The position numbers and the translations under genes are program-made. The notes beneath the pieces are model-generated. The model made no database searches, had not been told where the DNA came from, and saw only the letters and a list, made by a program, of their open reading frames with translations. Shown here piece by piece: positions 1 to 64,000 of a stretch of 64,000 nucleotides of DNA (the first letter of the stretch is position 1; the number at the start of each line of letters is the position of its first letter). The DNA lies in the NCBI GenBank assembly GCA_030601845.1, contig JAUWAY010000001.1, positions 62,001 through 126,000 on the forward strand. The letters are read 5' to 3'. Origin of the DNA: Phycisphaerae bacterium. GTDB lineage: Bacteria; Planctomycetota; Phycisphaerae; Sedimentisphaerales; Anaerobacaceae.

Positions 1-863
1 ACTTCGGCTATCTCCGCAGCCAGTTCAAAACGCTCTATCTGCTTAATCGCAAACTGGCAATAACGTGCAGCTTTGCCCGCCTCTTTGTTGCCGGCAATTT
101 CAAGAAGTGCCTTCCTTATTTTTGTATAATCCTGCCTGGCTATTGGCTTGGCTTGCTGGGCCTGCATTTGCTTTTTCAGGGCGTAATATTCTTTGAGCTT
201 TTCGTCCTCAACAGAGAGCTTTGTGAGAACAACCGCGCCGGTATCAACAGCAGGAGCGGCAGTTAGCGGGACTTCTCCGACCTCGCCCAGGGCCTTTGTA
301 TATTTGGTGCTTACCCAAAGATAGGCACCGGCCGGTGGGACAATCTTATAATAATTGTCTTTCTCTTCACCCAGCAACTTGACTTTGTCACCCCGGTTTA
401 GCTTTACCTGCGGAGTCTCAGAATGTATGGGCTCCCTGTATTCCGAGCCGGCATAGACACGAACAGCGTCGCCGGTAACAGTCCCAATAGCAGGATTGTT
501 CAGGTCAATGCCGACATACTGCATTGAAATCCAGGAAAAACTGCCGGTCGGAGGGATAATGCGAGACCAACTGAATTGACTGCTGACAACCTTTACCCTG
601 TCCGTTTTGTTTAGCTTGCCACAGCGGTAGTAATTCGTACCCGGGCCGGAACGAATATAAACGTCATCGCCGGTTATCTCGGCAACATAAGGAAAAGATG
701 GCATACTCACAGCGTTAACGTCATCGGCCGAAACAGGTTTTTCGGGTAAAGTTGTAGTTTCCTGCCCGGCCTTCGCAGTCGCTTCGGCGGAGTAGGCGGC
801 AAAACCAATGGAGACCAATACTGTCAAAATGATAGCGATAAGGAAATTGATGCGAGATTGCAT
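1..863 (-). CDS. SH3-domain secreted protein, truncated by window start
   Basis: Open frame on - strand from ATG at 863 to the window edge: MQSRINFLIAIILTVLVSIGFAAYSAEA... signal peptide, then two SH3-like stretches (GDDVYIRSGPGTNYYRCGKLNKTDRVKV; GDAVRVYAGSEYREPI). Missing from the ORF track because no stop lies in the window. Confidence 0.8.
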   Translation of the reverse strand, partial: MQSRINFLIAIILTVLVSIGFAAYSAEATAKAGQETTTLPEKPVSADDVNAVSMPSFPYVAEITGDDVYIRSGPGTNYYRCGKLNKTDRVKVVSSQFSWSRIIPPTGSFSWISMQYVGIDLNNPAIGTVTGDAVRVYAGSEYREPIHSETPQVKLNRGDKVKLLGEEKDNYYKIVPPAGAYLWVSTKYTKALGEVGEVPLTAAPAVDTGAVVLTKLSVEDEKLKEYYALKKQMQAQQAKPIARQDYTKIRKALLEIAGNKEAGKAARYCQFAIKQIERFELAAEIAE

Positions 864-1340
864 TTTTTTAGCTCCTAAAAAAGGTTGTTATTGAAAAACA
901 GCTAAAACGCCAAACGATTTTACTTTGTTACCGCCGAGTTCGCAAGCCCCGCCAGGTTTACTTTCTTCGCTTCGGGCTTCGACTGAACTCAGCCGAATGT
1001 CCTCGAGGGCAGGTTTAATTTCTTTCTCTGCGCCCTCTGCGGTTGATTTTTTTGTTTTGGCTTCAAATTAGCACCGGTCTTGGTCGTTGTCAACTTTTTT
1101 ATTCCTGCGATGTCGGGGATTTTGAGGGGAAAGTTCGCATCAAACACGCAAGTTTTCGAACCAAATACGCAAGTTTTTAAATCTGGAATAACAAAGTTTA
1201 GGACTGAAATTATCCAGAATTTGATAAAATTGGCAAAATTTAACCACAGATTTCACAGATTACACTGATTTTTGGGTCAAAAACGGGGGTTAGATAGTTA
1301 GGTTGTAGGGTTTGGGTAAAATAGGCAAGAAAAAAGTGGT

Positions 1341-1450
1341 GAAAAGTAGCGAAAAGTAGAGAAAAAATGAGAAAAGTAGAGAAAAAATGAGAAAAGTAGC
1401 GACAAAATTGCGAAAATTTGCAAAAAATAGAGAAAAATTGTGAAAAATGA
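1341..1450. repeat. A-rich tandem repeat (gaaaagtag / agaaaaaatgagaaaagtag units)
   Basis: agaaaaaatgagaaaagtag is repeated directly, with partial copies around it. Confidence 0.8.
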
Positions 1451-1454
1451 ACAC

Positions 1455-1510
1455 AGACCCAAGACACAAGACTCAAGACTCAAGACTGAAGACAGAGGAC
1501 AGAAGTCAGA
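1455..1510. repeat. Heptad array
   Basis: agaccca agacaca agactca agactca agactga agacaga ggacaga agtcaga: eight units, exact 7-nt period. Confidence 0.9.
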
Positions 1511-1516
1511 TAGAGG

Positions 1517-1645
1517 TAAATTCGAAATTCGAATATCGAAATCCGAAACAAATCCAAATGACCGAAACTCAAAAAATCAAAACCGACCGCGGATTACACG
1601 GAGGAATATAGCCACGAATTGTCACGAATTTTCACTAATTATTTA
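1517..1645. repeat. Composite short repeat region (heptad attcgaa-type, then ~10-nt ccacgaattg-type)
   Basis: aattcgaaattcgaatatcgaaatccgaaacaaatccaaatgac..., then ccacgaattgtcacgaattttcactaattat. Confidence 0.75.
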
Positions 1646-1918
1646 TTAGCCACATCCATGCTTCGCTCCTTAAGAGCTACGCAGGACAAGGAGGGCGGAA
1701 GACGAACGACGGACAGCTGGGTTCCCGCTCCCCGATCGGAGTCGAGGACAAGCTTCGCGGGCACAAGTCCATTCTCCGCAGTAGAATTGCTACGAAGGAT
1801 GAATTTCGCGGATTGCGCGGAGACAACATCATGATAATTTCAGTTGAATTAACACAGGCGATTGTTAAAATGGTGCGGTGATGGTGTGTGGAGAAAAACT
1901 TAATAAGAGTTAACCTAT

Positions 1919-2893
1919 ATGTATGACAGAGTCATTGACAAGGTAATAATTAAGTGTCCAGAGTGTAAACAAAAACTCAGGTTCCCTTTGTTCCAGAGCA
2001 AAATATTGACAGTAAAGTGCTCGAATTGTAACACCGAATTCGATTTTGATTGTAAAAGATACCGGGTAAAAAGAGCACTGGTGAAGACGTGTTATGGTCT
2101 AATAATTACAGTCTTTGTCGTTGTTGATATTTTCGTCCTATTTTCTTTCATACCTAAATCACGTGCTGCAGTAGCTGAAGTTAGGACTAAGGCTCAGCAA
2201 AGTTACAAAAAGAAAATAAAAGAAATAGAAAACGATTTTTCACAGGAGATAATTACTCTTAAAAACACTTATGCCAAAGAGATAGCAAAAGTTAACAAGT
2301 ATAGATTAAGAGAAAGCGCAATAACGCATTATACCAAGATTTGGCAAGAAAGAAAAAACTACAATTCTCGATATGCCATAACACCTCGTGAGAAGGCTCA
2401 ATTAGAAATGCTTGCATTGGCTAAAGAAAAAACTGAGCCTATAGAAAAGATAATCAGAAACATTACGAGGAAAGCCGCTCCAAAGAATTCAGAGATAAGC
2501 ACATATACAACATCGGCAGGGATAAGATTAGATATAAATTTTGATATGTCAGAACTAACAAGCGGAGAGAGAGGTGTAAGAACAAAGCATTCAACTATAA
2601 ATTCGTTAAAGAAAGAAACTATAAGGTTGATTTCCAAAGTTACAAATGACGTTTACGAGTTTTGCCGAGATTTAGATTTGGAAACTATTGCAATTGGTTG
2701 TAAACATTTTGTTAATATTGAATATGAAGACGGTTCTTCTATGAAGGAGAACATTATTATTTATAAGGTCAGATTAGATAGGAAAAGCATTAAGAAGCTG
2801 GAACACAATCCATTTCTTGATATTTATTCAACAACAAAATATTTTCAAATTGAAAAAGATGATTTTCCTAACTTGAGCATTGAATTTTTTTAA
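1919..2893 (+). CDS. Membrane protein with N-terminal zinc-ribbon-like CxxC motifs and coiled coil
   Basis: 324-aa ORF: CPECKQKLRFP...VKCSNCNTEF, TM segment TCYGLIITVFVVVDIFVLFSFI, Lys/Glu-rich coiled coil. Confidence 0.7.
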   Translation: MYDRVIDKVIIKCPECKQKLRFPLFQSKILTVKCSNCNTEFDFDCKRYRVKRALVKTCYGLIITVFVVVDIFVLFSFIPKSRAAVAEVRTKAQQSYKKKIKEIENDFSQEIITLKNTYAKEIAKVNKYRLRESAITHYTKIWQERKNYNSRYAITPREKAQLEMLALAKEKTEPIEKIIRNITRKAAPKNSEISTYTTSAGIRLDINFDMSELTSGERGVRTKHSTINSLKKETIRLISKVTNDVYEFCRDLDLETIAIGCKHFVNIEYEDGSSMKENIIIYKVRLDRKSIKKLEHNPFLDIYSTTKYFQIEKDDFPNLSIEFF

Positions 2894-3878
2894 TTTAAGT
2901 GCTGAGAGCATGAGAAACAAACCTTATGTAATTCTAATTGTGTTGCTTGCCATGTGTCCTTTAGAGATTGCCGTTATCAATCTTTGGGCTATTTGCAAAA
3001 AACGTGCACTAATAAATGACTCCGAAGCAAAACTATCAGCTTGGCAATTAAACAAGCGGCTAAAACATGAAAAAGAAAAAAAAGCTTTGAATGATGAATT
3101 TGAAAAAAATAGATACTTGGCGACTGGTGATAATGTTTATGAAAGAATTTACAACAAACAAGGGCAGAGCATTATTAATTTGATTGAAGGATTATCAAAG
3201 GAAGCATTTCCGGATAATTGGCAATGCGAAGCAAAAGTAGAAGAATTCACCAATTTTATATTACTAGTTCATGCTCCAGTTAAAAACAGCGAGTTCCAAA
3301 TTTCAGAAATTATGAAATACACTATCCCCATTATTACTTATACAAAACCTTATTTGAAGAATGTATGCTTGTTTGATAAAAACCATAAATGTATCCTGTT
3401 TTTTGACGGGATTGCGCTAGCGGAATTAGATGCAAAAAGGAAGCTGGATTCCAAGACTATTTTAGACGTAAAACACAAGGGGGAAATGTTTACTCGATAT
3501 AATTCTGTAAGAATAGACTGCAAGAAATTGCGTGGACATATTTTTATTCCTGTAACAGTCTCAGGAGAATACGGAATTCATGACTGCTTCATGATGTTAG
3601 ATACAGGGGCTTCTATGACGGTAATATCTTTAGAGTTAGCAGGGAAAACTGGCGGGGAAGATTTAAACTTGGTTAGAAGAGAATATTTCCACACGGTAAA
3701 AGGACCAATGAGCTGCCCTATCGTAGAAAGGAGCATTTTAGTGGGCGGTATTGGGCAAAGACAGACTGTTGCAGTTAATTTGCAAGATACGACCAACTTA
3801 CTTGGTGTGGATTTCTTTCAGGATAAAAATTACACTATAGATTCATCCTCTAATTGCATATATATTTGGGCTAAATGA
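2880..3878 (+). CDS. Membrane-anchored retropepsin-like (clan AA) aspartic protease
   Basis: 332-aa ORF overlapping the previous gene by 14 nt; N-terminal TM; MMLDTGASMTVIS motif and C-terminal LLGVDFF. Confidence 0.7.
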   Translation: MNFFNLSAESMRNKPYVILIVLLAMCPLEIAVINLWAICKKRALINDSEAKLSAWQLNKRLKHEKEKKALNDEFEKNRYLATGDNVYERIYNKQGQSIINLIEGLSKEAFPDNWQCEAKVEEFTNFILLVHAPVKNSEFQISEIMKYTIPIITYTKPYLKNVCLFDKNHKCILFFDGIALAELDAKRKLDSKTILDVKHKGEMFTRYNSVRIDCKKLRGHIFIPVTVSGEYGIHDCFMMLDTGASMTVISLELAGKTGGEDLNLVRREYFHTVKGPMSCPIVERSILVGGIGQRQTVAVNLQDTTNLLGVDFFQDKNYTIDSSSNCIYIWAK

Positions 3879-4027
3879 ACAGGCTCTGGTGCAATATAAT
3901 AGCTCTTATGAGTGAACTATCGAAGTCCTTTTTCTCAACTCCCGGCCGGTTCGATCCACCTTTTTAATTGATTATCGATTAATGATTATTGATTATTTAC
4001 TATTTAGCCGATAGTATTTGGCCGTTG

Positions 4028-4065
4028 GTAGTTCGTAGTTCAGAGGTCAGAAATCGAGAATCGGG
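4028..4065. repeat. Heptad array upstream of yebC
   Basis: gtagttc gtagttc agaggtc agaaatc gagaatc. Confidence 0.75.
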
Positions 4066-4072
4066 AGCGTGT

Positions 4073-4822
4073 ATGTCAGGTCATTCACACTGGGCGGGCA
4101 TAAGATATAAAAAGGCGGTTACCGACGCCAAGCGGGGCAAGATGTGGAGCAAATTGGCCCGAATGATAATAGTTGCGGCCAAGAGCGGTGGTGGTGACCC
4201 TGCTGCGAATATTTCCCTGCGATATGCGATAGACAAGGCCAAGGCGGCCAATATGCCGAAAGATACGATAGAGAAGGCAATCAAGAAAGGCACCGGCGAG
4301 GTGAAAGGAGTCAATTTCGAGGAGGTGCTGTACGAGGGCTACGCACCTGGCGGAGTGGCCATAATGGTTGATGCCCTGACGGACAACCGCAACCGGACCA
4401 CGCCGGAAATCAAAAGGCTGTTCGAGAAGTTAGGGGGCTCGTTGGGGACAAGCGGGTGCGTGAACTGGATGTTCGCCAAGTTGGGTCTTATCACGGTCAG
4501 CACCGCTGAAGCCGACGAAGATGAGCTTCTGGAGATTGCCCTGGCAGCAGGGGCAGACGATATGCAAACTGTTGGGGGTATTTTTGAGATAACCTGTGCG
4601 CCAGCTGCTTACGAGAAGCTAAAAGAGCGACTGCAAGAAAAGGAGATAGCCACCGAGGTAGCCGAGATTTCGATGGTTCCGCAGAATACTGTGCCGGTCA
4701 ACGATGCGTCAACTGCGAAGAAGATAATTTCGATGATGGAGGCGTTTGAAGACCACGACGATGTTCAAAACGTATATGCAAACTTTGACATACCCGATGA
4801 AATCGTATCTCGTATATCGTGA
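4073..4822 (+). CDS. yebC: YebC/PmpR family DNA-binding regulator
   Basis: MSGHSHWAGIRYKKAVTDAKRGKMWSKLARMIIVAAKSGGGDPAAN; start revised from 3989 to ATG 4073. Confidence 0.95.
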   Translation: MSGHSHWAGIRYKKAVTDAKRGKMWSKLARMIIVAAKSGGGDPAANISLRYAIDKAKAANMPKDTIEKAIKKGTGEVKGVNFEEVLYEGYAPGGVAIMVDALTDNRNRTTPEIKRLFEKLGGSLGTSGCVNWMFAKLGLITVSTAEADEDELLEIALAAGADDMQTVGGIFEITCAPAAYEKLKERLQEKEIATEVAEISMVPQNTVPVNDASTAKKIISMMEAFEDHDDVQNVYANFDIPDEIVSRIS

Positions 4823-4872
4823 TTCGTATATCGTATATCGTATATCGTATATCGTATATCGTATATCGTTTT
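4803..4872. repeat. Heptad array (tcgtata)n overlapping the yebC stop codon
   Basis: Ten units of tcgtata or variants; the yebC TGA (4820-4822) is inside the array, which ends 4 nt before the stop of the convergent gene. Confidence 0.95.
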
Positions 4873-4875
4873 GCG

Positions 4876-7203
4876 TTATGGGGTTGTTTGCCGGGAGAGG
4901 GATTTTAGTCGGTCTTTTGCAAGAAGGTATTTATCCTGGCCGAGTCGGCTAACTATTTTTTTCCATTCGGGATACATTATCTGAAACTGCCGGCGGAAGG
5001 CCTCTTCGATGTCGATTGCTTTTTTGTAGTGCTCGATGGCAATATCGGTTTTGCCAAGCTGCTCTGCGATGTTAGCCAGTTTGAAGTGCAGCCGGGCTGA
5101 GCCGGGATAACATTCGACGGCAAGTATGGCACTATCAAAGCCCTTATTTAGATAATCGCGGCTTTGCTGCTGAGGCGAGGCCTCTGCCAGCAGATTATAG
5201 ACGGTGCTTAGTTTCTCATAGTTTTTGAAATCGGCCTTGTTGCGAGCAATTGCGGCGAGAAAAGACTCTTCGGCCTTTTCAAGCAGAGCGGATTGAGTTT
5301 GGCCTGTCTGGTAGTAATGCTGCAGATAGAGCTTGCCGTTCAGATTCGGCGCAGTTGGGTCGAGCGAATCAAGCTCTGCAGCGTGAGCCAAAAGCTCGTG
5401 TGGGTATTGATTCCGGCTCATTGCCGTCTGAATGGTTTTGGTGACTGCGGCCACCGGCCACCACACAAAACTAAAATAGCTTCCAATTATTACCAGGGCG
5501 GCTGCGAGTACTATCGCTTTTACAAAAGGAGCAGGTTTTGAAACGAATTGCGGTCGTTGTTTTTGGTGGAAATCTATCGCAATCAGACAGGCGATTATCA
5601 CCCAAAGAGTGGTAAGAACGCCCGGTTCAAAAATGGCAAAGTCTATTAGATTGTGCAGAAGGACGCCTAAGACGGCGGCGAAAAGAGCGGCGGCAAAATA
5701 CGTGACTCGTGGCTCGTGACTCGTGACTCGTGTTGTGTTCAACGGGGCTGTTAGAAGCCAAAAGCCGATGACAAAAAGAGCTACGGGCGGAATATAATAT
5801 CTGCTTATCACGTAAATCATTACGGCAAGGTCATCGGTTGTGACGGGCATAAAGATTAGTCGAGTGAACAGTAAAAGAACCGATATGATAATTAAGAAAA
5901 TTGTAACGAGTGTAGCAAAAGCCGGGTCCGGCTGGTGAGCTTTCGGCGGGTGTAGCCCGGTTCTGGTAGAAGCTGCCCGCCATAACGGCAGAAAGACAAG
6001 AGCCAGGAAACCGACAAGGCCGAGCGGGCCATATTGAGTCAGGATGCTGAGCGGGAAATTGTGTGGGTCCGCAACGGTTTCCAGGGCCTCTGCGGGTTTG
6101 TAACGGGGATAAAAATGTGGGAAGTTTCCTGGCCCGACGCCTGTAAGGTAATGGTCGGCATACATTTTCGCTGATGCGTGCCAGTACTGCCATCTAACGA
6201 GCATTGAATTGCCACCCGGCAGTCGGCCGTGAGCCAGTCCGTACGACACGACGGCCCAGGCGCCCGTGATGGCCAATAGTAAGCAAGCAAGGAATATGGC
6301 CTTTCTGTGGGTCTTTAGCCAGTTGCCAAAGCGAAGCAGCGCGACATATATTGCGACGGCAAATAGCAATCCAATAATTGCACCTTTGCTGCGTGTAATG
6401 ACAAGGCCCGACAAAACGACTACGACTGCGATGCCGGAGGTAACAAGCCAAAGAGGCCGAAACGCATGATACTTGCGATATTTGAATTTTTCGATAAACA
6501 AAGCAACGGCTGCAAAAGACGCCATTAATGCGAATGAGCCGGCGGAATTCCGTGTTGTGAAAAATCCGCTAACGCCTTTTGAGTAGAGCCGGTGTTCAAA
6601 AAGAAATTGTTGGAAGGTGTCCGGCTCTATTCCGAGCGGTTCGAGCATGGTTTCCGGAGCCTGTTCGTATTGCTCAATCGTCATCTGGTTGCTGAAGAGA
6701 AATTGCTCGGTACATTGATAGGCCGAGACCACGCCCAAAGCAGCAATTACAGCCAGGACCAGCTTTATTTTTGCTTGCGAATCCAATATTTGTACGAGCA
6801 GGACGGCCATAAGCGGTGGTGCAAGAACGACAGCGAAATGGGTGATTGCCAATCGTTTATTTGCGGCTGCAAAGCCGGCGACAATAGCAGCTACGCAGAA
6901 GATGCACAGACCAATTTCTATGCCGGTGAAGCGGTACAAAAATCTTTTACTACAAGAACTCCATATAAACCAAAAAACGAAAGAGAGGAACAAAACAGCC
7001 GACACGGATAAGCTGTAGACATCGTTACCGAGGTTAGCCGACAGAGTGGATGACTGCATAATCGGGCCTTCGGTAAGCGTGGTGCGAAGTGCAATCACGC
7101 AAAGGCAGAGGGCCAGCAGGACGTATTCCAGAAATAGCCGGGCTCTGCTTTTGGAAAAATCCGGATTAGTCGGTGATTTTGTCATTTTTGGCGGTGGTTT
7201 CAA
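4876..7203 (-). CDS. O-antigen ligase family membrane protein with C-terminal TPR
   Basis: 775 aa, many TM segments, periplasmic loop RWQYWHASAKMYADHYLTGVGPGNFPHFYPRYKP (Wzy/WaaL type), TPR-like C-terminus. Confidence 0.85.
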   Translation of the reverse strand: MKPPPKMTKSPTNPDFSKSRARLFLEYVLLALCLCVIALRTTLTEGPIMQSSTLSANLGNDVYSLSVSAVLFLSFVFWFIWSSCSKRFLYRFTGIEIGLCIFCVAAIVAGFAAANKRLAITHFAVVLAPPLMAVLLVQILDSQAKIKLVLAVIAALGVVSAYQCTEQFLFSNQMTIEQYEQAPETMLEPLGIEPDTFQQFLFEHRLYSKGVSGFFTTRNSAGSFALMASFAAVALFIEKFKYRKYHAFRPLWLVTSGIAVVVVLSGLVITRSKGAIIGLLFAVAIYVALLRFGNWLKTHRKAIFLACLLLAITGAWAVVSYGLAHGRLPGGNSMLVRWQYWHASAKMYADHYLTGVGPGNFPHFYPRYKPAEALETVADPHNFPLSILTQYGPLGLVGFLALVFLPLWRAASTRTGLHPPKAHQPDPAFATLVTIFLIIISVLLLFTRLIFMPVTTDDLAVMIYVISRYYIPPVALFVIGFWLLTAPLNTTRVTSHEPRVTYFAAALFAAVLGVLLHNLIDFAIFEPGVLTTLWVIIACLIAIDFHQKQRPQFVSKPAPFVKAIVLAAALVIIGSYFSFVWWPVAAVTKTIQTAMSRNQYPHELLAHAAELDSLDPTAPNLNGKLYLQHYYQTGQTQSALLEKAEESFLAAIARNKADFKNYEKLSTVYNLLAEASPQQQSRDYLNKGFDSAILAVECYPGSARLHFKLANIAEQLGKTDIAIEHYKKAIDIEEAFRRQFQIMYPEWKKIVSRLGQDKYLLAKDRLKSLSRQTTP
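5701..5732. repeat. Heptad array inside the O-antigen ligase coding sequence
   Basis: cgtgact cgtggct cgtgact cgtgact cgtg; encodes in-frame TRVTSHEPRVT. Confidence 0.9.
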
Positions 7204-8323
7204 AAACAGCGATAATTGCTAATACCATAATTGTTTGAAAGAAGATAAGGACGGCGCCGGCCAGATTGACCTGATAGAGGAATGTTGCGCCAAGGCCGGT
7301 GCAGAGCGTAGCCAAATATAATGTCAGTACCGTTTGGGTATCGGTCAATCCGTGTTTTTTGAGGCGGTGCGAGAAGTGCTGGGTGTCACCGATGAAAGGG
7401 CTTTTGCCCTGTTTTATCCGCAGCAAAGTTACGCTGATAAAGTCATAGAGGGGGACGGCCATAACAAGCAGCGGCAGAAAGACCGGATACCATTGGCCGG
7501 GTTGTGCCTGGTGATAGTACGTAGTGCGGAGGGTCAAAAGCGCGACGAAGAAGCCCACGATTAGCGAGCCGGCGTCGCCGGCGAAGATTTTCGCGGGCGG
7601 GAAATTGAATACCAGAAAGCCCAACAATGTCCCTATGAAAACAAGCGCCAGGCCGCCGACAAAGACCTGGCCGCTTATGGCGGCTGCGGTGAATAGAATT
7701 GCAGTGGCTATGACGGCGATACCGGCGGCGGCGCCGTCCATATTGTCGAGGAAGTTAAAGGCATTGATAATCAGGACTATCCAGACGGCAGAGAAGGTAG
7801 TGGTGATTATTTTGTTTTCAATAAAAAACTCAACGCGGACATCTGCGAAGGTGGCGGCAATTATTGCAACAGCAAACTGGACGATGAGTTTGAAGAACGG
7901 GCTGAGATGTTTTTTGTCATCCCATAGGCCGAGCACAAACAGGATAAATACGCAGAGCAATATAATTAAAAGCTGGTTGATTTTACCTGAGAAATCAGCC
8001 GGGTCGATATTGGCGGTTCGGGCAAGCGAGTCAAGACGGCTGGGCAGGACTTTTATTGCAGTGGTAGCGGCGAGAATGAAAACCATTAGTGTGATAAAGA
8101 TTGCGATGCCGCCGCCGAGAGGGACGGCGGTTTGGTGGTATCTATCCTGGGCTGGATGTGCAACGAATCCGGCGCGAGTAGCCAGCTTTCTTACAACGGC
8201 CGTTAAGATGACCGACAGGGCAAATGAGCCGAGAAGTAAGATTATTGCCAATATGGTCAACGTTTCGATTTTAGCTGCTCCAGTAATCGGGTTCTGACTT
8301 TGGTGAAAAAATCTAAATAGCAC
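7166..8323 (-). CDS. Glycosyltransferase family 4 (WecA/MraY-like) undecaprenyl-phosphate sugar-phosphate transferase
   Basis: 385 aa; NAFNFLDNMDGAAAGIAVIA, FNFPPAKIFAGDAGSLIVGFFVALL, HFSHRLKKHGLT. Start codon uncertain. Confidence 0.9.
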   Translation of the reverse strand: MLFRFFHQSQNPITGAAKIETLTILAIILLLGSFALSVILTAVVRKLATRAGFVAHPAQDRYHQTAVPLGGGIAIFITLMVFILAATTAIKVLPSRLDSLARTANIDPADFSGKINQLLIILLCVFILFVLGLWDDKKHLSPFFKLIVQFAVAIIAATFADVRVEFFIENKIITTTFSAVWIVLIINAFNFLDNMDGAAAGIAVIATAILFTAAAISGQVFVGGLALVFIGTLLGFLVFNFPPAKIFAGDAGSLIVGFFVALLTLRTTYYHQAQPGQWYPVFLPLLVMAVPLYDFISVTLLRIKQGKSPFIGDTQHFSHRLKKHGLTDTQTVLTLYLATLCTGLGATFLYQVNLAGAVLIFFQTIMVLAIIAVFETTAKNDKITD

Positions 8324-8799
8324 TGCTGTTTGTAATCAGGGTAGGTATATCGTAAAGGGTGCCAGTGGCCTTTATCAAAAATCAGTGTTACTTCGGCGAA
8401 CATTTTTTTGCCGATATATATACGATGCGAGTAGTTTTTTGTTGTGGCTAAAATCAGCTTGGATGGTTCAATTAAGCCTGGGTCCAGATTTACCGGCCTG
8501 GGCAGTGGCAGGGCTAACTTTGCTGCTAACTTTTGTTCAAGTTTGTTTGTTAGGTGTTTGATTTTAGCTAATTTGCCGGGGTCAATCAGCTTTTCGACGC
8601 TGACAAACTGCCTTAAGATATGGTCACCGGTTTCGTCTTTATAATAATCTGTCTGTGTGAACGGCCAGACATCGCTTACAAAATCGAGCGTGCCAAACCT
8701 GCCCATTAGCGCCTCGATTGCGGCGTGCAGACACTGCTGGTCGGCTGCCAGAATCCCGATTATCAATTTAACCGGCTTTGGTTTATTTAATTCCCACAT
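8257..8799 (-). CDS. DUF4416 family protein
   Basis: 180 aa, MWELNKPKPVKLIIGILAADQQCL...SVEKLIDPGKLAKIKHLTNKLEQKLA...RPVNLDPGLIEPSKLILATTKNYSHRIYIGKKMFAEVTLIF. Confidence 0.8.
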   Translation of the reverse strand: MWELNKPKPVKLIIGILAADQQCLHAAIEALMGRFGTLDFVSDVWPFTQTDYYKDETGDHILRQFVSVEKLIDPGKLAKIKHLTNKLEQKLAAKLALPLPRPVNLDPGLIEPSKLILATTKNYSHRIYIGKKMFAEVTLIFDKGHWHPLRYTYPDYKQQCYLDFFTKVRTRLLEQLKSKR

Positions 8800-8906
8800 A
8801 AATAGTTTTGAGTTTTTAGTTAAAACCTGCGATAAACCGCAGCGTAAATACTATTTACTTTTCAAGCTCCTCAAATCCCTTTTTCTGGTTTTTTCTTACC
8901 TCTTTT

Positions 8907-10379
8907 TTAGTAGATAGACCCCGCTTCATCTTCCGCTCTGAGTCGTTCCACTGCCTCAAGAGTGAATTCGTAACGTAACTTCATTAAATCTTTAACAGGC
9001 CAGTAAATAATATCAGGTGAATGTATGCCAGGTTCGAAATATAGCTCCTGCCCTGTAACTACTTTGATTACACCGCCATCGTCCGAAAAATCTTTTCCAA
9101 GGCTGTAAAGTTTGAAGTTATCTTCCGTAAGCTTGTAGACTAACGGGCCACTACTGTAAGGATCGTTGGGAAGAGCTTGGAGATAACCTACTGAAACAAG
9201 CTTATCAAGCGATTCTGGAAATTGGCCGGTGTCAGCTTTATAGCGCAAAATTGCGAGAACGGCAATTAAAGCATCTGTTTGAGCTCTCGTCTTATGGTAA
9301 CTATGAAAAATGCTTTCCGTCGCTACATATATGTGTTTTGGAAAGTGGTTGCTTTCTTTAATGTTCTGTATTTCTTTCAAATAATCGCCGTTTTCATTTT
9401 TAATTTGCCAAGGTGTCTTGGTCATTATTGGTTCGGACATAGCAATTGCTTGTTCAATTTGCTCTACTATCTCATTTCTTGTTGGACCTTTAAGACAATA
9501 GTACAATTTTCGCTTTATGTCACCAAGAGTCATATATTCAAGGTCTACATTAAATGCTAATCGCCCAGTACCCTTGCCATTATCAATAAAAGTTCGTTGT
9601 AATCTGTCATAGAGAAAATATTTTTCTGCTTGTACGCTTGGAACATAAGTGTCATTATCAAGTTCCTGTTTTAAGCTATCCTGAAGAAATTTCAAAGCTT
9701 CACTTTTGATATTTGACCTATCAAGAATGACCATAGCACCGTGAACAGCATTCTGCTTAATACGAAGTCCAGTATGTTGTTCCCACAAACGCAGGTTTGA
9801 ATAGCATTCATGGCTACCAGCTTTATAGCAATCAAGAACATTTTCAAATGCCGGCTGAAATTGGCCTTTAATAGTCTTGAGTTTAGCATCCCAGATAAGT
9901 GTTTCAGCTAATTTCCGAAGGTGAGCTCTATCAAGAAACGTCATGCCGCCTACAGAGTTGTCTTTTTCAGACTTTCCCTTTATCCAATAATAGGGTTTAT
10001 CTAAAGCTTCTTTGAAGTATTCAAAGGCCAGTGTATTTGAAATGAGCCATTTTTCGAGTAGAGCCTGCTCAATATCATCAAAATCTATGGGCCAGTTTAT
10101 ATACATCCTCCCCAATCCATGAGGCATATCAACAAATGCATCAAAAGCCTTTTGATAATATGGAGCGGCGTTTTCATTCGGGTCATAATTTTGCGGGCGA
10201 GATGTTCTGTTATATTCAGCCACGTAATCGACTGTAATCTTGGGTTTGGCCGTTAGAAATAAAACTAATTTAAGAGCCAAAAGGGCCAGAATCAGCGCCG
10301 CGATAATCAAAACTATTTTCAATCGAGAAGGCTTCTTTGCCGGCTGCTGACTGCTTTGCTCGGCTTGGTCTTCGACCAT
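8907..10379 (-). CDS. Membrane-anchored protein with C-terminal pseudopilin/T2SS-G-like segment
   Basis: 490 aa; single N-terminal TM; YKADTGQFPESLDKLVSVGYLQALPNDPYSSGPLVYKLTEDNFKLYSLGKDFSDDGG. Confidence 0.65.
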   Translation of the reverse strand: MVEDQAEQSSQQPAKKPSRLKIVLIIAALILALLALKLVLFLTAKPKITVDYVAEYNRTSRPQNYDPNENAAPYYQKAFDAFVDMPHGLGRMYINWPIDFDDIEQALLEKWLISNTLAFEYFKEALDKPYYWIKGKSEKDNSVGGMTFLDRAHLRKLAETLIWDAKLKTIKGQFQPAFENVLDCYKAGSHECYSNLRLWEQHTGLRIKQNAVHGAMVILDRSNIKSEALKFLQDSLKQELDNDTYVPSVQAEKYFLYDRLQRTFIDNGKGTGRLAFNVDLEYMTLGDIKRKLYYCLKGPTRNEIVEQIEQAIAMSEPIMTKTPWQIKNENGDYLKEIQNIKESNHFPKHIYVATESIFHSYHKTRAQTDALIAVLAILRYKADTGQFPESLDKLVSVGYLQALPNDPYSSGPLVYKLTEDNFKLYSLGKDFSDDGGVIKVVTGQELYFEPGIHSPDIIYWPVKDLMKLRYEFTLEAVERLRAEDEAGSIY

Positions 10380-10401
10380 TTTTGTTTTTCCTTTTTGGCA
10401 G

Positions 10402-12141
10402 CTACAGCTTTAGCTTTTCTTTTAGTGAATTGACAAGGTCGATAGTTTTATCTGCTGCTTTTTCAATTGGGACCTTTTGGATTTTTGGTTCGGCCCGCAG
10501 TTTTATTTCGACATTTCCATCAGCGACGGACTTTCTGCCGACGGTAACCCTTACGGGTATTCCAATCAGGTCGGCATCTTTGAATTTGACTCCGCCACGC
10601 AAGAGGCGGTCGTCTAACAGTACGTCAACGCCGCTGTCGAGTAACCGCTGGTAGATACCTTCAGCTACTTTCGCTACTTCTTCATCATCCTGATTAACAC
10701 AAGTTACCAAAACCTCAAATGGGGCAATACTAATCGGCCAAATAATGCCGTTCTTGTCATTGCCAAGCTCAATGGCGGCGGCCAGGATTCGGTTGATGCC
10801 AACGCCGTAGCAGCCCATAAGGCAGGGCTTCTCGGCGCCGTTTTCATCGAGGAATTTAGCGCCGAGTTTTTCACTGTATTTTGTACCGAGTTTGAAGACC
10901 TGGCCGACTTCGATACCCTTTTTAAAGAGCAGCTTTTTGCCGTTGTACGTGTCACCTTCGAGGGCGAAGCGAATATCTGTAATGATTACGTTTTCACCTT
11001 CGAGCGGGAAGTCTCTGCCCGGGACGACATTTTTGATGTGGTAATCGGTTTTGTTGGCACCGGTAACACCTACCGCCATTGCCGCAACGGCGTGGTCGAT
11101 AATCATTTTTGAAACCTTATCGGCAATTCCTATCGGCCCGGCAAAACCGACCTTTGCACCGGTAACTTTTTCAATGGTTTGCTCATCGGACAGCTCGATG
11201 TGTTTGCCACCGACGGCCAATCTCAACTTTTCCTCATTGACATCGTGGTCACCACGAATAAGTACTGCTGTCACTTTGTCTTTAGTTGAGTAAATCAGCG
11301 TCTTTACCATCTGCTCTGGTTTTGTCTTTAGGAACTTGCAGACAGCTTCGATGGAGCCGATATTGGGGGTGTGGACGTCCTGCATTGGCGGGACTTCGGC
11401 GTTGGTTTTTTGTTCAGGCGGTGGGTCTACTGCTGCTCTTTCGAGGTTTGCGGCATAGGAGCCGTCTTCGGTATAGACGATTGTGTCCTCGCCGGTTTCA
11501 CAGGGCACGGTGAACTGGTGTGAGCCGGAGCCGCCCATTTCTCCGACCTCTGCCTCGACGATGACGTATGTCAGGCCGCAGCGAGTGAAGATTCGGCAGT
11601 ACGCATCGTACATAGCTTTGTAACTTTGGTCGAGCCCTTCGGGGCCGGCATCGAAGCTGTAGGCATCCTTCATTATGAATTCGCGGGAACGAATTGGGCC
11701 GAAACGCGGGCGGAACTCGTCGCGGAACTTGGCGCTGATTTGATAGAGGTTGACGGGAAGCTGTCTGTAGGAATTTATTTCGCCGGCAGCGAGGGAGGTG
11801 AACACTTCCTCGGCGGTAGGACCGAGGACGCTTTCTCTGCCGTGACGGTCGGTGAAGCGGAACAGGGTCTGGCCGTAGTCGGCACTTCGGCCGGTCCTGT
11901 CCCAGAGCTCAACCGGGTGCATAGCCGGGACAAGAATTTCCTGTGCTCCGGCTTTGTCCATCTGGTCGCGGACGATTGCTATGATTTTGAGCAGACTTCG
12001 CCAGCCGAGGGGCAGATAAATATATGTTCCGCTGGCGACTTTGCGTATTAGGCCAGCTCGAATCATCAATTTGTGGCTGGCGACCTCGGCGTCGGCGGGA
12101 ACTTCCTTGACTGTCGGTATTAGCATTCGGCTGTACCTCAT
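10402..12141 (-). CDS. proS: Prolyl-tRNA synthetase
   Basis: MRYSRMLIPTVKEVPADAEVASHKLMIRAGLIRKVASGTYIYLPLG...; start revised to 12141; longer ORF start is repeat sequence. Confidence 0.97.
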   Translation of the reverse strand: MRYSRMLIPTVKEVPADAEVASHKLMIRAGLIRKVASGTYIYLPLGWRSLLKIIAIVRDQMDKAGAQEILVPAMHPVELWDRTGRSADYGQTLFRFTDRHGRESVLGPTAEEVFTSLAAGEINSYRQLPVNLYQISAKFRDEFRPRFGPIRSREFIMKDAYSFDAGPEGLDQSYKAMYDAYCRIFTRCGLTYVIVEAEVGEMGGSGSHQFTVPCETGEDTIVYTEDGSYAANLERAAVDPPPEQKTNAEVPPMQDVHTPNIGSIEAVCKFLKTKPEQMVKTLIYSTKDKVTAVLIRGDHDVNEEKLRLAVGGKHIELSDEQTIEKVTGAKVGFAGPIGIADKVSKMIIDHAVAAMAVGVTGANKTDYHIKNVVPGRDFPLEGENVIITDIRFALEGDTYNGKKLLFKKGIEVGQVFKLGTKYSEKLGAKFLDENGAEKPCLMGCYGVGINRILAAAIELGNDKNGIIWPISIAPFEVLVTCVNQDDEEVAKVAEGIYQRLLDSGVDVLLDDRLLRGGVKFKDADLIGIPVRVTVGRKSVADGNVEIKLRAEPKIQKVPIEKAADKTIDLVNSLKEKLKL

Positions 12142-12178
12142 TGTTTCGTACCTCGTATTTCGTATGTCGTATTTCGTT
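12142..12178. repeat. Heptad array in proS leader
   Basis: gtacctc gtatttc gtatgtc gtatttc gttaaac. Confidence 0.85.
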
Positions 12179-12509
12179 AAACTGACTATGCAGAGGACCT
12201 TTATAGCCCAAAACGCAGGTGTTTGCAAGTTTAACCCTGATTACAACAAAAATGCCAGAAAGTCCCATAATTCATTTGACATTCGTGTCTCAATTCTATA
12301 TCCTATGAAGAAGTTTGTAACGCTGCTGGAATAAAAGGAGTGGCGAGAGAGCTTCTTCTGCTTAGCGTCAAGCTTACCCGCCATAAAATTTCTGGATTTT
12401 ACTGCGAAAAAACAGGAAAAAGCAATGTAACAACGGTCGCAAGTCATTGTTTTCTATGATTTCCTGTATAGAGTATCAGGTCATAGAACCGGAGAAAGGA
12501 GGACTAATT

Positions 12510-15500
12510 ATGAATCAGGTCATGAACAAATCGAAATTTCTAATCATTACGAGTGCCCTTGTTTTCGTCCTATGTATGCCGATGTATGCGTGGGCATTGG
12601 AAGAAGTTGCGTTAATGCCGACGCTCAACTGGCAGGGTTACAAGGGGCATCTGAACATCATTGACGTCAATGCCGGTATTATCACCCATAAAATTGATTT
12701 CAATGATTTTGACCATCCTATCCCGGATAGCGATGTTATAGTCACGCCGGACGGCACGACAGCATTAATGCCATCGTTTGATTATGTCGGTTTAACAGGT
12801 CATCTTAGAATAATCGATATCAACTCCGGGACGGTGAATCATAAAATTGATTTCGGCGATTTTGATCGCCCTATCGCAGGTGTCGATGTTGTCCTCACGC
12901 CGGATGGTATGACGGCGTTGATGCCAACGTTTGACTATGTCGGTTACACAGGTCATTTGAGAATAATCGACGTCAATTCCGGGGCGGTTACACACAAGAT
13001 TGATTTCAACGATCTTGACCATCCTGTCGGTGATGTCGATGTTGTAGTTACGCCGGATGGTATGACGGCGTTGATGCCGACATTCGACTATCTTGGTTAT
13101 ACCGGTCACCTTAGAATTATCGACATCAATTCCGGCGTCGTGAGACATAAAATCGATTTTGGCGATTTTGACCGACCGCTGCCCGGTTTGGATGTGGTTG
13201 TCACGCCTGACGGTATGACGGCATTGATGCCAACGTTTGACTACATCGGCTATACCGGTCATCTGAGGATTATCGACATTAACACCGGAGTTGTGAACCA
13301 TAAGATTGATTTCAACGATTTTGAACATCCGTGTGAAGATGTCGATGTTGTAGTTACCCCTGATGGAATGACAGCATTGATGCCAACGAGTGACTATACT
13401 ACTTACACCGGCCATTTGAGGATTATCGATATCCCTACGGGCGTTGTGAATCACAAAATCGATTTTTCCTTATATGACCATCCGATAGTGGCAGTAGATG
13501 TTGTAGTTACTCCCGACGGAACGACTGCGTTGATACCGACGTACGACGAAAGCGGCTTCAATGGTCACCTTAAGATTATTGATATCAATTCCGGCACCGT
13601 TACCAGCGAAGTTAATTTCCCCTTTTACGACCACCCAATCCGAGAAGTCGATGTTGTAGTTACGCCCGACAGTATGACGGCATTGATGCCGACATACGAC
13701 TATTCCGGTTACAACGGGCACCTGAAGATTATCGATATTGGTACCGGCACAGTGAATCATGAAATTGATTTTGCCATATATGACCATCCGATAACGGGTG
13801 TTGACGTTGTTATCACAGCAGATGGTTCGAGGGCGTTGATGCCGACATTTGACTTTACCTATTACAACGGCCATCTGAGGATTATCGACATTAATTCCGG
13901 GACAGTGACCGGCCAAATCGATTTCCCTATACTTGACCATCCGCACTACGATGTTGACGTGGTTTTGACAAGCGACCCGAATATCGTGTTGATGCCGACC
14001 AATGATTACTATTACAGCAGCAGTCACCTGAGGATAATCGATATCAACTCAGCCACTGTGAATCATAAAATTGATTTTAACAATTTTGAACATTTGGTTT
14101 GGGGTGTTGACGCAGTTGCCTGCTCCGAAGCAGGGCCGAGCTATCCGGTTTCGCTCGACGAGGATTTCTATGGCTGGCGAGAACCCATTGAAGAATGCAA
14201 TGAGCCCAACGAACCTAATGAACCACCTGACGACGGAGATGGCAACGGAGATGATGATGGAGGAGAGGAAGAAGATGACGAACATACATTACAGCCGGGT
14301 GAAAGTGTTGAAATTAAAGTGGCTAATTATTATGTACCTGAGCATAAGAAGCTGGTTATAATTTCGTTTACCGGCGCAGGTGCTGATGAAAATATAAGTG
14401 TAACAGATGCCTGGGGAGTCGATGACAGTGGCAATGAGGTAGATACGGCTCAAGTGGCAGAAGGGCGAGACCCGGAATTGGGGACGGTAGTATATACGTT
14501 TACTTTCGACCCTCAGCCGGCCTTTGAAGTGTTTGAAGTTACAAATACCGGCGACGCCGCTTGTTCTTTTGAGGTTCAGGTCATATCGGTCTGCTTTAAT
14601 GTAAATGACTTCGACGCTGCTGTTGAACTCGGCGAGCCGAACACAATGGTAGTTGATAATATGTTCTTCTACTATGAGGGGAGCAGGGCTACTGTGGAAA
14701 TAGACCAGATCGCGATTATGCACGAGTATAAGAGTGCAGATAGCTGTTCTCCGCCGGTATTTATTCCGCCGGAGCCAAACGACCCCTGCCTGCCGAGCAG
14801 CCGGTACATTCCAAATTCACCGACCGGGAGCTGGAATATAGAATACATCGAGGAGCATCCGAGCGTTAGAGACCCTCTGGGAAAGATTATTGAAATCCCG
14901 CAGGGTGGGTGGCTGATAAGCTGCAAACGCTACGAACGCGGTATCTGGGAGACAGAAACATTCAGTCTTTCGATGACAACAACGGAGATGGCAGGCGGCA
15001 AATATATACTGCTTGTGCATGACCGACTCAGAGATGAATGGTTCGATTTCTCGTTCATAGCAGATGGTGATTATCAGCTTACAGATAATTTTGAGGCGTA
15101 TGCGAGCGGTTCGGAGTTGAGAAGTACTTGGAATGAGTTAGGCAACGCGCAAGTAGGTCTTTCGAGGAATACAGAGCATGTTCTCGGAGGTGAGCAGTCG
15201 ATGCGTTACAACTATGACAATAGCCTGCCGCCTTATTATTCTGAGGTCAAAGCCGACACTTATGATTTGCAAATCGGCTCGGACTGGACCGTAGAAGGTG
15301 TTGTAGAATTGACACTATTTGTTCAGGGCAAGGGCGACAACGACGTTGGTGAGAGGATGTATGTTACCGTTAAAGATAAGGACTATAATAGCAAGACAGT
15401 AAGGTACGACGGTGACCCGAATGTTTTGAGCGACGCAAACTGGTTCGAGTGGAACATTCCTCTAATGGAATTCAGTGATAGTAGCGTTGACCTGGAGAAT

Positions 15501-16088
15501 GTACAAAGCATTGCTATCGGTTTTGGAGATGGCAACTATCCGGCGGGCAGTGGTTCCGGGCAGGTATGGTTTGACAATATCAGGCGGACCTTGCCCGAGC
15601 GCTGCAAAGCAGATTTCGATTGCAGCGGGACTGTGAATCTCAGTGATTTAGGCGTCTTTGGCTTGCTCTGGTTGGCACGTATCGGTGATGACCAATGGGA
15701 AGATGCTCTGAGTGAGGCAATAGTTGATACATATCCGCAACCGTACGGTGATGGGATAATAAACTTCAGGGACTTTTCTGTTCTTGCCGAAGAGTGGCTT
15801 GAGGAATGTGAATACAAGAAGCCCCACGAGCCCGAATGCCCCTGCGACCAGCACAACTTCGACTTAACCAGTGACGGCAAGGTGGGGCTTGGCGACCTTA
15901 ACCTTCTCATACTCTGCGTAGCTACGAACCCCGACGAATGCCCGCCCGGGACCGACTATAACTGCGATGAAAAGACAGACCAATCGGACATAGATTTTTT
16001 CATGGGCATCATAACGAATTGTTTCGGGCCACCGTTTTATGAAGGTACGCCTGAGCAGGCCATAGAGTGCTGCGAGCAGCTTCAGTAG
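12510..16088 (+). CDS. Large secreted dockerin protein with ten tandem 51-aa repeats
   Basis: ggagaaaggagg RBS before ATG 12510; signal peptide; ten ALMPTFDY..GHLRIIDINSG.V.HKIDF...P..DVVVTPDGMT repeats; acidic linker; sugar-binding-like domain; two EF-hand/dockerin-like segments (DFDCSGTVNLSDLGVFGLLW; DLTSDGKVGLGDLNLLI). Confidence 0.85.
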   Translation: MNQVMNKSKFLIITSALVFVLCMPMYAWALEEVALMPTLNWQGYKGHLNIIDVNAGIITHKIDFNDFDHPIPDSDVIVTPDGTTALMPSFDYVGLTGHLRIIDINSGTVNHKIDFGDFDRPIAGVDVVLTPDGMTALMPTFDYVGYTGHLRIIDVNSGAVTHKIDFNDLDHPVGDVDVVVTPDGMTALMPTFDYLGYTGHLRIIDINSGVVRHKIDFGDFDRPLPGLDVVVTPDGMTALMPTFDYIGYTGHLRIIDINTGVVNHKIDFNDFEHPCEDVDVVVTPDGMTALMPTSDYTTYTGHLRIIDIPTGVVNHKIDFSLYDHPIVAVDVVVTPDGTTALIPTYDESGFNGHLKIIDINSGTVTSEVNFPFYDHPIREVDVVVTPDSMTALMPTYDYSGYNGHLKIIDIGTGTVNHEIDFAIYDHPITGVDVVITADGSRALMPTFDFTYYNGHLRIIDINSGTVTGQIDFPILDHPHYDVDVVLTSDPNIVLMPTNDYYYSSSHLRIIDINSATVNHKIDFNNFEHLVWGVDAVACSEAGPSYPVSLDEDFYGWREPIEECNEPNEPNEPPDDGDGNGDDDGGEEEDDEHTLQPGESVEIKVANYYVPEHKKLVIISFTGAGADENISVTDAWGVDDSGNEVDTAQVAEGRDPELGTVVYTFTFDPQPAFEVFEVTNTGDAACSFEVQVISVCFNVNDFDAAVELGEPNTMVVDNMFFYYEGSRATVEIDQIAIMHEYKSADSCSPPVFIPPEPNDPCLPSSRYIPNSPTGSWNIEYIEEHPSVRDPLGKIIEIPQGGWLISCKRYERGIWETETFSLSMTTTEMAGGKYILLVHDRLRDEWFDFSFIADGDYQLTDNFEAYASGSELRSTWNELGNAQVGLSRNTEHVLGGEQSMRYNYDNSLPPYYSEVKADTYDLQIGSDWTVEGVVELTLFVQGKGDNDVGERMYVTVKDKDYNSKTVRYDGDPNVLSDANWFEWNIPLMEFSDSSVDLENVQSIAIGFGDGNYPAGSGSGQVWFDNIRRTLPERCKADFDCSGTVNLSDLGVFGLLWLARIGDDQWEDALSEAIVDTYPQPYGDGIINFRDFSVLAEEWLEECEYKKPHEPECPCDQHNFDLTSDGKVGLGDLNLLILCVATNPDECPPGTDYNCDEKTDQSDIDFFMGIITNCFGPPFYEGTPEQAIECCEQLQ
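12609..14130 (+). repeat. 153-bp coding tandem repeat, ten units
   Basis: Ten consecutive units of about 51 codons visible in the translation. Confidence 0.9.
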
Positions 16089-16152
16089 AACTCAGTTACT
16101 CTGCCTGCTCCGACACGGATGAGGCTACTAAAGCTGGTTTGCTCTGATTTTC

Positions 16153-16197
16153 GGGGCCTGTGCTGATTTGTTTCGGTACAGGCCCTGGCTTTTTTTA
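16153..16197 (+). terminator. Rho-independent terminator
   Basis: gggcctgt...acaggccc stem followed by tggcttttttt. Confidence 0.8.
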
Positions 16198-16266
16198 TTG
16201 ATAATCGATAGATTATAATTGATAATTGTTTATTCGTTTAGAAATTATCAATTAACGGAGAAAAAT

Positions 16267-17229
16267 ATGGCACATAAATTTATCAATGAAATCGCCCCTG
16301 GCGAGACAATCGACGATATTTATATGGTAAGAGAGCCAATTTTGCGAAGCACCTCGCGGGGCGATTTATATATCGCGATGTACATTTGCGACCGCAGCGG
16401 ACAGTTGAACGGGCGGATGTGGCAGGCGACTGAAACGATTTACAACTCGCTGCCGAAACCCGGCTTTGTCCACATACAGGGAAGAAGCGAGCTTTACCAA
16501 AATAACCTGCAAGTCATTGTAAATAACGTCAGCGTTGTTGATGCAAAGGGCGTTTGCCTTGAGGATTTTATGGCGCGGACGGACAAGGACACCGAGCAGA
16601 TGTTCAAGGAGGTAAAAAGTATCGTAGGCCGGATAAAACATCCGCAGTTAAAGGCGCTGGTCGGAGAATTCCTGGCCGATACTAAGCTGATGGAGAAATT
16701 CTGCAATGCACCGGCTGCAACGAAACTGCATCATAATTACCTCGGCGGGCTGTTAGAGCATACCCATAATATGCTGCGGGTGGCTGTTGCGATACTGCCG
16801 TTGTACCCGAATGTGCAGACGAATTTGGTTCTGGCGGGAATCTTTCTTCACGATATCGGCAAAACCGAGGAGCTTGCGTACGATATGGGCTTTTCATATA
16901 CCGATTCAGGCCAGCTAATCGGTCATATTGTAAAAACTCTGCTTATGCTAAATCAAAAAGCAGATGCGCTGGCGGCTAAGGGGACATCAATTGATGAATC
17001 GATTTTAGACGCCCTTGGTCATATTATCTTATCGCACCACGGTCAATATGAGTTTGGCTCGCCGAAGCTGCCGGCAACGGCTGAGGCCTTTATGGTCTAT
17101 TATATTGACGATCTGGACGCCAAGGTAAGCCAGGTGACGTCGGCGATTGAGAATGAGCCGGGCGATTCAAACTGGACCGGTTGGAAAAACGCCCTGCAAA
17201 CCCGGCTTTACAGAAAGCGCATCGAATAG
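16267..17229 (+). CDS. HD-domain 3'-5' exoribonuclease YhaM-like (OB + HD)
   Basis: MAHKFINEIAPGETIDDIYMVREPILRSTSRGDLYIAMYICDRSGQLNGRMW; KLHHNYLGGLLEHTHNMLRVA; HDIGKTEEL. Confidence 0.85.
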   Translation: MAHKFINEIAPGETIDDIYMVREPILRSTSRGDLYIAMYICDRSGQLNGRMWQATETIYNSLPKPGFVHIQGRSELYQNNLQVIVNNVSVVDAKGVCLEDFMARTDKDTEQMFKEVKSIVGRIKHPQLKALVGEFLADTKLMEKFCNAPAATKLHHNYLGGLLEHTHNMLRVAVAILPLYPNVQTNLVLAGIFLHDIGKTEELAYDMGFSYTDSGQLIGHIVKTLLMLNQKADALAAKGTSIDESILDALGHIILSHHGQYEFGSPKLPATAEAFMVYYIDDLDAKVSQVTSAIENEPGDSNWTGWKNALQTRLYRKRIE

Positions 17230-17282
17230 AACGGGTGTTTATAGAATTTATTCCTGATAATCGGTAATTAGGAGACCGCATT

Positions 17283-18362
17283 ATGTTTAGAAGAAGCGAA
17301 AAGTATATTTTCCTGATCTTCGTCATATGTTCAGCAAACCTGTTAGCAATGGGTACTGTTGCAGATCCATTACAAACGGCGGCTGTTAATGATGACATAG
17401 CCGAGTCAAAAAGTCTTGTCAAAGAAAATGTAGAGATAAATGCTAAGGAGTTTGGCATAACTCATCTGTTTAGTGCTGCATTACAAGGCCACAAGCAGAT
17501 AGGGGAACTGTCCATTGAGCGCTACGCGTGGGGTGAAAAGCTGGATGGATTAAGGATTGGCATCTCGCAGGTTAGACGACCTCAATATGATAAACGTGAG
17601 AAACCCCAGTTCCATGTTGCTCTGCAAAATGTAGGCACAAAAGACCTCGTGCTGAATCTTGGAATCATGCTGGCAAATGGGAAAGAGCAATACTCAACAG
17701 CAGTCAAACTCATCTTTAGAGATTCCAATGGTAAGACCTACGAATTTCATAACAACATGGGACGCCATGGCGGGATAGCTGGACGAGTGGACCCTTTTGT
17801 TGTTCCTCTTGCAGTTGGATGCACTTACGTTCTGAGGGTTGATTTCGATAATTATTGGTACACCTCAAGAGGAGCGCCTCAATCTCTACCAAAGGGAGAG
17901 TATCGTGCAGTAGCCGTCTTTGAGGGTAAGGCTGCAAACTTTATCAATTTAGACATGAAGGGTATACGCCTTATGTCATATTGGACAGGAACGATTAAAT
18001 CTAAAGAACTCCTATTCACGAATCCGGGCAGAGGTACTGTTTTTCAAAAGCCCAAGTCCGTGGTCTCTGAGAAATCCCAGAGGCAACAGCTCTTGCAGGA
18101 TCACACCGAATGGATAAGTCAGTCCCTTAGGCGTATTCAATCTATTAAACCAGGAGCTACGCGAGCTGAACTTCTTGAAGTGTGCACGACCGAAGGTGGT
18201 ATATCCACGAGGTCGTCGAAAACGTATGTTTATAGAGAGTGTCCATACATCAAGATAGACGTTGAATTCAAACCGATAGATGACGGCAAGTGGGACGAGA
18301 AGCCTGAGGATGTAATCACAAAGATTTCAAAACCATACTTAGAATGGTCGATTATCAATTAA
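17283..18362 (+). CDS. Hypothetical secreted protein
   Basis: 359 aa with N-terminal signal peptide, RBS ggaga. Confidence 0.6.
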   Translation: MFRRSEKYIFLIFVICSANLLAMGTVADPLQTAAVNDDIAESKSLVKENVEINAKEFGITHLFSAALQGHKQIGELSIERYAWGEKLDGLRIGISQVRRPQYDKREKPQFHVALQNVGTKDLVLNLGIMLANGKEQYSTAVKLIFRDSNGKTYEFHNNMGRHGGIAGRVDPFVVPLAVGCTYVLRVDFDNYWYTSRGAPQSLPKGEYRAVAVFEGKAANFINLDMKGIRLMSYWTGTIKSKELLFTNPGRGTVFQKPKSVVSEKSQRQQLLQDHTEWISQSLRRIQSIKPGATRAELLEVCTTEGGISTRSSKTYVYRECPYIKIDVEFKPIDDGKWDEKPEDVITKISKPYLEWSIIN

Positions 18363-18444
18363 AACCCACATAATCACGTGATGTGGTGTGATGAGCCCTC
18401 ACAAATAGTTATTCATGCCAGGGAAAAGGCATAGCAGGGCATTG

Positions 18445-18497
18445 AAACCAGCCCGGCCGGGCTACCCCCCCCGGGAATTGGCCCGGCCGGGGTTTTT
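18445..18497 (+). terminator. GC-rich inverted repeat terminator
   Basis: agcccggccgggct ... gcccggccgggg followed by tttttt. Confidence 0.7.
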
Positions 18498-18662
18498 TAT
18501 GACTTTACTGTTGCGTCGGTAATTTTCGCTGTACCTGTGAAAAATATCGATTATTAGAAACGATTTGGCCATATTTTTATCGGAAGTGTGACAGCTGTAT
18601 GTCACAGGTTGGGGAAAAAATCTGCAAACCAGGTAGGAATGTTGCGGTTCTCGTATATCTGG

Positions 18663-18690
18663 TTTAACGAACAACGAGCGACGAAATACG
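18663..18690. repeat. Short heptad array
   Basis: ttaacga acaacga gcgacga aatacgg. Confidence 0.65.
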
Positions 18691-18693
18691 GGA

Positions 18694-19521
18694 TTACATT
18701 TGGCGTGTAGAGTCTCGTTTGAGGACGATTCCGCGAAATCGCCAGATTTTCTCGAACTGTTTGTGAGACATATCCTGTTTGCCATAGACAGGGTCGGCGA
18801 TGATGACCATCCGGTCTGAGACTTCGAGGACAGCGACACAATGGTCCAGCAAAAATGCCTCCCTTACAACAGCGAGGGTGATGCCGGAGTCCTTTAGCTG
18901 AGCAATCGAATCGAAGTATCGGTACTGACATTCCAGGCCTTCATCGGCGTAGTGTTCTTGAAGGGCAGTGTACAGACACCAGGGAAGCGTGCCCGTGAGG
19001 GGACTTGTGTGGGCAAGCACGGCAATTTGTCCCTCGTGGGCGGAAAGGCCTAACTTTCTAAGGGCTGTTACCGCCGCAGCGGGGCCGCAGGTATAACTTC
19101 TGCTCTGGATGCAAATGCCGTTCGAATCGAGCTGTGTCTGAAGATTTGCCAAATCATCTTTAAGTAAAGCCGGAACAAGAAAAGGTGAAATGGAAAAACA
19201 AGCTACAAACACGGCCATCAAGATGCAAGTTACTAACTTATCACACTTGCGAGGCAGACGTGACAGTGGTGTGGTCAGGCCCATAGTAATGGCAAGGGAC
19301 AAAATGACAAATTTGATCCGCCCGGCTGCGAGCCAGGAGAATGGCGGCAAAAAGCCCAGGGTACCGTTGCATCTTGCTATTACCAAGACCGCAATAAGCA
19401 CAAAAGGCAACAAATAGCCGTATAGCCAATAAGATTTTTCAAGGCGTGAGAACATCCTGCCCAGGATGACTCCCAAAATGGCTACTAAGGTAACACCTAT
19501 GGTTTCGAGCCAAAGATCCAT
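18694..19521 (-). CDS. Membrane protein with C39-like cysteine peptidase domain
   Basis: SRSYTCGPAAAVTALRKLGLSAHEGQIAVLAHTSPLTGTLPWCLYTAL...LDHCVAVLEVSDRMVIIADPVYG; N-terminal TM helices. Confidence 0.75.
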   Translation of the reverse strand: MDLWLETIGVTLVAILGVILGRMFSRLEKSYWLYGYLLPFVLIAVLVIARCNGTLGFLPPFSWLAAGRIKFVILSLAITMGLTTPLSRLPRKCDKLVTCILMAVFVACFSISPFLVPALLKDDLANLQTQLDSNGICIQSRSYTCGPAAAVTALRKLGLSAHEGQIAVLAHTSPLTGTLPWCLYTALQEHYADEGLECQYRYFDSIAQLKDSGITLAVVREAFLLDHCVAVLEVSDRMVIIADPVYGKQDMSHKQFEKIWRFRGIVLKRDSTRQM

Positions 19522-19829
19522 CTTTTTCTCCCGAACAGAAATCCGTTTCAGGGAACCCGGCCTAAAGGTGCCGAATACGGCTACCACCGCTCCACCACTT
19601 TAAGCCCGATAATATAAAACATTAGGACTCAAAATCAAGAAGATTATCTGAAAATGTGCCAAATTGTGTAAAAACTTTACTGGTTTGGCTGCAAGTGATG
19701 TATATTAAATGAATTACATCTCTGTGGTAACGTGAATATCAGGCGGAAGCAAAGCGGTCCTGGATATGAAAAAGTCAGGGCTGGTGAAAAGAGTAAGATT
19801 AAGACAAAAGTCAGGATGAGGCAGCTTTT

Positions 19830-21221
19830 ATGAGATACCGCAAACTAATGACAATTCTAATAGCCATTTGTGCAATCGCGTGCACAGATACTGCTAAGGC
19901 CGGCTGGAGTACAAAAAAGAAGATAGAGATTTGTACGGCGAATCCGGCATATTGGCAATATGACGAGAAACCAGTGCTGCTGCTGGGTGGCAGCAAAAAC
20001 GACAATCTCTTTCAGAATCCCGATCTGAAAAAGCATCTGGATTTGCTTAAGTCCGTGGGTGGTAACTACATTCGAAACACGATGAGTTCACGAAATGATA
20101 AAGGGTTTGAAGTTCAGCCGTTCAAGAAGTTATCGAGCGGAAAGTATGACCTTGACCGGTGGAACGAGGAATACTGGAAGCGGTTCCATAATATGCTGAG
20201 GTGGACACAAGAACGGGATATTATCGTTCAGATAGAGGTCTGGGCGACATTCGACTACTATCAGGACAACTGGGCGGTCAATCCGTTCAACCCGAAGAAC
20301 AACATCAACTATACCGCTGAGGAAACGGGGTTGCCTGTGCAGGTCAACAGCCATCCGATGCGGTGTGGGAATAATTTTTTCTGGTCGGTGCCGGCGGAAA
20401 GAAACCAGAAAACCGTGCTCAAGTTCCAGCAGCGCTTTGTGGACAAAATGCTTTCCTATTCGCTGAGGTTTGGCCACGTGCTCTACTGTATGAACAACGA
20501 GACGTCGGTCACGCCGGAGTGGGGAAAATACTGGTCGCAATACATCAAGGCAAAGGCGAAGAAGACCGGCGTTAAGGTTCACACCACGGAGATGTGGAAG
20601 AGGCAGGATATGGCGGCAGGCATCGATAACAGGTATCACGACCCTGTGGCTTATTCATTCGTTGACATTTCGCAGAATAACCACCAAAAAGGGCAAGGGC
20701 ACTGGGACGATATGCAGCGTCAGCGACAGTTTATAGCCAGCCAAATTTGCCCGGTCAACAACGTAAAAATCTATGGCGCTGACGAGTATGGACGGTTCGG
20801 CATGGACCGGGATGGTATGGAGCGGTTCTGGCGGAATATTTTCGGCGGGATGGCGTCGGCACGGTTCCATCGCCCACCTGCGGGGCTTGGGCTTAGTGAA
20901 AAGGCACAGGCCAATATCCGGAGCATGCGACTGCTCACGGATGAGATGGATATCTTCAGATGTGCACCTGGCAATGATTTGCTCTCGGACAGGAAGCCCA
21001 ACGAGGCCTACTGCCTGGCGAACCCTGGTAAGGAATACGCGGTCTATTTTCCGGATGGTGGAGAAGTTGTGCTGGATATAGAGTCGCTGAAGAAGCCGGC
21101 TACGGTCCGGTGGCTGGATATTATGAAAAGCCGATGGAAAAAACCCCAAAAGATTGATGCGCGAGACAAAATGACATTGCAGTGCCCATCGCGAGGATAT
21201 TGGGCGGTTCTGGTTCAATAG
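19830..21221 (+). CDS. Secreted glycoside-hydrolase-like (TIM-barrel) protein
   Basis: 463 aa; signal peptide; PVLLLGGSKNDNLFQNPDLKKHLDLLKSVGGNYIRNTMS; HVLYCMNNETSVTPEWGKYWSQYIK. Confidence 0.65.
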   Translation: MRYRKLMTILIAICAIACTDTAKAGWSTKKKIEICTANPAYWQYDEKPVLLLGGSKNDNLFQNPDLKKHLDLLKSVGGNYIRNTMSSRNDKGFEVQPFKKLSSGKYDLDRWNEEYWKRFHNMLRWTQERDIIVQIEVWATFDYYQDNWAVNPFNPKNNINYTAEETGLPVQVNSHPMRCGNNFFWSVPAERNQKTVLKFQQRFVDKMLSYSLRFGHVLYCMNNETSVTPEWGKYWSQYIKAKAKKTGVKVHTTEMWKRQDMAAGIDNRYHDPVAYSFVDISQNNHQKGQGHWDDMQRQRQFIASQICPVNNVKIYGADEYGRFGMDRDGMERFWRNIFGGMASARFHRPPAGLGLSEKAQANIRSMRLLTDEMDIFRCAPGNDLLSDRKPNEAYCLANPGKEYAVYFPDGGEVVLDIESLKKPATVRWLDIMKSRWKKPQKIDARDKMTLQCPSRGYWAVLVQ

Positions 21222-21237
21222 TGAGTTTGCCGGTTAT

Positions 21238-22596
21238 ATGCGACAGACGCAGAAGAAAACCAAAATATATACGGTCAGCCAGGTTAATTCGCTAATCAAG
21301 GGGATTCTGGAAAATAATCTGCCCGGGCGGCTGACCGTCACGGGCGAGATAACGGACTGGAAACTGCATAGCAGCGGGCACTGCTACTTTCTGCTCAAAG
21401 ATGAATTTTCGCAACTGCCTTGTGTTATGTGGAAAAGCAAGTTCAGCAAGGTCAAATTCGAGCCGGAAAACGGGTTGGCAATAATAGCTAAGGGCCACAT
21501 CGATGTCTATTCGCCGCAGGGCAAATACCAGTTCTACGTTGAATCGATGCAGCCGGCCGGAGTTGGCGCGCTGCAGCTGGCTTTTGAGCAGATGGTCAGG
21601 CGGCTTGAAAAGCAGGGTCTTTTTGACGACGTGCACAAGAAGGCGTTGCCGGCATATCCGGAAAGAATAGGGATATTGACCAGCGAATCGGGGGCGGCGG
21701 TGGAAGATATTAAGGACAGTATTTGGAACCGCTGGCCCTGCGTGAGATTGTTTCTATATCCGGTTTTGGTTCAGGGCGAAGGAGCAGCGGAAGAGATTGC
21801 GTCAGCCATCAGGGATGTAAACAGACGTAATAAAAAACTGAAATTGGATGTTCTGATTGTCGGCAGGGGCGGCGGGTCACTGGAGGATTTATGGGCGTTC
21901 AACGAGGAGGTTCTGGCCAGAGCGATTTTTGATTCAAAGATACCTATCATAAGTGCGGTTGGCCACGAGGTTGACACCACAATCGCGGACTTGGTTGCCG
22001 ATGCGAGGGCATCCACACCGACAAAAGCCGGCGTTGTCGCAGTTCCGGATATGCAGGAAGTTTTAGGGCAGTTGGTTAGTATGGAACGCAGATTAACAAG
22101 CCAGGCAAAGGCGAAGGTGAAACTGGCACAGCAGAATCTGGAAATTATTTTGGCTAATGCCGTATTCAGACATCCGCTTTTGCCGGTGCGTAACGCCGAG
22201 CAGCAGTTGGATGAGCTTGGTGTGAAGCTGGCCGATTTGATGAAACAAGTGCTGGTCGAGGCACGGGAGAAGTTACACGCAGGTTACGAGCAGGTCAGAA
22301 AGATTGAGCCGCATCGGCTTTTAGGCAAAAAAACGGTCGATTTGAATAATTTGAAAAACCGGGCGAGTGCAGCGATGCTGACCGTCATTAACAGGTGCCG
22401 CTTGCAGCTTACATCGCAGGTAAATCTGTTGGCGGGACTGAATCCAAAATCGGTTTTGCAGCGGGGATACAGTATTACCACCAACAAAAAGACCGGCCTT
22501 TTGGTGAGGAATTTAGAGGATATTCGAATCGGAGATTATCTGATTACCGAACTTGCAGACGAAAAATTGATTGAAAGTGAAGTAACGAAGAAATAA
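21238..22596 (+). CDS. xseA: Exodeoxyribonuclease VII large subunit
   Basis: YTVSQVNSLIKGILENNLPGRLTVTGEITDWKLHSSGHCYFLLKDE; ERIGILTSESGAAVEDI; RGGGSLEDLWAFN. Confidence 0.95.
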   Translation: MRQTQKKTKIYTVSQVNSLIKGILENNLPGRLTVTGEITDWKLHSSGHCYFLLKDEFSQLPCVMWKSKFSKVKFEPENGLAIIAKGHIDVYSPQGKYQFYVESMQPAGVGALQLAFEQMVRRLEKQGLFDDVHKKALPAYPERIGILTSESGAAVEDIKDSIWNRWPCVRLFLYPVLVQGEGAAEEIASAIRDVNRRNKKLKLDVLIVGRGGGSLEDLWAFNEEVLARAIFDSKIPIISAVGHEVDTTIADLVADARASTPTKAGVVAVPDMQEVLGQLVSMERRLTSQAKAKVKLAQQNLEIILANAVFRHPLLPVRNAEQQLDELGVKLADLMKQVLVEAREKLHAGYEQVRKIEPHRLLGKKTVDLNNLKNRASAAMLTVINRCRLQLTSQVNLLAGLNPKSVLQRGYSITTNKKTGLLVRNLEDIRIGDYLITELADEKLIESEVTKK

Positions 22597-22601
22597 GAAA
22601 A

Positions 22602-22742
22602 GCCACAGAGTGCACAGAGGCCACAGAGATATAAATAAAATAGCCATAGAGGGCACAAAGAGCACAGAGATATTATAAAAAAATTGCCACGAAGACACGA
22701 AAAAATTAAACCACGGACTTCACGAATTACGCGGAGAAATAA
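22602..22742. repeat. Degenerate ~9-10-nt repeats (ccacagag / cacgaa type)
   Basis: gccacagagtgcacagaggccacagag...gccacgaagacacgaaaa...ccacggacttcacgaattacgcggag. Confidence 0.75.
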
Positions 22743-23053
22743 AGCAAAAGTGGAAATCAAAATAAGTTATTGTTTTATAAGCTCAAGTTTGCTAAAGTTC
22801 TGTAGATGCCCCGAGAGAAAATCTATGAGATAAAAACAGCTTAAATATTTATCCGAGAGAGCGAAAGTATTATAGAAACTGACCAAAAATATTTGCCAAG
22901 CGAAAATAGAATCGTTTGGTTAGCCCCGCGGAGACTGGTTTTTCGGATAGTTGCAATAAACAATGAACTTGCTTTATTCGCGCCTTAGCGTTGAAAAATG
23001 GAATATATATAAATATGCTGTCACCGGATTTCAGGATTACGGACTACTGTATT

Positions 23054-23767
23054 TTATGCTACAGTATCTTTCACTGTGGCACAAAATATAAAGGATTTCC
23101 AGAACAACATTAACAAGAGACGAAAACCTTTACCTTGAAAATTAATGTGCGAATGAGCAAACACATCAGGACAAACACCAGCAAGATGGTTCAACTGCAA
23201 AGCAAATTTATATGGCTCGATAATTTCGGAAGGCTTAGCGTAGAAATCCATGCGGATAATCTGCTGTTCCTCAAAATATCGCTCTGTAGATAAAAAAAGA
23301 ATTCCCCGAGCAATCTTTGCAGCAACCCTTTCAATTCGCCCTCCATCGAGAGTAAATCGAGACAAGCCATCTGGCAAGTGTATACCTCTTTCGGTTGTGG
23401 TAACTGCCGTCGAAAGAATTTTCTGAATTATATTACGCGTCTGTGGTTTTTGCGCTCTTCTTTGGATATCTTTAGAACATAAACTTCCCATCCGAGGATT
23501 GTTTATAGTGATTATTGGATACAGCGAATGATAAAAATATTCCTCATCCTGCTTGTAGTCTTCGTTACAAGCCTTATGAGAAGGTGCGAGATTTAAGTTA
23601 AGGTTTCGCGACGCACGAACCCGTTTCGGGTAAAACTGCTTAGGAGGAACATGATCCATTGACAGTTCCATTGCATTGTTTTTGAGGTTAGACTCTATTG
23701 CCTTGCCACAAAGATAGCAAATACATTTAGTAGAGGTTTTTGCCATTATCATTCCGAAAGATTGCAT
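23054..23767 (-). CDS. HNH endonuclease-like protein
   Basis: CYLCGKAIESNLKNNAMELSMDHVPPKQFYPKRV...NLNLAPSHKACNEDYKQDEEYF: CxxC, DHVPP, N...H..CN pattern. Confidence 0.75.
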   Translation of the reverse strand: MQSFGMIMAKTSTKCICYLCGKAIESNLKNNAMELSMDHVPPKQFYPKRVRASRNLNLNLAPSHKACNEDYKQDEEYFYHSLYPIITINNPRMGSLCSKDIQRRAQKPQTRNIIQKILSTAVTTTERGIHLPDGLSRFTLDGGRIERVAAKIARGILFLSTERYFEEQQIIRMDFYAKPSEIIEPYKFALQLNHLAGVCPDVFAHSHINFQGKGFRLLLMLFWKSFIFCATVKDTVA

Positions 23768-24120
23768 TCCGCCTCAAAGAGAGAATCTCGAACTTCGGAA
23801 ATGGATTTACAAGGGAGTAGTCGGTCACGAAGGATATCCAAGGGATGTTTTGGCTCCAAGGCCGATGGATCTTGAAACATTATCATCATCTTGCGAACAT
23901 AATGTTCATAACCACCAGCCATTGTGGGATTATATTCCCAAATCGTTTGGATGGGCCAGAAGCCGAAAAAGACAAGCTTTTTTATTTTAACACTTGGCAT
24001 CGGAACGGTCACTATAGAGATAAGCACTCTCTCGCCATTATCAAGCTTGATTTGGCAATAGCATAGATAATCATTATTTGCATATGTAACTACCTTTCCC
24101 ATATAACCGCTCCAAGGCAT
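23749..24120 (-). CDS. Hypothetical protein overlapping the HNH gene
   Basis: 123-aa ORF just upstream of, and overlapping, the HNH ORF on the same strand. Confidence 0.55.
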   Translation of the reverse strand: MPWSGYMGKVVTYANNDYLCYCQIKLDNGERVLISIVTVPMPSVKIKKLVFFGFWPIQTIWEYNPTMAGGYEHYVRKMMIMFQDPSALEPKHPLDILRDRLLPCKSISEVRDSLFEAECNLSE

Positions 24121-24203
24121 TACAAATCATGATACAACTTTCATTGATTTTATACTGCCATTATCCTCCCAATTGTCGCCAAAGACAAGCCAATTTTCGC
24201 CGC

Positions 24204-24236
24204 TTCCGCCTTCGCCGAGGCTACGGCGGACAAGCG
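24204..24236. repeat. REP-like palindromic element (copy 1)
   Basis: ttccgccttcgccgaggctacggcggacaagcg; ccgcc...ggcgg stem. Second copy inverted at 50008-50040. Confidence 0.7.
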
Positions 24237-24470
24237 TCGTTCGTGAATAGTATCTCGTAGTTAAATTGGCCTGAATAAGGCCAATAAATGAGTTTTTGGC
24301 CTAAAAATGAATTAGTGCCAATTCGTGTTAACTTGTGCCCATTGGTATTCGTGGCTAATCCTTTTGTGCTTTTTTACGGCTAATTTTCTCTATTGCAGAA
24401 AGCCAAACCCAATGGTATATAATTATGTGTCCTGCTGACGGCCGGTAGGTGCTTAAAAACAAATTAAAAA

Positions 24471-24615
24471 TTAACGTATTGTGCGAGTTTCCAAAAACGC
24501 TGTTTTTAGCTCAATAATAAGGCTAATTTTTGGGTTTCAGCCCAACAGTTTTATCAAAACCTTGCTTTTGAGCTATAAATCAAGATTCCTATAAAAAACT
24601 CGCACAACGCGTTAA
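24471..24615. repeat. 145-bp MITE-like/hairpin element
   Basis: Terminal arms ttaacgtattgtgcgagttt and aaactcgcacaacgcgttaa are complementary at 18 of 20 positions; nested internal inverted repeats. Confidence 0.8.
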
Positions 24616-24635
24616 AAATTAAGGAAATTTGAGAT

Positions 24636-24878
24636 ATGAGCGAAAAACAAAAAAATGATATTGGCAAATTGAGCTTTGAAGAGGCGATTAAGGAGCTTAC
24701 CGGCATTGTGGGTAAGATAGAGCAAGGCGAAATTGCCCTGGCCGATAGTCTCGGGCAGTATGAAAGAGGGATGGCCTTGATTAAACATTGCAGGGGCATA
24801 TTGCAGAAAGCCGAGAAACGAATTGAGAAGATATCCAAAGAAGAGGAGTCAGGAGGAAAAAGAAAAACACACGAATAA
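24636..24878 (+). CDS. xseB: Exodeoxyribonuclease VII small subunit
   Basis: LSFEEAIKELTGIVGKIEQGEIALADSLGQYERGMALIKHCRGILQKAEKRIEKI. Confidence 0.95.
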   Translation: MSEKQKNDIGKLSFEEAIKELTGIVGKIEQGEIALADSLGQYERGMALIKHCRGILQKAEKRIEKISKEEESGGKRKTHE

Positions 24879-24919
24879 CGGATGAAATTCTGTGACTCGA
24901 TTCTCATTGTTGGTTTTAT

Positions 24920-24954
24920 CGAGTCACGAGGCACGAGCGACGAGTCACGAAAAA
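24920..24954. repeat. Heptad array abutting tRNA-Leu
   Basis: cgagtca cgaggca cgagcga cgagtca cgaaaaa. Confidence 0.85.
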
Positions 24955-24955
24955 A

Positions 24956-25039
24956 GCGAGCGTGGCGGAATTGGCAGACGCGCAAGGTTTAGGTCCTTGT
25001 GTCCTTAGGGACGTGGAGGTTCGAATCCTCTCGCTCGCA
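24956..25039 (+). tRNA. tRNA-Leu, anticodon UAG
   Basis: gcgagcg acceptor pairs with cgctcgc; anticodon loop tttaggt in caagg/ccttg stem; long variable arm; ggaggttcgaatcctct T-arm; no encoded CCA. Confidence 0.95.
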
Positions 25040-25088
25040 GTTTTTATAGAGAGTACAATTCCATCGAGAATGCAAAGGGAGACATAAG

Positions 25089-26528
25089 ATGAAATACCAT
25101 CAAACCAGAAGACAATTTTTGAAGGCTGTTGGCCTGGGAGCGGCGTCACTGGCGGTGCCGGGAGACGTGTTGGCCGGCAAAAGGCCGGCGCGAAAACCAA
25201 ACGTGCTGTTGTACGTAGTAGACGACCAAGGCAGCGATGATGCGGGCTGTTACGGCAACCGCGTAATTAAGACGCCCGGTCTCGATTTGCTGGCCAGCGA
25301 GGGGACGGTCTTTACGCACGGCTTCTGCACCACCGCCAGCTGCAGCGCCAGCCGGTCGGTGATTCTGTCGGGCCAGTACAATCACGCCACCGGCCAGTAC
25401 GGCCACATGCACAGCTACCACCACTTTGTGAGTTTTCCGAACATCAAGACTCTGCCGGTGCTGCTGGCCGGCGCTGGATACCGTACCATCTCGGTGGGCA
25501 AGTATCACGTGGCGCCGGAGGAGGTTTATCACTTTCAGCACTACCCCACCGGTAATCGGCTCCGGCCGGCGGAGCGACAGAAAGACGGCTCACCGGTGCA
25601 GATGGCCGAGATTTGCAGGGAATTTATTGCCGCCGACAAGAGGCCGTTTTTTCTCTACTTCTGCACGCACGAACCGCACCGTCCATTTCAACGTGAAGGC
25701 TCGGACACGTTCGACCCAAAGGACGTAATCGTCCCACCATATCTGCCGGATACGCCCGAGTGCCGGGAAGAGCTGGCCAAGTACTATGGGTCCGTGCAGC
25801 GTGCCGACAGCGGGCTTGTCCGGCTGATGGAAATCCTCAGAGAGACCGGCCACTGGGACGATACGATGATAATCTATATCTCCGACAACGGTATTGCATT
25901 TCCCGGGGCCAAGACGACTTTGTATGAGCCGGGTATGCGACTGCCCTGTGTTGTGCGCAATCCCTTCGCGAAAAAGAAAGGGGTCGTGACGGACGCGATG
26001 GTTACCTGGGCCGACATCACGCCGACCATACTCGATTTTGCCGGTGCGATGCCCGATGAGGCAGATTTCCACGGCCGGTCGTTTTTGTCAGTGTTGGAAA
26101 AGGAGCACCCCCGCCGTTTTGCTTTGCAAAGACGAAGCAGCGGGGACTGGAACGAAATTTACGCATCACATACATTCCACGAAATAACGATGTATTACCC
26201 AATGCGTGTTGTGCGTGGGCGGCGCTACAAGCTGCTCTGGAACATCGCACACGGTTTGAGTTATCCGTTTGCCTCCGACCTATGGGAGTCGGCGACCTGG
26301 CAGGGTATCTTGAAACGCGGTGAGAAAGTATATGGCCGGCGCAGCATCGAGGCGTACCTTCACCGGCCGAAATCCGAGCTGTACGACCTGCAAAACGACC
26401 CCCACGAGGTCAAGAACCTGGCAGACGACCCAAAGCACGCCAAGGTCCTGGAAGAACTTAAGAGCAAGCTAAAGGCCTTCCAGGAGCGCACCAAAGACCC
26501 GTGGATTCTCAAGTGGGAGTATGAATAA
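25089..26528 (+). CDS. Sulfatase, Cys-type, with Tat-like signal
   Basis: RRQFLKAVGLGAASLAVPG leader; CSASRSVILSGQ formylglycine motif; NVLLYVVDDQGSDD metal site. Confidence 0.9.
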   Translation: MKYHQTRRQFLKAVGLGAASLAVPGDVLAGKRPARKPNVLLYVVDDQGSDDAGCYGNRVIKTPGLDLLASEGTVFTHGFCTTASCSASRSVILSGQYNHATGQYGHMHSYHHFVSFPNIKTLPVLLAGAGYRTISVGKYHVAPEEVYHFQHYPTGNRLRPAERQKDGSPVQMAEICREFIAADKRPFFLYFCTHEPHRPFQREGSDTFDPKDVIVPPYLPDTPECREELAKYYGSVQRADSGLVRLMEILRETGHWDDTMIIYISDNGIAFPGAKTTLYEPGMRLPCVVRNPFAKKKGVVTDAMVTWADITPTILDFAGAMPDEADFHGRSFLSVLEKEHPRRFALQRRSSGDWNEIYASHTFHEITMYYPMRVVRGRRYKLLWNIAHGLSYPFASDLWESATWQGILKRGEKVYGRRSIEAYLHRPKSELYDLQNDPHEVKNLADDPKHAKVLEELKSKLKAFQERTKDPWILKWEYE

Positions 26529-26650
26529 TCGCGGATTCCGCGAGAGGCTGCTTGTGTGTTGGCTGGGAACCGAAAGGTCAAAGCCTTGTCATCGCATAGG
26601 CGACAGGCAAACAACAGCAAGGCCGTGTGGTATAAATTTAAGGGAACAAA

Positions 26651-28306
26651 ATGAGAAAGATTGTATTTTGCATTTCTGCAAGTGTGATTGCTGCGTTTTT
26701 AGTTGGTTCCAGCATAGCTGAGCCTACATCAGATATCAATGCCAAGGTTGCTCAAATAGATATTGGTACAGCAACTCTTGATGATGTTATCCGGGTTTTC
26801 GGCGAGCCGGAAAAATACGTCTGGGGTAATCAGACCTTCACGAAGGACAACCTGCCTTCAAATTACATCGCCTTTTATCCAGGCGGGTTTAGTGTGTATA
26901 TGAGCGGGGGGCAGATTCGTGAACTACGACACACTCAGCCCGGTTATGTCTTCCGCGGCAAGCTCCAGGTGGGTTCTTCGCTTGATGAAGTCCTTGATGC
27001 GGTCGGCCAGCCGACGCAAGTGGTCGAAGGCCAACCAAATGAATGGAAAAATGACGTTCTGTACAAGGATATCGATGGGAGAAAGGGATACTGCTACTAC
27101 GGTCGTGCCGACCAAGGCGTTCGATTTTTCTTCGGGGACTATAAAGTAACTGCGCTGTATGTAACCCGCAGTGATTATCAAGCCGGTGATGTAAGTCCGA
27201 CCGACACCAAGAAGATAAAACCAAAGGGCAAGAGCGGTTCGTTCCAAACAGTTCGGCCAATAACTTCGGTCAATGAATTTGATGACGTCCGCTGGAAAGA
27301 TATGAGCAAGCTGGATTTGTCCGACAGAAGGGGTCTTATCGCAACGCTAACGTTTAACCAGAAGACGGTTTGGCCGGAACCCGCCAAAATGCCCGCGGGA
27401 TGGGATCCGAATAAAGTGCTAACCAACACAATGAACCCCGGCTTCGGTGTTCGCAGTCTCCACCGGCAGGGCATTACCGGCAAAGGCGTAAATGTAGCCA
27501 TCATCGACCAAGCTATGTATCTGGACCACCCTGAATTCGCTGGAAAGATTGCCACCTATCACGACTTGGCTGCTGGGAATAAAAGCAGTATGCACGGCCC
27601 GGCGGTAACCAGCTTACTCGTGGGGACCAACTGTGGGACGGCCCCGGATACGCGGGTATATTATGTTGCGGCCCGGGATGGCGTTTATGAAGTTGATTAT
27701 GCAGAGGGCCTTGACTGGATTGTCGAACAAAACAAAGTGCTCCCAGCCTCGGAAAAAATTCGCGTTGTTTCAGTTTCGGCGGCGCCCGGTGTGGCCGGTA
27801 CACCGTCCAAGCCCAATCAGAAGAAGTGGAACCATGCCTATACCACAGCCGAACAAGCAGGTATCCTTGTGCTGGACTGCACCAGCGAACGCGGGTTCAT
27901 TGGTCCGTGTTGGTACAATGCCAGAGTTCCAGAGAATGTCAGCCGGTGTACCCCTGGCTTTCCGGAAAGACAAGGATTTCGTGCACGCCCAGAAAGCATT
28001 CTTGTTCCCTGTTCGCTTCGGACTACTGCCGAGGAGTATGACAAGGGCGATTTCAGCTATCAATATTGTGGTACCGGCGGATTGAGCTGGTCGATTCCAT
28101 ACTGTGCCGGCGTGCTCGCTCTCGGCTGGCAGGTTAATCCCGACCTTGGACCACAGCAGATGCGGGAACTGCTTTTCAAATCGGCCTATACGAAGAAAGA
28201 CGGCGCAAAAATCATCAGCCCGAGCAGGTTCATCCATCTTGTGAGAATGGTTAGAGTAACTCAAAGAAATGAGAGAAGGGGATATCGCCCGGTGGGCAGG
28301 CAATAG
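26651..28306 (+). CDS. Secreted S8 (subtilisin-like) serine protease
   Basis: Signal peptide; NVAIIDQAMYLDHPEF (Asp), SSMHGPAVTSLLVG (His), GGLSWSIPYCAGVLAL (Ser). Confidence 0.75.
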   Translation: MRKIVFCISASVIAAFLVGSSIAEPTSDINAKVAQIDIGTATLDDVIRVFGEPEKYVWGNQTFTKDNLPSNYIAFYPGGFSVYMSGGQIRELRHTQPGYVFRGKLQVGSSLDEVLDAVGQPTQVVEGQPNEWKNDVLYKDIDGRKGYCYYGRADQGVRFFFGDYKVTALYVTRSDYQAGDVSPTDTKKIKPKGKSGSFQTVRPITSVNEFDDVRWKDMSKLDLSDRRGLIATLTFNQKTVWPEPAKMPAGWDPNKVLTNTMNPGFGVRSLHRQGITGKGVNVAIIDQAMYLDHPEFAGKIATYHDLAAGNKSSMHGPAVTSLLVGTNCGTAPDTRVYYVAARDGVYEVDYAEGLDWIVEQNKVLPASEKIRVVSVSAAPGVAGTPSKPNQKKWNHAYTTAEQAGILVLDCTSERGFIGPCWYNARVPENVSRCTPGFPERQGFRARPESILVPCSLRTTAEEYDKGDFSYQYCGTGGLSWSIPYCAGVLALGWQVNPDLGPQQMRELLFKSAYTKKDGAKIISPSRFIHLVRMVRVTQRNERRGYRPVGRQ

Positions 28307-28340
28307 CAAGACAGTGTGGTAAAAATTTAGGGGGTTAAAA

Positions 28341-29669
28341 ATGGTCAGCAAATATTTTGAATTGAGAGAAAAGCAGACAAGTGTCAGGGTCGAGCTCGTG
28401 GCGGGGATTACGACATTTCTTACAATGGCGTATATCATTTTCGTCAATCCGAACATTCTGAGCGAGACGGGAATGGATAAAAATGCGCTGATAGCTGTTA
28501 CCTGCATAGTTACCGCTATTGCCACCATTGTCGTAGGGGTTTTTGCGAAGGCGCCGATAGCGATGGCACCAGGGATGGGACTTAACGCCTTTTTCACATA
28601 CAGTCTCGTGTTGGGCGACAAAATTAGCTGGGAAACGGCGTTGGGGGTGGTGTTTCTTTCGGGACTGTTTTTTCTGCTGTTAACACTATTGGGTTTGAGA
28701 AAAAGAATAGTCGAGGCGATACCGGTTAGTTTGATTTCGGCGATATCGGTTGGTATAGGATTGTTTATCACGTTTATTGGACTGGTTAAGCTTGGGGTGG
28801 TTGTTAATAACGAGGCGACACTTGTCTCAGCGGGCCAATTGACGCCGACGGTGCTGATAGGTCTGTGCGGGCTGATTGTAATGGTCTTTCTTGAGACGAA
28901 AAAAATAAAAGGCGCATTGTTAATTGGTATTGTTTTTTCGACTGCTCTGGCTGCAATCTTCGGATATATACAAAAGCCAACAGAAATAATCAGCCTGCAT
29001 CTTGATATAAAGGCCGTGGCGTTTCATCTTGATATTTTAGGGGCGCTTAAGTGGAGTCTGTTCGCAAGCATCTTCAGTTTGATGTTTATGGATATGTTTG
29101 ACAGTATCGGGACTCTGGTGGCGTGCTGTCACCAGGCGAATATGGTCGACGAGAAAAACAAAATAAAAGGGCTGGACAGGTTGTTAGGTATCGATGCCGC
29201 TGCGACTATGATAGGTGCGGTATTAGGGACATCGACCACAACTTCGTATATCGAATCGGCGGCAGGTATTGAGCAGGGTGGGCGGTCCGGATTGACTTCA
29301 ATAGTTACGGGCGTTTTATTTTTGCTGGCACTATTGTTTGTCCCGATCGTGAGGATAGTGCCGGAATATGCAACGGCGCCGGCGCTTATTATGGTTGGGC
29401 TGTTCATGATGAAAGAAGTCAAGAGAATAGATTTTGCGAATCTGGAAGAGGCGTTTCCTGCATTTATCATAATAGTGATGATTGCTTTGAGCTACAGCAT
29501 TAGCACCGGATTGGCGTTCGGATTTATATCATTTACCCTCATAAAAATAGTTTCCGGCAAAGCAAGAGAAATAAGAGCGGCGATGTGGATTATTGCGTTC
29601 TTGTCCGTACTGTTTTTGACACTTGACCAGCTAAACGTTACAATCCAGCGATTAAAAGACATTACTTAA
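28341..29669 (+). CDS. NCS2 family purine permease (AzgA-like)
   Basis: ELVAGITTFLTMAYIIFVNPNILSETGMDKNALIAVTCIVTAIATIVVGVFAKAPIAMAPGMGLNAFFTYS; GTSTTTSYIESAAGIEQGGRSGLTSIVTG. Confidence 0.95.
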   Translation: MVSKYFELREKQTSVRVELVAGITTFLTMAYIIFVNPNILSETGMDKNALIAVTCIVTAIATIVVGVFAKAPIAMAPGMGLNAFFTYSLVLGDKISWETALGVVFLSGLFFLLLTLLGLRKRIVEAIPVSLISAISVGIGLFITFIGLVKLGVVVNNEATLVSAGQLTPTVLIGLCGLIVMVFLETKKIKGALLIGIVFSTALAAIFGYIQKPTEIISLHLDIKAVAFHLDILGALKWSLFASIFSLMFMDMFDSIGTLVACCHQANMVDEKNKIKGLDRLLGIDAAATMIGAVLGTSTTTSYIESAAGIEQGGRSGLTSIVTGVLFLLALLFVPIVRIVPEYATAPALIMVGLFMMKEVKRIDFANLEEAFPAFIIIVMIALSYSISTGLAFGFISFTLIKIVSGKAREIRAAMWIIAFLSVLFLTLDQLNVTIQRLKDIT

Positions 29670-29693
29670 ACCGGATTTTGTGAGGAAAAGCTC

Positions 29694-30902
29694 ATGCCGA
29701 AAAAAATGTACCTTTTGTTGGTTTCTTTAATGCTGCTTTTTGCTGTCAGCCCATCGTCCGGCCGGAACACATCCCTGCCAACTAAAAAGCTAAGCGCCGC
29801 ACAAAAAAGAGTGAAACAGATTCATGGCGATGTGCCCTACTGGAAGAATGAGTTTTATACCAGTTTTAAGTATTCCCGCATCAAAGGTTTTGATTATGAA
29901 GAAGGAGTCTCTCGCCGTGACCCGACCAAACCGATCAAGGTTGGGGATACATATTACGTGTGGTTCACGCGCACCCGAAAAGGATGTCCACTGCCTAAAG
30001 GTCCGAAATATGCTGATGAAAACACGCCGGCAACCACCTGGGATATGGCTTCCATTTATTACGCTACCTCAAAAGACAGCTGGAACTGGGAAGAGCAGGG
30101 CCCCGCTGTCACGCCCGGACCAAAGAGCGCCTATGACGACCGTAGCGTCTTTACGCCGGACATAATGGCTTACAATGGAAAATATTATCTCTATTACCAG
30201 GTCTGCAGCGGAATTTACAGCAGCGATACCAAACACCTGATTGGTATGTCCTGGGCAGATTCACCTGATGGGCCATGGCACCGAAGCCCCATGCCACTGC
30301 TTACTCCCGGACCACCCGGGGCCTGGGATTGTCACAAAGTCCACGACCCCATGCTAATGGTGCGCGATGGAAAGATATGGCTTTACTACAAGGGAGTCCC
30401 TGAAGACAGAATAAACCACGGCATCGCCTGGGGACTGGCCATCGCAGACAAACCAGAAGTACCCTTTATCAAGTCAGAGCATAACCCCGTTACCAATAGC
30501 GGCCACGAGGTTTTTGTCTTCCCCTACAAAAATGGAGTGTTGGCTGTCCTTTCCAATGACGGCTATGAAAAAAATACTATACAGTTCGCCGAGGACGGAA
30601 TCAATTTCCACGTGAAGGCTTCTATTGATATGACTCCCGAGGCAGGCGCACCTTTCTGCCCGGATGCTTACGCCAATGCCACTGACGCCCGCGGAATAAC
30701 ATGGGGCCTCTGCCACATCCCACAATCCCCTGATAAGCCCTGGCCATTCATTATCCGGTTCGATTGTGACCTGAGCCAGGACCATGACATCACATTCCTC
30801 AAAAACCAGAACCACAGGCATTACGAAGACGCCTTCTTCTCCATAAAAGACGCACTAAAACCCTACGAAAAAAAAGAGCTAATGAAAATATACAAAAGGT
30901 AA
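29694..30902 (+). CDS. GH117-like (anhydrogalactosidase-type) five-blade propeller hydrolase
   Basis: Signal peptide; SKDSWNWEEQGPAVTPGPKSAYDDRSVFTPDIMAYNGKYYLYYQ; KVHDPMLMVRDGKIWLYYKG; GHEVFVFPYKNG. Confidence 0.7.
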   Translation: MPKKMYLLLVSLMLLFAVSPSSGRNTSLPTKKLSAAQKRVKQIHGDVPYWKNEFYTSFKYSRIKGFDYEEGVSRRDPTKPIKVGDTYYVWFTRTRKGCPLPKGPKYADENTPATTWDMASIYYATSKDSWNWEEQGPAVTPGPKSAYDDRSVFTPDIMAYNGKYYLYYQVCSGIYSSDTKHLIGMSWADSPDGPWHRSPMPLLTPGPPGAWDCHKVHDPMLMVRDGKIWLYYKGVPEDRINHGIAWGLAIADKPEVPFIKSEHNPVTNSGHEVFVFPYKNGVLAVLSNDGYEKNTIQFAEDGINFHVKASIDMTPEAGAPFCPDAYANATDARGITWGLCHIPQSPDKPWPFIIRFDCDLSQDHDITFLKNQNHRHYEDAFFSIKDALKPYEKKELMKIYKR

Positions 30903-30964
30903 TCGAATAATCAGATTGAAAGGTTAAAAGATATTGCTTAAACCGGATTTTGGGAGTAAAGATT

Positions 30965-31528
30965 ATGCGAGAGAAAGTTTGGGTATGGGTAGTTTTGGCA
31001 ATATTGTTTTTTTGCTCCTGTGAGGACAGCAGGCAGGCTGAATCCGGAGCAGATGGAGGCAAGAAAATGGAGATTAAAATTACGAGTTCGGCTTTTGAAG
31101 ATGGCGGTTTAATTCCGGCCAGGTACACCTGCGACGGTGCGGATATTTCCCCGCCGTTGCAGTGGGATGTGGTTCCCGAAGGGACGAAGAGTATTGCTCT
31201 TATATGCGATGACCCGGATGCGCCGATGGGGACCTGGGTGCACTGGGTCATATTCGGCCTGCCGGCCGATACGACAGAGCTGGCGGAGAATGTTCCGCCT
31301 GATAGCACCCTGCCCAATGGAGCCAGGCAAGGCACCAGTGACTTCGGCAGAATTGGTTACGGCGGCCCCTGTCCGCCGAGCGGCACGCACAGATACTTCT
31401 TTAAGATTTACGCCCTCGATACAGTGGTTGAGCTGGATGCCGGTGCCGGCAAGCGTGATTTGCTCAAGGCGATGGAAGGGCATATCCTCGGCCAGGGACA
31501 GCTAATCGGCAAATATAAAAGGCAATAG
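30965..31528 (+). CDS. YbhB/YbcL (PEBP, Raf-kinase-inhibitor-like) lipoprotein
   Basis: GGLIPARYTCDGADISPPLQWDVVPEGTKSIALICDDPDAPMGTWVHWVIFGLP; lipobox-like FFCSC. Confidence 0.9.
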   Translation: MREKVWVWVVLAILFFCSCEDSRQAESGADGGKKMEIKITSSAFEDGGLIPARYTCDGADISPPLQWDVVPEGTKSIALICDDPDAPMGTWVHWVIFGLPADTTELAENVPPDSTLPNGARQGTSDFGRIGYGGPCPPSGTHRYFFKIYALDTVVELDAGAGKRDLLKAMEGHILGQGQLIGKYKRQ

Positions 31529-31551
31529 GCGAGTCGTACCCAGGCACGCCC

Positions 31552-31649
31552 CTATCGCCTGTCGCTTATCGCCTGTCGCCTATCGTTTATCGCCTGTCGC
31601 CTATAGCAATTAGCGATTAGCGATTAGCGATTAGCGATTGGCGATCAGG
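31552..31649. repeat. Heptad array, 14 units
   Basis: ctatcgc ctgtcgc ttatcgc ctgtcgc ctatcgt ttatcgc ctgtcgc ctatagc aattagc gattagc gattagc gattagc gattggc gatcagg. Confidence 0.95.
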
Positions 31650-31784
31650 CACAAGCCTGTCGGGATTTTTGCAACGAAAACCGTCAGTTTGAATATAAAT
31701 TATTGAAGTTTTGGTGAAAATAGTGTATTATTGTACATTGTTGGTGGAAAAAATTAACAGTTTATTGACGAGGAGGTATGTGAA

Positions 31785-33839
31785 ATGGTTAAGTCAAAGC
31801 GTTTGAGTAATGCCGTCGTGAGAGGGTTATTGGTTTTGTTCACCGTCGCGGGAGTGTTGGCGGAAAGCTCGGCACAGGCGGCAGACGATGAGCTGCTTGC
31901 GATGGTGCCGGCGGAGAGCGTGTTTTGCGTGCGAGTGAACAATTTTGACCACACTGCCGGCCAGATAGACCAGTTTTTGGTCGGTGTCTCGCCGATACCT
32001 ATGGGCGTCTCAATGCTGGTTCGTATGCAGTTCGCGAACGTGTTGGGCAGTCCGGAATTGAACGGCGTGAATATGGGGGACAGTTTTGCAATTTTTGGGG
32101 TGATTTTGCCCGGCGAATCGACAGAAACCGACCCAATCTCAAATATGTTCATAGGCGGCCTTGTTCCAGTTACCGACTACGAACAGTTTATCAGCGGCAA
32201 TCCCAACTGCGGTGAGCCGGATGCGGAAGGGGTTTCTAAAATTGCAAGCGACGGAGTGCCCGTAATCCTAACTGCGACCCAGGTCGGCAATTATGCTTTG
32301 ATAACCGTGGCTGAGGAGGATGAGAAGCTCGTTGCGATGGCAGAATCGATTTCAACTGCGGAGACTGCGGGACTCGGTAGTACTCTCGACGTAGCTGATA
32401 CCGAACGGGCTGTGAAAGAGGGGCTGTGGGCCTATGTAAACGCCCAGCAGGTGTCCAGGTCCTTTGGGCCTATGGCATCTGCGAAGCTTGAGCAAGCCAA
32501 GATGATGATGGGAGCGATGGAGCCGAGTGAGGAAGGTGAGGCGGGACCAGCCGCTGCGATTATGGATATGGATTTTGAGAAGCAGATGGAAGAGATACGG
32601 TCTTTAAGTTTAAGTGTTACCCCCAAGCCAAATGCTTTGACTATCACTGCGACAATTTCAGCGGTGCCGGGGACGGAAATGGCGGATAAGCTTGTCGCGG
32701 ATTCGGCGGGGATACGTGAACTGATTGATAAGATAAAAGCCAGAGAACCGGGGCAAATGGGGTCTGAGATGAGTGCGATTTTGGCACTGCTTCCGGAGGC
32801 AGGCGAGGCCGATTTTGTAGGTACGTATAATTTAATGAATCTATTCAAGATGGCGACGGCTATGGCACCTATGCCGCTGCCGCAGATGGATATTGCAACC
32901 AAGAGCAATATCGCTTTTGCAGGTAGGGTCGGTAACGGCCAAATGACATTTGAAATTGCCCTGCCGAAAGAGCATTTGGCCGAGGTTGTGACGGCCTTTC
33001 AGATGACGCAGCAGCAAATGACGGTTCAAGGTCAGCTGGATAAGCAGGTGGAGATGAAGGAACAGCCGATGATGCAGATGCAACCGGGCCCATCCAAAGA
33101 TAAGCCCGCCGTGGTCAGCTCTGAAGAAGAAACGGGGCTGATGAAGGTGCAAGTCGGAGGCGTGCGTCTGGTAAGGCATAGCGACTTTGAGCGTGGAGTA
33201 ACACCTCTGGGCCAGAGCAAGGGCTATACTTTGTCATTGATAGCTGAACTGCCGGAACCTGTTATTGAAGTTTCCGGGGGTATGATGAAAAAAGTAACTA
33301 CTGATACCGGCAGGGACCTTCTACCTGAGCACGAATGGGGCCGCAAAATAAAATTTCCGAAGCTTGCAAAGGATAACAAAACAGTGGTATTCGATGTTGA
33401 GCTGCTTCTGCCGGACGAAGGAGCGGGTGGTTTACAAGAGGTTTCCGGAACGTTGGAATATTTGACGGCAGGCGACTCCAGAGAAGTGGATTTGGGTATT
33501 ATGGCTCTGGAAGCTGGAGCTGAAGGCGGCGCACTCGGAGCTGTTATCCGCTCGGTCGAGGCCGATCCATGGCGAAACAATGCTACAGTATTAGGCTTAA
33601 GATTGGACCTGCAGCCTGAAGAGGTCGACTCTGTAGAATTCTACGCCCAGGACGGCACGAAGTTAGATATATCCCAAAGCGGCTACACATCTATCGGGCG
33701 CTCAACGACGTTTGAATTTTCCATCAAAGGCGAGTTGCCACCAAAGGGACGGATTGTCCTGAATGTGTTTGACGAGCTTAAGAAAAATGAGATTCCTTTT
33801 AAGATAACGAATATCTCGTTGACCGGAGGGCCCTTCTAA
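31785..33839 (+). CDS. Hypothetical secreted protein
   Basis: 684 aa, gaggagg RBS, signal peptide, ELLAMVPAESVFCVRVNNFDHTAGQIDQFL. Confidence 0.7.
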   Translation: MVKSKRLSNAVVRGLLVLFTVAGVLAESSAQAADDELLAMVPAESVFCVRVNNFDHTAGQIDQFLVGVSPIPMGVSMLVRMQFANVLGSPELNGVNMGDSFAIFGVILPGESTETDPISNMFIGGLVPVTDYEQFISGNPNCGEPDAEGVSKIASDGVPVILTATQVGNYALITVAEEDEKLVAMAESISTAETAGLGSTLDVADTERAVKEGLWAYVNAQQVSRSFGPMASAKLEQAKMMMGAMEPSEEGEAGPAAAIMDMDFEKQMEEIRSLSLSVTPKPNALTITATISAVPGTEMADKLVADSAGIRELIDKIKAREPGQMGSEMSAILALLPEAGEADFVGTYNLMNLFKMATAMAPMPLPQMDIATKSNIAFAGRVGNGQMTFEIALPKEHLAEVVTAFQMTQQQMTVQGQLDKQVEMKEQPMMQMQPGPSKDKPAVVSSEEETGLMKVQVGGVRLVRHSDFERGVTPLGQSKGYTLSLIAELPEPVIEVSGGMMKKVTTDTGRDLLPEHEWGRKIKFPKLAKDNKTVVFDVELLLPDEGAGGLQEVSGTLEYLTAGDSREVDLGIMALEAGAEGGALGAVIRSVEADPWRNNATVLGLRLDLQPEEVDSVEFYAQDGTKLDISQSGYTSIGRSTTFEFSIKGELPPKGRIVLNVFDELKKNEIPFKITNISLTGGPF

Positions 33840-33852
33840 CAGTTGGCGGGGG

Positions 33853-34722
33853 TCAGAAGTTTTCCAGTATAGCGGCGGTGTGGATTGCCAGCAGCATCAG
33901 GTAGTCCAAATCGCTTAGACTGTAGTGCTCGTGGTTCATAGCGTTGTCGACATATAATACGCCGAAACAGCCGGTGGGGTCCATAATTGGCGCTATCATC
34001 GCAGAGCGTATTTCTTCCTCTTCTATTTGAGCCGGTTTAGCCAGAATCTGAGGGAAGAGGAAGAACTGTTTTGCTTCAACCGCCTGAGTGATTTTTTCAT
34101 TAAGTTTTATTTCGTTTAGTTGGATCTCCTGGCCGTCTCGTCTTTTGCCTGCGTGGGTGGTCATCGGGCCCGTAGGCTGGTTTCTCAATGCACACCAGCT
34201 ATGGAAAGCGGTGAACTGCCTTAATGTGATACTCAGTAGGGCCTGCAGCAATTGGTCGGGACTATCGGCTTTGCAGATTTCCTCGGTGGCCTGCATAAAA
34301 TCTTTTACTCTCTTGGCCGGCAACCTCATATCCGGGTCGTGCTCGGAATCCGGTCTTCTCACAATTACCTGCGGTTTGCGGGGTTCTGTTACGAGTGTAT
34401 CTTCCAGGCGAACTGTTTTGCCTGCAACGGTATCTTCTTCAAGATTGATTTCGATAGTAAAATCAACGATACGGAGGATGTCTCCGGTTTTGATTTCAGC
34501 TTTGTGGATTTCCTGGTCATTTAGATATGTCTTATTGGCCGAGTCCAGGTCTTCGACCATCCATTTTCCCTGCTCCGTGCCGAAGATTACGGCGTGCTGT
34601 CTTGAGACAGCACTGTCAGGCAGAAAAACCTGGCTGTGCGAATGCCTGCCTATATAGATGGGGCCCCTGCCGAATCGAAATTCATTGACGGCCCGACCAT
34701 TTTGTTTTATAATCAAACGCAT
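33853..34722 (-). CDS. FHA-GAF domain signalling protein
   Basis: IYIGRHSHSQVFLPDSAVSRQHAVIF (FHA); C-terminal SAMIAPIMDPTGCFGVLYVDNAMNHEHYSLSDLDYLMLLAIHTAAIL (GAF). Confidence 0.85.
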   Translation of the reverse strand: MRLIIKQNGRAVNEFRFGRGPIYIGRHSHSQVFLPDSAVSRQHAVIFGTEQGKWMVEDLDSANKTYLNDQEIHKAEIKTGDILRIVDFTIEINLEEDTVAGKTVRLEDTLVTEPRKPQVIVRRPDSEHDPDMRLPAKRVKDFMQATEEICKADSPDQLLQALLSITLRQFTAFHSWCALRNQPTGPMTTHAGKRRDGQEIQLNEIKLNEKITQAVEAKQFFLFPQILAKPAQIEEEEIRSAMIAPIMDPTGCFGVLYVDNAMNHEHYSLSDLDYLMLLAIHTAAILENF

Positions 34723-34850
34723 CGGTCTTTCTCCCTGCATTTGGATTTGAAAGCTCTTCTTATATTATTATCCACAATTTGGCATAGTTTGTCAAGTAAA
34801 CAATCGATTTATGCTGTAATAAATTGCTTTTCTTAAATCGTAAATTTCAA

Positions 34851-35354
34851 TTATCGGCTGATATGGATGGGCCGTGAAACCAGGCCGGTGAAAAGGCGGT
34901 AGCGCGCAAAAATTACCAATAGCACAATTGCGATAATAAAAAGAGTGATTAGCGTTGCCCTCCGCAATTTGGTTTCAGGGATTTTATAAATTAAGAACAG
35001 TGGCAGACCAATTACCCAAAATACAGGTACAAACATAGTAATCATAAACAGAAAGAAGAGTCTGCTGATTGTTGGTGTATTTTTGTCAAGGAAGATTTTC
35101 CGCCACATTGTTAAAAAGATACCATAGTTGAACCTGATATTCAAAAATGGCATATATGGCGTCAGTGGATTAATAGCATCGTTGGAGTCACAACCATCGC
35201 AATAGTGCTGTAATGGATGGCAGCGTTTGAGACACTTGGGGCAAAGCGGCCTGGCATCGTCCGGGATAAAATCGTCGTCGAGTTTCTCAGCTTCTTTATT
35301 CTGCCCTGCCGGCAGATTATTGTGCCCTTGCTCAGTCATATCAGAATCAAGCAT
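34851..35354 (-). CDS. Small zinc-ribbon membrane protein
   Basis: CPKCLKRCHPLQHYCDGC and two TM segments. Confidence 0.6.
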   Translation of the reverse strand: MLDSDMTEQGHNNLPAGQNKEAEKLDDDFIPDDARPLCPKCLKRCHPLQHYCDGCDSNDAINPLTPYMPFLNIRFNYGIFLTMWRKIFLDKNTPTISRLFFLFMITMFVPVFWVIGLPLFLIYKIPETKLRRATLITLFIIAIVLLVIFARYRLFTGLVSRPIHISR

Positions 35355-35361
35355 ATTAACT

Positions 35362-36078
35362 TCACTGTAGATCGGTCAGAGTTATTACTTTTCCTGCGCC
35401 GATATTTATGTAGTTTTTGCCGAAATGTTTTTCGAATAAGGTCCTCGCCTTTTCGCCGGTACAATGACAAGGGCCTACATATCGCACATTGAATTGCTTG
35501 AAAGCCGAGATGATTTTTTCTATCTTGCCTCTGGTCGCCCATTCGAGGTGGAAGCCGCCCACTACCAGGAGGATATTTTCTTTTAGTAATTTCTTAGCCG
35601 TCTTTACGATTTTTACGATGCCCGGATGCCCACAGCCGGTTATTACTACGAGGCCCGCCTCGGTTCGGATAACCAACGACTGCTCTTTTCTCAACGTCCC
35701 GAGTCGGCCGGTCGAATAAACATTTTCGCAAATCTCCAATGATTGTTCGACCTCAACTATCTTTGCCCCCTTGTCCCGCACGTTATCCTTAAACTTTGCT
35801 GGAAATGACTCCGGCAGATAGACAGCTACGTTGGAGTTTTTTTCAAGAAAGCTGCCCAGGCCGCCGGTATGGTCACCGTGAATGTGAGATAGAACAACAG
35901 TGTCAATACTGTTTGGCTCTATTGTTAGTTTTTCCATATTATCGAGCAAAGAGCGGCCCCCGCCGGTATCGAAGAGAATGGTTTTCTCAGCACCGCTTAC
36001 AAGGCAGGCAAATCCCCAGGCGGTTTCCAGGCCTTCCTTATATGGATTGTTGTCGTAAACTACTGTAACTCTCAGCAT
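35362..36078 (-). CDS. MBL-fold metallohydrolase
   Basis: TVVLSHIHGDHTGGLGSFL; ILFDTGGG; GCGHPGIVKIV; GPCHCTGEKA. Confidence 0.85.
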   Translation of the reverse strand: MLRVTVVYDNNPYKEGLETAWGFACLVSGAEKTILFDTGGGRSLLDNMEKLTIEPNSIDTVVLSHIHGDHTGGLGSFLEKNSNVAVYLPESFPAKFKDNVRDKGAKIVEVEQSLEICENVYSTGRLGTLRKEQSLVIRTEAGLVVITGCGHPGIVKIVKTAKKLLKENILLVVGGFHLEWATRGKIEKIISAFKQFNVRYVGPCHCTGEKARTLFEKHFGKNYINIGAGKVITLTDLQ

Positions 36079-36264
36079 TTGCCTACCCTTTTACATCCAA
36101 CAACAATTATAATCACCGAAGTGCTGAGAAAGCAATAAAGAAGCAAAGCAAAAGGCAGGTCATTTTTTTGTTAGCAATGTTGCGGTTTTTGCTTATAATC
36201 GTCCCCGTGGTTCGTGGGTTATGTTTCAATTAACGATTTATGGACGGAGAAAAAGGAGATTTAT

Positions 36265-37200
36265 GTGGCAAGGGACAAGATAACAATAGTTGGTGCGGGC
36301 AACGTCGGTGCAACAACCGCCCATATCGCTGCAACAAAACGGTTAGGGGATATCGTCCTGTTAGATATTGTTGACGGATTAGCTCAAGGCAAGGCGCTGG
36401 ATTTGGCCCAGGCCGGGCCGCTGCAGTTGTATGGCTGTAAAATCGTCGGCACGCAGGACTGGGCAAACAGCGCCGACAGCGACATTGTGATTATTACCAG
36501 CGGGGTGCCGCGCAAACCCGGTATGAGCAGAGACGACCTGCTGACAAAGAACGTACAAATCGTCAAAGATGTCAGCGAGAAAATCGCCGGATATTCGCCG
36601 AACAGCATCATTATTGTTGTCTGCAACCCGCTCGATGCAATGGTTTATACCGCTGCCAAAGTTAGCGGCCTACCCAAAAACAAGGTCATTGGAATGGCCG
36701 GCGCCCTGGACTCGGCGCGCTTTAGTTACTTTCTGGCATCCGAGCTTGGCGTAAGCGCCGACGATATAAAGGCCGTTTTAATGGGTGGCCATGGTGACGA
36801 TATGGTACCCCTGCCCAGATTCAGCTCTGTGGCTGGGGTACCCGTAACCGAATTGCTCGACGAAGAGAAAATCGCCCGACTAATTGAGCGAACCCGAAAG
36901 GGCGGTATCGAAATAATAAATCTTCTCGGCTACAGCGCCTATTATGCCCCGGCAGCCGGCGTCGTTAAGATGGCTGAAGCAATCCTCAAAGATAAGAAAA
37001 CGGTGCTGTCCTGCTGCGCTTATTGTAACAGCGAATACAATGCTGGCGGTTACTTTGTCGGTGTACCCGTTGTTCTCGGCAAAACCGGCGTTGAAAAAAT
37101 CATCGTGCTCAATTTGAACGAGTCCGAACGGGCCAAGCTCGAAAAATCACTCACCCACGTAAAACAACTCGTGGCAAAGGTTGACAAACTCTTAAAGTGA
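36265..37200 (+). CDS. mdh: Malate dehydrogenase (LDH-like)
   Basis: GTG start after aaaaggag; KITIVGAGNVGATTAHIAA; GVPRKPGMSRDDLLTKN; GGHGDDMVPLPRFSSVAGVP. Confidence 0.95.
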   Translation: MARDKITIVGAGNVGATTAHIAATKRLGDIVLLDIVDGLAQGKALDLAQAGPLQLYGCKIVGTQDWANSADSDIVIITSGVPRKPGMSRDDLLTKNVQIVKDVSEKIAGYSPNSIIIVVCNPLDAMVYTAAKVSGLPKNKVIGMAGALDSARFSYFLASELGVSADDIKAVLMGGHGDDMVPLPRFSSVAGVPVTELLDEEKIARLIERTRKGGIEIINLLGYSAYYAPAAGVVKMAEAILKDKKTVLSCCAYCNSEYNAGGYFVGVPVVLGKTGVEKIIVLNLNESERAKLEKSLTHVKQLVAKVDKLLK

Positions 37201-37282
37201 AAAATTTATTACTTGTCGCAATTTATCGATAATAATATAGTGTATCTTTCATTCGAGACGGCGTTTTAAGAGCAGGAATTAA

Positions 37283-37597
37283 ATGGAATTAATCAAGAAA
37301 ATCAAACAGACCGAAGCGCAGGCACAGGAGATTATCGAACAGGCAAAAGCCGAGGCAGCCAGGCAGCTTGAAGAAGGTCGTCAGAATCGGCAGCGGCTTC
37401 TGGCAGAAGCGCAGCTGCAAAGGAAAAAGGCGATCGAAGCTGCTGTTGAGGCGGCACAGTCGCAGGGTCTTGCGGAGATTGAGGTTCTTAAATCGCAAGC
37501 CAAAAAGGGCCGGCAGGCGCTGCGCAATAAAGCAAATGCTAAAATGGCCCCAGCAGTAGCGAAAGTAATGAAATACATCTCAAAGCCATCACCCTGA
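37283..37597 (+). CDS. V-type ATPase subunit G/H-like (NtpF/AhaH-like)
   Basis: 104 aa Ala/Glu/Lys-rich coiled coil at the head of the V-ATPase operon. Confidence 0.75.
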   Translation: MELIKKIKQTEAQAQEIIEQAKAEAARQLEEGRQNRQRLLAEAQLQRKKAIEAAVEAAQSQGLAEIEVLKSQAKKGRQALRNKANAKMAPAVAKVMKYISKPSP

Positions 37598-37652
37598 GCG
37601 AAGCGAAGGAATGACATTTTGTGTTTTGAGGTAGTTGCTTAAAAGGATAAAT

Positions 37653-39614
37653 ATGGCTATTGCTCAAATGACAAAAGTGATGATTGTCAGCCATCGCACG
37701 CAGGCCTCGGAGCTTCTGGAGGCGCTGCAGCATGAGGGTATTTGCCAGATACTGAACGCAGCCGAGGCGATGGTCAGCAGGGACTGGCCTGAACTTGGCA
37801 CCGGAGCGGAACGGCCAAGGGACATCGAAGAGCTGTTGGGCCGACTGGCCAGAAGCATCACATTTCTTAAAAGCTATGCCGAACCCGCCAAGGGTCTTGC
37901 GAGTGTTCTTTCGCCACGTACCGTCGTTGACGAGCAGTCATATAACCAGGTTGTTTCAGATGAGGGAATTTTAGGAATTATTGACCAGAGCGAGCAGACC
38001 GAGGCGGCGATAGAAAGGGCAAAAGGCGAGATTGAGAATCTATGCAACACTTTAGAGGTGCTTCGGCCGTGGAAAGCTCTCCAGACGCCTGTGGAAGAGA
38101 TTGGCCGGCTTCGGACAACAACGTGCTGGGCAGGATTCTTGCCAGAGCGACAGTTCGGGCAAGTAGAAGAGAAGATAGGCGAACTCGGCGGGGCAATCGA
38201 AGCAGCAGGGACAGATGGAAACAGGTATGCCTGCCTTATTGCCTGTCTAAATGTTGGTATCAATGAGGTACAAAAGCTGCTGCGCTCAGCGGAGTTTGAG
38301 CCGGTCAACTTTGAGCGAGTGACAGGGACAATAGCAGAATCAATACGGGACACAAGCGAAAAATTAAACGAGACAAGAGAACGCTTGCACCGGCAGTATG
38401 AAAAAGCAGCGTCCCTGAGCAATAATATACTCAAGCTTCAGATTCTTCACGACCATTATGAAAATTTATTAAACAGAGAGCAAACCAAGGGCGCTGCGCC
38501 GGCGACCGAACAAACGGTCATTCTGGAAGGTTGGGTGAAAGAAAAAGATTACCGTCGCCTGGAGAAGACAGTGTCGGGGTTTGAGGCGTCGAGTTTGAGC
38601 AAGATTGAACGGCTTCAAGACGAAGAGGTGCCGGTTGAGATAGAGAATAAAAACTACATTCGGCCATTTGAGGTAATAACCCGTCTTTACGGTATGCCGC
38701 AGCACTTTGAGGTTGACCCGACAGTTTTTTTAGCGCCATTCTTTGCACTCTTCTTTGCGATGTGTCTGACCGATGCCGGCTATGGACTTGTTATCATTGC
38801 CTTGATGGTCTTCTTCATAAAGAAAATACAGGGTGACAAGAAGCTGATGTGGATGCTGGGAATCTGCGCCGCAGCGACCATCTTTGCGGGCGCCCTGACC
38901 GGTGGCTGGTTCGGTAACGCAGTGCAGCAGTTTGTACCTGCATTAAAACCAGCCAGAGAAAAGCTAATGTTGTTTGACCCGCTTAAGGAGCCGATGATTT
39001 TCTTTAAACTGGCGCTGGCACTTGGATATCTCCAGATTATGGCAGGCCTGGCAATCGCATTTTTCCACAGCGTAAAACAGAAGGACTACGTCGCAGCGGT
39101 CTGCGACAAGCTTACCTGGCTGGTTATGATAAATGCGATTGTTGTATTCCTGGCGAGCAAGTTCGGCGTGGTCTCTGCTGGAGCTGCCAGGGTGGCCGGC
39201 TACATAGCTCTTGTGCCTGCCGTGGCGATTTTGTTCTTTAGCCAGCGCCAAGGTGGTTGGGGCGGTCGGCTTGGCATGGGAGCATACAACCTTTTTAGCA
39301 CGATATTCTACCTGGGGGACGTGCTAAGTTATTTAAGACTGATGGCACTTGGTATGGTGACAGCCGGGCTGGCAATGGCAATAAATGTGATAGTTGAAAT
39401 CCTCGGCAAGATACCTGTCGTAGGGGTGGTCATCGCTGTGGTCCTGTTCGCAGCTTTTCACATGGGCAACATGGCCATAAATGCCTTGGGAGCTTTCGTT
39501 CATACATTGAGACTGCAATATGTCGAGTTTTTCCCGAAGTTCTTAGTCGGCGGCGGCAAATTATTTGAGCCCTTGAGCAAAAAGTATACACGCATTTATA
39601 TCAAGCGTGAATAG
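37653..39614 (+). CDS. ntpI: V-type ATPase subunit I (a-subunit)
   Basis: PFEVITRLYGMPQHFEVDPTVFLAPFFALFFAMCLTDAGYGLV; LSYLRLMALGMVTAGLAMAINVI. Confidence 0.93.
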   Translation: MAIAQMTKVMIVSHRTQASELLEALQHEGICQILNAAEAMVSRDWPELGTGAERPRDIEELLGRLARSITFLKSYAEPAKGLASVLSPRTVVDEQSYNQVVSDEGILGIIDQSEQTEAAIERAKGEIENLCNTLEVLRPWKALQTPVEEIGRLRTTTCWAGFLPERQFGQVEEKIGELGGAIEAAGTDGNRYACLIACLNVGINEVQKLLRSAEFEPVNFERVTGTIAESIRDTSEKLNETRERLHRQYEKAASLSNNILKLQILHDHYENLLNREQTKGAAPATEQTVILEGWVKEKDYRRLEKTVSGFEASSLSKIERLQDEEVPVEIENKNYIRPFEVITRLYGMPQHFEVDPTVFLAPFFALFFAMCLTDAGYGLVIIALMVFFIKKIQGDKKLMWMLGICAAATIFAGALTGGWFGNAVQQFVPALKPAREKLMLFDPLKEPMIFFKLALALGYLQIMAGLAIAFFHSVKQKDYVAAVCDKLTWLVMINAIVVFLASKFGVVSAGAARVAGYIALVPAVAILFFSQRQGGWGGRLGMGAYNLFSTIFYLGDVLSYLRLMALGMVTAGLAMAINVIVEILGKIPVVGVVIAVVLFAAFHMGNMAINALGAFVHTLRLQYVEFFPKFLVGGGKLFEPLSKKYTRIYIKRE

Positions 39615-39650
39615 TGAAGCGAAATACGAAATACTAAATACGAAATGGAG
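39614..39650. repeat. Heptad array, I-K spacer
   Basis: tgaagcg aaatacg aaatact aaatacg aaatgga; merges into the ggagg RBS of ntpK. Confidence 0.85.
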
Positions 39651-39658
39651 GTCTGACA

Positions 39659-40168
39659 ATGAATTACGGAATGATTTTGGCTTTGTGTAGTGCAGGATTG
39701 GCGGCCTTGTTGCCTGGTATTGGCTCGGCAATCGGGATCCGTATTGCCGGCAGAAGTGCTACGGGCGTGTTGAGCGAAAAACCGGAAAGATACGGGCAAA
39801 TGTTTATTATGGTGGTGCTGCCTGGAACACAGGGTTTTTACGGTTTTTTGGCGGCCTTTCTTGTGATGCTCAATCTTAACTTCTTCGGTGAGAGCAGTGT
39901 ACCAGAGGGTTTTCCTGTGCCGGAAGTGAGCGTCCAACTTGGGTTGCAGGTATTGGCTGCTTGTTTGCCTATTGCTTTTGCCGGTCTGATAAGTGCAATC
40001 TTGCAAGGCAAGGTTTGTGCAGGCGGTATAATGATGGCTGCCAAACAACCTGAGATGGCGTTTAAGGCGGGCGTTGTCTACGCAGTTATGGTTGAAGTTT
40101 ACGCGGTTCTGGGCCTGCTGGTAACAATGTTTATGCTGCTATTCGGCATCAATTGGCCAACGATTTAA
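39659..40168 (+). CDS. ntpK: V-type ATPase subunit K (4-TM rotor subunit)
   Basis: LPGIGSAIGIRIAGRSATGVL; VVLPGTQGFYGFLAAF; AILQGKVCAGGIMMAA; YAVMVEVYAVLGLLVT. Confidence 0.95.
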   Translation: MNYGMILALCSAGLAALLPGIGSAIGIRIAGRSATGVLSEKPERYGQMFIMVVLPGTQGFYGFLAAFLVMLNLNFFGESSVPEGFPVPEVSVQLGLQVLAACLPIAFAGLISAILQGKVCAGGIMMAAKQPEMAFKAGVVYAVMVEVYAVLGLLVTMFMLLFGINWPTI

Positions 40169-40182
40169 AGCGTGCCCCGGGA

Positions 40183-40231
40183 CACGTGACCCGAACGAGA
40201 CACGAGTCACGAGAAACGAGCGACGAATTAT
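40183..40231. repeat. Heptad array, K-E spacer
   Basis: acgtgac ccgaacg agacacg agtcacg agaaacg agcgacg aattatg. Confidence 0.9.
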
Positions 40232-40820
40232 GGAAGCTGAACAGGTAGTAGAAAAGATATTGGCCGATGCAAAAGCCGAGGCAGAGAAGATAAGAAAGCA
40301 GGCCGAAGAAAGAGAAGCTGCTGAGCAGGACAAATTAGCTGAGCAACTGGACGAGTACAAAAAGCAAACAGAGATTCTTGCTGAAAAAGCAGGGAAAGAC
40401 AAGAAACTCCATCTTTTGGCAGCGGCGAGAATGGATATTGCCAAAGAGTACCTGGCAGAGAAAAGAAAGCTCCTCGATGAGGTCTTTGCGCAGGCGCGAG
40501 AGCAACTGCAAAATTTACCGGATGACGACTATTGCCAGCTAATGACCAAACTGATGCTCGAAGCGGTAGAGACCGGCGACGAAGAGGTTATCGTTGATAA
40601 GAACGAAAATCGAATCGACCAACAGCTCATCGATGAGGTTAATGAGCAGTTGGGTTCGGGTAATAAAGGTAATTTACGGCTGTCTGAAGAAAAGCAGGAT
40701 ATCGGAGGAGGTTTTATTTTAAGACGCGGCAAAATAAAAAACAATGTCTCAATTAAAGTATTGCTGACTCTGGCACGCAAAGAGCTGGAAATCGAATTGG
40801 CAAAAGAGCTATTCTCGTGA
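40230..40820 (+). CDS. ntpE: V-type ATPase subunit E
   Basis: 196 aa; VVEKILADAKAEAEKIRKQAEEREA; DIGGGFILRRGKIKNNVSIKVLLTLARKELEIELAKELF. Confidence 0.9.
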   Translation: MEAEQVVEKILADAKAEAEKIRKQAEEREAAEQDKLAEQLDEYKKQTEILAEKAGKDKKLHLLAAARMDIAKEYLAEKRKLLDEVFAQAREQLQNLPDDDYCQLMTKLMLEAVETGDEEVIVDKNENRIDQQLIDEVNEQLGSGNKGNLRLSEEKQDIGGGFILRRGKIKNNVSIKVLLTLARKELEIELAKELFS

Positions 40821-40892
40821 CGCGTGACCCCTGACTCGTGGAACGAGATACAAACTACGAACTATGGACTACGAACTACGAACTACAGATGT
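40816..40892. repeat. Heptad array spanning the ntpE stop and annotated ntpC start
   Basis: cgtgacg cgtgacc cctgact cgtggaa cgagata caaacta cgaacta tggacta cgaacta cgaacta cagatgt. Confidence 0.95.
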
Positions 40893-41901
40893 GGATTTTT
40901 ACACGTATCCGCCTGTCGGCGACGATGACTGGCGATATACCTTCCAGACGGCCCAGGTGCGGGTCCTTGAGATGCAGATGCTAAGCCCAGCGGCCCTTCT
41001 GGATATGGCTAATGCGAAAAATTTCGAGCAGGCAGCCGGTCTGTTAGCGGCGACCGAGTACGCCATACCACAAACAAGCAAAAGCTTCGCAGAGATGGAG
41101 GATATTTTGCGGCTTCGAAGAGCAGCGGTGCGAGAGCTGTTTGCGGATTTTATCCTCGATAAACCGATTGTAGAGTTGTTTAAAACACGGGCCGATTTTG
41201 CGAATCTGCGATTAGCTCTCAGGCGAACACTGACGGAGAAACCATTAGGGACCGATTACAGTGATGACGGCAATGTGCCGCCCGAAATATTTGAAGAAGT
41301 CTTTGAAGCAGAGAATTACAACCTGCTCCCCTGTTATATGGCCCAGGCGGTAGAACGGGCAGTTTTGGCCTACTACCAGAACAAGGATGTCCGGCAGATT
41401 GATTTCGCAATCGACGACGTGCAGGCCGAATATAATCTCAAAATTGCACGCCGGCTAAACAGCCTTTTTCTGCTCGGCCTTTTTCGAATACAGATTGATT
41501 TGACAAACATTCGCACAATGCTTCGGCTCAAATACACCGAATCAGAGCAGCGCAATGTCTTCTTAAAAGGCGGGTATATTCAACTGGAGCGATTAAAACG
41601 CGGACTGGATATCGGCTATGAGGCGCTTGGGCATTTATTTTTTGTAACGCCCTACTACCAGATTGTTGAATCAGGAGCTAACTATTTGGCGTCGGATAAA
41701 TCCTTTTTAAGGGCTGAGCAGCAGTGCGCCAAATTCTTTACCGGGTATCTTAGGACAACGATTCAGATTACCACCGGCCCTCAGCCAATTATCGCATATT
41801 TATTAATGAAGGAAAACGAAATCCGCACCGTGAGATTGATACTGACAGCCAAGAAAAATTACCTGGATACAAAACTTATTCTGGACCGGCTGGGCGGATA
41901 A
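40864..41901 (+). CDS. ntpC: V-type ATPase subunit C
   Basis: 345 aa; VRVLEMQMLSPAALLDMANAKNFEQAAGLLAATEYA; DLTNIRTMLRLKYTES; ENEIRTVRLILTAKKN. First codons are heptad-derived; GTG 40891 is an alternative start. Confidence 0.85.
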   Translation: MDYELRTTDVDFYTYPPVGDDDWRYTFQTAQVRVLEMQMLSPAALLDMANAKNFEQAAGLLAATEYAIPQTSKSFAEMEDILRLRRAAVRELFADFILDKPIVELFKTRADFANLRLALRRTLTEKPLGTDYSDDGNVPPEIFEEVFEAENYNLLPCYMAQAVERAVLAYYQNKDVRQIDFAIDDVQAEYNLKIARRLNSLFLLGLFRIQIDLTNIRTMLRLKYTESEQRNVFLKGGYIQLERLKRGLDIGYEALGHLFFVTPYYQIVESGANYLASDKSFLRAEQQCAKFFTGYLRTTIQITTGPQPIIAYLLMKENEIRTVRLILTAKKNYLDTKLILDRLGG

Positions 41902-42069
41902 GTTGTCTCAAACGGGAAATATCAGATCAAGATTGTGAACGAAATGAACTGTCAAGAAACTTTGGGTTGCTTGTTATTATCAACTTGTAATCAATTGTGA
42001 GTGAGGATGCAATATGAGAAGTAAATACAGAACAGATGGGTTTTATAACAGAAATGAAAGGGGGAATAA

Positions 42070-43467
42070 ATGAAGAAAGTATGGTTTTGGTTGCTGATTC
42101 TTAGCGTGCTAATGGGGATGTCGGCTGTAGCCGGTGCTGAAGGGAGAATTGAACCGACAAGGAATATTATTCTCATTGGATGGGATGGCGCTCAAAGAAA
42201 CCATCTGTATGAGTGTTTAGGTCGAGGAACACTTCCCAATTTAAGGAAGCTGGCTTCCGAAGGAGCCCTTGTAGATATTGATATCCTTGGAGTAACTGAC
42301 ACAAAGGCTGGCTGGACACAAATCCTGACCGGATATAATCCGGTGGTTACTGGTGTCTATAGCAATAGCCAGTATCAGCCGATCCCAAAGGGTCTGACCG
42401 TCTTCGAGCGGTTGGAGAAGCATTTCGGTTCGGACAATATCATCACCTTGGCCGTGATTGGCAAGAAGGGCCATGTGGATGCCGATCCACCCAAGAAGGT
42501 CAGAATCAAAGAGGGTGAGAAACCAAAAGAGGCCGGCACCAAAACCATTGAGGATGGTGGTGTCAAGTATCAGGTGACCCCTGGTAAGCCTTACTATTAC
42601 ACTAAGGACAACATAGACCTATTCGAGAACGGCCTAGGGCTGGATGAGAAAGTCGGTACGCGGGTGATTGAATTGATCGAGAAGCACAAGGACCAATGGA
42701 TATTCTTCTTTGTGCATTTTGCCGAAGTTGACCACTCCGGCCACAAGCACGGAGAGAACTCCGAGGAGTATACCGATGCTTTGATCTCCAATGACTTCTG
42801 GGTCGGCAAGATCATGCAGAAGCTCAAGGAGCTAGATCTGTACGATAAGACTCTGATCTACGTGACAGCCGATCATGGGTTCGACGAGGGTAAGACGAGC
42901 CATAAGGACGCCCCTTATGTCTTTTTGGCAACCAATGACTCTAAGGTAATACGCCGCGGCGAGCGTGCGGACATCACTCCAACAATACTTCAGGAGTTTG
43001 GCTTAGACCTTCGCAAGATTAAACCGCCACTTGACGGCAAACCGTTGACAAATCCTGGCAAGTCCAGGGCAGTAGGGTCTCGGGATACTGTCACTACGAT
43101 CCATTCGGCTGCGAGCATTGGTGTTTTGGCCAAGGTAAAAAGTTTCATTGACCAGGGTGCCGACATCAACGCTAAGGACATGAGCGACGAGACGCCCTTG
43201 CACTACGCTGTCAGGCAGGGCCATAAGGATATCGCCGAACTGCTTGTCACCAAAGGAGCCGATGTCAACGCAAAAAACAAAGGGGGCCATACGCCCCTGC
43301 ACTTCGCGGCCTTTAAAGGCCACAGTGATTTGGCAGAACTCCTTATCGCTAACGGCGCTGATGTCAACGTCAAAAATAAAGCTGGCCTGACACCGTTGCG
43401 CTGGGCAAAAGCAGCAGGACATAACCAAGTCGTTGAACTCTTGCGCAAACACGGAGCAAAAGAATGA
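42070..43467 (+). CDS. Secreted type I phosphodiesterase / alkaline-phosphatase superfamily protein with C-terminal ankyrin repeats
   Basis: Signal peptide; RNIILIGWDGAQRNHLYECL; DTKAGWTQILTGYNPVVTGVYSN; HFAEVDHSGHKHG; VTADHGFDEG; then ankyrin units (DETPLHYAVRQGHKDIAELLVTKGADVNAKNKGGHTPLHFAAFKGHSDLAELLIANGADVN). Confidence 0.9.
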   Translation: MKKVWFWLLILSVLMGMSAVAGAEGRIEPTRNIILIGWDGAQRNHLYECLGRGTLPNLRKLASEGALVDIDILGVTDTKAGWTQILTGYNPVVTGVYSNSQYQPIPKGLTVFERLEKHFGSDNIITLAVIGKKGHVDADPPKKVRIKEGEKPKEAGTKTIEDGGVKYQVTPGKPYYYTKDNIDLFENGLGLDEKVGTRVIELIEKHKDQWIFFFVHFAEVDHSGHKHGENSEEYTDALISNDFWVGKIMQKLKELDLYDKTLIYVTADHGFDEGKTSHKDAPYVFLATNDSKVIRRGERADITPTILQEFGLDLRKIKPPLDGKPLTNPGKSRAVGSRDTVTTIHSAASIGVLAKVKSFIDQGADINAKDMSDETPLHYAVRQGHKDIAELLVTKGADVNAKNKGGHTPLHFAAFKGHSDLAELLIANGADVNVKNKAGLTPLRWAKAAGHNQVVELLRKHGAKE

Positions 43468-43474
43468 CGAACCT

Positions 43475-43516
43475 ATTACGAGTCACGAGTCACGGGGCAC
43501 GAGCGACGAAATAATG
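43475..43516. repeat. Heptad array upstream of V-ATPase F
   Basis: attacga gtcacga gtcacgg ggcacga gcgacga aataatg. Confidence 0.85.
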
Positions 43517-43837
43517 GAAGGTAAAATTGCAGTTTTAGGTGATACCGATTTTGTGATGCCGTTTTCGGCACTCGGAGTCGATACATACCCCGTAGGGCGG
43601 ACAACCGAGCAAATCACCGAAAGTGCCGGTAAGATAATGGAGGGTAAATATGCCCTTGTCGTGGTTGCCCAAAATGTAGCTCCTGCGGTTCAGGAAATCT
43701 TTTCAGCTTACGAGAAAGTCCCGACCCCTTGTATAGTGGTTGTGCCGTTTACAATCGAATCTAAGGGCTTTGCGACACAGGCACTGGCAGAAGTGCTTAA
43801 AATGGCTACGGGCATCAATATCTTGCAGAATAGTTAA
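43514..43837 (+). CDS. ntpG: V-type ATPase subunit F (NtpG)
   Basis: MEGKIAVLGDTDFVMPFSALGVDTYPVG; start revised to 43514. Confidence 0.88.
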   Translation: MEGKIAVLGDTDFVMPFSALGVDTYPVGRTTEQITESAGKIMEGKYALVVVAQNVAPAVQEIFSAYEKVPTPCIVVVPFTIESKGFATQALAEVLKMATGINILQNS

Positions 43838-43917
43838 GAAGCGGAAAAGCAAAAAGAAATCAAAAATTAAAACGCAAAAATCAAAATGACATATAAAAAT
43901 GCAAAATGCTAACAAAT

Positions 43918-43973
43918 TTTTGAATTTTGATTTGTAATTTTGATATTTGATTTTTGATATTTAATTTCAAATT
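43918..43973. repeat. AT-rich heptad array, F-A spacer
   Basis: ttttgaa ttttgat ttgtaat tttgata tttgatt tttgata tttaatt tcaaatt. Confidence 0.8.
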
Positions 43974-43985
43974 AGGGTTTTGGTA

Positions 43986-45764
43986 ATGAATGAAACGAAA
44001 GCAGGCAGGATAGTCAAAGTTGCAGGGCCTGTTGTTGTTGCCGAAGGTATGACCGGTTCGCGAATGTACGACGTTGTTCGCGTCGGCAAACTCGCCCTGA
44101 TAGGCGAAATCGTGGAACTGCGCGGTGATTCGGCTTCAATCCAGGTCTACGAAGAGACCACCGGCGTAGGTCCCGGTGAACCTGTGATTGATACGGAGGC
44201 GCCTTTGAGCGTTGAATTGGGGCCGGGCCTGATTGAAAGTATTTATGACGGCATTCAAAGACCGCTGGACCTCCTGGCAGATGCCGAAGGCGAATTTATG
44301 AGCAGGGGCATTACCATGCCGGGCCTGAACAGGGAAAAGAAATGGCACTTTAAGCCAACGGCTGAGCAGGGAACAAAGATAGTCCCCGGCGATATTATAG
44401 GAGAGGTTCAGGAAACAACGCTGTTCACACATAAGATTATGGTGCCGTCCGGAGTCAGCGGGAAGTTGGAGAAACTAACCGAAGGCGATTACACAGTTGA
44501 TGAAACGATAGGGGTTGTGGTCGCCGAAGATGGTGGCAAAACAGAGCTAAAACTAATGCAGCAATGTCCTGTCCGCAACGCCAGGGCGATAACAAGGCGG
44601 CTTGCACCAAATAGAGTTCTTGTCACCGGTCAGCGGGTTATCGACACCTTCTTCCCCTTAGCCAAGGGTGGCACGGGCTGTGTGCCCGGGCCCTTTGGGT
44701 CCGGCAAAACAGTCGTTCAGCATCAGTTGGCCAAATGGATTGATGCCGACATTGTTGTATATGTTGGCTGTGGTGAGCGTGGCAATGAAATGACCGATGT
44801 CCTGACGGAGTTCCCGGAACTGAAAGACCCTCGCAGCGGCGAGCCGCTGATGAAACGCTCGGTACTGATTGCGAACACATCGAATATGCCGGTAGCGGCC
44901 AGGGAAGCATCGGTCTATACCGGCATTACCATAGCGGAATATTTCCGGGACATGGGTTACACCATCGCCCTGATGGCCGACAGCACCAGCCGATGGGCTG
45001 AAGCGATGCGGGAGATATCGACGCGCCTCGAGGAGATGCCCGCCGAGGAAGGTTACCCTGCTTATTTGGCAGCCCGGATTGCGGCCTTCTATGAAAGAGC
45101 CGGCCGTGTGCAGTGTGCCGGCTCCCCCGAACGGGAAGGGACTTTATCGATTATGGGCGCCGTAAGCCCGCCGGGTGGTGATTTGTCCGACTCGGTCGTG
45201 CAGGCGACACTGCACGTGGTCAAGGTATTCTGGTCGCTGAAAGGAGAGCTTGCTTACCAGAGGCATTTCCCGGCCATTGATTGGCTCACCTCTTATTCAT
45301 TCTATAAGCAATACCTGAAAGAGTGCTTCGAGGACAAGGACCAGGGCCGGGAAATGGAAGCATTGACCGTGCAGGCAATGGGGCTGCTGGAGCAGGAAGC
45401 CGAGCTTCTTGAGATTGTTCGGCTGGTCGGTGCCGAGGCCCTGTCACCGGCAGACCGGCTGGCACTTGAGACAGCACGGTCGATTCGCGAGGACTTCCTG
45501 CACCAAAACGCCTTCCACAAGGTCGATACACATACCTCGATGGCCAAGCAGTATGAAATCTTAAAGACCATCCTGCACTTCGAAAGCCAAGCTCTTGCGG
45601 CTATCGAGGCTGGCGTTGAAACCGCTGACATTTTCAAATTGGCTGTGCGAGAAGAAATCGCAAGGGCAAAATATATTCCGGAAAGTGACATTGAGAAAAT
45701 CCCAAAGATAAGGCAAACAATCGATGAGCAGATGAAGCAGCTGCAAATCCCAGCGGTGCCTTGA
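43986..45764 (+). CDS. ntpA: V-type ATPase catalytic subunit A
   Basis: GPFGSGKTVVQHQLAKW P-loop; VYVGCGERGNEMTDVL; SPPGGDLSDSVVQATLHVVKVFWSL. Confidence 0.97.
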   Translation: MNETKAGRIVKVAGPVVVAEGMTGSRMYDVVRVGKLALIGEIVELRGDSASIQVYEETTGVGPGEPVIDTEAPLSVELGPGLIESIYDGIQRPLDLLADAEGEFMSRGITMPGLNREKKWHFKPTAEQGTKIVPGDIIGEVQETTLFTHKIMVPSGVSGKLEKLTEGDYTVDETIGVVVAEDGGKTELKLMQQCPVRNARAITRRLAPNRVLVTGQRVIDTFFPLAKGGTGCVPGPFGSGKTVVQHQLAKWIDADIVVYVGCGERGNEMTDVLTEFPELKDPRSGEPLMKRSVLIANTSNMPVAAREASVYTGITIAEYFRDMGYTIALMADSTSRWAEAMREISTRLEEMPAEEGYPAYLAARIAAFYERAGRVQCAGSPEREGTLSIMGAVSPPGGDLSDSVVQATLHVVKVFWSLKGELAYQRHFPAIDWLTSYSFYKQYLKECFEDKDQGREMEALTVQAMGLLEQEAELLEIVRLVGAEALSPADRLALETARSIREDFLHQNAFHKVDTHTSMAKQYEILKTILHFESQALAAIEAGVETADIFKLAVREEIARAKYIPESDIEKIPKIRQTIDEQMKQLQIPAVP

Positions 45765-45767
45765 AAA

Positions 45768-45820
45768 GTGTGAAGCGTGAAGCAAAATACGGGATAAGCT
45801 TCACCAGATACGAGATAGGA
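45768..45820. repeat. Heptad array, A-B spacer
   Basis: tgtgaag cgtgaag caaaata cgggata agcttca ccagata cgagata, then ggag RBS. Confidence 0.85.
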
Positions 45821-45827
45821 GTTTGAG

Positions 45828-47216
45828 ATGCTATCTACGAAGGAATATCAGACGGTTGCGAGTATCGCCGGGCCGCTGATGTTGGTGGAGATGGTTGACG
45901 AGGCCAAATACGGCCACATCGTCGATATCGAACTCGGCGACGGCTCGGTGCGTCACGGCCAGATTCTACAGGTGGAGAATGATAAAGTTCTCGTTCAGGT
46001 CTTCGAGGGCACCCGTGGCGTTGATGTTGATAAAAGCACGGTTCGGTTTTTAGCCAGGCCGCTGGAGTTAGCTGTCTCGCCGGACATTCTGGGCCGGGTT
46101 TTCAGCGGGCTTGGGTTACCGAAAGACGATGGTCCCGCTATCATTCCCGACAAGCGTCTGGACATCAACGGCAGCCCCATCAATCCCTATGCCCGTGACT
46201 ACCCGAACGAGTTTATCCAGACCGGCATATCGACAATTGACGGCCTGAACCCGCTGGTGCGTGGCCAGAAGCTGCCCATATTCTCAGGAGCGGGCCTGCC
46301 CCACGACCAGATAACCGCTCAGCTTGCCCGCCAGGCAACGGTCCTCGGCAAGGGCGAGGAGTTTGCCGTGGTATTTGCAGCTATGGGGATTACGTTTGAG
46401 TCAGCCCAATTTTTCATCGACGACCTGCACGAAACCGGCGCCATTGAGCGGGCAGTTATGTTCTTAAACCTTGCAAACGACCCGGCTATTGAGCGGATAG
46501 CGACGCCGAGATTTGCGCTGACCGCCGCCGAGTATCTCGCCTTCGAACTGGATATGCATGTCCTGATAATCTTAAATGATATGACCAACTACTGTGAGGC
46601 GCTTCGCGAAATCAGCGCAGCAAGAAAAGAGGTGCCCGGCCGACGTGGCTATCCGGGCTATCTCTACACGGACCTGGCAACCGTTTACGAAAGGGCCGGG
46701 CGAATCAAGGGCAAAAAGGGCTCTATTACAATGGTGCCGGTATTGACAATGCCCGAGGACGACAAGACCCATCCGGTGCCGGACCTGACCGGCTATATTA
46801 CCGAAGGCCAGATAATACTGTCTCGCCCGCTGCACAGAAAGGCGGTCTCGCCGCCGGTTGATGTTTTGCCGAGCTTGTCACGACTTAAAGACAAGGGCAT
46901 CGGCCAGGGTAAAACCCGCGAGGACCACGCCGACCTTTACAACCAGCTTTACGCCGCCTATGCCCGCGGAAAGGAAGCACAGGAATTAGCGACGATTATG
47001 GGCGAAGCGGCCCTTTCGGAAGAGGACAAAAAATATATGGACTTTGCCGATAAGTTTGAGCAAAGATACGTCTCGCAGGATTATTATGAAAATCGCTCGG
47101 TGGAGCAGACCCTCGATTTGGGCTGGGAATTATTGAGTATGTTTGAAAACGTCGAGCTAAAGCGAATCGATATCAAACTTATAGAGAAGTATATGCCTAA
47201 ATTCCGAAGTGCCTAA
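45828..47216 (+). CDS. ntpB: V-type ATPase subunit B
   Basis: [56 protein letters not shown]. Confidence 0.97.
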
Positions 47217-47294
47217 AGTGAGCTAAAGTGTGGAGTGCCTAAAGTTACGGAGTATTTTTAACTGTAGCTCACTGATATACGAGGAACACGATAA

Positions 47295-47912
47295 GTGCTT
47301 GCGACTGTAAATGCTACACGAATGGAGCTGTTACGGCTGAGGAAGCGAGTGGCTTTGGCCAGCCGGGGTCACCGCCTTCTCAGCGAGAAGCGGGATGAGC
47401 TTTCCCGGCAGTTAATTCACATCGCGAAAGAAATCCGGCCTTTGCGCGAGCGTGTCGAAGCCGAATTGCTGGAAACGTGCCGGCGTTTTATGTTGGCCCG
47501 TGCGACGATGGAGCCGGAGGATATAAAGGCCGCCCTTGAAGTGCCCACCAAGAAGTTTACATTAGCCGTCGAATTTGCCCGCATAATGAACGTAAAAGTG
47601 CCGCATCTGGAAAAGGAAATAACCGGCGAAATTATCTGTTACGGCTTTTTAACCACCTCTGGTGAATTGGATGTTGCATTGTTAGCTCTGGAGAGGGCTT
47701 TCGACCATTTGATTGAATTAGCTGAGAAGGAAAAGCAGGCCCGTCTTCTTGCAATCGAATTGCAGATGACCCGCCGAAGGGTCAACGTCCTCGAGCACGT
47801 TGTCATTCCCGAACTGCAGGAGACCATCAGGTTCATTTTCGATAAGTTGGCCGAGGCCGAACGCGACAACATCTCTCGCCTTATGAAAATCACCGACATC
47901 ATAAGGGCGTGA
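47295..47912 (+). CDS. ntpD: V-type ATPase subunit D
   Basis: ATRMELLRLRKRVALASRGHRLLSEKRDEL; RRRVNVLEHVVIPELQETIRFIFDKLAEAERDNISRLMKI. Confidence 0.93.
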   Translation: MLATVNATRMELLRLRKRVALASRGHRLLSEKRDELSRQLIHIAKEIRPLRERVEAELLETCRRFMLARATMEPEDIKAALEVPTKKFTLAVEFARIMNVKVPHLEKEITGEIICYGFLTTSGELDVALLALERAFDHLIELAEKEKQARLLAIELQMTRRRVNVLEHVVIPELQETIRFIFDKLAEAERDNISRLMKITDIIRA

Positions 47913-47979
47913 ATCGTGAAGCGTGAAGCGTATCCCGGACAAATTCGAAATACGAAGCACGAAATTCGAAATGGTTCGA
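47910..47979. repeat. Heptad array beginning at the ntpD stop codon
   Basis: tgaatcg tgaagcg tgaagcg tatcccg gacaaat tcgaaat acgaagc acgaaat tcgaaat ggttcga. Confidence 0.95.
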
Positions 47980-48187
47980 CAGGCTCACCATCCTGACATG
48001 ACCCTTTATCTGCTTTATCTGACTGTTTAATTCTTTGCATAATTTTTTATTTTTTCACTTCAATTTTCTCTGAAATCATGATAAAATATATAGAAGTTGC
48101 TGTAGTGCCTCCAGACATCGTTGAGCTATATTCACATAAGAAACCTAAGGTGCAGAAAGGAGAGAGAGAACGTTACAGACATCGGCA

Positions 48188-48877
48188 GTGGAAAGACGGG
48201 GATTTACTCTAATCGAGCTCTTAGTGGTGATTGCGATTATTGCGTTGCTGATGGGGATCCTGCTACCCGCCCTGAGCAAGGTGCGGAAACAGGCAAAATC
48301 AGTGGTGTGTCGCAATAATTTGCGACAAGTCGGCATGGGCGCTAACTTTTATGCCCACGACTTCGATCTGTCTATCCCGCGTGGCCACGGAAGTGCAGCG
48401 ACCATAGAACCCTGGTTCATACTCTTTATGCCCTATCTGGACCAAAAGCCCATCGACAATGATTACCGCTCCGTGAAAATCTTTCGCTGTCCCAGCTATC
48501 CCGACAAAAAGCAGACCCTTGGCTATGTGATCAACGGTTATCGTAACCCCGGCGAACCCAAATACGAGTCGAGCTCGCAGCACAAACCGACCAAATTGAC
48601 AAAAATTCGCCGGCCCGGTGAAAAGATTTACCTGGCTGACAATGAAGATGGACCATGGCGTCGTATCATCACATCAGCCATCGACCCTGGTCTCGGAAGT
48701 AATGACGTGTTTCGTCCCGGCCATCTGCCCATGTCTGAGGATACGAGTCAGAGCAGGGGTCGACGCGTGGCCAGGCAGCGCCATAAGAGCGGCTGTAACG
48801 TGTTGTATTTGGACTGGCATGTGGGCTATGTAGATGCCGAGGACGTGACCAAAGAGCAGTGGATACTGGAGAAATAG
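48188..48877 (+). CDS. Type IV pseudopilin-like protein (DUF1559-like)
   Basis: RRGFTLIELLVVIAIIALLMGILLPALSKVRKQAKSVVCRNNLRQVGMG; C-terminal GCNVLYLDWHVGYVD. Confidence 0.85.
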   Translation: MERRGFTLIELLVVIAIIALLMGILLPALSKVRKQAKSVVCRNNLRQVGMGANFYAHDFDLSIPRGHGSAATIEPWFILFMPYLDQKPIDNDYRSVKIFRCPSYPDKKQTLGYVINGYRNPGEPKYESSSQHKPTKLTKIRRPGEKIYLADNEDGPWRRIITSAIDPGLGSNDVFRPGHLPMSEDTSQSRGRRVARQRHKSGCNVLYLDWHVGYVDAEDVTKEQWILEK

Positions 48878-48902
48878 CAGTTAACAAGCTGCGAATAGTT
48901 CC

Positions 48903-49283
48903 TTAACGGATGGTCGTATCAATACGATGATTGTGAATACGCCTAAAACTGTTCCACATGGCATAAAAATGCAACTGATACAGGCCGTAACTAAAGCAGA
49001 ACATGTAGTATTTTTTCTTTGCAAGGTGCCGACCAGCAATTATCAGGCAGATAGCAAGAGCCCAGCCACACAGCATGATAAATCCGGGTATTAAAACAAA
49101 CATCAGGCCGAAAAGAAAAGCTGGAAACTCTCCATTAGAAGAAGCTTGCTCAAAATGTCCTGTAAGCATTGCTATACCAATTAGCAGGTGAATAATCGGG
49201 AAACAAGCGAAAAAAGCTGCAAGGCCTCCAACTACATAGTGAAAAATCGAAAGCAGCTTCAAATGTTCTTCGTCCTTATTCAT
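48903..49283 (-). CDS. Small multi-TM hypothetical membrane protein
   Basis: 126 aa, several TM helices: LLSIFHYVVGGLAAFFACFPIIHLLIGIAML. Confidence 0.7.
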   Translation of the reverse strand: MNKDEEHLKLLSIFHYVVGGLAAFFACFPIIHLLIGIAMLTGHFEQASSNGEFPAFLFGLMFVLIPGFIMLCGWALAICLIIAGRHLAKKKYYMFCFSYGLYQLHFYAMWNSFRRIHNHRIDTTIR

Positions 49284-49911
49284 TGAAATATCCCATTTGC
49301 CTTATAGCTTAACAACTAACTCCGGTTATCTTCACCAAAAAAGACAAAACGCACAACACGATACCCAAAGTTTTCTAATCCGACAAGCAAATCCGCGACT
49401 CGTCGCTCATGTTTCGATTCTCTATGTATCAGATAAATCTGTCACGTCCTCCGTAGAATTTCTACTTCGGAGGATGGAGAAATCTGTGGCTGAAAAACAA
49501 TAAAACCTCGCGACTTGGTGCCTTCGTGGCTAAAAAATCGACCAAAAGCGCAGGGGAACTGCGCACAAAAATCGGAATTCTTAAAAAATTTTAAGTCCTT
49601 TGATAATAACAGCTTAATCCTGTCAATCCTGTCAAAAATCACCCAAAATTCGACCAAAAGCGCAGATAGCTCTAATTATAGAGGGACGTTTTTTTTGCGA
49701 GTCGCAAATCGCGAATCGCATGGACTTTATTAAGGGGAAAATAATGGGAAGCACGTCAGTGCCTAAAAAAATCTGTGTAATCTGTGACTGCGCGGGGGAT
49801 AATTATGTTCTATTATGCAAAACAAAGCCAATTTCCGCAACGACAAAATGAACACAACCTTCTTTCTCACAAAGGATTATGAAGAAAAATGCGGATAAGG
49901 GCTATGAAAAA

Positions 49912-50009
49912 ACAAACCCAATACAAACCCAATCAAACCCAATACAAAGCCAATTAAAGCCAATATAATGCCAAAACAAACCCAAAACAAACCCAATCAA
50001 ACCCAATCT
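49912..50009. repeat. aaacccaat repeat tract
   Basis: aaacccaatac aaacccaatc aaacccaatac aaagccaatt aaagccaat...; ~10-11-nt spacing. Confidence 0.85.
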
Positions 50010-50040
50010 TGTCCGCCATAGCCTTGGCGAAAGCGGATTC
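50008..50040. repeat. REP-like palindromic element (copy 2, inverted relative to 24204)
   Basis: cttgtccgccatagccttggcgaaagcggattc. Confidence 0.7.
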
Positions 50041-50137
50041 AAAAGGGACGCCTATGCTACTTTTTGAAAAAAATATTTCGTGGTTAAATTCAAAAAAGTA
50101 TGGTAAAACAGCGGCAAATTTGAACCGATAAGATGAA

Positions 50138-51010
50138 ATGATGGCATCTAACAAATTAAATATCCACGAAAGGCCGAAGCTCAATAGCCCCCGGCTGTTA
50201 TTGGGTTTTTCGGGCTGGATGGACGGCGGTGATATATCAACGGCGACGTTAAAATGCCTTATTGACAAGCTGGACGCCCGGAAGTTTGCCGAGATAAAGC
50301 CGGAAGGATTCTATATCTACAACTTCCCCGGCTCAATGGAAATAACCTCGCTGTTCAGGCCGCACACAAAGGTAGAGGACGGCCTGATCAGGTCTTTTGA
50401 GGTCCCGAAAAATGAGTTTTTCTGCGACGAGCAGAACAATCTTATACTGTTTTTGGGCAAGGAACCTAATCTGCTGTGGGAAGAGTTTGCTGACTGTATA
50501 TTTTCGATATGTTCCGAATTTGGGGTTAAGGTGATGTATTTTATAGGCAGCGTTGCCGGTCTTGTGCCCCACACGCGTGAGCCGAGGTTGTTCTGCTCGG
50601 TTTCGGAAGCAGCGCTTAAAGAGACCTTCCGGCATTACGGCGTAAACTTCACCAACTACAAGGGCCCGGCCAGTATCGTTACTTACCTGACGGCTAATGC
50701 CGACCAGCGGGATTTGAGTATGGCAAGTCTCGTGGCCACGATTCCTGCTTACGTACAGGGTAACAATCCTAAATGTATAGAGGCGGTGACAAGACGGCTG
50801 GCGGGTATTCTGGGGCTGCAAATAGAGCTTGATGACCTTCGGAAGGTCAGCGATGAGTTCGAAAAGAAATTAAACGAGGCTGTGGCCGAGCAGCCGGAAT
50901 TAGCCGGTAATATCTGCAAGCTGGAGGAGGACTACGACAACGAAATCTTCAACAGCGAAATGGTTGAACTGAAAAAATGGCTGGAGCAGCAGGGAATCAG
51001 GGTGGATTAA
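50138..51010 (+). CDS. PAC2 family protein
   Basis: RLLLGFSGWMDGGDISTATLKCLIDKLDARKFAEIKPEGFYIYNFPGS; YFIGSVAGLVPHTREPRLFCSVS. Confidence 0.8.
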   Translation: MMASNKLNIHERPKLNSPRLLLGFSGWMDGGDISTATLKCLIDKLDARKFAEIKPEGFYIYNFPGSMEITSLFRPHTKVEDGLIRSFEVPKNEFFCDEQNNLILFLGKEPNLLWEEFADCIFSICSEFGVKVMYFIGSVAGLVPHTREPRLFCSVSEAALKETFRHYGVNFTNYKGPASIVTYLTANADQRDLSMASLVATIPAYVQGNNPKCIEAVTRRLAGILGLQIELDDLRKVSDEFEKKLNEAVAEQPELAGNICKLEEDYDNEIFNSEMVELKKWLEQQGIRVD

Positions 51011-51021
51011 AGAATTGGTTT

Positions 51022-51049
51022 GATGCTGGATGCTGGATACTGGATGCTC
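51022..51049. repeat. Heptad array
   Basis: gatgctg gatgctg gatactg gatgctc. Confidence 0.8.
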
Positions 51050-51061
51050 GTATCTTTTGAA

Positions 51062-51089
51062 GCGTCGCCGTGCCGGCGACGGCTAAACG
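51062..51089. repeat. Small dispersed palindromic element (copy 1)
   Basis: gcgtcgccgtgccggcgacggctaaacg; gtcgccg/cggcgac stem. Second copy at 59015. Confidence 0.65.
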
Positions 51090-51094
51090 ATTTA

Positions 51095-52501
51095 TTACTT
51101 GAGGATAATCTGGTCTTGATAGGCGGGGACGGCTACATTCCAGCCCGTTTTCTGTTTGACGTAATCGCCGAATGCCTTTGCGTTTTTGCTCTCGCCGTGA
51201 ACGATAAAAACCCTCCTGGGAGGACTTTCCAATTCCCTTAACCAATTGAGCAGTTCATCTCTGTCTGCATGGGCTGAAAAGCCGCTTATTCGAACTACTT
51301 TCGCTTTGACGGGATACCTCTGGCCAAGTATCCTGACCCTGTCGGCGCCTTCGACGATTTGTCTGCCGAGCGTTCCGATTGCCTGGTAGCCGACGAACAT
51401 TATCGTGTTTTGCGGCCTGGAGATGTTGTTGACGAGGTGGTGTTTTACTCTGCCGCCGGTGCACATACCCGAGCCGGCTATGACCATTACCGTGCCTTTT
51501 ATGTGGTTAATTGATTTTGACTCTTCTGTTGTCCCGGTCATTTTCAGTCCCGGAAAATCAAACGGCGACTTATCCTGGTGCACAAATTTGGTCATTTCAT
51601 CGTCAAACAGCTCTCTGTGACGTTGAAAAACCTTAGTAATTCTTGTGGCCATCGGGCTGTCCAGGAAAACCATCAGGTGTGGTATCGCACCGGCGAGCAA
51701 TAGTTCGTTTAAGTAATATAAAACCTCCTGGGACCGTTCGAGTGCGAAGCTTGGGGTGATGATGTTTCCGCCGGCTTTTTTTGTCGAGTTTATCACGTCA
51801 GCAATCATATTCTTTGTATCTTCGCGTCCCTTATGCAATCTATCGCCATAGGTGGACTCAATGAGGACGTAATCGGCAGCGTCAAAAATAGTTGGGTCGC
51901 ATACGATAGGTCTGTCGGGCCTGCCGATGTCACCGGAGAACAAAATAATCCTTTCTTCGCCCTGCCGGCGCACCTTTACCCTTATCATCGAAGAGCCGAG
52001 AACGTGACCCGCATCATAGAAGGTTGCTTCCACGCCATCACCAAGAGCTACGGACTTTCTGTACCGGATGGGTGAGAAAAGTGGGAAACAGGCCCTGGCG
52101 TCCTCGGTAGTATAAAGCGGGACCTCCGGGTATTTGCCCTTTCGGCCCTCTCGTTTATGTCTTTTGCGTTTAAACTTGGCATCTTCTTCCTGCAGGTGTG
52201 CCGAATCCAGCAGTATAATCTGTGCAATCTCCGCGGTGGCAGCGGTGCAGTGTATCTTACCTGCGAATCCCTCTCGAACCAGCTTCGGCAGCAGGCCACA
52301 ATGGTCGAGATGAGCGTGGGTTAAAAGGACGGCGTCGATACTGTCAGGTGGGATGGGAAACGGGTCCCAGTTTCTTGTCCTGAACTGCCTTTCCTGATAA
52401 AATCCGCAATCTATGAGAACCTGGACGTCATTGGCTTGCAGTAGAAATCGCGACCCCGTGACATTTTGAGCGGCACCTAAAAAACTTAACTGTATTTGCA
52501 T
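51095..52501 (-). CDS. MBL-fold beta-CASP RNA-processing-type hydrolase
   Basis: LSFLGAAQNVTGSRFLLQ; LLTHAHLDHCGLLPKLV; VLGSSMIRV; GAGxxxSGSGMCTGGRVKHHL-type motif; RISGFSAHADRDELLNWL; VHGE. Confidence 0.93.
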   Translation of the reverse strand: MQIQLSFLGAAQNVTGSRFLLQANDVQVLIDCGFYQERQFRTRNWDPFPIPPDSIDAVLLTHAHLDHCGLLPKLVREGFAGKIHCTAATAEIAQIILLDSAHLQEEDAKFKRKRHKREGRKGKYPEVPLYTTEDARACFPLFSPIRYRKSVALGDGVEATFYDAGHVLGSSMIRVKVRRQGEERIILFSGDIGRPDRPIVCDPTIFDAADYVLIESTYGDRLHKGREDTKNMIADVINSTKKAGGNIITPSFALERSQEVLYYLNELLLAGAIPHLMVFLDSPMATRITKVFQRHRELFDDEMTKFVHQDKSPFDFPGLKMTGTTEESKSINHIKGTVMVIAGSGMCTGGRVKHHLVNNISRPQNTIMFVGYQAIGTLGRQIVEGADRVRILGQRYPVKAKVVRISGFSAHADRDELLNWLRELESPPRRVFIVHGESKNAKAFGDYVKQKTGWNVAVPAYQDQIILK

Positions 52502-52508
52502 ACTTAAC

Positions 52509-52599
52509 CTTCAGAAGTCAGAGGTCAGAAGTCAGATTTACAAATCGTATGTCGTCTATCATCTGCCGTTTGTCTTCTGTCATCTGTCGTTTGTTATTT
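52509..52599. repeat. Heptad array, 13 units
   Basis: cttcaga agtcaga ggtcaga agtcaga tttacaa atcgtat gtcgtct atcatct gccgttt gtcttct gtcatct gtcgttt gttattt. Confidence 0.95.
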
Positions 52600-53313
52600 C
52601 CAGCGTTCATCCGGTGCTTCCCGGACTTTTTGCTTCCACCTTTTGCCGTTTTTGTCGAATTCGATCTGGTCTTTGTATATTTTGACGACCGTGATGCCGT
52701 GGAGCATGTCTCCTTCGTGGACTATTTGGCCGTCAATTACAGCGGATGGGTCTTCGGCACCATACACCACCGCGGTTATCAGCCCTCGCGTTACGATTTC
52801 TCGCATCGGATTGGCTGCAAGATAGTCGTTGATGAACTCGTCAACAAAATCCCTGACAGTCTCCCGGACAGATTTGAGCTTTTCTGGTTCGGTCAACACT
52901 ACGGCCCGTTGTTGCCAGGTGGCAGCAGAAAAGCGAGCTATTGTTGGGTCTCTTTCCAATAGCGTCATTTGACGCAGTTCGACACCGATGCCCACAGCAG
53001 CAAGGCCCGGTTCTTCTGTTATTACCACGACAACGTCTATTTTAAGCAGTGGCACGTGTGGGGGTTGGGGCGTTTCGGTTTCAGAGAAGACCTTGATGCC
53101 ATGCCGGCGAAGGCGCAATTCCGTATCGGTCTGCAATATTTGCTTTGTCAAACCATACTTTTTTGCCTCGAGAGCTACATCTTCAACCATCACTGTGACG
53201 CCCTGCAGTCCAACCAGCGTTGTGCGTTCGGGCTCAGTGCCGAGAGCCCGGCTGGCAAATACGAAACTACCCACAACCAAGCCAGCCAAAATCCAGTATT
53301 TTTTTACTTTCAT
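52594..53313 (-). CDS. Hypothetical secreted protein
   Basis: 239 aa with signal peptide MKVKKYWILAGLVVGSFVFASRALG; 3' end lies in heptad array. Confidence 0.65.
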   Translation of the reverse strand: MKVKKYWILAGLVVGSFVFASRALGTEPERTTLVGLQGVTVMVEDVALEAKKYGLTKQILQTDTELRLRRHGIKVFSETETPQPPHVPLLKIDVVVVITEEPGLAAVGIGVELRQMTLLERDPTIARFSAATWQQRAVVLTEPEKLKSVRETVRDFVDEFINDYLAANPMREIVTRGLITAVVYGAEDPSAVIDGQIVHEGDMLHGITVVKIYKDQIEFDKNGKRWKQKVREAPDERWK

Positions 53314-53344
53314 AGCATATCCCCTTTCGATACTGTATCGTTTT

Positions 53345-53400
53345 ATAATAAAATTCGAATTTCGAAATCCGAAACAAATTCAAATGACAAAAATTCAAAA
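53345..53400. repeat. Heptad array related to 1517-1580
   Basis: attcgaa tttcgaa atccgaa acaaatt caaatga caaaaat tcaaaat. Confidence 0.8.
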
Positions 53401-53412
53401 TTTTAAACATTT

Positions 53413-54345
53413 TCAGATGTATTCAATAGTGGCCGGGGGTTTTGGGGTCAGGTCGTAAAGGCAGCGGTTGACACCCTTTATCTGCGTGATTCGCCCGCAA
53501 ATTCCGTTGAGCTTGTCCCAGGGCAGCGGAGTAACAGTTGCGGTTCGGGCATCGGTGCTCTCGATGCAACGGACAACAATAATCTGTCCGAACTGGCGTT
53601 TGTTGTTTCGTATGCCGGTTGCACGGTCGGTTAGCAGGACGGCCAGGTATTGAAAGGCACCGCTGTCAGCGAGCTCTTCTTCGACGATGGCGGTGGCGGC
53701 GCTGACGGTTTCGAGACGGTCGAGCGTTACCTCGCCGACGATACGTGTTGCCAGGGCCGGGCCGGGAAAGGGAATCCGCTGTGAGATTTCGGCCGGCAGC
53801 CCCAGGACTTTGGTCACCTCGCGAACATCGTCTTTTCGCAGGGTCTTGAGCGGCTCGATGACCGAGTAGCCGTAAGCGGCCTGCGGGTCGATGCCGAGCT
53901 GGGCCAGGATATTGTGCTGTCGTTTGATGCCGGCTACGGTCTCTTCGATGTCCGTAAGAATGGTGCCGTGCAACAGGAACTTTGCGCCGTATTGCCTGAC
54001 GAGCCGGCCGAAGACCTTTGAGTAGAACGTATCGGTAATGGCCTGTCGTTTCTCTTCGGGGTCGGTCAGGCCGGCCAGTGCAGAAAGAAACTCTTCCCGT
54101 GCGTCCACCAACTCCACGTCAATGCCCAACGAAGCGAAGAGCTTAACAACACGCTGGGGTTCGCCTTTGCGCATCAGGGCGTTATCAATAAAGACGGTTC
54201 TGAGCTGCTCGCCCAGGGCCCGGTGGCCGAGGACTGTTACGGCGGAGCTGTCCACGCCGCCACTCAAGGCGTTAATCACCTTTTCCCGGCCTACCGTCTC
54301 TTTAATGTGAGCGATTTGTTCTTCGATGAATTTTTTGTAATCCAT
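53413..54345 (-). CDS. Stand-alone GuaA C-terminal-like ATP-pyrophosphatase
   Basis: [66 protein letters not shown]-type C-terminus; no glutamine amidotransferase domain. Confidence 0.85.
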
Positions 54346-56197
54346 TGCGAGCTCCTTTACTAATGGGGTAATAATATTTTTTCAGGTGGATTTGAATGAC
54401 GGTGATGTCGGCGGGGGTGATGCCGCTTATTCTGCCGGCCTGGGCGAGTGTGGCGGGCCTAAAGGCCGAGAGCTTTTCCTTGGCCTCAGCACGGAGGTGC
54501 ACAATCTTGTTATAATCTAAATCCGGCGGAATCTTCTTATTCTCCAGAGTTCGGAAGCTGGCTACCAGACGCTGCTGTTTGGCTAAATAACCCTCATATT
54601 TGGCGTCAATAGTCACCGCCTGCAATACATCCTCGAATTTTGAATTCTGAATTTTGAATGTTGAATTTTTCATCAGCATCTGGGCAACGGTATTATCCGG
54701 TTGTCGCAATTGCTCCCACAAACTCGAGCCGTTCGAGCGAGTATTCTGCAGATAGCTCTTAAGTTTATTGATATTTTCGAGCTTGTTCTGAAATTTCGTC
54801 CATCGTGTTTGGTCGACAAGCCCGACGGATTTGCCGATTTGCGTCAATCTTCTGTCTGCATTGTCGGCTCTTAACGAGAGCCGATACTCAGCACGTGAGG
54901 TAAACATCCGGTAAGGTTCATCAATCCCTTTCGTTAATAAATCATCTATCAGCACGCCGATATATGCCTGGTCTCTGCCGAGGACAATTGGCTCGGCGTC
55001 CTGCAACATTCTGGCTGCGTTTATACCGGCGATGATGCCCTGCCCCGCCGCCTCTTCATAACCGCTGGTGCCATTTATCTGTCCTGCCAAAAACAGCCCT
55101 GAAATCTTCTTTGTCTCCAGGTTGGTCTTTAGCTGAATCGGCGGACAATAATCGTACTCAACGGCATAGGCATAATGAACAATCCGGGCGTTCTCCGTTC
55201 CCGGCAGAAGTTTGAGCATCTGCTCTTGAACATCCTTCGGCATAGAGGTAAAGATGCCGTTGCAGTAAATCGTTTTTATACTTTCTTCTTCCGGCTCTAA
55301 GAAGATTCGATGCTGCTTTTTGTCTGCGAACCTGACGACCTTACCTTCAATACTCGGACAATAGCGCGGGTCGGCGCCCTTTATCCGGCCCGAGGAAAGC
55401 GGGGCGCGATTGAGATTGTCCCTCAGCAGCCTGTGTATCTTTTCATTGGTGTATGTAATCCAGCACGGCACCTGCGTGCGGTCTATTTTTTCAGTCATAA
55501 ATGAAAACGGCACGGGCGGCTCATCGCCGGGCTGGGCCTGTAACTTGTCAACATCCACCGTTGTCGCATCCAGCCGGGGCGTCGTATCGGTCGACATCCG
55601 CCCGAGTTCCAAACCTATTCGGCTCAAACTCTGTGAAAGCTCCATACTCGGCGGCTCATCGAGCCGGCCTCCGGCCCAACACTCGCTGCCGATATACAAC
55701 TTTCCACCGAGAAATGTCCCCGGCGTTACAATAGCCGTCCGGGCAGGGTATACCGAGCCGTCCTTGCACGCGACCGCTCTCACTTTGCCATTTTCCGTTA
55801 TTATCTCTGTTGCAATCGCCTCGATGATTGTCAAATTGGGGGTTTGCTCAAGCGCTTGCCGCAGAAAGTCCGCATACTTTTGCCTGTCGGCCTGTGCCCG
55901 CGGCGACTGCACAGCCGGGCCTTTCGAGCGGTTCAGCAGGCGGAACTGTATCCCCGTTGCATCTATTGCCAGTCCCATCAGACCGCCCAGCGCATCAATC
56001 TCGCGTGCAATCTGTCCCTTCGCAAGACCGCCAATAGCAGGATTGCAGCTCATCCTGGCTATCGTGTCTTTGCGTATGGTTATAAGGGCCGTTTTAGCGC
56101 CGATTTTCGCAGCAGCATAGGCAGCTTCGACTCCGGCGTGGCCCGCGCCTATAACAATGCAATCAAATTCATTTGCCTTCATCCGCATCTTTTTCAC
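54302..56197 (-). CDS. mnmG: tRNA uridine-5-carboxymethylaminomethyl modification enzyme MnmG
   Basis: [89 protein letters not shown]. Confidence 0.96.
54636..54670. repeat. Heptad array inside mnmG
   Basis: aattttg aattctg aattttg aatgttg aattttt; encodes [12 protein letters not shown]. Confidence 0.9.
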
Positions 56198-56305
56198 CGC
56201 GGAGAACGCAGAGAGCGCAGAGAAAATATCATAATAAAACGAAAAGAATATGGGTTCCTGCGAAGTCAGGAATGACCATATTAAAAAACTCTGTGTACTC
56301 TGCGA

Positions 56306-56710
56306 TTAATCTTTTTTTGTTTTTCCTTTTTGTGCCAGCGCAACTGCCGATGCGATGGCGAAATTGGCTGTGTGTGTAATACTTATGCTTATGTGTTTAA
56401 TCCCAAGCTTATCGGCTATTTTTTTAACCTCTCCGCTGAGGGTAACCTGCGGCTGACCGGACGGATTATTTATTACCTCAATATCGGTCCAGGCGATTTT
56501 GCCCCGCCAGCCGGTCCCCATCAGTTTAAGAACGGCTTCCTTTGCTGCAAAACGACCAGCTAACGTCTCTGTCGAATTCTTATGCGCCTCGGCATAGGCC
56601 TGTTCAGCAGCGGTAAAAACCCTGTTGCGGAAGCGGTCACCGTGCCGTTTTATCATCTCTTCTATTCGCGGAAAATCTACAAGGTCTATACCGTGTGCTA
56701 CAATATCCAT
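56306..56710 (-). CDS. acpS: Holo-[acyl-carrier-protein] synthase
   Basis: GIDLVDFPRIEEMIKRHGDRFRNRVFTAAEQAYAEAH; LAGRFAAKEAVLKLMGTG; HISISITHTANFAIASAVAL. Confidence 0.95.
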   Translation of the reverse strand: MDIVAHGIDLVDFPRIEEMIKRHGDRFRNRVFTAAEQAYAEAHKNSTETLAGRFAAKEAVLKLMGTGWRGKIAWTDIEVINNPSGQPQVTLSGEVKKIADKLGIKHISISITHTANFAIASAVALAQKGKTKKD

Positions 56711-56716
56711 CTTGTT

Positions 56717-56772
56717 AGACTCCAGACCACAGACTCCAGACCACAGACTCCAAACTCCAGACCCAAGACTCA
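56717..56772. repeat. Heptad array, left flank of four-helix-bundle gene
   Basis: agactcc agaccac agactcc agaccac agactcc aaactcc agaccca agactca. Confidence 0.95.
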
Positions 56773-56782
56773 GACATAGGGT

Positions 56783-57151
56783 TTATACTTTGGTTTCTCT
56801 TTTCACTGAGTTTATAAGTCCTTGTAGTGTTTTAGCGGTTTCCTTCCTTAGATCCTCTAACTTCTTATAGTCATCATCCTGTAGATACTTAAGACGATTT
56901 GAGAGATGCAAAAGATACTCTACCTCTGCTATCGAGCCTCTCGCTACATATAGAAAATGAAGATATTCTCTTTTGTGTTCTCTGCTTGCACCCTCAGCTA
57001 TATTTGTGGGTACTGAGACTGCGGCTCTTCTTAATTGAGATGTAATTCCATACAATTCTTCCTTGGGGAAAGACTTGGTTTTAGAATACACCAACACAGT
57101 TAAATCATCGGCGTGCTGCCACGCTTTTACATTCTTAAAGTCTCTTGCTAT
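56783..57151 (-). CDS. Four-helix-bundle protein (S23/IVS-type) with apparent AUA start
   Basis: (I)ARDFKNVKAWQHADDLTVLVYSKTKSFPKEELYGITSQLRRAAVSVPTNIAEGASREHKREYLHFLYVARGSIAEVEYLL. In-frame stop five codons upstream of ATA; aaaaggag SD. Confidence 0.8.
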   Translation of the reverse strand: MARDFKNVKAWQHADDLTVLVYSKTKSFPKEELYGITSQLRRAAVSVPTNIAEGASREHKREYLHFLYVARGSIAEVEYLLHLSNRLKYLQDDDYKKLEDLRKETAKTLQGLINSVKRETKV

Positions 57152-57162
57152 TTGTTTCTCCT

Positions 57163-57197
57163 TTTAGTCTTTAGTCTTGAGTCTTGGGTCTTGTGTC
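57163..57197. repeat. Heptad array, right flank (inverted relative to 56717)
   Basis: tttagtc tttagtc ttgagtc ttgggtc ttgtgtc. Confidence 0.9.
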
Positions 57198-57201
57198 TTT
57201 A

Positions 57202-58323
57202 TCAGTTGCTCATTCGGTAAATCTCTTTCAGGCAGAAATCTATAAATTCACTGCTTTGTCCAAGGCGCGCTTGCTGCCTAAGTTTGGCCCCAAGCTCATC
57301 AAAAGCCTGCTTTTGGCGGTCGAAAATAATCTGCGCCTCTATTTTTTTTTGCACCTTCTCAAACGGCTCATAGCCCTTCGAGTGTTTCTCTTCCAGCTTC
57401 ATTATGAAAATATGCTCCTTGTCCACACTTTCAATCGGCTCTGCAATCTGCCCCGGCTCTATTTTTTCAGCTTCGAGTGCAAGAACATCATAGGGCTTTT
57501 CCAGGTTCTCCGGCCGCACCGGGTCGTTATATCTGGCAAACGATACCCCAGGATATTGCTCTGCCAACGTGCGGAAATCTTCGTCTGTCCGGATTCGTTT
57601 CGTCAATTCATTTGCCAGCTCCCTGGCTTTTTCGAGTTGATTCTGATTCGGGTCCGCCAATTCAACCTTCGCAACTTCAATATCAATCAGCTGAAATTTT
57701 ATCGTCGCCGGCCTGAAGTAAAATTCATCCTTGACCTTGTTGTAGTAGTCCAGCAACTGGCTGTAAGTGACCGGCCTGTCCTTCGGCAATTGCGATGCTA
57801 TATAAGATTCGATGAGAATCAATTTTTTCCGCTTTTCCTTAAAACTCTTCCGATCCATTCCCTCTTCTTTAAGTTTCTCGTCAACCTTAGCCACATCACC
57901 CCCGAATTCGCTGACAATAATTTTTCTCAGTTCCGCCTCTGCCGCCTTTTCCAGGGCTTTGTCAATATTCTGTCCCGCCTGCCTTTTAGCCAGCTGATAA
58001 AGTAAAATATTCGATATTCTGGTCGTGATAATTCGTTCAAGCTCAGGCCTTGCCTGTTCTTTGAAGCTTTCAAAATCATTGCTGCTTTGGGCAATCGGCC
58101 CAAGACGCTCTGTTAGAGGCACAACCATCCCATTGTGTTCTACCGGTGTTTCAATTATTTCATCGCTGGTTATGGTCTCACCGGCCACTGCCAGAACAAA
58201 ACCGTCTGACGCTTCCGCAAGGGCAATACGGGCCGGCTCTTCTTCGGTAAGCCCCGGCTCATTACCACCACAGCCCGCTATCAGCAAAAACGCTAACACC
58301 GTGTAAAAAACACACTTATGCAT
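57202..58323 (-). CDS. SurA/PpiC-like peptidyl-prolyl isomerase lipoprotein
   Basis: Lipobox LLIAGCGG; SurA-N-like helical region; EDFRTLAEQYPG...EKIEPGQIAEPIESVDKEHIFIMKLEEKHSKGYEPFEKVQKKIEAQI. Confidence 0.8.
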   Translation of the reverse strand: MHKCVFYTVLAFLLIAGCGGNEPGLTEEEPARIALAEASDGFVLAVAGETITSDEIIETPVEHNGMVVPLTERLGPIAQSSNDFESFKEQARPELERIITTRISNILLYQLAKRQAGQNIDKALEKAAEAELRKIIVSEFGGDVAKVDEKLKEEGMDRKSFKEKRKKLILIESYIASQLPKDRPVTYSQLLDYYNKVKDEFYFRPATIKFQLIDIEVAKVELADPNQNQLEKARELANELTKRIRTDEDFRTLAEQYPGVSFARYNDPVRPENLEKPYDVLALEAEKIEPGQIAEPIESVDKEHIFIMKLEEKHSKGYEPFEKVQKKIEAQIIFDRQKQAFDELGAKLRQQARLGQSSEFIDFCLKEIYRMSN

Positions 58324-58485
58324 AGCTAAACTCCCACTTGCCAGCTTGGATTATAGACAATAAAATTTTATGACGAAATTTCAGTATAATCCAGAAAAAC
58401 GTTTTGGGCAAGCAATAGAATTTGTCATATAATATCAGCACTGTGAAAGATGGACTGTTTCTGACGCTTTTTAGGGGTATAAGAA

Positions 58486-58935
58486 ATGAATAGAATTTAC
58501 TGGTCTGCTGTGTTATTGGCGACAAGTGTGATTGTGGGTTGCCATAGCGATATTGTTACTACCAGCCGATTAAAGGAGCTTGAATATAAATGTGTATATA
58601 TCGCACCGCTCGAAAGCGAGGACCCACATGTAGGAAAAGTCATCAGAGATATTATCGAAAAAGAGTTTATGAGGAAAAAGGTCCAGCTATGTGAGCCCGA
58701 TTCTGCGACGGTTTTCATCACCGGTGCGACTTTTCTGACAGTAAGGTCTACATCAGATAGGAACATTCTCGGCGGCTCATCTGCTTCGAGTCAGGCGGTC
58801 GAAAGCGTATCTGTTGTGGCCAAAGATAACAGCGGAGAGATTTTATTGTCGGCCTCTTACGATAACAAGGAGCGATATACAGCCAGCGAGCTTGCAAAGG
58901 AATTCGGCTCAGCACTGGCCGATAAGCTAAAGTAA
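58486..58935 (+). CDS. Small hypothetical lipoprotein
   Basis: 149 aa, lipobox-like VIVGCHSD. Confidence 0.6.
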   Translation: MNRIYWSAVLLATSVIVGCHSDIVTTSRLKELEYKCVYIAPLESEDPHVGKVIRDIIEKEFMRKKVQLCEPDSATVFITGATFLTVRSTSDRNILGGSSASSQAVESVSVVAKDNSGEILLSASYDNKERYTASELAKEFGSALADKLK

Positions 58936-59014
58936 CATATAGCAAATCAGATAACGTTTTGCACATTGCGAGCAGCAAACAACCCTCCAATAAATTGGGG
59001 GGCTAAATATTTTT

Positions 59015-59041
59015 GCGTTGCCGTGCTAACGACGGCTAAAC
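59015..59041. repeat. Small dispersed palindromic element (copy 2)
   Basis: gcgttgccgtgctaacgacggctaaac; compare 51062-51089. Confidence 0.6.
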
Positions 59042-59146
59042 TATGGACTCAAAACTCAAGTCGCGATTTGTTTCTTTAACAACACAGGTATCAATAATTC
59101 CTCCGTGTCCTCTGTGGCTGAAAATAAAGTCGTGTAATCTGTGAAA

Positions 59147-62100
59147 TCAGTGGTTAAAAATTTTCCGCAGGACGGTTATTAGCGTTCTCGGCTCGAAATA
59201 ATTCGCAGGCAGGTGTAAATACACGGTCTTCGGGTCAGTGATTCTGATTTTGCCTTTTGTTTTTGAGAATAACGATTCAGCTTGCCCGCTTGCATCTTTC
59301 GTGAATGAGAATACCAAATTTTGTCCCGAAGTAACTATTGCTTTTATGTCCCATCTGCCTGCTTTAATTCGCAGCTCGGCCAAATCCAGCAGCAGCTTGA
59401 CCTCATCCGGCAGTGGGCCATAAACATCAGCTAATTCGCTCTGGATTTGTTTTAAGTCCTCGCTGCCTCTTGCAACCGCAATTTTGCGGTAAGCTTCCAT
59501 CCTGTCCCTGTCGGATGGTATGTAGTTTTTCGGTATATACGTGGTAAAGCCGAGGTCGATAACCGCTGTCGGTATTGGTTCAACCAGCTCATTTTTCAAT
59601 CTTTTTACGGCATCGGCCAACAGCTCACAATACATCTGGTAGCCGACCGTTTGAATATGGCCTGACTGCTCAGGCCCTAATATATTGCCCGCCCCGCGAA
59701 TCTCCAAATCTCTTAGGGCAATTCTAAAGCCGGCTCCTAAATGCGAATACTCTTCGATGGCCTTTAGGCGTCTGGCAGCGACCGGCGTAATGGGTCTTGA
59801 GACCGGCAGCAGCATATACGCGAACGCGCGATGTTTGTACCTGCCGACTCTGCCGCGAAGCTGATGCATCTCCGCCAGGCCGAATCTGTCCGCATCATTT
59901 ATAAAAATCGTATTTGCGTTCGGAATATCCAGGCCCGATTGGATAATGGTTGTGCATACAAGCACGTCAGTCTGGCCCATTACAAAATCTATCATCGCTT
60001 TTTCAAGTTCATTTTTGGCCATTTGGCCGTGTGCGATAGTAACCCTTGCGTCACCGACCAGCTTTTGAATTTCCCAGGCCTTTTTCTCAATCGTCTTAAC
60101 CCGATTGTGCACAAAAAAGACTTGTCCCTGACGGTTCAATTCTCGGTAAATCGCTTTTCTGATAAGCTCTTTGTTGTATGCAGTGACGGTTGTTACTATA
60201 CTTCGCCTGTCCAAAGGTGGGGTCGCCAGCGAACTTATGTCACGCAGACCGAGCAGCGACATATGCATTGTCCGCGGGATCGGCGTTGCCGTCATTGTAA
60301 GGACATCAACATTGACACGCAGCTTCTTGAGCTTTTCTTTGTGTTCGACGCCGAACCGCTGCTCCTCGTCGATTATCAAAAGCCCTAAATCCTTAAAGCC
60401 GACGTCGCCGCTGAGGAGCCGATGCGTGCCGATGAGTATGTCAACTCTGCCTGCTCTGGTTCGGGTGATTATATCTTTTGCCTGCTTCGGGGTTTTGAAG
60501 CGATTCAGAACCTCGATGCAAATCGGGAAATCTGCAAATCGTTCGGTGAAAGTCCTGCCGTGCTGAACGCATAATACCGTTGTCGGCACAAGCACCGCAA
60601 TTTGCTTGCCATTTTCGACCACCTTAAAGGCCGCACGCATCGCAAGCTCGGTCTTGCCGTAGCCGACGTCACCGCATAGCAGCCGGTCCATCGCGATGGC
60701 TTGCTGCATATCGGTCTTGATTTGCTCTGCGGTTGTGGTCTGGTCGGGCGTTTCCTGATAAGCGAAAGATTCTTCAAATTCGGCCTGCCAGTTCGAATCG
60801 GCACCGAATGCAATCCCGCCCATAGTCTGACGCTTTGCCTGAATCTGGAGCAACCCGCTGGCAAGACTTTCCACGGAGCGTGCAACCCGTTCTTTCTGTT
60901 TTCGCCATCTTTTTGAGCCAATCTTGCTGAGCTTCGGGCGTTTCGGACTTGTCCCTATGAACTTTTGCACCAGAGCAATGTTGCGCACCGAAACGTGGAT
61001 TTTCACCCCGCCGGCATATCCAATCGTAAGATACTCACCTGTTCCGCCTTCTTCCGCAATCGTTTTTATGCCCAGAAACTTACCGATGCCATAGGAGATA
61101 TGGACAACATAGTCACCCGGCTGCAAGTCGGCGAGTGTATCGACCGGCGAGCTCGCCCGTGCCGGTCTCCATCTTCTTCTCAGCGCCAATTGTCCAAACA
61201 GCTCGTGGTGACTTATAACAATGGTATTCAGTGAATTTATTACAAAGCCCTGATGAATAAAGCCCTGCAGCAGTTTAAAATTCGCCGGCACCTTTTCGTT
61301 ATTCTGCGTTACAATTTCGGTTACACGCCTGATTTCAGCTTTAGCTTCGCAGTAGAACAATACTTTCTTTCCCTGCCTTGCCTGTTGGACCAGTTGCTCC
61401 AGGGCCGCTTTGTGGCCTGACCAGAGGGAAGCAGCCTTGTGCTGAAACTGCTGAACGCTTTTTATGCCCAGTTTAAGAAAATCAGAAGGCGCCGAAGTGG
61501 CAAATCTGCATATATGCAGTTGTGTAAATTTCTCAACGGCCTGGTAAATATCGGTCCAGCTATAAAGGCGCTGCGGCTTGTCGGCTCGCTGCCGAAACAG
61601 CTTTGCAACCTCTTCTGAGTCGGTCGGCTCTTCAAAGATTATTATGGTACTTTCCGGCAGGATGTTTACGAAAAGCTCTCTTTGGTGCTCTGCAGCCCCA
61701 CACACCACCGACGCTATCACCAGAGTTTCTATCTGTTGGCTCGAGCGATGCGTGTCCAGATTGATTTCGCGAATACTCTCTATAGTGTCTCCAAAAAATT
61801 CAATCCTGACTGCCTCAGCACCCTGCGATGTTTCACCTTGCTGCGATTTGTCATAGAGAGCTTTTTCGCTGACCAGCGGCGCATAGATATCAACAATTCC
61901 GCCGCGACGTGCAAACTGGCCCGGCAAATCAATTCTTTCGACATGCTCAAATCCACTGTCAACCAGCCAGCCGGCAACTTTCTCCGGCGACATCGCCTTG
62001 TTTATTTGCAATCGAAGAGAGCTTTTCTCTAACTGCTCAGGCTTCGGTACCGGCTGACAGAGCGCCTGTATCGACGCGGGTATGACAACTTTGTTTCCGT

Positions 62101-62440
62101 TCGGACGACATACGATATACGACATACGACATACGAGTTTAAGTCTTTCAGCCCTTATCTCATCGGTGGCGTCGGCTAAATCTTCTTCGCCCTCCCAGGC
62201 CGCCAAGGGCTGGACCTGTCCGGCCCCAAAGGTCTGTAAATCGTCGGCGGCTTTGTCGGCATCGTCAATATGCGGACAGATATACAAAATCGGCCTGGTA
62301 AGTTTCTCCGATATGTAAGAGGTCAATAAATGCGCAAAGGACCCCCACGTCCCCTCGACTTTAACCACCTCCCCGCCGCCCCTGGCGGCTTCAAGCCGGG
62401 AGATTAGCTTCGCAACCGTTTTATCGTGACCAAGATCCAT
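59147..62440 (-). CDS. mfd: Transcription-repair coupling factor Mfd
   Basis: 1097 aa; DMQQAIAMDRLLCGDVGYGKTELAMRAAFKVVENGKQIAVLVPTTVL; MTATPIPRTMHMSLLGLRDIS; LRGRVGRYKHRAFAYML. Confidence 0.97.
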   Translation of the reverse strand: MDLGHDKTVAKLISRLEAARGGGEVVKVEGTWGSFAHLLTSYISEKLTRPILYICPHIDDADKAADDLQTFGAGQVQPLAAWEGEEDLADATDEIRAERLKLVCRMSYIVCRPNGNKVVIPASIQALCQPVPKPEQLEKSSLRLQINKAMSPEKVAGWLVDSGFEHVERIDLPGQFARRGGIVDIYAPLVSEKALYDKSQQGETSQGAEAVRIEFFGDTIESIREINLDTHRSSQQIETLVIASVVCGAAEHQRELFVNILPESTIIIFEEPTDSEEVAKLFRQRADKPQRLYSWTDIYQAVEKFTQLHICRFATSAPSDFLKLGIKSVQQFQHKAASLWSGHKAALEQLVQQARQGKKVLFYCEAKAEIRRVTEIVTQNNEKVPANFKLLQGFIHQGFVINSLNTIVISHHELFGQLALRRRWRPARASSPVDTLADLQPGDYVVHISYGIGKFLGIKTIAEEGGTGEYLTIGYAGGVKIHVSVRNIALVQKFIGTSPKRPKLSKIGSKRWRKQKERVARSVESLASGLLQIQAKRQTMGGIAFGADSNWQAEFEESFAYQETPDQTTTAEQIKTDMQQAIAMDRLLCGDVGYGKTELAMRAAFKVVENGKQIAVLVPTTVLCVQHGRTFTERFADFPICIEVLNRFKTPKQAKDIITRTRAGRVDILIGTHRLLSGDVGFKDLGLLIIDEEQRFGVEHKEKLKKLRVNVDVLTMTATPIPRTMHMSLLGLRDISSLATPPLDRRSIVTTVTAYNKELIRKAIYRELNRQGQVFFVHNRVKTIEKKAWEIQKLVGDARVTIAHGQMAKNELEKAMIDFVMGQTDVLVCTTIIQSGLDIPNANTIFINDADRFGLAEMHQLRGRVGRYKHRAFAYMLLPVSRPITPVAARRLKAIEEYSHLGAGFRIALRDLEIRGAGNILGPEQSGHIQTVGYQMYCELLADAVKRLKNELVEPIPTAVIDLGFTTYIPKNYIPSDRDRMEAYRKIAVARGSEDLKQIQSELADVYGPLPDEVKLLLDLAELRIKAGRWDIKAIVTSGQNLVFSFTKDASGQAESLFSKTKGKIRITDPKTVYLHLPANYFEPRTLITVLRKIFNH
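62105..62139. repeat. Heptad array inside mfd
   Basis: acgacat acgatat acgacat acgacat acgagtt; encodes LVCRMSYIVCRP. Confidence 0.92.
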
Positions 62441-62589
62441 AAACCAGCCGTACTTCTACTTTAGTCGTCCGGCTGTTTTGTGGTCTTTAGTCTTTTAAGT
62501 AATGCTATGGCCAAAAATAATAGCCCCTAAAAAAGTCAGTTTGTTCATGACTATCACTTTTCTTTTTTCTTATTTTCAATAATCAATAA

Positions 62590-62687
62590 TCATTTGTCAA
62601 TAATCAATTTCTTCGCTACCTCTACAACTTTCTCTGCTGTAATGCCGAGCTTCTCGAAGCAGACCCCGTCAGGACTTGCTTTCAACA
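62590..62687 (-). pseudogene. Orphan 3' end of a transketolase gene
   Basis: - strand reads ASPDGVCFEKLGITAEKVVEVAKKLIIDK*, matching the tkt C-terminus SAPGKVCFEKFGITAEKVVKATKKVIEK*. Confidence 0.88.
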
Positions 62688-63250
62688 ATAGCTTTCTGCA
62701 GCAGTTTATCAATCCTTAGCATATTGGCCCACTTCTTCAGATGCTCAAAATCTAATGTCTCTGCCTGAATCCTTAAAACGCCGAGCACATCATTCCATTG
62801 ACGCTCCGAAACACACCCGCCGTCACGATACCATTGCAGCTTCAACAAAATAATATCCTCTGGAGAAATCACCGAGAAAGATTTTTCTATTGAATCGGGA
62901 AGTCTTATATGTCTCCGTCGAGCCAGTAATTGTTCTTCAAATGCGTTTGTCTTGTGAACAAATACGTCTATCTTAAAAGCAGATTTTAAATGAATAACGT
63001 TGAAACTGCTCCGCTGCCTTAAAGCCTGTTGCATTGCCTCTTTGCTGACATAATATTCACCTTCAAGCTTTTCGAAGAGTTTATCAGCCACATCATCAAA
63101 AGGCTCAACAGTTAAATCTGCGTCCTGTGTGAAACGAACCTGGCCATATATGGAACTGGCCATCGAACCACCTATGGCATAGGCAATGTTCAATTGCTCA
63201 AGAATATCAATGAAACTGCGTAATATCACCAATTCTTCGGGATTATTCAT
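62669..63250 (-). CDS. Nucleotidyltransferase (DUF6036/MNT-like)
   Basis: MNNPEELVILRSFIDILEQLNIAYAIGGSMASSIYGQVRFTQDADLTVE: GGSxAS...G..R.T.DxDL; start revised to 63250. Confidence 0.8.
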   Translation of the reverse strand: MNNPEELVILRSFIDILEQLNIAYAIGGSMASSIYGQVRFTQDADLTVEPFDDVADKLFEKLEGEYYVSKEAMQQALRQRSSFNVIHLKSAFKIDVFVHKTNAFEEQLLARRRHIRLPDSIEKSFSVISPEDIILLKLQWYRDGGCVSERQWNDVLGVLRIQAETLDFEHLKKWANMLRIDKLLQKAIVESKS

Positions 63251-63488
63251 CGCAAAATCCCCCGTAAGCCTTCTCGTAAAGCTCATCACCGAGATGATGC
63301 CTCGCCCATAAACGCCAGATACCTGCTTCACCGACATCTGGATGCAACTGTCTCAGGCCTGCCATTGATAAAACCCTGCCGGTCTCATACATATCGAAAA
63401 TCCGTCTAACCTTAGCAGAGAGCGGCATTTTACGAGTAAGCTCAACTAAAATCTCCTGACATTGCTTACTTGTATCGTCTTGCTTCAT
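63243..63488 (-). CDS. Small partner protein of the nucleotidyltransferase
   Basis: 81 aa; KMPLSAKVRRIFDMYETGRVLSMAGLRQLHPDVGEAGIWRLWARHHLGDELYEKAYG; 8-nt ATGAATAA overlap with downstream gene. Confidence 0.75.
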   Translation of the reverse strand: MKQDDTSKQCQEILVELTRKMPLSAKVRRIFDMYETGRVLSMAGLRQLHPDVGEAGIWRLWARHHLGDELYEKAYGGFCDE

Positions 63489-63503
63489 ATTATTGCCCTG
63501 TGG

Positions 63504-64000
63504 CTATTTTTCTATCACTTTTTTAGTTGCCTTGACGACTTTCTCTGCTGTAATGCCGAATTTCTCGAAGCACACCTTGCCGGGTGCAGATGCGCCAAAC
63601 CGAGACAATCCAATAAAGATGCCTCTATCACCCAGCCATTTACTCCAGCCTAATTCGACGCCGGCTTCGATGCCGACCCTTGCTTTGACATCAGGCGGAA
63701 GAACCAAGTCTTTGTATTCTTTACTCTGCTTTTCAAACAGCTTCCAGCAGGGCATACTCACCACCTGTGCGCTAATTTTCTCAACAGCTAATCTTTCACA
63801 AGCATCTATAGCAATAGAAACTTCCGAGCCGGTCGCCAATAACAACACATCTGGTTTATCGGCACCGACAAGAACATAAGCGCCCTTACTCAGATTCGCC
63901 GCAGAAGCGTATTTGTTCTGGTCCAGGACAGGCAATCCCTGGCGAGTGAGAAGCAGGGCCACCGGGCCATCTCGATATTCCAGTGCGAACTTCCACGCTG
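63504..64000 (-). CDS. tkt: Transketolase, C-terminal part, truncated by window end
   Basis: AWKFALEYRDGPVALLLTRQGLPVLDQ...VLLLATGSEVSIAIDA...VGIEAGVELGWSKWLGDRGIFIGLSRFGASAPGKVCFEKFGITAEKVV. Confidence 0.95.
   Translation of the reverse strand, partial: AWKFALEYRDGPVALLLTRQGLPVLDQNKYASAANLSKGAYVLVGADKPDVLLLATGSEVSIAIDACERLAVEKISAQVVSMPCWKLFEKQSKEYKDLVLPPDVKARVGIEAGVELGWSKWLGDRGIFIGLSRFGASAPGKVCFEKFGITAEKVVKATKKVIEK

Follow-up and report, generated by a model that had tools for sequence, protein, structure and literature searches.

The 3′ end of tkt (transketolase) is present twice in the window, the stretch of 64,000 nucleotides analysed here, and a pair of small genes lies between the two copies. 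On the minus strand, the order is tkt, an antitoxin-like gene (81 aa; 63243..63488), a nucleotidyltransferase gene (193 aa; 62669..63250), an orphan tkt 3′ end carrying a stop codon of its own (62590..62665) and an mfd-like gene (59147..62440). The window contains the 3′ part of the intact tkt (63504..64000, minus strand; Pfam Transketolase_C_1, E = 1.9e-40); the gene runs off the window end, and its complete genomic copy is a single open frame, 685 codons long. Its C-terminal end reads ...SAPGKVCFEKFGITAEKVVKATKKVIEK with the stop at 63504, and the orphan end is translated as ASPDGVCFEKLGITAEKVVEVAKKLIIDK with the stop at 62590, both on the minus strand. The direct-repeat search detected the two ends as repeat D6, comprising 63514-63576 within the intact tkt and 62603-62665 in the orphan (63 nt, 83% identity, spacing 911 bp), and the local score of the pair was 35.5, compared with at most 12 in shuffled sequence. 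An earlier interpretation of this DNA, designated here as the sequence-only reading, had reported the tkt stop, the orphan end beyond a two-gene cassette and 22-nt identical blocks at 63538-63559 and 62627-62648, all of which were confirmed. It had also described the toxin stop as overlapping the orphan end. Weak similarity of the orphan to tkt extends to about 62679, and the overlap holds only if this weakly matching stretch (ASPDG) is counted; the TGA itself (62671-62669) is separated from the repeated block by 3 nt.

The window is part of a 153-kb contig (C24) of a fragmented, 75%-complete assembly of 1.86 Mb, and the named relatives of this genome belong to the Sedimentisphaerales and other Planctomycetota. 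A transketolase query against the whole genome matched the intact tkt and the orphan end only. Among 89 genomes, a second short tkt match was present only in the genome of the window, so that the orphan end was not found in relatives lacking the cassette. A second tkt that decayed down to its tail is likewise not the source of the orphan, which is preceded by the toxin gene and not by tkt sequence. Neither outcome named as refuting in the sequence-only reading was thus observed. An AT-rich stretch at the orphan end (62564-62612; TCAATAATCAATAATCATTTG...) has seven further similar copies in the genome, so that a dispersed repeat borders the insertion on its outer side.

The two genes very probably constitute a MenAT1-like toxin-antitoxin (TA) module. 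The listed open reading frame of the toxin started at 63337 (222 aa); the conserved ATG at 63250, which is common to the relatives, gives the 193-aa protein, and this frame overlaps the end of the antitoxin gene. The GGSMAS and DAD active-site motifs are conserved, and the GS...DxD feature of MenT-type toxins is thus present. When a profile of 14 relatives was compared with solved chains, the first match was M. tuberculosis MenT1 (PDB 8an4) with an E value of 2e-5. The five best fold matches of the AlphaFold2 model (pLDDT 91.6) were all MenT1 or MenAT1, with about 20% sequence identity to MenT1. The antitoxin-like protein matched the Pfam family Rv0078B below its cut-off (E = 0.0023; 18.3 bits versus 27.1), while its position and size fit MenA1 (Rv0078B), and 5 of 11 antitoxin relatives matched the family with a best E value of 1e-4. 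In M. tuberculosis, MenA1 is reported to be encoded upstream of MenT1, a tRNA-modifying toxin (PMC10435456). The assignment therefore relies on the profile and fold matches of the toxin, the Pfam affinity of its partner and the MenA1-MenT1 gene order, and the resemblance to a two-gene TA-like module noted in the sequence-only reading is borne out as one to MenAT1. Toxicity of the nucleotidyltransferase would be expected from this relationship. The pair in the window and MenA1-MenT1 (Rv0078B-Rv0078A) share the nucleotidyltransferase fold, a small upstream partner gene (antitoxin-like in the window) and the gene order, but the toxin is distant in sequence, the antitoxin-like protein scores under the Pfam cut-off, and the sections of the MenAT1 literature consulted do not describe gene-end scars. 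The PADLOC and NCBIfam searches returned no useful match for the gene pair, and neither the locus nor the toxin had a match in the plasmid (distant blastn) and phage (tblastn) collections.

In five genomes of the same family (G030, G066, G067, G068, and G069), tkt and mfd are neighbours without a cassette, 24 to about 280 nt apart, while other same-family relatives have other genes between them. The adjacency or proximity of the two genes in many relatives indicates that tkt-mfd is the ancestral order, with mfd as the downstream neighbour. Genome G045, from another genus, carries the same antitoxin-toxin pair at the same tkt site, without a recognisable orphan. The C-terminal -IEK of the intact tkt is common only to G045 among the listed relatives, and a short stretch before the antitoxin start of the window can be aligned to the same genome. 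Both features fit an import together with the cassette, and the orphan adjoining mfd may represent the native tkt end. The genomes compared at this site, which include no same-genus empty tkt site, all belong to genera other than that of the window organism, and we therefore infer the polarity at tkt. In two further genomes (G041:C502 and G083:C2), the tkt match is split in two on a single long open frame (758 and 726 codons, respectively), with extra sequence between the parts in the C-terminal region. At 62108-62137, near the mfd N-terminus in the window, the reading frame includes a heptamer-like run (ATACGATATACGACATACGACATACGAG), and a similar run occurs at 4802-4871; in mfd of G045, roughly this position is occupied by a different short repeat (CATCTCTCATCTCCCATCTCCC).

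To survey the flanks of related toxins, 118 loci were gathered, and 119 toxin places were tested for sequence before the antitoxin that is repeated after the toxin (score threshold of 17). Diverged direct repeats of 34–111 nt flank 20 of the 119 places, and most related cassettes have no detectable repeat. The threshold was exceeded at 1 of 119 places when the downstream side was reverse-complemented. Two other controls gave rates of 1.6–1.9%: of 186 placements chosen at random within these loci, 3 passed, and of 573 pairs formed across loci, 11 did so. The resulting Fisher p values (about 1e-6 to 2e-9) are a guide only, because the set includes some duplicated records and part of the tmk cases share common descent. 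Within the window, 10 of 300 control placements passed the threshold, probably reflecting a tandem array of 153-nt units at 12.6-14.1 kb. Low-score matches at three loci (L091, L117, and L148) may be dispersed repeats and were given no weight.

The repeated pieces are mostly gene ends, and the host genes differ between the loci. The 3′ ends belong to purE (L097, in frame with the last codons of the toxin), glnS (L116, convergent), a PHP-AAA gene (L048) and a VKGC-domain gene (L051), both from Chloroflexota, and tRNA-Thr (L089). A 3′ end of ribF, spotted by eye, lies ~0.9 kb behind the toxin of L042, past a second TA pair. The 5′ ends are those of tmk (L128, L130, L134, L138, L141, and L142) and holB (L149), and the repeats of L084-L086 and L103 are intergenic or without an assigned gene. 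No core sequence shared among the repeats was seen by eye. The proposal of 3′-end-targeted integration in the sequence-only reading is too narrow, as the 5′ ends of tmk and holB are used as well.

The origin of each end could be observed at tmk, where three pairs of congeners are filled and empty, respectively (G013/G012, G018/G016, and G066/G071). The tmk query had a partly approximate tail and was used solely to locate the tmk genes. The orphan tmk start matches the native leader in 39, 36, and 36 of 39 nt in the three pairs and then breaks off. The working gene shows the opposite pattern in its leader, which matches that of the congener in 13, 17, and 13 of 39 nt, while its body matches in 58, 56, and 59 of 60 nt. 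Hence, the orphan is the native leader, and the working gene consists of a foreign leader and a native body. The leaders of the working copies are alike across genera. The inserted piece therefore comprised the antitoxin, the toxin, the leader, and the first tmk codons, and it was joined to the native tmk in the conserved P-loop DNA of this gene. The outer joints are common to G018, G066, and G068, despite the native leaders of the orphans in G018, G066, and one of G068, which suggests that the incoming piece bore a short outer gene end too. The view that a replacement gene end arrives with the incoming DNA is thus supported directly at tmk by the empty-site congeners and by analogy at tkt. 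In L141 (G014) and L142 (G069), the tmk gene behind the cassette represents a divergent second type (about 56% DNA identity), while the congeners have the usual type; here the whole tmk may have been exchanged along with the TA pair.

We consider it probable that the 0.9-kb unit in the window (antitoxin, toxin, and one tkt end) is a MenAT1-like cassette that was acquired when DNA recombined at the conserved end of a housekeeping gene. A separate version of the tkt 3′ end would have arrived on the incoming DNA, a crossover within a conserved tkt stretch would have rebuilt a complete tkt, and the native end would have been left beyond the cassette beside mfd as a non-functional orphan. The engine was most likely host homologous recombination with the flanking gene-end copies serving as portable homology arms, and the DNA could have entered either as a circle by a single crossover or as a linear fragment by a double crossover. 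Retention may then have been favoured by toxin addiction. The unit holds two genes only and no recombinase gene, and the scars suggest that such pairs enter without a recombinase of their own, the spare gene end repairing the interrupted gene. No integrase (Phage_integrase match) was found in the unit or on contig C24, and an inverted-repeat scan detected no terminal inverted repeats at the unit ends. A classical transposon was rejected, as the unit has neither inverted ends nor a further gene. In homology-facilitated illegitimate recombination, one homologous arm anchors foreign DNA and the other end joins without homology. The anchoring by one homologous arm is similar to the present case, but under that process the length of the orphans and the outer joints would vary at random, whereas the repeats here measure 34–111 nt and the outer joint recurs in the three genomes sharing it at tmk.

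Several observations at tkt were counted against the import of a gene end. The intact and orphan ends are about equally distant from the relatives (DNA identities of 0.62–0.77 and 0.63–0.78, respectively), the changed codons between them comprise 5 synonymous and 5 non-synonymous ones, G045 has the pair without an orphan, and a same-genus empty site is lacking among the genomes compared. More generally, the frequent absence of a detectable repeat and the codon differences of L103 also count against it. The same codon data bear on an alternative in which the cassette was inserted with a long target duplication, so that the host's own end was duplicated and the spare copy decayed. For restriction-modification (RM) systems, insertion has been reported to produce long target duplications of variable size, around 100 bp (Nobusato 2000 and Furuta 2010, cited in PMC3874152, PMC3031569, and PMC1643837). 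RM insertion resembles the present case in the two-gene addiction module, the long variable direct repeats and the lack of a transposase; the 63-nt repeat of the window and the lengths at the related loci fit the reported order (PMC3874152). The differences at L103 (0 synonymous, 4 non-synonymous) match plain duplication followed by decay, as would the non-synonymous half of the changed codons in the window and the replacement of F by L in the orphan at a position where all listed relatives have F. However, among the changed codons of the twelve coding cases, 56 are synonymous and 32 non-synonymous, a synonymous fraction of 0.64. A single copy changing neutrally would be expected to give 0.24, and a duplicate that subsequently decays about 0.37. 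Tested against 0.39, the excess gave p values of 2.6e-6 for all cases and 0.0014 when the tmk cases were left out. Most differences therefore arose while both copies belonged to working genes, and a mainly synonymous divergence is what would be expected for ends from two lineages; besides L103 and the window, the exception is G066 (1 synonymous, 3 non-synonymous). In addition, duplicating host DNA cannot account for the foreign leader of the working tmk; the repeat at tmk is therefore no copy of host sequence, in which respect, too, it differs from that of the RM insertions in the cited sources. The cargo is also different, being TA (MenAT-like, HEPN/MNT, BrnT/CopG, and PemK) instead of restriction-modification. 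A long target duplication is accordingly unlikely, and import of a gene end by host recombination is preferred.

A site-specific integrase acting in trans is considerably less likely still. The cassettes would then be non-autonomous satellites with the gene-end copies as attachment sites, as in the case of prophage e14 in icd. This prophage supplies a replacement icd end of 165 bp with 12 nt changes and two conservative residue changes, and the native end is orphaned (PMC11148124); prophage Rac at ttcA uses the 5′ end of a gene (PMC11148124, PMC6379469). The rebuilt gene, the mostly silent changes and the orphan end are the e14/icd outcome, tRNA 3′ ends are among the targets, and the genome of the window has five integrase-like genes. 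The likeness lies in the restoration of the target gene by the end of the incoming DNA, which is seen in the filled/empty pairs at tmk and would apply to tkt. On the other hand, e14 and Rac are prophages with site-specific integration, while the unit here is 0.9 kb with many targets, and neither it nor its 153-kb contig encodes an integrase. The targets comprise at least eight unrelated genes, which would require as many integrases, and a common core among the repeats is missing to the eye. An assembly or binning artefact joining the tkt ends of different organisms on one contig, conceivable for a fragmented and incomplete genome, is barely credible given that the same architecture occurs at several target genes in many independent genomes, including the single-contig G028.

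The antitoxin and toxin DNA of G018 (genus g7) and G069 (g39) is 92.5% identical, as compared with 76.9% for tkt and 56% for tmk. The toxin tree groups by site (12 changes versus 49.8 in shuffles), and genera are mixed in its tmk clade. Therefore, the modules cross genera and mostly keep their site. Other TA families are found at the same kind of scar. At locus L160 of G047 (G047:C380:13800-17300, positions 986-2663), the working tmk is preceded by two orphan starts, the first followed by a HEPN/MNT pair and the second by a MenAT-like pair, an arrangement that points to insertions from different TA families stacked at a single gene. A PemK-like toxin lies between the second and third gene-end copies of L051, and a BrnT/CopG pair stands beside the MenAT-like pair of L042 with the ribF orphan farther out. 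Hence, the mode is not bound to one toxin family. There is an even chance, in our estimation, that small TA modules of several unrelated families form a recombinase-free mobile class in Planctomycetota and Chloroflexota, which would carry spare ends of housekeeping genes, spread across genera, insert by host recombination, rebuild the gene, leave the native end as a scar and stack at one gene.

The scars bear on how small chromosomal TA pairs move without transposases or integrases, and a short literature search found no report of this gene-end scar mode for TA modules. They record the point of entry, which end is native and which foreign, and the use of the same doors by different TA families, and they make the mechanism experimentally testable. 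An orphan end of a conserved gene beside a TA pair offers a simple genomic signature for TA acquisitions.

Further repeats and candidate cargo were observed. The tandem array in the window (12609-14089) consists of ten 153-nt coding-like units that are 61–84% alike. A 37-nt direct repeat (29652-29688 and 30924-30960; 89% identity, spacing 1272 bp) surrounds one gene and might reflect either common regulatory sequence or a further insertion. Several tmk scars (L161, L162, L160, and L168) are accompanied, upstream of the orphan or working gene start, by a recurring small membrane-protein family of unknown function (MWLPKDER...YDLGRKYSS...), which may be another cargo.
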